Assembly: GCA_030156895.1 (NCBI GenBank)
Contig: JASGLP010000032.1
Location: 1-32,940, forward strand
DNA: 32,940 nt
Direction: 5' to 3'
Origin: Eubacteriaceae bacterium
GTDB lineage: Bacteria; Bacillota; Clostridia; Eubacteriales; Eubacteriaceae
Under the pieces are notes generated by a model. That model did not search any database. It was not told the origin of the DNA and saw only the letters and a list, made by a program, of their open reading frames with translations. Shown piece by piece: positions 1-32,940 of this stretch; position 1 is the first letter of the stretch, and the number at the start of each line of letters is the position of its first letter. A program made the position numbers and the translations under genes.

Positions 1-59
1 GATAATCAGCTCTTTTTGCTTTTTTAACTGATAAATTCTATAGTATGCTTTTATACTGG

Positions 60-1214
60 TCATTTTTTAAGTGAAAATGGTTTTGTGAATAATTCGGGTT
101 TAATCTTTTCACAGACAAAAACCACTTCCGTCTCAGTCAGACTATAATAGAGGGGTAAACGCAAAAGTCTTTCGCTTTCTCTGCTGGTATGGATATCCTC
201 GCCGACAAACTGGCCAAATTTCTTTCCTGCCGAACTCGTATGCAAGGGAATATAATGAAAAACAGCCATAATCCCATTCATTTTCAGCCAGTCAATTAAA
301 TCTTGACGGACTTTTTTGTTTTCCACCTTGATATAAAAAAGGTGACCATTATGCGATACCTGCTCAGGAACGACCGGCAAACTGATAAGGCCTGCTTCTT
401 CCAAAGCTTTCAACTGAGTGTAATAAGCATCCCACAATGCCAAACGCTTTTCTTGAATCAAGTCTGCGGCTTCCAGCTGGGCATAGAGGTAGGCCGCATT
501 TAATTCACTGGGCAGATAGGACGATCCCAGATCCACCCATGAATAAAAGTCAACTTCCTGATTAATAAAGGCCTGACGGTTTGTCCCCTTATCGCGGAGT
601 ATTCCTGCCGGCCTCATAAAACAATCCTCCTTGATTAACAGCGCCCCGCCTTCACCCATGGTGAAATTTTTGGTTTCATGAAAAGAATAGCAGCCAAAAT
701 GACCAATGCTTCCCAGTGTTTGATTTTTATAGCTGGCCATCACTCCCTGGGCAGCATCCTCTACTACCTGCAGCTTATTAGTTTTAGCAATTGCCATGAT
801 GCTATCCATTTCACAAGCGATGCCCCCATAATGCACAGGTACGATCACTTTCGTTTTTTTAGTAATTGCTGCTTCAATCATAGTTTCATCGATATTCATG
901 GTGTCCGGTCGAATATCCACAAAGATTATTTTAGCACCACGAAGGGCAAAGGCATTGGCGGTCGATACAAAGGTAAAAGCCGGCATGATCACTTCATCCC
1001 CTGGCTGAATCCCACTCAGCATGGCAGCCATTTCTAGAGCATGAGTGCCTGAGCTCGTCAAAAAAGCCCCACAGACAGCCGCCTTATTTCGCAACCAGTC
1101 TGTGCAGGCCTTAGTAAAATAGCCGTCACCGGCAATCTTTTGATAATCGGTGGCAGCTTTCTTCATATAGTCAATTTCATTTCCTAAAAACAAAGGTTTA
1201 TTAAATGCTATCAT
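60..1214 (-). CDS. wecE: dTDP-4-amino-4,6-dideoxygalactose transaminase (WecE/RffA-type, DegT family)
   Basis: PLP-dependent sugar aminotransferase, expected to convert dTDP-4-keto-6-deoxyglucose to dTDP-4-amino-4,6-dideoxygalactose in the cytoplasm. The protein (384 aa; E. coli WecE is about 376) follows WecE closely from memory: GDEVIMPAFTFVSTANAF near residues 72-89, VDIRPDTMNIDE at 99-110, VEDAAQG with Asp153, and SFHETKN with the likely Schiff-base Lys182. I start it at the ATG at 1214, which has AAGGAAAG just upstream; a TTG further upstream (1244) would overlap tauB and lacks a good site. It is the last gene of the tau-like run, 19 bp after tauB, which is an odd neighbour for a sugar enzyme. 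GT2, ATP-grasp and GT-C genes further on suggest a shared glycan pathway (inference). The family assignment is strong; the exact sugar is inferred. Confidence 0.9.
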   Translation of the reverse strand: MIAFNKPLFLGNEIDYMKKAATDYQKIAGDGYFTKACTDWLRNKAAVCGAFLTSSGTHALEMAAMLSGIQPGDEVIMPAFTFVSTANAFALRGAKIIFVDIRPDTMNIDETMIEAAITKKTKVIVPVHYGGIACEMDSIMAIAKTNKLQVVEDAAQGVMASYKNQTLGSIGHFGCYSFHETKNFTMGEGGALLIKEDCFMRPAGILRDKGTNRQAFINQEVDFYSWVDLGSSYLPSELNAAYLYAQLEAADLIQEKRLALWDAYYTQLKALEEAGLISLPVVPEQVSHNGHLFYIKVENKKVRQDLIDWLKMNGIMAVFHYIPLHTSSAGKKFGQFVGEDIHTSRESERLLRLPLYYSLTETEVVFVCEKIKPELFTKPFSLKK

Positions 1215-1233
1215 TGGTCTTTCCTTAACTGAA

Positions 1234-2004
1234 TCAGATGTCAATGAGATTTAAAATCTCTTCTCTTAAGGCCAGATATTTTTCATCCAGCTGCAGGCGC
1301 CCGGTCTTTTGGTCAACCGCGTATGAAAAATCTGACTGAAATTCTCGAATAATGGAACCCGGACTTTTAGACATAACCAGCAGTCTTGTACCCAGAGCCA
1401 GCGCTTCATCCACATCGTGGGTGATCATAAAAATGGTATTCTTATTTTCCTTCCAGATGGTCCGAACCAGCTGCTGCATATGAATCCGGGTTAGGGCATC
1501 CAGCGCGCCAAAGGGTTCATCCAAAAGAAGAATCGCCGGCTCATTGGCCAAAGCTCTGGCCAAAGCAACCCGCTGGCGCATTCCGCCTGAGAGCTGAAAG
1601 GGCGGCAGATCCTCAACATCCAGTAAATGGATCTGTTTTAAGAAATGGGTGGCAATCTCAGAAACTTGCCCTTTGGGAAGTCCCTTGATTTTCGGCCCGA
1701 ATTCCACATTTTGCCTGACGCTCATCCAGGGATATAAAGAGGCCGACTGAAAAACAACCCCACGATTCCAGTCCGGTCCAACAACTGGCTGGCCCTGCAT
1801 CAGAATTGAGCCTTCACTGGGAGGAATAAAGCCCGCTATCACATTGAGCAGGGTAGATTTTCCGCAACCGGAAGGGCCTAAAACACAGATAAAATCGTTC
1901 TTATCAATCGACAGATCAATTTGTGTGACCGCCCGCAGTTTTGTTTCATCTGTCTGATAATCTACTGCCAGCTTTTTAATTTCAATGATTCGATCTGCCG
2001 TCAT
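1234..2004 (-). CDS. tauB: Taurine/sulfonate-type ABC transporter ATPase (TauB/SsuB)
   Basis: Cytoplasmic ATPase that powers import by the adjacent permease and binding lipoprotein. In 256 aa it has Walker A GPSGCGKST (43-51), a Q-loop glutamine near 86, signature LSGGMRQR (138-145), Walker B ILLLDEP (158-164) and a switch His196 in THD. PWMSVRQNV and RIHMQQLV are typical of the nitrate/sulfonate/taurine (COG1116) subfamily. The ATG at 2004 has an AGGAGG site 6 bases upstream and follows the tauA stop by 9 bp, so translation is probably coupled. ATPases of this subfamily are hard to tell apart on their own; the Tau label comes from the neighbouring tauA and tauC. Confidence 0.88.
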   Translation of the reverse strand: MTADRIIEIKKLAVDYQTDETKLRAVTQIDLSIDKNDFICVLGPSGCGKSTLLNVIAGFIPPSEGSILMQGQPVVGPDWNRGVVFQSASLYPWMSVRQNVEFGPKIKGLPKGQVSEIATHFLKQIHLLDVEDLPPFQLSGGMRQRVALARALANEPAILLLDEPFGALDALTRIHMQQLVRTIWKENKNTIFMITHDVDEALALGTRLLVMSKSPGSIIREFQSDFSYAVDQKTGRLQLDEKYLALREEILNLIDI

Positions 2005-2013
2005 AATGACCTC

Positions 2014-3039
2014 CTATTCTAATGACATTTCAATATATAAGGGATTTAAATATTCGTTAAAAGCTTCCTGTGATGGCGCCGAATCTATTGATTTTTGCTC
2101 AGCCAAAAAATCTGCTGTATCTTTCATAATCTGGGCAAAATGGCCGGGACTATCTGATGTCCCCATGTATTCTTCAGACAATTCTTCTTCCGGCGTCAAC
2201 CAGATTGAACCAGACATTTGCGACAATGCTTGGTCAGATGTAATGGCCAATTCTGTGGCAACAGAATCAGCTGCCTCCTGAGCATCAGCCCGATAAATAT
2301 CACCACCTTGGCTTAAAACTTTTATAAAGCCCGCCACCAGATCCGGATAGTTACTTGAGAATTCTTTTTGAACCAGCAAAACATTGGCAGTAATATAACC
2401 TTCTTCAGCCATATCCGCACTATCAACCAATATGCTGCCAGTCTTTGTCAGCTCACCCAGGCTGGGTTGCCAGGTGTATGCGGCGTTAATATCCCCGCGC
2501 TCCCAGGCCGCAACGATATCCGCTGTCGGCATATCCAAGAGCTCCACCTGATCTGCGATGCCATTTTCTTTTAAATAATTTAAAAGGATATAATGTGATG
2601 TCGATGCGAAGGGCGTTGCAATCTTCTGACCGACCAGATCTTGAGCAGTCATGATACCAGAGCCTTCCTTAACAGCCAGCCCTTCAATTTCGCCCAGAAC
2701 TTCGTGAATCCAGATCATTTCCACGTCAATCCCCCGAGCTAGTGCAATAATGGCATTGGTATTGCCCATACTGGCAAAATCAATACTCCCTGATGCCAGA
2801 GCCTGATTGGCTTCCGCTCCAGAATCAAAAATAATAAATTCATAGGATATGCCCAATTCCGAAAAATAAGCATCAAAGAGATCTTTGGTCTTACTGACCA
2901 TTTCATCATTTGGCACACGCAAATAGCCGATTTTTACTTCTTCCGGCAGATCACTGCTGGAATTCTGACTTCCACATCCTGCTAACCCTATGATGCAGAC
3001 AAGTAAAGCAGCAAACAAAAGTATTCCCTTTTTCATCAT
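2014..3039 (-). CDS. tauA: Taurine ABC transporter substrate-binding lipoprotein (TauA-like)
   Basis: Extracytoplasmic solute receptor anchored as a lipoprotein: the signal ends in LAGC with Cys22 as the lipidation site. The body resembles E. coli TauA segment by segment: FDSGAEANQALASGSIDF, the GNTNAI loop, DLVGQKIATPFASTSHYILL, and the pair AAWERGDINAAYTWQP. This is better than a generic NMT1/SsuA match. I start at the ATG at 3039 because AAGGAGG lies 5 bases upstream; an upstream in-frame start at 3075 adds 12 residues that do not look like a signal. The order permease-receptor-ATPase is compact. No taurine dioxygenase lies nearby, as expected for an anaerobe. The ligand could be another sulfonate such as isethionate or sulfoacetate. 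Confidence 0.87.
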   Translation of the reverse strand: MMKKGILLFAALLVCIIGLAGCGSQNSSSDLPEEVKIGYLRVPNDEMVSKTKDLFDAYFSELGISYEFIIFDSGAEANQALASGSIDFASMGNTNAIIALARGIDVEMIWIHEVLGEIEGLAVKEGSGIMTAQDLVGQKIATPFASTSHYILLNYLKENGIADQVELLDMPTADIVAAWERGDINAAYTWQPSLGELTKTGSILVDSADMAEEGYITANVLLVQKEFSSNYPDLVAGFIKVLSQGGDIYRADAQEAADSVATELAITSDQALSQMSGSIWLTPEEELSEEYMGTSDSPGHFAQIMKDTADFLAEQKSIDSAPSQEAFNEYLNPLYIEMSLE

Positions 3040-3105
3040 TTCTACCTCCTTATATAATATTTTTAGATATAGCACGTTACATTGAAAATTTTAAATTTTG
3101 TTAGG

Positions 3106-3879
3106 CTATTGGTAGCCTTTCCAGAAAATAATTTTATTTTCGATGGTTCGAAGACCTAGATCAATCAGCACGCCGGTAATTCCCATTACGATAATACCAA
3201 CAAAAATGACGCTGCTTTTTAAATATCGGGAAGCATCCAGAACCATCCAGCCGACCCCGGAAGTTGCCGCAATCATCTCAGCCGAGACCAGGGTTGTATA
3301 AGCAACCCCAACGGCTGTTCTGATCGAGGTAAAGATATCCGGCAGACAGGCCGGCACAACAATTCTGTAAAAAAGGTCTTTTCCTTTGGCTCCCAGTGAT
3401 TGGGCACTCAAAAGATATTCCAGCTGGATATTTTTGACCGCTGACACACAAGCAATATAAATGGGCGCAAAGGCCGCTAAAAAAAGCAGGGTTACCTTTG
3501 AAGATTCACCAATTCCCAGCCATAGAATCAAAACGATATAATAAGCCAGGGGCGGCAGGGGTCGGTAGAACTGAACGATCGAATCAACAATCGCCCCCAC
3601 CTTTTTAAAATAGCCGCTGAGAAGTCCCAGCGGCACCGCTGTTACAATGGCCAATCCGGAGGCCAGGAAAAGTCTTAAGAGACTGATCCCTAAATGCTTC
3701 CAGAAAGGAATGCCATTATAACCGTTTTTTACAATATCAACAAATGTATTCAATACTTCTTTCGGTGAGGGGATAATCAGATGTGAAACCAGGCCAAATT
3801 CGGTAATCACATACCAGACCAGAAAAATAACCAGCCAGGTCACTATGGTTAATCGCCGGTGATTCTTGCCTTCTTTCAT
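3106..3879 (-). CDS. tauC: Taurine-type ABC transporter permease (TauC-like)
   Basis: Inner-membrane channel subunit (257 aa, about six hydrophobic segments). The EAA loop region AQSLGAKGKDLFYRIVVPA contacts the ATPase. FYRPLPPLAYYIVLILWLGIG and VSAEMIAATSGVGWMV match TauC/SsuC permeases, and TauC best by eye. The ATG is preceded by AGGGGG. It is the first gene of the importer run, 61 bp after the reductase gene that is read in the same direction, so read-through from the reductase is possible. A short inverted repeat (CAATCA...TGATTG) sits in that gap, with no T-run to make it a terminator. Confidence 0.87.
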   Translation of the reverse strand: MKEGKNHRRLTIVTWLVIFLVWYVITEFGLVSHLIIPSPKEVLNTFVDIVKNGYNGIPFWKHLGISLLRLFLASGLAIVTAVPLGLLSGYFKKVGAIVDSIVQFYRPLPPLAYYIVLILWLGIGESSKVTLLFLAAFAPIYIACVSAVKNIQLEYLLSAQSLGAKGKDLFYRIVVPACLPDIFTSIRTAVGVAYTTLVSAEMIAATSGVGWMVLDASRYLKSSVIFVGIIVMGITGVLIDLGLRTIENKIIFWKGYQ

Positions 3880-3940
3880 TCGAACATCCCCCTTTAGTCA
3901 AAATTTCCTGTCAATCACAAATTGATTGGATATGTCTATT

Positions 3941-5638
3941 CTAGCAAAAATTATAGTCCGTTACAATGGGTTTACGGTTTCTTGTCTGATCGTTGTAGTA
4001 CTCATACATACAAATCCCCAGGAAAGATCCTGAAATATTAATGATATTATCAAAACCTAACTGACCCAAGGCTCTGGCCATGTTATAGCTGCGCTGAGCA
4101 CTTCGACAGTGGACATAAACCGGCTGGTCTTTGGGAATTTCATCCAAACGCTGACGGAACTGGCTTAAGGGAATATTTTTCGCAGTAATCAAATGGCTGG
4201 CGGCATATTCGCCGGGCTCACGGGCATCGATGATAAAGGCGTCATTTTCCACCAGTTCCCGAACCTTGGTGACAGCAACCTGTTTAAATTCTCCATTTAA
4301 CAGATTTAGCGCCACCATAGCGGCAAAGTTTACCGGATCTTTAGCGGTTGAAAATGCCGGTGCGTAACATAATTCCAGTTCTTTCAGGTCTTCCAATGTT
4401 GCTCCCATTGTAATCATTGCCGCAATCACATCGACACGTTTGGTGGCATTCCCGCGACTGATGGCCTGGGCACCAAGAATTTTGCCGGTGGGCACTTCAT
4501 AAACCAGTTTAAAGAAAAATTGACTGTTTCCCGGCATCAGTCCGACGATATCACCGGGAATAATATAAACCATGTCATAGGGAATCCCGCTTTTTTGGGC
4601 AGCGCATTCAGTTAAACCGGTTGATGCCACATTCATTTCAAAGATTTTGATGCAGGATGATCCAATGACCCCATTATTTCTGGTGGGTCGGCCATATAAA
4701 TGATCCGCTGCTGATCTCGCCTGCTTCTGAGCCGGTCCGGCCAGAGCCAACTTGGTTTTTTTATGGGTCAGCTGATGGAAGACTTCAATGGCATCACCCA
4801 CTGCATAAATGTCAGGATCGCTGGTCTGGTAATGCTGGTTAACTAAAATGGCACCCGTTTCACCGATGGCCAGATCGTTTTCTTTGGCCAGCTTTGTATC
4901 CGGGGTCACACCAATGGCCATAATAACTGCCTGAGCCTTCAATGTTTTGCCGGATTCCAGTTCTACCGAATCGTCAAATATTTTGGCAATGGCATCCTCA
5001 AGAATCAGATCGACATCATTATCCATCAGCTCTTTATGTAAAATCTGAGCCATATCATAGTCCATGGTACACATGATCTGGTCAGCCTTTTCAACCAGGG
5101 TAACGTGATAGCCTTGAGAGGACAGCTTTAAATTTTCTGCAACTTCCACACCGATAAAACCACCGCCAACGACGATTACATCTTTAACACCATTTAGTAA
5201 AAACTTATTGATTTTATCAATGTCCACAACATTTTTAACACTAAAGACATGGGGCTTGTCATAACCAGGTATAGGTGGCACGATTGGGTTTGCGCCCGGT
5301 GCCAGGAATAGTGCATCATAGCCTTCCTGGTAGACTTTTCCTGTTTCCAGCTCTTGAACCGTTACTGTTTTGTTGACACGATCAATCCCTGTCACTTCCT
5401 GATTGACCCGTGCATCAATATTATATTGCTTATTAAAATTATCCGGACACATCAGCACCAGATCTTCACTATTTTCAATCATACCACTTAAATGATTGGG
5501 CAGACAACAATTGGAAAAGGAAACATTGGGTCCTTTTTCAAACATGACCACCTGAGCCGATTCATCCAGTCTTCTAACTCTGGCGGCAACAGATGCGCCA
5601 CCAGCTACACCACCGACAATTACAACTTTTTTTCCCAT
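3941..5638 (-). CDS. CoA-disulfide/NADH-dependent persulfide reductase with C-terminal rhodanese domain
   Basis: Two-dinucleotide-binding flavoprotein fused to a rhodanese (565 aa), as in the CoADR-Rhd/Npsr family that reduces CoA disulfide, CoA persulfide or polysulfide with NAD(P)H. The FAD motif is VVIVGGVAGGASVAAR (5-20), and the NAD motif is VIVVGGGFIGVEVAEN near 155-170. The redox cysteine lies in SFSNCCLP, where Cys44 is followed by a second Cys45; most relatives have a single Cys followed by Gly. YAVGDA precedes the dimerisation domain. The rhodanese has DAREPGEYAASH and active-site CRSAQRS with Cys511, and the protein ends in Cys565. The ATG at 5638 has a GGAGAG site. It lies downstream of the TsuA-like transporter gene on the same strand, with a 131-bp repeat between, which fits reduction of imported sulfane sulfur (inference). 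Confidence 0.88.
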   Translation of the reverse strand: MGKKVVIVGGVAGGASVAARVRRLDESAQVVMFEKGPNVSFSNCCLPNHLSGMIENSEDLVLMCPDNFNKQYNIDARVNQEVTGIDRVNKTVTVQELETGKVYQEGYDALFLAPGANPIVPPIPGYDKPHVFSVKNVVDIDKINKFLLNGVKDVIVVGGGFIGVEVAENLKLSSQGYHVTLVEKADQIMCTMDYDMAQILHKELMDNDVDLILEDAIAKIFDDSVELESGKTLKAQAVIMAIGVTPDTKLAKENDLAIGETGAILVNQHYQTSDPDIYAVGDAIEVFHQLTHKKTKLALAGPAQKQARSAADHLYGRPTRNNGVIGSSCIKIFEMNVASTGLTECAAQKSGIPYDMVYIIPGDIVGLMPGNSQFFFKLVYEVPTGKILGAQAISRGNATKRVDVIAAMITMGATLEDLKELELCYAPAFSTAKDPVNFAAMVALNLLNGEFKQVAVTKVRELVENDAFIIDAREPGEYAASHLITAKNIPLSQFRQRLDEIPKDQPVYVHCRSAQRSYNMARALGQLGFDNIINISGSFLGICMYEYYNDQTRNRKPIVTDYNFC

Positions 5639-5690
5639 TTTTTCTCTCCTCGTCTATTAAATTTAAACACAAGATGTTTTAATAAACCCC

Positions 5691-5821
5691 GCACCGACCA
5701 ATTGGATTTCGCAGTCTGCGCGCGGATTCGTACAGTTGCCCAATTTGGAAGTGCTAATTATTAGCGTTTCCCTGCAACTGTTCGCCCCGAGGCAGACAGC
5801 TGAAAAGCCAATTGTCGGTGC
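5691..5821. repeat. 131-bp imperfect palindromic intergenic element, copy 1
   Basis: Ends are inverted: GCACCGA(C)CAATTGG at 5691-5705 and CCAATTGTCGGTGC at 5808-5821. Inside, GTCTGC (5714-5719) pairs with GCAGAC (5792-5797), CAGTTGC (5733-5739) with GCAACTG (5774-5780), and the apex GCTAATTATTAGC (5753-5765) is nearly self-complementary. The whole element can therefore fold as one long interrupted hairpin in DNA or RNA. A gap-free second copy lies at 31002-31132; I count about 14 differences by hand (roughly 89% identical). It has no coding capacity of its own. It sits between the fused YeeE gene and the reductase gene, both on the minus strand. It could be a MITE-like non-autonomous element or a structured RNA; I do not recognise a named family. 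Confidence 0.85.
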
Positions 5822-5879
5822 TCAGGTGTTAAAATTAACTATATCTTCATTCTAAATAACAATCTGTTTAGTTATTAAT

Positions 5880-7133
5880 TTACTTTTTATAACGGCTAGG
5901 TGGCAATACATCCACTTTTCCGGCAAAAAATTTCAGGGCAAAGAGGCTGCCCAACCATAGGGTAAAGAAGAATCCCCAACCGGATAATGAAAAGTTCCCG
6001 ATTCCTGAGAAAAGGGCTCCAATATTACAACCACCTGCCAGTCTGGCACCAAAACCCATTAAAAATCCGCCCAGTAAATAATAGAGGCTGTCTTTAAATT
6101 TAAAGCCCCGGTTAAATGTCCAGCGGCCGGCAAATAAAAAGGCAATGGCCGCACCCAATATGATGCCGATATTTCTCAGGGATCCGGGATCATTTAGAAT
6201 CCCATTATTGGCAGCCAGTACATTCGATTGAAAAACCGGTGCTGTAAACGAAACCCCGAACATCTGTAAAAACGCAATCCCCCAAGTCGTTAAAGGCCCG
6301 GTTACTCCCCAGCTGTGACGGGCGGTAATTAAGATAAAGGCAAACATAATGGCAAGCAAAATCCCTCCGGTCATAAAGGACCAGCGCTGGACAAAGAGTT
6401 TGTGAAAGGTCGGATAGGAAAATAATTTAAAGGGTACCGTATCCGGAATTGGCAACTCTTCATCTTCATAAACTGTTTCAGTATATGTGCCTTCTTTTTT
6501 CCTAAAGTCCTCATATTTTCGGACAATAATATAAAGTATCAATAAAAGCAGATAGGATACCAGGACAGCTCCCACATAACCCAGTAAATCCGGCAGGTAC
6601 AATTCGATTCCAATTTGTCCAATGGCTGAATTATTTAAAGCACTTTGAGCCATCAAGCCGGGAATCGATCCGAATACAAAGGTGACCAGGGCGATCAGGG
6701 ATCTGCCTTCACCTTCCCCCACATCACTCAAGGTTCCTGATGCGCAGCCACCAGCTAAAATCATGCCGATACCAAACAAAAAGCCCCCCAGTAAAATCGA
6801 AATGTTAAGAAATTTCAAGGAGCTCAATCCCGGTGGATCAATCCCCATCTGGACCGCCGACCACTGCAAACCAGCTGCCAAAAACATGGAAATAGCGAAC
6901 ATCACCAGCAAGGCTTTACTTAAAGAGCCTTCGCCGGTTACATAAATTCGTTTAAATCCGCCGGCAAATCCGTAACGCGATCTGGTTAAAATGTAGCCAA
7001 GGGCCACACCAGTCATTAGAAAGAGCGGCAAAAACTGATCTTTCATCCCCTTTACCGCGCCGAAAATTATAATAGCGATTAATAATACCAAACCAATATA
7101 AGGTTGGATTTTCTTTTTAGGTGTTAATTCCAT
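5880..7133 (-). CDS. YeeE/YedE (TsuA-like) thiosulfate/sulfur transporter, fused two-repeat form
   Basis: Polytopic membrane protein (417 aa, about ten hydrophobic segments) of the YeeE/YedE family, whose studied members import thiosulfate through conserved cysteines. Two homologous halves are visible. Half 1 has LAGGCASGTLSDVGEG with Cys130. Half 2 has LAGGCNIGALFSGIGNFSLSG with Cys369. They are joined by a charged cytoplasmic linker near 205-240. Where the split homologue has RSRFCF, this protein has RSRYGF (Gly55 in place of Cys). The ATG at 7133 has a GGAGGAAG site. It lies between the rhodanese lipoprotein gene upstream and the reductase gene downstream, which suggests a surface-to-cytoplasm sulfane-sulfur route (inference). 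Substrate is unproven. Confidence 0.85.
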   Translation of the reverse strand: MELTPKKKIQPYIGLVLLIAIIIFGAVKGMKDQFLPLFLMTGVALGYILTRSRYGFAGGFKRIYVTGEGSLSKALLVMFAISMFLAAGLQWSAVQMGIDPPGLSSLKFLNISILLGGFLFGIGMILAGGCASGTLSDVGEGEGRSLIALVTFVFGSIPGLMAQSALNNSAIGQIGIELYLPDLLGYVGAVLVSYLLLLILYIIVRKYEDFRKKEGTYTETVYEDEELPIPDTVPFKLFSYPTFHKLFVQRWSFMTGGILLAIMFAFILITARHSWGVTGPLTTWGIAFLQMFGVSFTAPVFQSNVLAANNGILNDPGSLRNIGIILGAAIAFLFAGRWTFNRGFKFKDSLYYLLGGFLMGFGARLAGGCNIGALFSGIGNFSLSGWGFFFTLWLGSLFALKFFAGKVDVLPPSRYKK

Positions 7134-7158
7134 TATGCTTCCTCCTCTATGAGAACTT

Positions 7159-7240
7159 CTGTTAACAGGTGTCTGCGAAATGATAAAGGCAAAATATTAA
7201 GCAATCAAGTGCTTATCATTTCGCAACAACCTGTAAACAG
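7159..7240. repeat. Long inverted repeat (intercistronic hairpin 1)
   Basis: An inner perfect 13-bp stem, TGCGAAATGATAA (7174-7186) against TTATCATTTCGCA (7213-7225), encloses a 26-nt loop. It is extended, after a 3-nt internal loop on each side, by an outer 12-bp stem CTGTTAACAGGT (7159-7170) against ACCTGTAAACAG (7229-7240) with one mismatch. No T-run follows on either strand, so it is not a classical intrinsic terminator. It lies in the 147-bp gap between the rhodanese lipoprotein gene and the fused YeeE gene, directly abutting a second hairpin. An mRNA processing or stabilising role, or a mobile palindrome, are possibilities. Confidence 0.8.
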
Positions 7241-7270
7241 GACATGAAATGGCCAAAACCATTTCATGTC
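7241..7270. repeat. Perfect 12-bp inverted repeat (intercistronic hairpin 2)
   Basis: GACATGAAATGG (7241-7252) and CCATTTCATGTC (7259-7270) are exact inverse complements around the 6-nt loop CCAAAA. It begins at the base after hairpin 1 ends and lies 11 bp from the end of the rhodanese lipoprotein coding sequence (minus strand). Read on the minus strand it is the first structure after that gene's stop, but it is not followed by a T-tract. It could protect the 3' end of the upstream message or slow transcription into the YeeE gene. Confidence 0.8.
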
Positions 7271-7280
7271 GTGATAGATT

Positions 7281-8219
7281 TTATTCAGTTACCAGTGGAT
7301 AACCTTTGTTTGTCCAGCCAGCTGTTCCAGTTGCATCAGTACCAGCACCAGAATTTAAGGATACAGCATCATAACCCAGTAAACGCAGTCCAGCTACAGT
7401 TTGTCCGGCTGTTTGTCCGGTGTAGCAATAAACAATGATTGTTTTATCACTTGGCAATGTCGAGAAATCCGCTTCCATTCCCTTGGCAAATGGGATATTT
7501 ACAGCCCCTTCAATATGGCCTGCTGCGTAATCATCAGCATTTCGGATATCCAGGAACTGGATACTTTCATCACCGGCATCAAGAAGTGCTTTGGCATCAT
7601 CTTCAGTGATTTTATAGTTTGCAAATTGTGTGTCTTTTACATCAGCAAGGCCGGCATAATAGTCATCAATTGCCGTTTGAATGTCCGGTTCAATCGCAGT
7701 TTCAATGGTGGTATCAAACTCATTTGCCGTCGTTTCAATGATTTCATCAACACCTTCTACCTGAGAAATCCCCAGCTTGTAGCCAAGATTAACTGATTTT
7801 GCTTCAAACCCTGCTAGGTTGAAAAGCATAACGGTCTGACCAGCCGTCTGGCCGGTTACACAATAAATCATCACCGGTTTATCAGCGGGAATATTATTGA
7901 TGTTGGCCGCTAATTCTGTGCCCCAAGGCATATTCAGCGCACCTTTTACATGGCCTGCAGCATAATCATCAGCGCTTCTGATATCGATGATTGTCATGTC
8001 TTCACCAGCTTTAACCATATCCACAAAATCCGTCTGACTGATTTTATGAATATCATCCGGCAAGTTTGCAAAATAATCATTGACCGCAGTTTCTACCACT
8101 TTTTCATCTGCTGTTTCATCCGTCTGACTCGTGTCAGTTGAGCTGGAACTGCAGGCACTCACAAATAACAATGCAAAAACCATTGTTAACAACACGAGCA
8201 ATCGACTTTTTTTAATCAT
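7281..8219 (-). CDS. Lipoprotein with two tandem rhodanese domains
   Basis: Surface-anchored sulfurtransferase candidate of 312 aa. The N-terminus is a lipoprotein signal ending VSAC (Cys23), followed by a Ser/Thr-rich linker. Rhodanese domain 1 (about 57-150) has DIRSADDYAAGH and active Cys120 in YCVTGQTAGQT; domain 2 (about 200-305) has DIRNADDYAAGH and Cys265 in YCYTGQTAGQT. Both cysteines are present, but the loops lack the arginines of classical CRxGxR thiosulfate sulfurtransferases, so the substrate may differ. The near-identical loops suggest domain duplication. ATG at 8219 has a GGAGGAAAAG site. It is the first gene of a minus-strand series continuing into the fused YeeE and the persulfide reductase, and may present sulfane sulfur to the transporter (inference). 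Confidence 0.87.
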   Translation of the reverse strand: MIKKSRLLVLLTMVFALLFVSACSSSSTDTSQTDETADEKVVETAVNDYFANLPDDIHKISQTDFVDMVKAGEDMTIIDIRSADDYAAGHVKGALNMPWGTELAANINNIPADKPVMIYCVTGQTAGQTVMLFNLAGFEAKSVNLGYKLGISQVEGVDEIIETTANEFDTTIETAIEPDIQTAIDDYYAGLADVKDTQFANYKITEDDAKALLDAGDESIQFLDIRNADDYAAGHIEGAVNIPFAKGMEADFSTLPSDKTIIVYCYTGQTAGQTVAGLRLLGYDAVSLNSGAGTDATGTAGWTNKGYPLVTE

Positions 8220-8237
8220 TTTTCTTTTCCTCCACTC

Positions 8238-8255
8238 GTTAAATAATTATTTAAC
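8238..8255. promoter_or_regulatory. 18-bp perfect palindrome, candidate operator for the rhodanese-YeeE series
   Basis: GTTAAATAATTATTTAAC is exactly self-complementary. It lies 18 bp upstream of the ATG of the rhodanese lipoprotein gene and just before its ribosome binding site, in the intergenic region shared with the divergent GT-C gene. A TATAAT hexamer reads toward the lipoprotein gene at 8308-8313, but I see no good -35 for it. A regulator dimer could bind the palindrome; which regulator is unknown. AT-rich palindromes also arise by chance. Confidence 0.35.
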
Positions 8256-8467
8256 AACATTGTAACCGATAATCACCGCTTTTAGTTCCCAGACTTTGTA
8301 ATGTACTATTATAAATATTAATAGCCCTTCTAATACTCCTGGATTGAGGCTGTTCTGAGTATTCACAGTATGGTATACTAAATAATAATCCGATTACAGG
8401 CTGTCACTCTCTTACTACCCATATTATTTGTAAGATTAACATTTATTACAAAGTGCAAAGGAGTATT

Positions 8468-10054
8468 ATGCAATTTCTACTAGAAAAAAAACTATCCAAC
8501 AAAAAAAGATTGGCCACTTTCATTGAATCGGACCAATTTATTTATATTTTTTTAACTTCATATTTTATTTTAAACCTTTTTTTTCTAACTGACTTTCCTT
8601 ACGTTCATTCTGATGAATCCTGGCTGAGCGGCCTTTCCCGCCATATCCTTGAAAGGGGTTCAATCAGCGTCACTGAACCTTTTTTTGATGCCTATCTCCG
8701 CTACCCTCATGCCATCAGAATTCTATTTCATATGTTACAGGCTTTTTTTATTCTCATTTTTGGTTATCATATTTTTACTTTTCGCTTAATTTCGCTGATC
8801 TTTTCGATGGCCTGTCTTTTTATTTTTTATAAATTGTGTCTTTTGATCCTTGAATCAAAGCGCTTGTCCAGTCTTTGCCTGCTCTTGTTGTCACTGGATA
8901 TCCAATTTATATATGCTTCACATTTTGCCCGACAGGAAATAATCATTTTATTTTTTCTCCTGCTGTCATTTTATTTGCTGCTTAATAAAATTGACCATCA
9001 CCGCTACCGACACGATCTGATTATTGGATCAGTCATCGGTTTAAGCATTGGCTTTCATCCCAACAGTTTCATCATAGCCTTTACAATCGGCTGTCTTTAT
9101 ATTTTTTATATCGCCAAAAGCAAGCTGACCATGAAAAATTTGCTCCTATTAATTCTGACCGTCTCTGTTTTTGCCCTTATTTTTATCGGATTAAGTATTT
9201 ATATGGATCCCTTGTATCTGACCCATTATATGCAACATGGTCAAAACTTTGGTGTCGGGGATTCAGTATCCAATAAATTAAGTGACTTTATAAACTTTTA
9301 CAGCCATGTCTTTAACCGCATCAGCATAGAATATTATATGCCCAATGTCCGCTTTCAGTTAATGCTGTTTCCGGCCGTCTTCGCCATCTGCCTGATTTTA
9401 GGATTTAATAAGTCTTTTAAAGATACGCATCTTAATTCATTGCTTATCACCATTGTTAGTATTAATCTGGGGCTCCTTTTGATTGGTCGTTTCAATGTCA
9501 CCTCTATTGTTTTTATCTTTCCCTTTATGTATCTGTTAACGATCTATTGCCTGGCCAGAAATTTTGGGCAATACAAAAAATGGCTATCCGGATTTTTAAT
9601 CCTGATAACCACTTTTCTAACTGTAATACAAATAAAACCCTATGACCAGAGCTACCAGACTTATCTTGACCAGATTACTGAAAACATTCAAGATTCTGAT
9701 AGAGTTCTGGGCAACCTAAACAGTGACTATGCATTTTCAGACGGTCAACTGCTTGATGTCAGAAATCTGCAATATCTGAGCAGACAGGGCATGTCCTTTG
9801 CCGATTACATCCAAACTAATAAAATTGATACTATTCTTTACTATGAAGAACTGGCCTTTATCCTCGAGCACTCACCTGACTACAACGTAATGTATGGCGA
9901 TCTGACCCCAGTCTTTGATGAAATGATTAACTTTCTGGAAAACAATTGCCAAGAGACGGCACAATTTATCAGTCCAACTTATGGTACCGAATTGTGGCCC
10001 TTCATTGATCAGAAAGCGTGGATCGTCCACGTCTTTAAGGTGATAGCAGACTAG
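8468..10054 (+). CDS. GT-C (PMT/ArnT-like, GT39-type) membrane glycosyltransferase
   Basis: Polytopic protein of 528 aa with roughly ten or more hydrophobic segments followed by a C-terminal soluble domain of about 140 aa. An acidic motif in the first outer loop (HSDESWLSG, near residues 46-54) and ASHFARQEI after the third or fourth segment are characteristic of PMT_2/ArnT-type enzymes that take sugar from a polyprenyl-phosphate donor outside the membrane. I start at the ATG at 8468, with AAAGGAG 4-5 bases before it; a GTG at 8453 overlaps that site. It is the only large plus-strand gene in this part and its 3' end overlaps the convergent ATPase gene by 20 bp. Donor and acceptor are unknown; the GT2 gene at 13779-14471 could supply the lipid-linked sugar (inference). 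Confidence 0.78.
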   Translation: MQFLLEKKLSNKKRLATFIESDQFIYIFLTSYFILNLFFLTDFPYVHSDESWLSGLSRHILERGSISVTEPFFDAYLRYPHAIRILFHMLQAFFILIFGYHIFTFRLISLIFSMACLFIFYKLCLLILESKRLSSLCLLLLSLDIQFIYASHFARQEIIILFFLLLSFYLLLNKIDHHRYRHDLIIGSVIGLSIGFHPNSFIIAFTIGCLYIFYIAKSKLTMKNLLLLILTVSVFALIFIGLSIYMDPLYLTHYMQHGQNFGVGDSVSNKLSDFINFYSHVFNRISIEYYMPNVRFQLMLFPAVFAICLILGFNKSFKDTHLNSLLITIVSINLGLLLIGRFNVTSIVFIFPFMYLLTIYCLARNFGQYKKWLSGFLILITTFLTVIQIKPYDQSYQTYLDQITENIQDSDRVLGNLNSDYAFSDGQLLDVRNLQYLSRQGMSFADYIQTNKIDTILYYEELAFILEHSPDYNVMYGDLTPVFDEMINFLENNCQETAQFISPTYGTELWPFIDQKAWIVHVFKVIAD

Positions 10055-10745
10055 TGATCTTATTTTCCAGGCTCCTGTCTTTGCTCTGATTATCGATAAT
10101 TTCCATGATTCTGCCGCTTTTAAGCACCACAATCCGATCTGCCAAGACCATTGCTTCCCGGATATCATGGGTCACAAAAAGAATCGTTGTCTGGGTTTTT
10201 TCTCTAATCTCTAAGAGGGACTCTTGCAGTTCATTTTTCGTCTGGGCATCCAGACTGCCAAAGGGCTCATCCATCAGCAAAACTTTGGGGGTTAAAGCCA
10301 GGGCTCTGGCCAGAGCCGTTCGCTGTTTCATGCCACCAGATAATTGAGCCGGATAATAGTTTTCATAATCTGAGAGTTTGACCAGCTTTAGGTAATGGCT
10401 GACGCATTCGCGCAACTCTTTAGGGGAACAGTTTTTTCTAATTTTTTTTAGGGGAAATTCAACATTTTTCCTGACTGTTTTCCATGCAAACAACTGATCA
10501 AACTCCTGAAAAACCATGATACACTGGCTGCTTGGTTTATTAATTTTTTGCCCCTGCAAATCAATTTGACCCTGATCAGCCTTTAAAAAACCACCGACAA
10601 GATTGAGAAGGGTTGTTTTTCCGCAGCCCGATGCCCCTACAATGCAGATCAGCTGTCCCGGCATTATGTCTAGATTGATTTCTTTTAGAATCTGCTTGTC
10701 CCCATAAGATTTCCATATATTTTTGATCCTTATTAATGGTTTCAT
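10035..10745 (-). CDS. Nitrate/sulfonate-type ABC transporter ATPase (second system)
   Basis: COG1116-type ATPase (236 aa) with Walker A GASGCGKTT (37-45), Q-loop VFQEFDQLFAW, signature LSGGMKQR (135-142), Walker B VLLMDEP (155-161) and switch His193. I start at the ATG at 10745, which overlaps the permease stop as ATGA and has GGGGG upstream; an ATG at 10757 has no ribosome binding site. Its 3' end runs 20 bp into the convergent GT-C gene, so the two transcripts are antisense at their ends. It completes a three-gene importer with the permease and binding protein upstream. It resembles tauB in this window but is clearly a separate paralogue. Confidence 0.87.
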   Translation of the reverse strand: MKPLIRIKNIWKSYGDKQILKEINLDIMPGQLICIVGASGCGKTTLLNLVGGFLKADQGQIDLQGQKINKPSSQCIMVFQEFDQLFAWKTVRKNVEFPLKKIRKNCSPKELRECVSHYLKLVKLSDYENYYPAQLSGGMKQRTALARALALTPKVLLMDEPFGSLDAQTKNELQESLLEIREKTQTTILFVTHDIREAMVLADRIVVLKSGRIMEIIDNQSKDRSLENKITSLLSP

Positions 10746-11524
10746 GAAAGCCCCCATTTTTTTATGGTATTCTTTTCAATTTTTCCAAAAATAAAATCCT
10801 CCACCAGAATTCCGACCGCAATGATAACCAGAATCCCCGCATAAACACCAGCTGTATCCATAAATACGCGTCGATTAAAAATATACCAGCCGATACCACC
10901 AATTGAACCGGATGCACCAAAAATCATTTCGGCACTGATCACCGCTCGCCAGCCTCTAGCCCAGGAAATTTTAAGACCCGCCAAGAGATAGGTCAATGCT
11001 GCTGGAATAAAAATTCTGATCATGCTCTGAAATCTGCTAAATTCATAATTATCACCGATTTTTCGGTAAACATCAGGAATTGATTTAAATCCAGCATTCA
11101 TATTCAAAATCATGGGCCATAAAACCGAATGGACAATGACAAATAAAATTGCCGACGTTCCGGTACCGATCCACAGAATAATCAGGGGCAGCAGGGCTAT
11201 CCCCGGCAAGGGATGAAAAATCGAGACACAGGTGTCGGTGAAACTTTCAAAAACCTTGCTGACGACAGATAAAAAAGACATGATAAAGGCGAGCACCACT
11301 CCAATGAAGAGGCCTTCCAGGATCAGCGTCAGGGAAAAAAGCATCTGGTAAACAAGCTCTCCGTTTTTAATTGAATCAAAGAGCGCCTTAAAAATTTGTT
11401 GCAGTGACGGAAAGGCCAATGCACTGACTGGCGCAAATTTAGCTACTAATTCCCAGGCAAGCATCATCAGCAAAATCCAAACCAGCTTGGAATAGGGTTT
11501 TAAAAAGAATTCCCTAATCCTCAT
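10742..11524 (-). CDS. Nitrate/sulfonate-type ABC transporter permease (second system)
   Basis: Membrane subunit (260 aa) with the binding-protein-dependent permease fold: FHPLPGIALLPLIILWIGTG, an EAA-like loop around IGDNYEFSRFQSMIRIFIPAALTYLLAG, and ISAEMIFGASGSIGGIGWYI. These place it in the SsuC/NrtB/TauC family. I use the ATG at 11524, with GGGAG about ten bases upstream; the in-frame ATG at 11533 sits almost on that site. It overlaps the receptor gene by 11 bp and the ATPase gene by 4 bp, so the three are one transcription unit. Substrate cannot be told from the permease. Confidence 0.86.
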   Translation of the reverse strand: MRIREFFLKPYSKLVWILLMMLAWELVAKFAPVSALAFPSLQQIFKALFDSIKNGELVYQMLFSLTLILEGLFIGVVLAFIMSFLSVVSKVFESFTDTCVSIFHPLPGIALLPLIILWIGTGTSAILFVIVHSVLWPMILNMNAGFKSIPDVYRKIGDNYEFSRFQSMIRIFIPAALTYLLAGLKISWARGWRAVISAEMIFGASGSIGGIGWYIFNRRVFMDTAGVYAGILVIIAVGILVEDFIFGKIEKNTIKKWGLS

Positions 11525-12470
11525 AAACAACATTCTCCCAGGTGGCCGCTTCCGGATTGCTGATACCAGTTTCTAAATATCCTGTTTTAACCATAAAATC
11601 TGAAAAAGTCTGAATGCCCTTAACCGTTTGAGAGTAATCGGTATCTTCCGCCGTGATATAAGTTAAAAGCTCTTCCTCGCTTAAGTCATAAACATCAGCC
11701 AAAATCGCTGCCGCTTCCTGGGGATTTTGATTAATAAAATCGATTGCCTCCTGGACTGATTTGACAAAAGCATCGTATAACTCAGGGTTTTCATCATGGA
11801 ATTTATTGGTCGTGACACCAACTATAAAACTGAACTGGCCGCCAAATGCTTCCTGTCCCGAAATAATTTCATGAAAACCCGTCTCCGCCAGCTCTTTCTG
11901 CAGATATGGCGTTGAGGTAAAGTGGGCAGTGATTTCGCCACCCGCTAATAATGCGCTCATCCCATCGGGATGTGAGAGGGTGACCAGATTATTGTCGAGC
12001 TTTGTCGGATCTGAAAACTCCCGATCACAGGCCATAGCCAGCAGGATGTGCTGAACGCTTCCCGGCTGCGGCAGCGCAATACGATCACTTTCCGAAAAAT
12101 CACTAAGACTCTGAATCGCATCAGTGGCCACCAGACCTGTCGGTACCGATGATAAACCGGTTGCTATTTTCCACTCCATGCCATTTTCAGAGCCAATTAA
12201 AAACGGAGGAATCGCCATAAATCCCACATCCAGGCGATCCGCTACCATTGCCTCGCGAATGGCCGCCGTATTGCTCAGCTGCTCCCAGGAAATTTCTATA
12301 CCTGGATAATTTTCCTCTAAAAAGCCTTTTTCTTTCATGATTTGAACAGGGGCATAAGCGATTCCGTACTGTTCCGCAATCCGAATGGTCTGACCCTCAC
12401 CTGCTGTTTGTGTGCATGCGGTGCTAAAAAGAACCATCACCATCAGGATCACAAGCATCAATTTTTTCAT
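11514..12470 (-). CDS. ABC transporter substrate-binding lipoprotein, NMT1/SsuA-like (second system)
   Basis: Receptor of 318 aa with a lipoprotein signal ending STAC (Cys19). IRIAEQYGIAYAPVQIMKEKGFLEE is the usual start of the NMT1/NrtA/SsuA periplasmic fold, and AAIREAMVADRLDVGFMAIPPFL forms the first ligand-side segment. It differs much from the tauA product, so a different ligand is likely (sulfonate, nitrate-like anion, or a thiamine-precursor-type compound). ATG at 12470 has AAGGAGG 5 bases upstream. It lies 64 bp after the ATP-grasp gene on the same strand, so it may be co-transcribed with GT2 and ATP-grasp. Confidence 0.85.
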   Translation of the reverse strand: MKKLMLVILMVMVLFSTACTQTAGEGQTIRIAEQYGIAYAPVQIMKEKGFLEENYPGIEISWEQLSNTAAIREAMVADRLDVGFMAIPPFLIGSENGMEWKIATGLSSVPTGLVATDAIQSLSDFSESDRIALPQPGSVQHILLAMACDREFSDPTKLDNNLVTLSHPDGMSALLAGGEITAHFTSTPYLQKELAETGFHEIISGQEAFGGQFSFIVGVTTNKFHDENPELYDAFVKSVQEAIDFINQNPQEAAAILADVYDLSEEELLTYITAEDTDYSQTVKGIQTFSDFMVKTGYLETGISNPEAATWENVVYED

Positions 12471-12534
12471 AAATCCTCCTTTTGATCTTTCATTTTCTCC
12501 AATTAAGCGACTTAATCAAGTATTTTTCGCGGCC

Positions 12535-13782
12535 TTAAATGTTTGTATAGTGGTCTGCTTGTATGGCCAGGTTTTGACCCGATTCATTTTCAATTTTCAA
12601 ACAATCAAAGGCGCTCTTGACCGCCTGGTCAAGGGCATCTTTTGAATCTGCCGTGACAATAAAATAACCGGCTCGAGCCGTTGCATTATCAATTTCACCC
12701 AGTCTTTGTCCCACTTTTACATTATATCCGGCCGAGATAAGACCCGGTCCTTTCACCAAGTCTTCAATCGGCGAAATAGCTTTAATGGTTCCGGGTCGGG
12801 CAAAAAATAGTTGCACCGACAGGTATTTTGGGGGATCAATCAGCTTTTTCTTTTCAAAAGCTTTTGTAAGTCCCAAAGAAAAATCAATCACCTGATCGAG
12901 GATATCAAATCCGGTTAAGTAAGGGATAAAAATTTCCTCATAAGCACCGCCGATTCGACAGGCGATCTCATTGACCAAAATTCCTTTTTCTCCAACCAGT
13001 AATTGCACATAAATTGGCCCGAATCTAATGCCAAAAACCTGGGCAATTTTTTTGATCAGTGCCGCAATCTCTGCCAAACGGTTCTGGTGCTTTGAAGGCG
13101 TTTGGTGGGCATAACAAATGCCAATATTTTTCCCGGATTCAAAGGTCAATCGGTCTGTCACGGTCAGGATCTCTACCTCGCCCTCATGTGCCCAGGCACT
13201 GACAGTTATTTCATCACTGGCATAATAACTTTCCAGTAAAGCCTTATCTTCCCGCGAATAGGACAGGGTCTGGGGCAGGCTTGCCAGAACTTCCTGCGAA
13301 GAATTAAGTTTATAGACCCCTCTCTGTCCCTGACTGTCAAGGGGTTTTAAAACGACGGGATAGGTGAATCCGGAAAGCGCCTGCTCCAGCTGGAGCCTGG
13401 TAATATTTTTATCTAAATAAAGATAAGGTACGGTTTTAATCCCTGCAGCCACTAATTTTTCTTTCATTACCGCCTTATTGGTCACCGCCCTGGCGGTTTC
13501 TGTATCAAGAAAGGCCGGTAAGTCTAATGCCTGGGCTATCCGTGCCACGGTATAAACAGGTTGATCCGTACCCAGGGTCATAACCCCGTCGATTTGATGT
13601 TTTTTGGCGATTGCAATATTTTTTTCAATCTCGAAGGTGGAGACCGCCTCATGGACGCTAGCATAAGCCTTGCCCGGCGGATCTTTGTAATAATCCACCA
13701 GCACCACCTGATGGCCTTTTTCAATGGCTCGCCGAATGCCGTTTAGCTGATTGTTGCCGCCGCCTAAAATTTGTATTTTCAT
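12535..13782 (-). CDS. ATP-grasp ligase (carboxylate-amine ligase family)
   Basis: Cytoplasmic ligase of 415 aa. An N-terminal nucleotide-fold segment (MKIQILGGGNNQLNGIRRA, then VVLVDYYKDPPGKAYA) precedes the ATP-grasp fold: YPVVLKPLDSQGQRGVYKL is the glycine-rich ATP loop region, and GILVNEIACRIGGAYEE carries the metal-binding Glu/Asn residues. The family activates a carboxylate as acyl phosphate and joins it to an amine or similar nucleophile. Its ATG overlaps the GT2 stop as ATGA, showing tight coupling to a glycosyltransferase. One plausible job is decorating the amino group made by WecE (inference); a PurK/biotin-carboxylase-like small-molecule ligase is an alternative. I do not recognise a named gene. 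Confidence 0.8.
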   Translation of the reverse strand: MKIQILGGGNNQLNGIRRAIEKGHQVVLVDYYKDPPGKAYASVHEAVSTFEIEKNIAIAKKHQIDGVMTLGTDQPVYTVARIAQALDLPAFLDTETARAVTNKAVMKEKLVAAGIKTVPYLYLDKNITRLQLEQALSGFTYPVVLKPLDSQGQRGVYKLNSSQEVLASLPQTLSYSREDKALLESYYASDEITVSAWAHEGEVEILTVTDRLTFESGKNIGICYAHQTPSKHQNRLAEIAALIKKIAQVFGIRFGPIYVQLLVGEKGILVNEIACRIGGAYEEIFIPYLTGFDILDQVIDFSLGLTKAFEKKKLIDPPKYLSVQLFFARPGTIKAISPIEDLVKGPGLISAGYNVKVGQRLGEIDNATARAGYFIVTADSKDALDQAVKSAFDCLKIENESGQNLAIQADHYTNI

Positions 13783-14471
13783 ATTTTCCCGTCATCCTTT
13801 TTTATGCCGTAATAGTATAATAAATTCAGATACAATAGACTCAGTTTTTTTAAATTATAATTGGATTTTCCATAGGGTCGCTTCTGATAAGCCACCGTCA
13901 CATTGCCGATATTCTGAGTGACTCTTAGAATGATTGCGCTCAAATAAACAAAGCTTGTGGTGTCCTCAATGATCCTGTCTGCCACCGCTCGACTCATTAT
14001 CCTAAAACTGCTGACTTTTATTTTTGGGGGCTTTTTTAAAAAAACCGTAAAAAAAAGATCAACCAGATTTGAACCAAATTGACGGTGAGCCGCATAACCA
14101 TCGCGCTTTGCAATGCCGTAGACTACATCATAACCCCTTTTTATTTCATCAATCAGGAGGAAAATATCCTCCGGCTGCTGTTCAAGATCATCATCCAGGG
14201 TAACGACATAGTCTCCACCTGATTGACAAATGCCATATTTAAGCGCGGCCTGCTGACCCATATTTTTTTTTAAAAAAAACGCCTGTACACGCTGATCAAG
14301 ACAAGCAAGTGACGCCAACACTTTTCTGCTATTATCTTTTGAACAATCGTCAACCAGAATCAGCTCCAAAGACTGATTATGCTTTTCAAAAACTTTTATA
14401 ACACGGTTTACCAGTTTTTTGATTGAATGCTGGCTATTATAAACGGGTATAACCACACTAATTTTTTCCAT
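13779..14471 (-). CDS. Family 2 glycosyltransferase (DPM1/GtrB/ArnC-like, no membrane tail)
   Basis: Catalytic GT-A domain of 230 aa: ISVVIPVYNSQ at the start, LVDDCSKDNS, KNMGQQAALKYGI, and the metal-binding DDDLEQQPED. VSSFRIMSRAVAD corresponds to the conserved R.M.R region of polyprenyl-phosphate sugar transferases. Relatives such as ArnC and GtrB carry C-terminal membrane helices, which are absent here, as in DPM1. I start at the ATG at 14471 with GGGAG five bases upstream; an ATG at 14483 has a weaker site. It leads a run GT2, ATP-grasp, then the second ABC importer. A likely role is loading a sugar onto a polyprenyl phosphate for the GT-C enzyme (inference). Confidence 0.83.
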   Translation of the reverse strand: MEKISVVIPVYNSQHSIKKLVNRVIKVFEKHNQSLELILVDDCSKDNSRKVLASLACLDQRVQAFFLKKNMGQQAALKYGICQSGGDYVVTLDDDLEQQPEDIFLLIDEIKRGYDVVYGIAKRDGYAAHRQFGSNLVDLFFTVFLKKPPKIKVSSFRIMSRAVADRIIEDTTSFVYLSAIILRVTQNIGNVTVAYQKRPYGKSNYNLKKLSLLYLNLLYYYGIKKDDGKI

Positions 14472-14518
14472 GATGACTCCCATCCGATAAAACCCACCCG
14501 ATAAATGGCAATTTATTC

Positions 14519-14547
14519 TTACCCTCTAAAAAATTTTATGATATAAT
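14519..14547 (+). promoter_or_regulatory. Candidate promoter for the TusA-like gene
   Basis: A perfect TATAAT (14542-14547) lies 24 bp before the TusA-like ATG. At 17-bp spacing the -35 position reads TTACCC, a weak match. The hexamer is well placed in the short divergent gap with the GT2 gene. Confidence 0.4.
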
Positions 14548-14571
14548 ACAGCAAAAAACAAGGTGGTACTT

Positions 14572-14784
14572 ATGCAAACGATTGATTGTCTTGGTGACAT
14601 GTGTCCCATCCCCGTTCTAAAAACTAAAAAAATTTTCAAAACGCTGAAATCAGGAGAAAGCATCAAAATCATCAGTGACCACTCCTGTGTCCTGGAATCA
14701 ATGCAGAGCACTTTTAAAAAACACCAGATTCGATCTGACGAAGTCATTGCCGGGGTCTGGGAAATATTTCTGACCAAAGTCTAA
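14572..14784 (+). CDS. TusA-family sulfur carrier protein
   Basis: Small protein of 70 aa with the TusA/SirA signature CPIPVLKTKK at residues 11-20; Cys11 is the expected persulfide carrier. The family passes sulfane sulfur between partners such as rhodaneses and cysteine desulfurases, and is often found with YeeE/YedE transporters. I start at the ATG at 14572 with AAGGTGG 5 bases upstream; the in-frame GTG at 14563 is inside that site. It reads opposite to its neighbours, and its stop overlaps that of the convergent LysR gene by 4 bp. It is a plausible intracellular acceptor for sulfur brought in by the YeeE proteins (inference). Another Cys (Cys39) is present. Confidence 0.88.
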   Translation: MQTIDCLGDMCPIPVLKTKKIFKTLKSGESIKIISDHSCVLESMQSTFKKHQIRSDEVIAGVWEIFLTKV

Positions 14785-15668
14785 CATAGACTCTTGCGGG
14801 CAATATCCTTAAAATATCTGATAAAATCGATGACACTCTGATTATGTTCTGATTCATCATAAATCACATACATCTCGTACTCGATCACCAGATCCGATAT
14901 TTCAATCGCCTTCATCTGTTTGCGATATAATTCCTTCTTGATTGCAATGTAAGGTAAGAAACCGACTCCGAACTCATTTAACACTGAGGCCTTAACCGAT
15001 TCAATGGAGTCACTTTTAAACAGGATATTGAGATTCCCACAGCCAACCTCTTGCAGTTTTCCTCTGATCAGCTCGGTCAAATCCATGCTATCATTAAGCA
15101 GTACCAGGGGATGGCGGCATAATTCGCTAAGGGTGATTACATCATCAATCTCATAGCTTTCCGGTGCCACCAGTACCAGCTTATCCACGCCAATTTTGTA
15201 GGACGAAAGGCGCTGACTCTTTGCCTTGCCATAAATCACGCCAATATCACAAATATTATTCAAAATATTTTCTTCAATTACCGAAGCTTTGTTGGATCGT
15301 ACTTCGAAATTATTCTGGGGAAAGCGTTTTTTTACTTTAAACATCACACAAGGCAATGAATAATTTGCGATGGTCCAAAAGGCCTCTATATTAATGTCTT
15401 TTAAAACGTGATCACTTTCTTCCAGTTTTTCCCGCATCATTTCCAGGGTTCTGACGATATTGCCAGCATATTTATAAACAATGCTGCCTTTTTCTGTTAA
15501 CTCAACACCTTTATTGCTGCGAATTAATAGGGTACTGTCAAAATCTTTTTCTAGTTTGGAAATTTGCTGACTCAAGGCCGACTGAGAAAGATGGGTTTCG
15601 ATGGCAACTTTCGAGATGCTTTTGGCCTTTGCCACCTTATAAAAGTTTTCCAGATATTCGATATGCAA
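14781..15668 (-). CDS. LysR-family transcriptional regulator
   Basis: DNA-binding regulator of 295 aa. The winged HTH spans about 1-60 (HIEYLENFYKVAKAKSISKVA, then HLSQSALSQQISKLEKDF), followed by a co-inducer domain with LNEFGVGFLPYIAIKKEL, the usual end of the effector-binding fold. I choose the TTG at 15668, which has GAGGAAG 8 bases upstream and gives a typical LysR start; a GTG at 15677 lies directly against that site. It sits 74 bp after the split YeeE pair on the same strand, so it may be in their operon. Control of sulfur uptake genes (as with CysB/CysL/CbL) is likely but not shown. Confidence 0.87.
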   Translation of the reverse strand: MHIEYLENFYKVAKAKSISKVAIETHLSQSALSQQISKLEKDFDSTLLIRSNKGVELTEKGSIVYKYAGNIVRTLEMMREKLEESDHVLKDINIEAFWTIANYSLPCVMFKVKKRFPQNNFEVRSNKASVIEENILNNICDIGVIYGKAKSQRLSSYKIGVDKLVLVAPESYEIDDVITLSELCRHPLVLLNDSMDLTELIRGKLQEVGCGNLNILFKSDSIESVKASVLNEFGVGFLPYIAIKKELYRKQMKAIEISDLVIEYEMYVIYDESEHNQSVIDFIRYFKDIARKSLC

Positions 15669-15699
15669 TGGTATCACTTCCTCTTTATTCTTCTCTCAT

Positions 15700-15729
15700 A
15701 TTTTAACACAGCCTAACTTCGAAACACAA
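15700..15729 (-). promoter_or_regulatory. Candidate promoter for the LysR gene
   Basis: Minus strand TTGTGT (15729-15724), 18-bp spacer, TAAAAT (15705-15700), about 30 bp upstream of the LysR start codon. The -10 matches 5 of 6 bases and the -35 only its TTG. It would let LysR be expressed apart from the split YeeE genes. Confidence 0.3.
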
Positions 15730-15742
15730 ATATTATGAATTT

Positions 15743-16252
15743 TCAAAGAAAAAAGTGGAGAATTATTTTGCCCCCGATGAGGGCTCCCAGGAATAAAAAA
15801 AGACCGAAGACCCATCCAGATAAGGATAAGGATGCAATCCCGCTAAAAAAAGCCCCAATATTACAGCCAAATGCGATGCTTGAGCCATAGCCCATGAAGA
15901 GCCCGCCCAAAACAGCGCCAATAAGCTGTTTTTTTGATTTTATTTTTTTCAGCCGAAACTGCTCCGCCAATAAAACTGCCAGAAGGGCGCCAACAATGAT
16001 TCCCAGATTGCGTAAAGAAACCGATTCAATCAAAACAATTGGGGACTTGGCGATATCCAGTAAGGGATCGCCTGCAACCTGGATTCCCAACCATTTAGCA
16101 CATTCATTAGCCCAGTAAGAAAAGGCGCTGGTAATGCCAAAGGGTTCTTTTGTCACCATTAAAGTAAGAGCCTGGATCAGGGCCAGTAAAATTGCGCCAA
16201 TACAATAAGGCCATGAAGGTTTAAACCATTTTTTAAAATTATTTTTCATCAT
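15743..16252 (-). CDS. YeeE/YedE-family transporter, C-terminal half (split form)
   Basis: Membrane protein of 169 aa equivalent to the second half of the fused YeeE in this window. It shares SLRNLGIIVGALLAVLLA and GCNIGAFFSGIASLSLSGW, with Cys130 as the conserved cysteine. Roughly five hydrophobic segments. The start (ATG at 16252 or the ATG just after) has a modest AGGTAAG site. It lies 19 bp after the N-terminal-half gene, so the two probably act as one transporter for thiosulfate or a related sulfur species. Such two-gene YeeE/YedE pairs are known in other bacteria. Confidence 0.85.
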   Translation of the reverse strand: MMKNNFKKWFKPSWPYCIGAILLALIQALTLMVTKEPFGITSAFSYWANECAKWLGIQVAGDPLLDIAKSPIVLIESVSLRNLGIIVGALLAVLLAEQFRLKKIKSKKQLIGAVLGGLFMGYGSSIAFGCNIGAFFSGIASLSLSGWVFGLFLFLGALIGGKIILHFFL

Positions 16253-16271
16253 CTTACCTGCTTCCCAGTAT

Positions 16272-16925
16272 CTATAATTGCTGCTTGTCTTCCCATCTTA
16301 AAGCAAATAGATAAAGCAGACCAATTAAAATCAGCTGTAGACACAGTCCCCAAAACCAGCCAAAATAATCCGGCAGAAAGACCCCTTCCTGTAAAAATAT
16401 CAAGTGACTTTTCCACCAGTTTAAATGCGTATTGCCCAGCAGGGTCCCAATAAAAAAGAAAATCAGGGTAATCAGGTGGATTTGAAAACCTTCACCGATG
16501 CGCATCAGCATGCCTGAGGCGCATCCACCGGCAATAACCATTCCGATGCCGAAAAGCAAGCCGCCAGTGATCGTATTAAAACCAATCGGCTGAATATAAG
16601 TCTGACCAGGGATAAAACCACTGGTCATAAAAGAGCTGTATTTTATCAATGTGAAAAAAATACTGGATAGTCCCAGCGTTATAAGCACCCCTCTTGCCAA
16701 AGCGGTACTCCCAGTCAGGGAGGGATCTCTAAAGGCGGCGACAAAACAAAATCTCGACCGCTGGATCACATAACCAAAAAAAATGCCGCTAAACCAGTAA
16801 AAAGCGATGATTGCTTCTGTCAGGAAAAGCATAAATCCGATTATTGCCAGAATGATAAACAAAAGCAAACCAGTTAAAAACTGGTTTGGAAATTTATTTT
16901 TTTGATTGTTAGTGAACTCTGTCAA
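16272..16925 (-). CDS. YeeE/YedE-family transporter, N-terminal half (split form)
   Basis: Membrane protein of 217 aa equivalent to the first half of the fused YeeE. It has GYVIQRSRFCFVAAFRDP, with a family-typical Cys60, and IAGGCASGMLMRIGEGFQ with Cys135. About five hydrophobic segments. I place the start at the TTG at 16925, because AAAGGAG lies 7 bases upstream; the longer reading back to 17003 adds 26 residues overlapping a promoter-like stretch. It heads a minus-strand series followed by the C-terminal half and then LysR. Confidence 0.85.
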   Translation of the reverse strand: MTEFTNNQKNKFPNQFLTGLLLFIILAIIGFMLFLTEAIIAFYWFSGIFFGYVIQRSRFCFVAAFRDPSLTGSTALARGVLITLGLSSIFFTLIKYSSFMTSGFIPGQTYIQPIGFNTITGGLLFGIGMVIAGGCASGMLMRIGEGFQIHLITLIFFFIGTLLGNTHLNWWKSHLIFLQEGVFLPDYFGWFWGLCLQLILIGLLYLFALRWEDKQQL

Positions 16926-16960
16926 TGCATTGCTCCTTTTTGACAACCCCTTTGTTATCG

Positions 16961-16973
16961 GTATTTGCAATAC
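16961..16973. promoter_or_regulatory. Inverted repeat, candidate operator upstream of the split YeeE genes
   Basis: GTATT-TGC-AATAC is a perfect 5-bp inverted repeat, directly downstream of the putative -10 of the split YeeE promoter. TTGCAA occurs both in this repeat and at 16998-17003, 33 bp apart. LysR regulators often bind T-N11-A sites near such positions, and this 13-bp site is compatible, but binding is only inferred. Confidence 0.3.
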
Positions 16974-16974
16974 T

Positions 16975-17003
16975 ATCTTACAATGAATGAATATTTTTTG
17001 CAA
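16975..17003 (-). promoter_or_regulatory. Candidate promoter for split YeeE-LysR series
   Basis: Minus strand TTGCAA (17003-16998), 17-bp spacer, TAAGAT (16980-16975). Each hexamer matches the sigma-70/SigA consensus at 4 of 6 bases with ideal spacing, about 50 bp before the TTG start. Confidence 0.4.
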
Positions 17004-17111
17004 TGCTTTCTAAACTTAAAGATGAATTTATTAGCCAGCTATAAAGGCCGACTGCTCTAAGAATAATTTTCTGCCCTTGTGGCGGCTTTAGAAACTGATG
17101 TGTCAAGCTTA

Positions 17112-17543
17112 TCAAAAGGCTGTTTTCAAATAATCTTCAATGGCTGATAATACGCCATTTATCTGGATACAAAACTTTTTAAAATCAGCTTCAATCACAG
17201 CTGTATCATTTCTTTCAAGTGTTTTTTGAAATTGCGAGGCGGTTTGAAAAAGATCCCTGGCGCCAATGCTGCCTGAACTGGACTTGATTTTATGAATTCT
17301 TAATGCCGCTTCATGATAGTCCTTATTTTCAATCAGAGCTGCCAAAGTCTCACTCACATTTTTGTTTTCCTGCGCATAGGTCTTTAGCACGTTTCTGTAG
17401 AGCTGCTCGTTTCCGCCCATGTATCGGATGCCTTCATCAATCTTTAAAAATTCTCTCTTTTCCACCTTCTGCTCTTTGCCTTCCAGCAATTCAAAAACTA
17501 ATTTGATCATCTTTTTCAATTTTAGAAAAATCCAGAATATCAT
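17112..17543 (-). CDS. Hpt (histidine phosphotransfer) domain fragment of a broken hybrid kinase
   Basis: Reading frame of 143 aa whose C-terminal 100 residues form an Hpt domain: [22 protein letters not shown], then [14 protein letters not shown] with phospho-acceptor His84. The first 30 or so residues are low-complexity and look like a linker. It overlaps the end of the sensor kinase frame by 53 bp in another frame, and I see no clear ribosome binding site. The likeliest reading is the tail of the same hybrid kinase, now out of frame after loss of the ATPase and receiver domains. A re-initiated free Hpt protein remains possible. Confidence 0.65.
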
Positions 17544-18678
17544 TGATAATACTCAACATGGTATTGGCCGACTGGCTAATACGATCTATGTACATTTTCT
17601 GAGTCAGGTTAAGCGGCGTTTTTTTCGTCAGATAGGCCATCCCCATAATGGCATTGAGGGGAGTTCGAATTTCGTGGGACATTCTGGCCAGAAAACTCGA
17701 TTTTATCTGATTGGCATTCTCTGCTTCGGCTCTGGCAATTTCCAAATCTGACTGAATAACTTTCCGGTTTTCTATTTCCCGTCTGAGCCGGACAATCCAG
17801 TAAAGGGATACCATAAAAATCAAAAGCATGATGCCCCCGACAAGCATAATTATTTTTAATACCTGGCTGTAATCTGTTTGAACCTCGATACCAACCCAGC
17901 GATTATTAATGGCAATTACTTCTTCCGGCGAAATCGTATCGATACTTTTATTAATGATGCTGATCAGTTCTGGCCAGTCCTTGCGGACTGCAAAATAAAT
18001 CGATTGACTTTCATCTGTTTCAAAGGCGATATACTTAAGATGGGTCAGGCCGTTAGCGCGAATCAGATAAGAAGTCGTGGCAAGATTGCCGACATAGGCC
18101 GTTTCGGTCCCGTTAGCCACCGCCGTCAAGGCATCATCGACCGTATCGTACAAACTCAGATTAATATTATCATATTCAGCCAGAAAGCTGTGGTGTGAAC
18201 TGTTCTTCTGAACCGCAACCGTTTGTCCCGAAAGATCATCAATAGAAGAGATTCTCTGGCTGGAATCGCGGATCACAATCACTCTTTTAAAATTATAATA
18301 GGGCTGGGAAAATAAAAAAGACTCCTCCCGTAGGGCTGTTTTGGAAATAGCCGGAAGCAGGTCAATCTCCCCCTGCAGGGCTTTATCATAGGCCTGAGTC
18401 CAGGTTAGATCCGGCTGAATTTCCATCTGTATGCCGGTTTTCTGGCTGATAATCTCCAGATAGTCAGAGGCAATTCCCTGGTATTGGCCATCTTCATCAA
18501 TGAACTCAAAGGGAATAAACTGAGGATCGACGCCGACTAGTATTGACGGATGGGCTTCTATAAAAGCAAGCTCTTCCGGTGTCCAGTTAATACTTTGGTC
18601 CATGGCCCATACAGGCTGGATGCTTAAGACATTGATCGTCAGCAATAGACTGGTTAATATCAAATAAACTTTTTTCAC
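17491..18678 (-). CDS. Truncated sensor histidine kinase: SBP_bac_3 sensor, TM, HisKA, no ATPase domain
   Basis: Frame of 395 aa. A Sec signal (about 1-25) precedes an extracellular amino-acid-binding-type domain (SBP_bac_3, about 40-265: [49 protein letters not shown]). A membrane segment at 275-297 leads to a HisKA domain, [12 protein letters not shown] with phospho-acceptor His335. The frame ends right after [10 protein letters not shown], where a HATPase_c domain should begin, so it cannot autophosphorylate by itself. The start is GTG at 18678 with AGGAG 6 bases upstream. The following frame encodes Hpt, pointing to a deletion of the HATPase and receiver region with a frame change near 17500-17543. 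Probably a decayed hybrid (BvgS/EvgS-like) kinase, unless complemented in trans. Confidence 0.78.
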
Positions 18679-18715
18679 CTGCTTCTCCTGTTTTTTATGT
18701 ACAAAAAAGACTGAT

Positions 18716-18747
18716 ACCGGTTCATCATTTTTATCTGTTGAACCGGT
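18716..18747. promoter_or_regulatory. Inverted repeat in the kinase leader, candidate operator or hairpin
   Basis: ACCGGTTCA (18716-18724) and TGAACCGGT (18739-18747) are exact 9-bp inverse complements around a 14-nt spacer. The right half is part of a further palindrome GAACCGGTTC (18740-18749). It is 38 bp upstream of the kinase GTG. No T-run follows on the minus strand, so an operator is more likely than a terminator. Confidence 0.4.
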
Positions 18748-19190
18748 TCAGCCCAAAATCTCTGTTGTCATCCGTTTGGATTCCTCCTATTGATTTTTAT
18801 CAAAAATCGTCTTTGCTTTCTTTGGTAATTTCGTCAATCATTACTTTTAAGAATTTTTTTGTTTTATACTCACCAGATGATTATTTACTAAATGCTTACT
18901 CGTTTTTGTGATCGAGAACGGCTTTCTTTTTCCTTTTTAGGGAAATTGATTTTTATAAATCGTGATAACTTTTCTATATCGTTTTTAACTTTCGATCATC
19001 GTTCATTTAATTCTTGTGAGTGTTCTTTAATTTCTTAATTTCTTTTGAATCTCTTCTCTTCCTTACCGATTTTGCTATATTCAGTTTTCCTGTTTCTAAC
19101 ATTACCAATATATAGGATGATTGACTACTATTTACTTATCAATGAACTTGTCATTTTTAGAAAGTTTTAGTTGATCTTTGATTTAAATTT

Positions 19191-19218
19191 ATTATAACAG
19201 CTTTGACAAAAAATGCAA
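19191..19218 (-). promoter_or_regulatory. Candidate promoter directed at the truncated kinase
   Basis: Minus strand TTGCAT (19218-19213), 16-bp spacer, perfect TATAAT (19196-19191). It would start about 510 bp before the kinase GTG, giving an unusually long leader. The -35 is a poor match, and AT-rich sequence gives such -10 boxes by chance. Confidence 0.3.
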
Positions 19219-19361
19219 GGCTTTATTTGTAAACGTTTGTAACAATTTATTTTTTTAGGCAAGAAAGTGATCCTAATCAAAAAATAGTCATACTATAAGC
19301 AGGAGCCGCCTGGTGCAAAAATCTCTTGCGTCGTTTAACACTTAGCTGTTGCAGTGAAATT

Positions 19362-20282
19362 TTAAAAAACCGCCTGCAAGGCTGTCACCCGTCTGTCGAT
19401 ACTTTCCCGGACAATTGCACTTTCATCAGCTATTTCAAAACCATGAATTGTCCCTTTGGTCTGAACCAACTGGACACTTATTCCGGCATTGCGAAGCGCT
19501 TGGGCGAACAAAAGCCCTTCATCCCGCAGACAATCAAATTCGGCAACTTCAAGATATGCCGGCGGTAAATCTTTAAAAGATTTCGCTTGCAATGGCGAGG
19601 CATAAGCCTGGTCACTATTATTCTGATTCCCCAGATAGAGCTGCCACATTTTTTTATTCTGTCTAGCATTCCACAAAGGGGTATCCACAAACTCTTTCAT
19701 GGAATCCGTTATTAAACGGGCATCAGTAACCGGGTAAATCAGCATCTGAAACGAAATTTTGGGGCCTTTGCGGTCTCTGGCCATGAGACAGACCCCAGCC
19801 GCCAGGGCACCACCGGCGCTGTCACCGCCCACTGCCACTTTGTTTTTATTAATCCCCAGCTCACCGCCATTTTGATAAACCCATTCCAGGGCTTTGTAGC
19901 AATCTTCCAGGCCGCTTGGGTAAAGGTGTTTGGGAGCCAGGCGATAATCTACAAAAACAACCTTGCAGGGCGTCTTTAAGACATACTGACAGATCAGATC
20001 CTTGTGAAAAGCTGCCGATTTCAAAACAAAGGCACCGCCGTGCATATAAATCAGACAGGGCAAATCTTCTTTTGTGTTTTCCTGCTCATAGAGGCGTATT
20101 TGGATCTCAGCATCCCCATAACCAGGAATCGTCATGATTTTTTCTGACACTCCTGGAGCTGGTTGACGTTTATTATAGCTGTTTTCAAGCACCCGATTCA
20201 TAGTCGGCAATAATAGTGGCGAAATCGGAGTTTTCATATTCTGATATTTTTTAAAATCCGCGTGGATGGGATATTTTTTCAA
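19362..20282 (-). CDS. Alpha/beta hydrolase, hormone-sensitive-lipase (HSL) family esterase
   Basis: Cytoplasmic carboxylesterase of 306 aa. The oxyanion-hole motif MHGGAF lies near 80-85, and the nucleophile elbow GDSAGG has Ser155. The acid is probably Asp250 in EFDCLRDEG, and the base His280 in IHGFE. VVFVDYRLAPKHLYPSGLED is typical of HSL (family IV) enzymes. I start at a TTG at 20282 with GGAGG five bases upstream; an in-frame TTG at 20294 would be inside that site. It is divergent from the UlaG-like gene. The physiological ester is unknown. Confidence 0.85.
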   Translation of the reverse strand: MKKYPIHADFKKYQNMKTPISPLLLPTMNRVLENSYNKRQPAPGVSEKIMTIPGYGDAEIQIRLYEQENTKEDLPCLIYMHGGAFVLKSAAFHKDLICQYVLKTPCKVVFVDYRLAPKHLYPSGLEDCYKALEWVYQNGGELGINKNKVAVGGDSAGGALAAGVCLMARDRKGPKISFQMLIYPVTDARLITDSMKEFVDTPLWNARQNKKMWQLYLGNQNNSDQAYASPLQAKSFKDLPPAYLEVAEFDCLRDEGLLFAQALRNAGISVQLVQTKGTIHGFEIADESAIVRESIDRRVTALQAVF

Positions 20283-20367
20283 ATTGTCCTCCAAATCGAC
20301 AAACAGTGATTAAATCAATTACATAAAAACACTTCTCGCCTCCATCATCTTAAACACTTAAAATAGA

Positions 20368-20396
20368 TTGACTTTTTTATTTTTTTGGTCTAAATT
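20368..20396 (+). promoter_or_regulatory. Candidate promoter for the UlaG-like hydrolase gene
   Basis: TTGACT (20368-20373), 17-bp spacer, TAAATT (20391-20396), about 30 bp upstream of the ATG. The -35 matches 5 of 6 and the -10 4 of 6 consensus bases. Confidence 0.45.
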
Positions 20397-20426
20397 TAAA
20401 GTAATGATAAAAATGGAGGAGAAAAT

Positions 20427-21020
20427 ATGGCTAAGTTATATTATCAGGGACATGGCAGCTATCGCATTATTGCCAGTAATCAAATGGTTATTTACATCGA
20501 TCCTTTTGCCGGAGACGGTTACGACCTGCCCGCTGATCTGGTTCTGATCACCCATGAACATTATGATCACAATGATTTGACAAAAATTTCGCAAAAGGAC
20601 AAGTGCAAAATCATCCGCCCTGAAACTATTTTAAAAAATAGTATCTACGGTCATGAAAGCCTTGGGGAAATCACGATTCAGGCTGTTCCCGCCTACAACC
20701 AGAAACATGCTCGCGAGGAATGTGTCGGTTATCTGATGCTTGTTGATGGTCAGAAGATCTATGCTTCCGGTGACACCTCGACCACGGATTATATGAAAAA
20801 TAGCCTGGCCAATGAAGCTATCGATTATGCCTTTTTCCCGATTGACGGAATTTATAATATGGATGCCCAGGAAGCATCTGAGTGCGCCCGTATTGTCGGC
20901 GCCAGACACAGCATTCCCATTCACATGAAACCAGGGGCTCTCTTTGATCAAGAAATGGCCGAGGAATTTAAGGCCTCCGGGCGAATTATTCTTAAGCCCG
21001 GGGATAGCCTGAGCCTATAA
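20427..21020 (+). CDS. UlaG-like metallo-beta-lactamase-fold hydrolase
   Basis: Protein of 197 aa with the metal-binding motif THEHYDHND (His43, His45, Asp47, His48), the later ligand Asp in YASGDTS, and a C-terminal HSIPIHMKPG histidine. This short form belongs to the UlaG/YtkL (COG2220) branch of metal-dependent hydrolases; substrates in the branch range from lactonised sugars to phospholipids, so none is assigned. ATG with GGAGGAG 6 bases upstream. A perfect 26-bp palindrome follows the stop, between this gene and the convergent glyoxalase-fold gene. Confidence 0.85.
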   Translation: MAKLYYQGHGSYRIIASNQMVIYIDPFAGDGYDLPADLVLITHEHYDHNDLTKISQKDKCKIIRPETILKNSIYGHESLGEITIQAVPAYNQKHAREECVGYLMLVDGQKIYASGDTSTTDYMKNSLANEAIDYAFFPIDGIYNMDAQEASECARIVGARHSIPIHMKPGALFDQEMAEEFKASGRIILKPGDSLSL

Positions 21021-21028
21021 AGGAAGAT

Positions 21029-21054
21029 CAGGCTCAAGGCATGCCTTGAGCCTG
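21029..21054. terminator. 26-bp perfect palindrome between convergent genes, possible terminator
   Basis: CAGGCTCAAGGCA and its exact inverse complement abut with no spacer. A related TGAGCCT in the last codons of the UlaG-like gene could compete for pairing. Read on the minus strand, ATCTTCCTTTA follows, a weak T-rich tail suited to ending the glyoxalase and Wadjet transcript; on the plus strand AAAAAGG follows. Its place between convergent genes supports a bidirectional role, but the T-tract is poor. Confidence 0.45.
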
Positions 21055-21081
21055 AAAAAGGCCGATGATGCAATCATATCT

Positions 21082-21444
21082 TTACAGATTTTCAAAAAAC
21101 TGAATTTTGTAGCCATTGGGGTCTGAGACAAAAAAGAACTGAATATGTGGATTGGGTTTGATTGGCCCGTCCAGTATTTTTATGCCCTGAACCTCCAGCG
21201 AGGCCATTTTTTTGTCAATAGAATCCACTTCAAAACCTAACGACATGGTCTTGCCAACCTCCAGCTCAGCAATTGCCTGGTTACAGACCAGTTCAATTTG
21301 CGTTTGGCCATCGCCCAGAAAAGCCAGTTCCATACCTGGTCCGGCGGCCTGTCGACGATTTAAGACCATACCTACCGTTTCGGTAAAGAATTTTAGCGAT
21401 TCATCCATGTTTTTTACACTAATTGTAACCCATCCCAGTTTCAT
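21082..21444 (-). CDS. Glyoxalase/bleomycin-resistance fold (VOC) protein
   Basis: VOC-fold protein of 120 aa. LGWVTISVKNMDESLKFFTETVGM is the classic first beta-alpha-beta module, and FFFVSDPNGYKIQFFE the last, with a Glu at the usual metal position. It could be a lyase, isomerase or binding protein; substrate not assignable. I start at the ATG at 21444 with GGAGG 8 bases upstream; the frame extends back to 21519 into jetD without a good site. It follows jetD by 53 bp on the same strand. A TATAAT at 21476-21481 could give it a promoter, though without a convincing -35. Confidence 0.8.
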   Translation of the reverse strand: MKLGWVTISVKNMDESLKFFTETVGMVLNRRQAAGPGMELAFLGDGQTQIELVCNQAIAELEVGKTMSLGFEVDSIDKKMASLEVQGIKILDGPIKPNPHIQFFFVSDPNGYKIQFFENL

Positions 21445-21497
21445 CCTGATTTCCTCCATTAGATCATTTGATCTGATTATAACACATATTTTTTTAT

Positions 21498-22787
21498 CTA
21501 CGCCAAATTGTTTTGCCATTTTACAATGTCATTAAGGTAATCCGCCACCAGTAATTCCTGATAGGCACTGTAACCATGGTCTTTCATTTTTAGAGCCAGA
21601 TCTATTAAAGCGACGCTGCTTATTTTTTCCAACTTCTTAAGGCGATTTGCCGGGATTTTTTTGCTTGAGCAGATTTTTTCATAGTCTGCGCAGGTAAATC
21701 GCCACAGAGTCAGGCTTTCTTGATAGCGTTTTTTTAATTTATCCGCAATCACCAGCCCTTCGGGATCAAGATCGCCAGCATAATAAATATGGCTACCCGA
21801 TTTTATCAGTAAATCCAGCAGGATCAGGGTGGCTACTTTTACATTCCCGGATGCACAAACCAGGGAACAGGGCAGATCATCCAGACTCCCAGCCATCTCA
21901 CTAAAAACCGTGGGGTTTTCAAAAACATAAACCCGATCACAAACCGCCGTCAGGCGATCCACCCTGCTCAAATTCCAAAGTGATAGCGAAAAGGGCTCAT
22001 TGCTTTTAAAAAATCCGGCGTATCCGGGATGGGGCTGATTATGATTGTAACCCATGATTGAACGACAGACCGTATAATTGGATACCTCATCATAAATAAG
22101 ACCCGCACGGTATAAAAGTTCCATCTGTTCTTCCGCATTGCGTGGAAAAGCGCTTTTGTAGTAATGGCACAAGGCATATAAGAGGAGGCGGCCCTCTTCC
22201 CGATTCATATCAAAGGCATGGGGATCTCTGGTCAGTTGCGAAGAAAAAAGCGGCAGACGAACCTTTTGCGAGCTTGCTACTGCCTTGTTAAGCCCCTGAC
22301 ACACCTGATTTAAAAGCTTTGACAGCTGCCTGGGATCTTTCTTGTAGTGGCGGTTGATAATCGGATAGGCTTTATCTTTATACTGCAACGTGTCAGAAAG
22401 CCAGAATCCCGCTGCCGTATTCTGATAACTTTCTGTAAAGACTTTAAAAAAATCGGCCTTTTCCTTTTGGGCCAGATCTTTTACTTCTTTTGTCCAGCTT
22501 AAGGGCTGGTCAAAGTAAAGGGGCAAAACCTCCTTAAAATCAAGACCTGCATATCTGGTTTGTTCAAAGGCCGCGATGAAGAGCTCAAGAGAAAAGCTGG
22601 CGCTCTTTTTAGAAAAATCTTTTCTAAGCAGACTGCGCAGTACGTTTCTTTCCGCTTCGGTTAGTTTTTCCAGACGAATAGTGCCGCCCAGGTGGCCCAG
22701 CGACTGATATTTATTTCGCATCTGCTCTAGAATCCGATGGTAACCGCGATCCGATTTTAGATAAGCCACAAAATCATGAAGCATCAT
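21498..22787 (-). CDS. jetD: Wadjet subunit JetD (TIGR02679/DUF2399-type Toprim nuclease)
   Basis: Nuclease subunit of 429 aa. Known JetD proteins resemble topoisomerase VI A subunits and cut plasmid DNA once the SMC motor has recognised a small closed circle. A Toprim-type catalytic set is visible in the C-terminal half: Glu290 in VYVFENPTVF and the DxD pair Asp339/Asp341 in YYAGDLDPEG, plus LVCASGNVKVA between. The N-terminal part (GGTIRLEKLTEAERNVLRSLL) looks like the DNA-binding region of the TIGR02679 family. The start (ATGATG at 22787) lies inside the end of jetC, a 14-bp overlap. Last gene of the operon. Confidence 0.87.
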   Translation of the reverse strand: MMLHDFVAYLKSDRGYHRILEQMRNKYQSLGHLGGTIRLEKLTEAERNVLRSLLRKDFSKKSASFSLELFIAAFEQTRYAGLDFKEVLPLYFDQPLSWTKEVKDLAQKEKADFFKVFTESYQNTAAGFWLSDTLQYKDKAYPIINRHYKKDPRQLSKLLNQVCQGLNKAVASSQKVRLPLFSSQLTRDPHAFDMNREEGRLLLYALCHYYKSAFPRNAEEQMELLYRAGLIYDEVSNYTVCRSIMGYNHNQPHPGYAGFFKSNEPFSLSLWNLSRVDRLTAVCDRVYVFENPTVFSEMAGSLDDLPCSLVCASGNVKVATLILLDLLIKSGSHIYYAGDLDPEGLVIADKLKKRYQESLTLWRFTCADYEKICSSKKIPANRLKKLEKISSVALIDLALKMKDHGYSAYQELLVADYLNDIVKWQNNLA

Positions 22788-25700
22788 CCATCACCAGTTT
22801 GCGGACTTTGCCATTCCAATGATAGCGTAGCACGGTCACAAAATCGGCATTATCCGGCCGGATTAGCTCACTAATGGCTAAGGCATCAACCGTATCATAG
22901 TCGCCCCAAAGAATCTGTGAATTGAGAATATAGCTTAAATCCAATTCATTGAGCAGTCTGAACATATCACGGATATTCTGTTCGTCGACGCCGGCGAAAG
23001 CTTCATCTAAAGAAAGCAGACGGGCGGTGTCTTTATTAGCGCCTTCATAGCGGGCATTGACCGCGGAGAAGAGGGGTACATACATGGCCATGGCCTTTTC
23101 GCCACCACTGAATTTAAAGAAAGCGTTATTGGTCAGCTCCTTACTCTGCTGGCCGGTTTTCTTAAAGAAGAGCTTAAATTCAAACCACTTCCGGTAATCC
23201 AGAATATCACGCATAATGGCATGAAAGGTCTGATCGATCCCCTTATCTTCGAGCAGTCTTCGAGCCAGCGAAATTTTCGACCGAAAATGCTCGGATAAAA
23301 TGTTCATATCTTCTTCCCGCAAGAGATTGCCGTCCATTTTCAGGAGATTCACCAACTCTTTGGTATCCAGCTGTTCCTCGGTCTCGGCCTTACGGCTGGC
23401 CCATCTGAGGCTAAAACTCAAGCCCATGGAGGTGTCCATTTTTTCCATCAGACGATTCATATTTGCCACCCATTTTTCGCTATGAAAAATTCGGGCACTG
23501 ATTTTTTTAGAAATATTTTTCAGTAAAATTTCTTCAAACAGCTCACGATCGCTATCTCTTAAAAGCTGCTCCGTTTCTGTGAGACTTTCCTTAAGATAAT
23601 CGGACAGGACTAAAAAATTAACGACTTTACCGGATAGCTTGGCTGTAATATTGAGTCTTTGTCTGAGACTGCCAATTTCCGGATTGGCAGAATCATCCTC
23701 AAAAATATAGTGACTGGTTACAGAAAAATCCCGCAGATACTGGCTCTGCTCCATAAAAATTTCTTTCAGCCGCATGGTTATTTTTTCTTTATTCTGACTT
23801 TCCGCCGGTGGATACTCTTGCAAAATCGCGGCGGCCTGATCAGCCAGGGATTGGTCAGGATTATTTTCCAGATAGCCAAGAGCCAGTTCTTCTTGCAGAG
23901 CCATTGTCACTAAATCAAAGGTCTTGTGGGTGTGGCTGATTCTGTTTTCCAGATCATCTTTATCCTGTCTGATTCGTTGACAATTTATTTTTAGCCGTTC
24001 CACCCCTTTGATCGCTTCCTCTTTCTGTTGGGGGATTTCTTTGATGGCTTTTAAACACTTTTCAATCTCAGCCTGAATCATTTGATAGTCACTTAAGGCC
24101 AGTTGATCCTGCAAGTTTTTTAGGGTCATCTCCAGGGTGGTCAGGTTTTTGTTGAACTGATTCAACTCATAAATCAAGTCATCTATTTCTGCCAGAACTT
24201 CCTGGTAGCGGTTTTTTAATGATTTAATCGTGTCATTCAGATTAACCAGCTTTATATTTTTTTTCTCAAGCTGGTGGAGTTGACGAAAATAAGTATTTGC
24301 CGCTTCCTGAGCCTGCTCATAAGTTTCAATATCCAAAGTCAGTTCAAAGCGTCTGGTCACCTGAAATAATTCTTCATTTAAATCCTTTAAAATTTTAAAC
24401 CGTTTCTCTTCCTCTTTGTTTTTCTGGGCAAGTTGCTGGCTACTGCTTGTAACATCAAAGATAGCTTTTTTAACATCATCTGCGGCAGTAATTAAATCCT
24501 CAGCATTAAAAAGTTTTAAGAACTCTCTTTTTAAGGTGGCGCGTCGCTCCTGGAGTCTGGTTTTTTGGGTTCCTAAATCATCCAAGTCCGCTAATAACTG
24601 AGCCAGCTGACCCTTAAGCTCAGCCCGTCTTTCTTCCCAGTATTTTTTTCTGGCCGAAAAGCCAATGTAGCGGGGTTCATTTTCGCCCGCGGCCTGACCA
24701 TGCAAAATTCCCAGACGGTAATTCCCCGCTTCATCCATTCGGGTGTGATGACTTTCATCAATCAGAATAGAGTTTAAGATATTCTGCACTTCCTGTTTAT
24801 CAGAAACCGCGTCATCAACCTGCAGATACTGATTGATAGTATGAACCATCAGTTTGGGTTCGGCAAAAAGGTATTTATCACCGTGCAGGTTCTCTTCATT
24901 TAAAACGCGATCACGGTATGCTTCCGGCATAATCAGAGCATCCAGAATCCCCATATCAGTCAGAGCTTCTTCGATTAGACCCTGGGTTTTTTTATCACTT
25001 TCAGCGGTGAAATCCAGGGCTTTATAAAGGGGCAGACAGGGAATTCCCAGCTCCGCTAATTTTTGCCGGGATTTTATAATGGCTTCATCTCGTTTGGGTT
25101 CAGCTTCTTTCATGCTGTTCCATTCATCAATTTCCGCCTCTTTGTCCAGACGTTTTTGATCGATTTCCGCCTGTTTTCCACTGTTTACAAGCAAGGCTTC
25201 ACGCAAAACTTCATCGCAAAGATGATATTCTTCCTCTAAAATACCATTTATTTCCAGGGGACTGCAATCCGGTCCAAATTGTCTCACCGCCCGGGAAACT
25301 TCGGTTAAAGCCGTCTCGCTAAGCTTAAGCTCCTGATTGTTGAGTTGACTAAAATAAATTTTTTCCAGCGCTTCTTCCTGGGTTTCCATTAACTGCCGAT
25401 TGGCCTGATCCAGGAATCTTTCCATTTCTTCCTGCTGCTTTTTCAGCTCATCAAGCTCAGCCAATAAGCTCTGATATACCGCATTTTCCATTTTCTGCCG
25501 GGTCAGCAACAAAACTGCCTGACCCAGACTTTTGATCATTTGCTCAAGCACCCCGTTGATATAGTGAAAATCATATGTCTGGGTCAGGTCTTTTTTGATT
25601 TCGTCAAGCATAAATCCATGCTCGTCAAAGTCAAACACCTGCGCCGATTCAGCCATTTCTTCCAGCTGGGCAAGCAGGTCTTTTTCAAGCAGATCAAGTT

Positions 25701-26844
25701 GACTTTCTTCCTCTTCCACCTGATTTAAAAGATCACGTTCAAGCTGCCGTTTATTTTCATGCTGACGGTCTTTCATTTCCTTTTGTGTCCTAACACGAGC
25801 GATCTCATCTTCAGCACTTAATATCTTTTCTCGAATCCCGACGGAATCGTGTTTTTCAAGTTCTTTCTTCTTGTCTTCCTGAACTGTCAGTTGAATCGAT
25901 AAGTCCGTGATTGTTTCTTGCAGCTCCTGTAATTCCTTTTGAGCGGTGTCCAAATTTTTACTTAGCTGTGCTTGCTCAAGCTTAGCTTGTTGATAATCCT
26001 GTCGCGTCTTGAGATAAGCCTGGGACTTATTGGCCGCAAGATACTGGTTGTAGCGATCAAAAGCGTTGCGAATCCGATCAGCCGCGCTTTTACTGACCTT
26101 AAGGACTTCCAGCCGGCTTTTGATGTTATCCATATTTTCAATGGCCTCTGACATGGGTCTGAGATCATCTTCCGATAAGGGCTGGAGGGAATTCTCCATG
26201 ATCTCATAAATAACGGTGGGTTTGAATTCTTTGGATAGCTTGGGGCTGCGCAGCTGCACCAGCAACTTAACCAGCTCGTCATATTCATCCAGATCATCAA
26301 AACCAAAAATCAGATCGTTGACCATTTTCATATAGTTCTTCTGACCTTCAACAACCTGTCCCCCATCAGCCAGACGATTTTGCAGTTCCCGCATGGTCAG
26401 GGGGATTTTTTCGCCCACCTGTTTATACAAGAAAAAATCTTTACCGATCTGGCGGCCATCATTGATCGAAAAGCCCCAGGAGGTCATGGGTTTTCCCCTT
26501 TTGGCCCGGAAGCCCATCCCAATGGTGATCAGATTATTGGAAACTTTCTTTTTAAATTCCATAAACAGATAGCCGATGGACTCTTCCTTGCCATTATCAT
26601 CGTCGCCCAAAATATAGTTTTCGATTTTTCGGGCTTTGGAACCGAAAGGATCCAGCCGCTCAGGGCTTTTATTGCCATCCAGCAAAAGGGGAATAAAACT
26701 TTGCATGGTAACCGATTTACCCGATCCGTTTGAGCCCCGCAAAAGCAGACGGCCATTTGAAAACTCAAAAATTTCTTCATCATAATACCAGAAATTAACC
26801 AGTCCAGCGCGGTTGATCACCCAGCGATTATCCTGTTTTTCCAC
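22774..26844 (-). CDS. jetC: Wadjet subunit JetC (SMC-like ATPase, TIGR02680-type)
   Basis: SMC-family motor of 1356 aa. It starts WVINRAGLVNFWYYDEEIFE, then Walker A GSNGSGKS (about 37-44) and LDPFGSKARK, all typical of TIGR02680. Two long Gln/Glu/Lys-rich coiled-coil arms flank a central hinge-like region around 600-750. The C-terminal head has signature FSGGEK (about 1245-1250) and Walker B LLSLDEAF (about 1276-1283). By analogy it forms a dimer that extrudes DNA loops and tests circle size. The GTG at 26844 is preferred, with GAGGAGG 9 bases upstream; an earlier GTG at 26871 has no site. It overlaps jetB by 17 bp and jetD by 14 bp. Confidence 0.9.
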   Translation of the reverse strand: MEKQDNRWVINRAGLVNFWYYDEEIFEFSNGRLLLRGSNGSGKSVTMQSFIPLLLDGNKSPERLDPFGSKARKIENYILGDDDNGKEESIGYLFMEFKKKVSNNLITIGMGFRAKRGKPMTSWGFSINDGRQIGKDFFLYKQVGEKIPLTMRELQNRLADGGQVVEGQKNYMKMVNDLIFGFDDLDEYDELVKLLVQLRSPKLSKEFKPTVIYEIMENSLQPLSEDDLRPMSEAIENMDNIKSRLEVLKVSKSAADRIRNAFDRYNQYLAANKSQAYLKTRQDYQQAKLEQAQLSKNLDTAQKELQELQETITDLSIQLTVQEDKKKELEKHDSVGIREKILSAEDEIARVRTQKEMKDRQHENKRQLERDLLNQVEEEESQLDLLEKDLLAQLEEMAESAQVFDFDEHGFMLDEIKKDLTQTYDFHYINGVLEQMIKSLGQAVLLLTRQKMENAVYQSLLAELDELKKQQEEMERFLDQANRQLMETQEEALEKIYFSQLNNQELKLSETALTEVSRAVRQFGPDCSPLEINGILEEEYHLCDEVLREALLVNSGKQAEIDQKRLDKEAEIDEWNSMKEAEPKRDEAIIKSRQKLAELGIPCLPLYKALDFTAESDKKTQGLIEEALTDMGILDALIMPEAYRDRVLNEENLHGDKYLFAEPKLMVHTINQYLQVDDAVSDKQEVQNILNSILIDESHHTRMDEAGNYRLGILHGQAAGENEPRYIGFSARKKYWEERRAELKGQLAQLLADLDDLGTQKTRLQERRATLKREFLKLFNAEDLITAADDVKKAIFDVTSSSQQLAQKNKEEEKRFKILKDLNEELFQVTRRFELTLDIETYEQAQEAANTYFRQLHQLEKKNIKLVNLNDTIKSLKNRYQEVLAEIDDLIYELNQFNKNLTTLEMTLKNLQDQLALSDYQMIQAEIEKCLKAIKEIPQQKEEAIKGVERLKINCQRIRQDKDDLENRISHTHKTFDLVTMALQEELALGYLENNPDQSLADQAAAILQEYPPAESQNKEKITMRLKEIFMEQSQYLRDFSVTSHYIFEDDSANPEIGSLRQRLNITAKLSGKVVNFLVLSDYLKESLTETEQLLRDSDRELFEEILLKNISKKISARIFHSEKWVANMNRLMEKMDTSMGLSFSLRWASRKAETEEQLDTKELVNLLKMDGNLLREEDMNILSEHFRSKISLARRLLEDKGIDQTFHAIMRDILDYRKWFEFKLFFKKTGQQSKELTNNAFFKFSGGEKAMAMYVPLFSAVNARYEGANKDTARLLSLDEAFAGVDEQNIRDMFRLLNELDLSYILNSQILWGDYDTVDALAISELIRPDNADFVTVLRYHWNGKVRKLVMDDAS

Positions 26845-27973
26845 TTTTCTTAACCTCCTCGGGATAGTCACCCGTCAGTTTCCCCGCAATGGGCAAAATT
26901 TCAATTTCCCGGCCATCCAGATAAGCGGCCAGCATTTTAAAGTCTTCCATATATGCAATCAGTCTTTGTGACAGCAGGGATGCCGTCATTTCCCGATACT
27001 CCTTGCTCCAGCGTTGGCCTTCTTCCTCTTTTAATTCTTTGACCAATAAATCAAAGGCGGGTCTTGACAGCCTGATCCCCCCTTTATCGGTGAGCTCAAG
27101 CTTTTTACTTAATAAACGGTCTCTGATTTTTTTACAAAAGAGCAAAACAATATCAGAAATCACTTTACTATTGGGAAAAAGGTCTTTCAGATTTTTTTCC
27201 TGGGGAATCAGTAAGAGGGCCCCATTTTTATGAACCTGCAAGGGGTAGGATAAATAGCTGGCAAAATCATCCTCAATCATGCCCCGCTGTTTTTTGATAT
27301 AGTCATAATCGGCATCATCTGCTCCCGAGCTGTAAACAACTGGCTCCATCAGCAGTTTTCGATAAACACGGTGACGTCTGATCACACCACGATCCGCATT
27401 CAGGTCTCCCCATTCCATCTGCGAAAGTTCTTCATGGCTGCTAAAAGCCATTATATCCGTCGTGAACTGGCGGGCAAAATAGCGGGAGATGCCAGTGCTC
27501 TCATAAAGAACTTCCGTGCCCAAATCCTGGGCAAATTTTTGGTCATCCCCGTCATTAACCTTGATCATCCCCATTTCCTGGACAAAACGCAGGACTTTTA
27601 CAAAAGACTTGCGTTGACTAAAAAGGGTCCAGTCAATTTTTTCATGGCCAACCGGATGGCTTACAATAAACTCGGTCACTTGTGACAAGACAAACTGCTC
27701 GTCCCGAGACCGGTCTTCCAGAAACATTAAAAGCTGGCATAAAAGAATATACTCGAGTTTTTGCGTAAATTCCTGAATGCCCATAAAGGCCTGGGGGGCA
27801 CCGGGAATTTTTTCCAGCTTGATCAAATGCTGATTCATCACCAGGCCATAGCCCAGTTTTTCACTTAAAAATGATCGATACTCTGGAATAGAATCCTTGA
27901 TCTGGTAAAACAAGGCCTTGTTGTCGTTTTTAATGATCCAGTACTGATCCAGTAGCACTTCTAGTCCCTTCAT
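26828..27973 (-). CDS. jetB: Wadjet subunit JetB (TIGR02678/DUF2398-type)
   Basis: Protein of 381 aa, the kite-like (MukE-equivalent) partner of the SMC motor. Family features seen by eye: EKLGYGLVMNQHLIKLEK near the start, YILLCQLLMFLEDRSRDEQF, VLRFVQEMGMIKVNDGD, and EPVVYSSGADDADYDYIKKQ with QRGMIEDDFASYLSYPL. These match TIGR02678 (DUF2398) rather than DUF4194 of the best-studied Wadjet type. Its ATG overlaps the jetA stop as ATGA, so synthesis is coupled. Confidence 0.82.
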   Translation of the reverse strand: MKGLEVLLDQYWIIKNDNKALFYQIKDSIPEYRSFLSEKLGYGLVMNQHLIKLEKIPGAPQAFMGIQEFTQKLEYILLCQLLMFLEDRSRDEQFVLSQVTEFIVSHPVGHEKIDWTLFSQRKSFVKVLRFVQEMGMIKVNDGDDQKFAQDLGTEVLYESTGISRYFARQFTTDIMAFSSHEELSQMEWGDLNADRGVIRRHRVYRKLLMEPVVYSSGADDADYDYIKKQRGMIEDDFASYLSYPLQVHKNGALLLIPQEKNLKDLFPNSKVISDIVLLFCKKIRDRLLSKKLELTDKGGIRLSRPAFDLLVKELKEEEGQRWSKEYREMTASLLSQRLIAYMEDFKMLAAYLDGREIEILPIAGKLTGDYPEEVKKSGKTG

Positions 27974-29475
27974 ACTTGATCCCCTTCCTGATCCAGAAAT
28001 TCTATCACATAGGCAGGCATGGTCAGGCTGCCATCGTGGCAGTTCAGGATACAGGTTTGGTCGGCCGGATTTGGCATCAGAACCTGGTAGTATCTTCCAT
28101 CCTCTGTCTTCCCCTGCCTGGAGCTTGATCCCAAACCTTTACTGAGCCAGCGCAGCAGGGTTACTCGGACATGGCTTTCAATGACCGGCAAGTTTTTAAA
28201 GTCGATTTTATTATCGGCCACGTAAGATTGAATGGTTTCTTCTTCCATTTGCCTGGTCGCTCTGATTTTTGCCATCATTTCAGCTTTTTTCTGGGCATTA
28301 CTGCGAATGGGTGATCGGCTGGCCTTCTCCTGATAGCCCCGGATTCTTGGTTTGAGCAAAAAAGTCCCCGGCACTTCCGAAAAGATATGGCTGGAGATTG
28401 ACTCTGTTTCTCTGATCTGATCCGATTTAAAATGCTTCATCTGAAAAAGACCAAAAACCTGAGCCGACAACTCATGGGCTTTTTTAATATCCGGGCAAGA
28501 ATCAAAAAGTTGTGCCAGCTTCAGATATTCTTCCCGGCGATTGATGGTGGCATTTTTGCTTTCGGAGATCTGCGCCGCATAGCGGGTGATCTTACGGATG
28601 ATGTTGTTGGTAATATCCATTAATTTCAAGGCTTCGCTCTGTTCACCATTTTCGCCCAGAAACCAAACATTGAGGCTTTCCCATCGGCCCAAAATGTTTT
28701 CACGCATATCCTTTTCGTCAACTTCCAGATCGATTCGCGGGATTGATAATTCATAATCCACCACTTTGTTAAAAACCTGATCCACCAAATCTGGCGAAAA
28801 ATTGCCTAAGAGATGCTCTATGGCATGGGCATGCAATTGAAGACCTTTAACGAAATCTCGCAGATACTCGATAAAGCGATCCTTAAAGACCATAAACTCT
28901 TTGGTCTGCATCATTTCTTCGGCTTTGATCGAAAAGAGGTCTCGGACGTAATCCTGGTAATTCTGATTCAGCCGTTTAAAATCACTGCTCAAGGCAGACC
29001 ACCAGCTGCCTGCCTCTTTAGCCTCTTTAGTGGCCATCTGGGGCAGTTTTTTGAGTTCGTCTCGCAGGCGCTCAAGCAGGGTGGGCTCCAGAGAGGCACT
29101 TTCAACCAGCAAATTCTCCAAACGCAGGGTTAATCGCTCAATCTCCACACTGTACTCTGTCAGCTGATAGCGATATTGTTTGTTCTTAAATTCTTCGACC
29201 GTCGAAACTTTTGTCGTGTCCTGAATTGCCGATAGATTTCGCCAGGTCATTAAAACATCCAAATCCTGCTTGCACTGGTCAAGTGTATAAGTGCTAAAGA
29301 GATCATTTTCCCGCAGGGCTTCGTAGACGTCTTCTTTGTAAAGCCAGTATTTCATTTTTTCATACTGATGGTAAAAAAAGCGCAGAATGCTTCGGTAACG
29401 CCAGCTGTTGTCAGTTGTCAGGTAGCGCATTTCATCGATCTGTTTGGTCACTTTTGGGTTTACTTCAAATATCAT
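27970..29475 (-). CDS. jetA: Wadjet subunit JetA (TIGR02677/DUF2397-type kleisin)
   Basis: Protein of 501 aa, first gene of the operon. The N-terminus EMRYLTTDNSWRYRSILRFFY, then KEDVYEALRENDLFSTYTLDQC, DLDVLMTWRNLSAIQD and YRYQLTEYSVEIERL, matches the winged-helix start of TIGR02677 (DUF2397). The middle is helical and charged, and the C-terminus again looks globular. In Wadjet complexes JetA is the MukF-like kleisin that bridges the SMC heads and recruits JetB. ATG at 29475 with AAGGAAAA upstream at slightly long spacing. A terminator and a fragment of the 131-bp repeat separate it from the HlyC-type gene; I find no clear promoter in the gap. Confidence 0.82.
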   Translation of the reverse strand: MIFEVNPKVTKQIDEMRYLTTDNSWRYRSILRFFYHQYEKMKYWLYKEDVYEALRENDLFSTYTLDQCKQDLDVLMTWRNLSAIQDTTKVSTVEEFKNKQYRYQLTEYSVEIERLTLRLENLLVESASLEPTLLERLRDELKKLPQMATKEAKEAGSWWSALSSDFKRLNQNYQDYVRDLFSIKAEEMMQTKEFMVFKDRFIEYLRDFVKGLQLHAHAIEHLLGNFSPDLVDQVFNKVVDYELSIPRIDLEVDEKDMRENILGRWESLNVWFLGENGEQSEALKLMDITNNIIRKITRYAAQISESKNATINRREEYLKLAQLFDSCPDIKKAHELSAQVFGLFQMKHFKSDQIRETESISSHIFSEVPGTFLLKPRIRGYQEKASRSPIRSNAQKKAEMMAKIRATRQMEEETIQSYVADNKIDFKNLPVIESHVRVTLLRWLSKGLGSSSRQGKTEDGRYYQVLMPNPADQTCILNCHDGSLTMPAYVIEFLDQEGDQV

Positions 29476-29504
29476 TTTTCTGAATTTTCCTTAACTAAAA
29501 TACT

Positions 29505-29534
29505 AAAAAAAGAAGGCTGTACAATCGTACAACC
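29505..29534 (-). terminator. Rho-independent terminator after the HlyC/CorC-type gene
   Basis: On the minus strand GGTTGTAC (29534-29527), a 4-nt loop, and GTACAGCC (29522-29515) form an 8-bp stem with one G-T pair. TTC and then seven T (29511-29505) follow. It ends the CorC/HlyC transcript and insulates the jet operon, 30 bp before jetA. Confidence 0.75.
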
Positions 29535-29554
29535 TCAAAGCACGAGCTTACTCA

Positions 29555-29580
29555 GCACCGACAATTGGATTTCGCAGTCT
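29555..29580. repeat. 26-bp fragment of the 131-bp palindromic element (left end)
   Basis: The first 26 bases match the left end of the full element with one base deleted (GCACCGA, CAATTGGATTTCGCAGTCT), then similarity stops. The deleted base makes its terminal repeat look like the right end, read inverted. It lies between the HlyC-type stop and its terminator. Likely a solo end left by deletion, or an incomplete insertion. Confidence 0.7.
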
Positions 29581-29592
29581 TAAAGTTTATTC

Positions 29593-30843
29593 TCAATCGC
29601 TTTCGACTTCCGCTTCATCTTCTCTGATAATTTTCATTTCAATAACATGGCGGTCATCGGCATCGGTCACGGTGATGGTTAAGCCTTTATACTGATAGGA
29701 TTCGCCAGTTTGAGGCACTCTTTCCATCTGTTCCACAATCCAGCCGCCGACGGTATTGACATCGAATTCGTCTTCCATGTCAAAGGCATCAAATAGTTTA
29801 TAGAGAGATGCTTTTCCCAGCACCTTATACTCAGTTTCGGATAGCTTGATCATCTCGTCAATGACCTCATCGTGCTCGTCCCAGATCTCCCCGACCAGCT
29901 CTTCAATCACGTCTTCCAGGGTGACAATTCCGGCGGTTCCGCCGTATTCATCAAAGACCACGGCGATATGACATTTTTTCTGCTGTAAGAGGGTTAAAAG
30001 TTTTGAGATTTTCATCGAGGAGGTGATCATTTCGACGGGCTTGATAATTTCCGATAAGGGCAAGCCGCCATTATCCACATAGTGAGAAAAATCTTTGTAG
30101 TTTATAAAGCCGATAATATGGTCGATATTATCCCGATAGACCGGCAGTCTTGAATAACCGGTGTCGAAAAAGAACTCGCGGATTTCTTCCGTGCGGCTGT
30201 TTTCATCAACTGCGACCACATCCACCCGGGGGGTTAAAATATCGATGACATCCAAGTCGTTGAATTCAATGGCTGAACGGATCAATTCGCCATCCTGCAG
30301 ATCAATCCCGCCTTCGCTCTCCGCTTCCTCAACAATGGTCAAGAGTTCTTCTTCGGTGATACTCAGTTCATTTTTGGTTTTAAAGAGCACCGAAATCAGT
30401 TTCTGCCACTGCATAAAAATAAAATTCAGCGGAATCAGCAGGATCATAAAGACCCGCAATAAGGGATAAGCCAGCATGGCAAATTTTTCTGGTGATTTTT
30501 TGGCGAGACTCTTGGGTGTGATTTCCCCGAAAATTAAAACCACGACCGTCATTACAATTGTGGATATGGTCACGCCTTTGCTGCCATAAATACCAACAAA
30601 TAAAACAGTAGCCATGGAAGCGGAAACAATATTGACAATATTATTCCCGATCAGGATTGTCGACAGTACCCGATCATATTCTTCCGATAAGACAAGCACT
30701 TTTTCTGCTCGTTTATTGCCATTTTTCACCAGGTTCTTGATGCGAATCCGATTGAGTGACGAAAAGGCTGTTTCTGTCGCTGAAAAAAAAGACGACAGCA
30801 GAATCAGCACAACAAGAACAGCAATCGTTATATAATCGCTCAT
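29593..30843 (-). CDS. CorC/HlyC (DUF21-CBS) membrane protein, hemolysin-like
   Basis: Protein of 416 aa of the CNNM/CorC family, linked to magnesium or cobalt export and often called hemolysin. The DUF21 membrane part has SSFFSATETAFSSLNRIR, GNNIVNIVSASMAT and FGEITPKSLAKK. Two CBS motifs follow (DILTPRVDVVAVDE to GYSRLPVY; KCHIAVVFDEYGGTAGIVTLED). A CorC_HlyC domain ends the protein (VNTVGGWIVEQMERVPQTGE). I start at the ATG at 30843, the usual family start, with AGGCAGGG upstream; an ATG at 30894 has no site. It has its own candidate promoter and terminator. Confidence 0.87.
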   Translation of the reverse strand: MSDYITIAVLVVLILLSSFFSATETAFSSLNRIRIKNLVKNGNKRAEKVLVLSEEYDRVLSTILIGNNIVNIVSASMATVLFVGIYGSKGVTISTIVMTVVVLIFGEITPKSLAKKSPEKFAMLAYPLLRVFMILLIPLNFIFMQWQKLISVLFKTKNELSITEEELLTIVEEAESEGGIDLQDGELIRSAIEFNDLDVIDILTPRVDVVAVDENSRTEEIREFFFDTGYSRLPVYRDNIDHIIGFINYKDFSHYVDNGGLPLSEIIKPVEMITSSMKISKLLTLLQQKKCHIAVVFDEYGGTAGIVTLEDVIEELVGEIWDEHDEVIDEMIKLSETEYKVLGKASLYKLFDAFDMEDEFDVNTVGGWIVEQMERVPQTGESYQYKGLTITVTDADDRHVIEMKIIREDEAEVESD

Positions 30844-30961
30844 GTTACTGCCCTGCCTCACTTGTTCTAAAAATACATGTCCTTTGATATTCATCCCAAC
30901 AATCGGCTATTAACGGGTCCTCCAAATAAGTCCTCTTTCCTGCAAAACTGCAAATTATTTA

Positions 30962-30976
30962 AAACATATTACCATA
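30962..30976. repeat. 15-bp direct repeat, left member, flanking repeat copy 2
   Basis: AAACATATTACCATA recurs exactly at 31165-31179, in the same orientation, 203 bp away. The two bracket the 131-bp element at distances of 25 and 32 bp. This member contains the putative -10 of the CorC/HlyC-type promoter. Confidence 0.7.
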
Positions 30977-30993
30977 CACTTAAGTTCTATCAA
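30966..30993 (-). promoter_or_regulatory. Candidate promoter for the CorC/HlyC-type gene
   Basis: Minus strand TTGATA (30993-30988, 5 of 6), 16-bp spacer, TAATAT (30971-30966, 4 of 6). It begins 8 bp downstream of the end of the 131-bp element and about 120 bp before the chosen start codon. Confidence 0.45.
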
Positions 30994-31001
30994 CAAACTC
31001 C

Positions 31002-31132
31002 GCACCGATCAATTGGATTTCGTAGTCTGCGCGCGGATTCGTACAATTGCCCAATTTGGATGCCCTAATTAATAGCGTATTCCAGCAACTGTTCGCCCCG
31101 AGGCAGACAAGCGAAAAGCCAATTGTCGTTGC
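31002..31132. repeat. 131-bp imperfect palindromic intergenic element, copy 2
   Basis: Aligns without gaps to copy 1 over its whole length, with about 14 differences by hand count. The terminal repeat is GCACCGA(T)CAATTGG against CCAATTGTCGTTGC, with one new mismatch. GTCTGC/GCAGAC is intact. The inner arm is CAATTGC against GCAACTG, a mismatch on the plus strand but a G-U pair if read as minus-strand RNA. Differences cluster at the apex. It lies between telA and the CorC/HlyC-type gene, both minus strand, the same orientation relative to genes as copy 1. Confidence 0.85.
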
Positions 31133-31164
31133 TCAGCTAGAAAATTAATTTTGTGCCTATTTTG

Positions 31165-31179
31165 AAACATATTACCATA
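31165..31179. repeat. 15-bp direct repeat, right member, flanking repeat copy 2
   Basis: Exact second copy of AAACATATTACCATA (see 30962-30976). It lies 32 bp outside the right end of the palindromic element. Its spacing is too wide for an ordinary target-site duplication of the 131-bp unit, but would fit a larger inserted or duplicated segment. Confidence 0.7.
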
Positions 31180-31193
31180 AATTTTATATTATT

Positions 31194-31214
31194 AAAAGAA
31201 TTCTTAATTCTTTT
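31194..31214 (-). terminator. AT-rich hairpin after telA, weak terminator candidate
   Basis: AAAAGAATT (31194-31202) and AATTCTTTT (31206-31214) form a 9-bp stem with a 3-nt loop, about ten bases after the telA stop on the minus strand. The stem has only two G-C pairs and the following tract is mixed A/T, so termination would be weak. Confidence 0.3.
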
Positions 31215-31223
31215 TAACATTTT

Positions 31224-32366
31224 TTATTTGCGTCTGATTTCCAGCATTTTCTGCTTGAGATCATTTTCAATTTTTTGTAATTCAACTTCTGCTTCTTTTC
31301 GTTTCTGACGTCCTTCGACCTGAATTTTCAGGACTTCATCAAAGGTGGTGATCAGGGATTCATTGGAGTGCTTGAGGGTCTCGATATCCACAATGCCCCG
31401 TTCCGATTCTTTGGCTGTAGCAATGGTTTCCATTTTTAAGGTATCAGCATTCTTGCGCAGCAGCTCATTGGTCATATTGGTGACTTCCCGCTGAGCTTTG
31501 GCCGCCTGGCTGGAATGGGCCACACCCAAGGCCAAAACCATCTGGCTTTTCCAGAGGGGGATAGTGTTGACAATTGAAGACTGAATTTTTTCCGCCATTA
31601 AGGTGTCATTATTCTGAACCAGGCGGATCTGCGGTGCCATCTGGATGGAGATCATCCGGGTCAGTTCCAGGTCATGGATTTTCTTTTCAAAACGATTGAG
31701 CATAGCAGACAGATCGTTGACCGCCTGGGCATCTTCGGGCAAACTGCTTCTTTGGGATTTTTCGACCAGGGCCGGCAATTCCGTGTTCTCGATCTGACCC
31801 AGTTTCTTTTTGCCTGCCAAAATATACATGGACAACTCCTTAAAGTAGGTCTTGTTGACATCATAGAGTTTATCCAGCATGGCCACATCTTTAAGCAGCT
31901 GAATCTGATGTTTTTCCAGCTCGTCAACAATGCGGTTGACATTGGTTTCCGCCGAAGCATATTTGGATTGCATGGATGACAGCTTATTGGAGCCTTTTTT
32001 AAAGAATCCAAACAGGCCTTTCTCTTCTTCTTCCATATCGAAAGAGCGCAGTTCGTTAACCATATCAGAGAGCATCTTACCCACTTCACCCAGATCCTTG
32101 GACCGGACATTATTGAGGGCGCTTTCAGAAAACTCGGCGATCTTTTTCTGGGCTCCTACACCGTACTGCATAATCAGGGCAGAATTGGAAATATCAATCT
32201 TTTGGGCGAAATCATCGACCATTCTACGTTCTTCCGGTGAGAGCTGGCTTTCATCAAAAACCTGAGCCGCTTCCTGGGTTTTTGTCACTTCGGTGGGTTT
32301 AAAATCATCCTCAAAGGGTTCAAAGGTCAGGGTTGGTGTAACTGAATCATAGGTATTATCGTCCAT
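31224..32366 (-). CDS. telA: TelA/KlaA-family toxic anion resistance protein
   Basis: Soluble, helix-rich protein of 380 aa. Family segments include SALIMQYGVGAQKKIAEFSE, ELRSFDMEEEEKGLFGFFKK, DVNKTYFKELSMYILAGKKK, ELTRMISIQMAPQIRLVQNN and IVNTIPLWKSQMVLALGV. The C-terminus is coiled coil. TelA proteins are linked to tellurite, antibiotic and phage or colicin tolerance; mechanism is unclear. ATG at 32366 with AAGGAG upstream. It overlaps the XpaC-like gene by 11 bp, the usual TelA-XpaC pairing. Confidence 0.87.
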   Translation of the reverse strand: MDDNTYDSVTPTLTFEPFEDDFKPTEVTKTQEAAQVFDESQLSPEERRMVDDFAQKIDISNSALIMQYGVGAQKKIAEFSESALNNVRSKDLGEVGKMLSDMVNELRSFDMEEEEKGLFGFFKKGSNKLSSMQSKYASAETNVNRIVDELEKHQIQLLKDVAMLDKLYDVNKTYFKELSMYILAGKKKLGQIENTELPALVEKSQRSSLPEDAQAVNDLSAMLNRFEKKIHDLELTRMISIQMAPQIRLVQNNDTLMAEKIQSSIVNTIPLWKSQMVLALGVAHSSQAAKAQREVTNMTNELLRKNADTLKMETIATAKESERGIVDIETLKHSNESLITTFDEVLKIQVEGRQKRKEAEVELQKIENDLKQKMLEIRRK

Positions 32367-32940
32367 TCTGATCTCCTTGTTTAAAATCTTTTTTTGTTAG
32401 TCCTTCCTGGGCCAGGATGGTATTTAAAACCGAAATATCACTGGCTATATCCATGGCGGTATCCTGGTAGAAACCGTCCAGCAGGTTTTCAAAGGCATGA
32501 TTGATGGTATCCAGGGTATTTTCTATTTCTTTTTTGGTTGATTGAATATTGGCACCCTGAATGACTTCCTGATCCAGATCGCGATAGACTCGCACCAGTT
32601 TAAGGGTGGTTGGCAAATAGTAGCCCATAAACTTTCTGATTTCTGAAACATCCTGGGGATTCTTTTCAACAAACTCAAATATTTTTGAAATAACTTTTTC
32701 CAGTCGGTCAAGTTTTAAGGATATCTCTTGCGCTTCGATCTCTTCATTGGCTTGCCGAATCTCTTTGATGATGGCTGCCCCCTCGGCAATAGCTTCATTG
32801 ACTGCCTTTAAGGTGGGGTCGGCCGCTTCTCGTTGCTTTATTTCAGCATTCTTTTGTTCTTGCGCTTCTTTTAAACGCTTGCCTTCTTCCAGACGCAAGT
32901 GCGACTGATAGGATTCGTCATCTAAAAACAAATAGGTCTC
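32356..32940 (-). CDS. XpaC-like (5-bromo-4-chloroindolyl phosphate hydrolysis) protein, 5' end outside window
   Basis: Partial gene. The frame is open to the window edge; a TTG at 32931 is possible but has no visible support as the start. The visible 190 or so residues are charged and helical, with a Glu/Lys/Gln-rich coiled coil first, then KFMGYYLPTTLKLVRVYRDLD and HAFENLLDGFYQDTAMDIASDISVL, which are typical of the C-terminal part of XpaC. Family members usually have N-terminal membrane helices, which would be beyond the edge. Function unknown; regularly paired with TelA. Confidence 0.75.
   Translation of the reverse strand, partial: ETYLFLDDESYQSHLRLEEGKRLKEAQEQKNAEIKQREAADPTLKAVNEAIAEGAAIIKEIRQANEEIEAQEISLKLDRLEKVISKIFEFVEKNPQDVSEIRKFMGYYLPTTLKLVRVYRDLDQEVIQGANIQSTKKEIENTLDTINHAFENLLDGFYQDTAMDIASDISVLNTILAQEGLTKKDFKQGDQNGR

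What the first reader, a model, noticed from the sequence alone, without database searches (positions are those of the whole stretch)
5691..5821. A 131-bp hairpin-forming repeat family with terminal inverted repeats
Seen directly: two gap-free copies (5691-5821, 31002-31132) about 25 kb apart, with matching ends, several nested complementary blocks and a palindromic apex. Both lie between tandem minus-strand genes. The conserved length and structure, with few differences in the paired blocks, suggest either a non-autonomous mobile element (MITE-like) or a selected RNA structure. In copy 2 the one inner-stem change keeps a G-U pair only if transcribed from the minus strand, the direction of the neighbouring genes. 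I do not recognise it as a described family.
Basis: partly seen in the sequence, partly recalled or inferred. Interest (0 to 1): 0.72.

Follow-up and report, generated by a model that had tools for sequence, protein, structure and literature searches.

The report
Terminator-targeting mini-transposon in Acetobacterium
The repeat is a small, gene-less mobile DNA element, very likely moved by a known kind of transposase, that tends to jump into the hairpins ending bacterial genes and to leave the hairpin doubled on both of its sides; it is a new variant of a known kind.

Summary
Two 131-bp copies, 117 of 131 bases identical, belong to a family with 111 matching sites in this 3.0-Mb draft genome. 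BLAST finds relatives in 14 of 18 other genomes of the genus, none of 22 outside. The genus is inferred to be Acetobacterium. The 131 bp is only the inner hairpin; the unit is about 180 bp with imperfect terminal repeats. It is a MITE: its two ends match those of a multi-copy IS1182-type insertion sequence in another genome of the genus at 15 of 15 and 15 of 19 bases. Of 92 copies, 66 have a flanking direct repeat, against 0.9% of permuted pairs. Hairpins stand in at least one flank of 65 of 92, against 17.4 in shuffles. Four of five related IS1182 elements read at both ends show the doubled hairpin too. Window copy 2 has a 15-bp target duplication, single in a relative; copy 1 has empty sites in six relatives. 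Neither window copy shows a hairpin. No partner transposase was found in this 85%-complete assembly. The core's pairing is conserved, but orientation to genes is random (36 of 72), so an RNA role is not shown.

The parts
5672..5854 (-). MITE copy 1, whole element (183 bp, worn ends); the strand given is the one read from the CAGACTG end
   Evidence: Ends placed by eye against the family end consensus; absent from the syntenic gap in the six relatives aligned; no flanking repeat or hairpin found
5691..5821 (-). Copy 1, inner 131-bp hairpin core
5672..5690 (+). Copy 1, degenerate terminal repeat of the CAGTGTGTAGACAAACCCC type
   Evidence: Sequence, position
5839..5854 (-). Copy 1, degenerate terminal repeat of the CAGACTGAAGACAAAG type
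   Evidence: Sequence, position
30977..31164 (-). MITE copy 2, whole element (188 bp) between the two target repeats, ends worn
31002..31132 (-). Copy 2, inner 131-bp hairpin core
30962..30976 (.). Target duplication, left (AAACATATTACCATA)
   Evidence: one changed copy (13 of 15) in relative G014
31165..31179 (.). Target duplication, right (AAACATATTACCATA)
   Evidence: one changed copy (13 of 15) in relative G014
29555..29580 (+). Remnant of a third, deleted copy (outer part of the core only)
   Evidence: 27-column match; sequence
29514..29535 (.). Terminator-like hairpin beside the remnant
   Evidence: Sequence, position; judged by eye

Best explanation
It is a non-autonomous, gene-less mobile element (MITE) of an IS1182-type insertion sequence of Acetobacterium. 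An IS1182 transposase acting in trans recognises the two ends (CAGTGTGTAGACAAAC and CAGACTGAAGACAAAG). It prefers hairpin (palindromic) DNA, largely terminator-like hairpins just behind genes. It joins the element to the feet of the hairpin so that repair copies the whole hairpin, and many insertions are left with a hairpin on both sides. Shown: ends shared with the IS, copy number, flanking repeats and hairpins above controls, empty sites, target duplication at copy 2. Inferred: action in trans, recognition of the hairpin as a structure, strand transfer at the 5' feet, and that the hairpins are working terminators. The long inner hairpin is kept by pairing; its exact role (help in mobility, or arms correcting one another) is open.
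For: Copy number: 111 places. Ends: CAGNNTGNAGACAAA occurs 64 times in the own genome and 51 times in 16 of 18 relatives, against 4 for the reversed pattern in all 19 (some relatives' hits are chance, e.g. one in coding DNA, L154). The end of a multi-copy IS at contig ends of G013 and G017 is CAGACTGAAGACAAAG: 15 of 15 with the family consensus, a sixteenth base, G, agrees; its other end in G013, CAGAGCGAAGACAAACCCG, matches 15 of 19. That IS encodes an N-terminus 58% identical over 40 aa to the intact IS1182 transposase of G062; its C-terminal pieces match NF033551 below the whole-protein cut-off. Intact elements of G062 (473 and 472 bits, cut-off 270) are flanked by identical 24-bp and 21-bp hairpins. 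Flank repeats: 66 of 92 copies score 10 or more against 0.9% of 1814 permuted pairs. Hairpins (stem score 6 or more): either flank 65 of 92 against 17.4 in dinucleotide shuffles, both flanks 35 against 1.25; 54 of the 66 repeats go with a hairpin. Empty sites and duplicated target. Gene 3' ends: 27 convergent against 5 divergent in the own genome, 16 against 1 in named relatives.
Against: No IS1182 transposase over cut-off is in the window's own assembly, 85% complete; the partner may be lost or unassembled. 26 of 92 copies show no convincing flank repeat, window copy 1 among them, and neither window copy has a hairpin flank. Of five IS elements with both ends read, one (L193, G014, broken gene) has different hairpins on its two sides. 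No complete IS with exactly the CAGACTGAAGACAAAG end was read in one piece; that its N- and C-terminal pieces belong together rests on complementary flanking hairpins at three of the five right ends read. In G017 two of six ends read lead into another, unidentified interior (L143, L146). Only 55 of 94 copies match the right end at 13 or more of 15.
Confidence: 0.9

Rival explanations
1. The core is a selected structured RNA, made from the minus strand, that the mobile element carries; mobility only spreads it.
For: In 53 own copies pairing is kept at 97.0% of cells against 95.7% in shuffles and the covariation score is 0.082 against 0.055 (0 of 500 shuffles as high); 4 of 7 apex pairs change on both sides. 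On a tree 32 pair-to-pair changes, and 44 towards G-U against 18 towards A-C, p 0.0013. Loop motifs stay alike across species while stems differ.
Against: The number of pairs with a change on both sides (6 against 5.0, 120 of 500) and of further pair types (22 against 21.0, 174 of 500), the measures least inflated by relatedness, do not exceed shuffles. 69 further tree changes go to other mismatches. The G-U excess is not clearly above the bias at unpaired sites (80:46 against 158:127, Fisher p 0.13; C-to-T against G-to-A alone p 0.054). Orientation to tandem genes: 26 of 41 in the own genome, 10 of 31 in named relatives, 36 of 72 pooled. No Rfam family at E up to 10.
Confidence: 0.12
2. Paired change reflects template-switch (quasi-palindrome) repair of a DNA hairpin, one arm correcting the other, without selection on RNA; the fast-changing apex is where hairpins are opened and repaired.
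For: Changes per column on the tree: apex 13.7, unpaired outside the apex 5.1, paired 2.9 (computed); paired apex changes; random orientation.
Against: Does not by itself explain the loop bases shared between species. The apex rate may be inflated by misalignment, since several relatives have a short apex. The mechanism itself is recalled knowledge, not tested.
Confidence: 0.35
3. The apex is a guide: each copy's variable tip pairs with its target.
For: The tip varies from copy to copy while the rest is conserved.
Against: Longest match or complement between apex and own flanks averages 6.1, and 5.8 to 6.2 with flanks of other copies (74 copies).
Confidence: 0.02
4. The flanking hairpins are part of the element (a variable outer stem), not duplicated target.
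For: A hairpin stands in both flanks of 35 of 92 copies.
Against: Hairpin sequences differ between copies and many carry A-runs and T-runs (T-run of 4 or more on the right in 57 of 95, 30 of 95 further out). IS1182 elements with other interiors show the same. G014 has one copy of the target of window copy 2.
Confidence: 0.04

Closest known systems
IS1182-family insertion sequences (NF033551), e.g. the intact elements in G062
   Same: Same type of ends (CAGACTG...GACAAA), terminator-like hairpin as target, hairpin on both sides
   Different: The window element has no transposase gene; the own assembly has no IS1182 gene over cut-off
IS1272 / TnSha1 of staphylococci (IS1182 family; PMC4923244 and PMC5678879, passages read)
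   Same: Targets hairpins, including terminators, with no common target sequence
   Different: Reported to delete or replace the hairpin without target duplication; here the hairpin is often kept and doubled, as in the hypothetical pathway b of Fig. 13 of PMC5678879
Bacterial MITEs (review PMC10969869, passages read)
   Same: Short, gene-less, terminal inverted repeats, target duplication, high copy number
   Different: Long nested hairpin kept over a genus; hairpin targets; IS1182 parent (the word IS1182 does not occur in that review's main text)

Membership tests
MITE | Short, multi-copy, no transposase gene | tested here: met
   About 180 bp, 111 places; no ORF of 100 aa or more overlaps either window copy
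MITE | Terminal inverted repeats | tested here: met
   Consensus CAGTGTGTAGACAAA / CAGACTGAAGACAAA, 11 of 15 identical; worn in both window copies
MITE | Target site duplication and empty sites | tested here: met
   66 of 92 copies with flank repeat; empty sites and single target in relatives; no repeat at window copy 1
MITE of IS1182 | Ends shared with an autonomous IS1182 element | tested here: met
   15 of 15 and 15 of 19 bases with the IS of G013; its protein pieces match IS1182; that IS was read only in pieces
MITE of IS1182 | Autonomous partner in the same genome | tested here: not met
   None over cut-off in the 85%-complete assembly
MITE of IS1182 | Movement by the IS1182 transposase | not testable with these tools
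   Needs an experiment
IS1272-type hairpin replacement | Hairpin removed, no duplication | tested here: not met
   66 of 92 copies with flank repeat, 54 of these with a hairpin
Known RNA family | Match to an Rfam covariance model | tested here: not met
   No match at gathering score in the window, none at E up to 10 for 5640-5880
REP/REPIN with RAYT transposase | RAYT (Y1) transposase partner and REP motif | not tested
   Not searched

The most novel reading that the evidence does not exclude
A transposon-carried structured RNA: the conserved hairpin core is transcribed from the minus strand and selected, for instance to help the transposase act in trans or to alter termination at the doubled terminator it creates.
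Probability: 0.1. Interest if true: 0.75.

Novelty: new variant of a known kind. Interest (0 to 1): 0.5.

Why it matters
It gives dozens of natural insertions, with both flanks readable, of an IS1182-type element that keeps and doubles a hairpin. In the papers seen, structure-dependent transposition is described for IS1272, where the hairpin is lost; the duplicating route was drawn in PMC5678879 as a possibility. Acetobacterium would offer a direct test of it. Insertion into gene-end hairpins while keeping a hairpin on either side may also explain how more than 100 copies are tolerated in a 3-Mb genome (inference).

Tried and rejected
Rfam: nothing. Phage and plasmid collections: nothing. IS1182 was first a lead recalled from memory; PF13751 in the own genome gave none, and the PF05598 hit in the own genome (L172) proved IS5-type, so the partner was sought by its ends instead. 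The hit in G009 at L159 is a decayed relic; L187 in G009 is a broken copy of the same IS with one base changed in the end. For L162, L165-L171 and L176 no matching end was found in the fetched stretch, which does not always reach both ends. Guide hypothesis tested and rejected. A sense-strand RNA role was tested by orientation: own genome suggestive (26 of 41, p 0.12), relatives the other way (10 of 31, p 0.07), pooled even. Casposon/Cas1 and group IIC intron were considered from memory and not searched.

Sets used: of 95 rows one is an artefact (antisense row of L016) and two lack a left flank, so searches used 92. One search used 53 of the 54 copies of length 131 in standard register; L041 was left out. 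The guide test used 74 copies in which both anchors were found. The genome-wide BLAST was capped at 40 places scored of 149 candidates.

Literature: searches were listings of an open-licence library; only passages were read in PMC12056078, PMC3281130, PMC4923244, PMC5678879 and PMC10969869. In these I saw no report of this Acetobacterium repeat; Siguier 2015 was seen only as cited in PMC4923244 and PMC5678879.

Full report
What is there. A BLAST search of the window's own genome (G000, 2,997,552 bases, 101 contigs, 85% complete) listed 40 distinct places, as many as it scored, out of 149 candidates; the window's second copy was not among them. A 19-base piece of the core with up to 3 mismatches occurs at 111 places, 49 forward and 62 reverse, against 1 for the reversed pattern. 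A left-end pattern occurs at 78 places, reversed control 0, some of them in shorter or longer versions with the same ends.

The true unit. Aligning copies with their flanks shows that conservation runs on beyond the 131 bp: on one side CAGTGTGTAGACAAACCCC, on the other TTTGTCTTCAGTCTG, whose reverse complement is CAGACTGAAGACAAA. The two ends agree at 11 of 15 bases. The unit is about 180 bp; in the window 5672-5854 and 30977-31164, both with worn ends. Versions run from 84 bp (L134) to long ones with an extra module of about 80 bp after position 35 (L006, L077, L063, L108, L076, L056).

Where it sits. Printed flanks suggested that many copies lie in a terminator-like hairpin and that the same hairpin stands on both sides. 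Over 92 copies (3 of 95 rows dropped: one antisense artefact, two cut by contig ends) the best direct match between left and right flank scores 10 or more in 66 and 12 or more in 58; in 1814 permuted pairs these are 0.9% and 0.06%. A hairpin with stem score 6 or more is in the left flank of 54, the right of 46, either of 65 and both of 35; dinucleotide shuffles give 10.3, 8.4, 17.4 and 1.25. Of the 66 repeats 54 go with a hairpin. The other 26 copies show no convincing repeat, among them window copy 1; window copy 2 has a repeat but no hairpin. T-runs of 4 or more stand on the right in 57 of 95, against 30 of 95 further out. Gene context of 88 copies: convergent 27, tandem 41, divergent 5, edge 15; 6 overlap a called ORF; the median distance on the stop-codon side is 51 bp (simple ORF finder).

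Empty sites. The gap between the YedE-like and the CoA-disulfide-reductase-like genes, which holds copy 1, is without the element in the six relatives aligned of the nine with a match to the YedE-like protein: G014, G016, G012, G002, G001 and G008. At copy 2 the window has AAACATATTACCATA at 30962-30976 and again at 31165-31179; the printed G014 stretch has it once, changed at 2 of 15 bases, and no element there. G014 carries its own copy at another point of the same intergenic gap, so the two look like separate insertions.

The partner. The end motif CAGNNTGNAGACAAA occurs 64 times in the own genome and 51 times in 16 of 18 other genus genomes, against 4 for the reversed pattern; some of the 51 are chance. 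In G013 and G017 most hits stand about 110-240 bases from contig ends, the mark of a multi-copy IS; all 11 such ends that I fetched (six of G017, five of G013) lie just behind a hairpin, judged by eye. One end reads CAGACTGAAGACAAAG and, in nine of the 11, leads to or towards an open frame; in L143 and L146 it leads into another interior that I did not identify. The other end, found beside IS1182 C-terminal pieces in G013, reads CAGAGCGAAGACAAACCCG. The family consensus matches the two ends at 15 of 15 and 15 of 19 bases. In three of the five G013 right ends the hairpin is the complement of that at a left end on another contig, i.e. both sides of one insertion (by eye). Complete relatives: in G062, another genus of the same family, two IS of 1569 and 1568 bp with 504- and 507-aa transposases (NF033551, 473 and 472 bits, cut-off 270) are flanked by TAACGTCCTCATTTGAGGACGTTA and AGGCTTTCTGTACGAAAGCCT on both sides. 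In G012 (474 aa, 362 bits) the two flanking hairpins are nearly identical and in G007 (broken gene) identical over 20 bp, with ends CAGACTGTCAAA; in G014 (broken gene) they differ. MITEs of A. dehalogenans and A. wieringae carry the end CAGACTGTCAAAAAAG, that of the IS in G012. No IS1182 gene over cut-off is in G000.

Distribution and name. 15 of 41 genomes have a BLAST match: own, 14 of 18 of the genus, 0 of 22 outside. BLAST misses some: G008 and G013, counted as without, carry related cores found through their ends, and G058 of another genus has a unit with like ends and another core (L196). A pattern scan of named genomes gave 56 stretches, 53 titled Acetobacterium and 3 titled as Firmicutes or Bacillota MAGs.

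Structure and its meaning. The core folds far better than shuffles (z -7.99). In 53 own copies 97.0% of pair cells are standard (shuffles 95.7%) and covariation is 0.082 against 0.055, no shuffle of 500 as high; but the number of pairs with a change on both sides (6 against 5.0) and of further pair types (22 against 21.0) do not exceed shuffles (120 and 174 of 500). 4 of the 7 apex pairs change on both sides. In other species the stems differ while pairing and internal loops stay. On a tree of own and related copies there are 32 pair-to-pair changes, 44 towards G-U, 18 towards A-C (p 0.0013) and 69 to other mismatches on the minus strand. The same direction of change is 158:127 at unpaired sites against 80:46 at paired ones (Fisher p 0.13; C-to-T against G-to-A alone p 0.054). 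Orientation to tandem genes is 26 of 41 along the genes in the own genome and 10 of 31 in named relatives, 36 of 72 in all. I conclude that the hairpin is maintained but that selection on a transcript is not shown. The apex changes 13.7 times per column on the tree against 5.1 at other unpaired and 2.9 at paired columns (computed; apex alignment is uncertain). It does not match its own flanks better than those of other copies, so a guide role is unlikely.

Mechanism. IS1182-family elements are known to take hairpins as targets: TnSha1/IS1272 inserts in hairpins, several of them terminators, and deletes part of the stem without duplication (PMC4923244, passages), and IS1272 replaces the hairpin (PMC5678879, passages). 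The latter paper draws a route b in which the 3' ends of the element join the 5' feet of the stem-loop and the whole stem-loop is duplicated. The present family shows that outcome many times over. The step from outcome to mechanism is inference.

Verdict. A MITE of an IS1182-type IS, hairpin-targeting and hairpin-duplicating, with this core found only in Acetobacterium as far as searched. New variant of a known kind.

Noticed in passing
window 21498-29475: Four adjacent minus-strand genes match JetD, JetC, JetB and JetA of PADLOC type 2 (Wadjet-like anti-plasmid system), each by a wide margin; the largest also passes the TIGR02680 cut-off.
   Followed up: partly
L006 185-396, L077 306-517, L063 1336-1547, L108 322-534, L076 313-524, L056 1339-1547; also L128 and relatives L205, L208, L210-L212, L229-L231, L237, L244: An extra structured module of about 80 nt (GGCAAYGAGCCAA...TTGGCGACTGCCCGCG) sits inside long copies, at more than one position, in several species; a strict pattern found 13 inside and 0 outside elements in the fetched DNA, which is centred on elements; a worn piece lies outside one in L245.
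   Followed up: partly
L124, L126, L140, L158 and relatives L214, L229, L235, L239, L253: A REP-like hairpin of about 19 nt (GGGTCTGCCCCCTTGGGT and variants) is inserted in some copies, in several species.
   Followed up: no
L160 456-503 (G004:C115): A 48-bp palindrome made only of two ends face to face, CAGACTGAAGACAAAGGCCAGAAAATCCTGGCCTTTGTCTTCAGTCTG.
   Followed up: no
L196 (G058, other genus of the family): A MITE-like unit with end CAGTGTGTCGACAAACCC beside an IS end CAGACTGTCGACAAAG: the MITE end seems to follow the IS end of its host.
   Followed up: partly
L143 416-584 and L146 361-529 (G017): The same 44-bp IS end leads into a second interior (TTTATTAGACTTTAGTCTG...) that was not identified.
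   Followed up: no
window 29555-29580: Remnant of a third copy next to a terminator-like hairpin at 29514-29535.
   Followed up: partly
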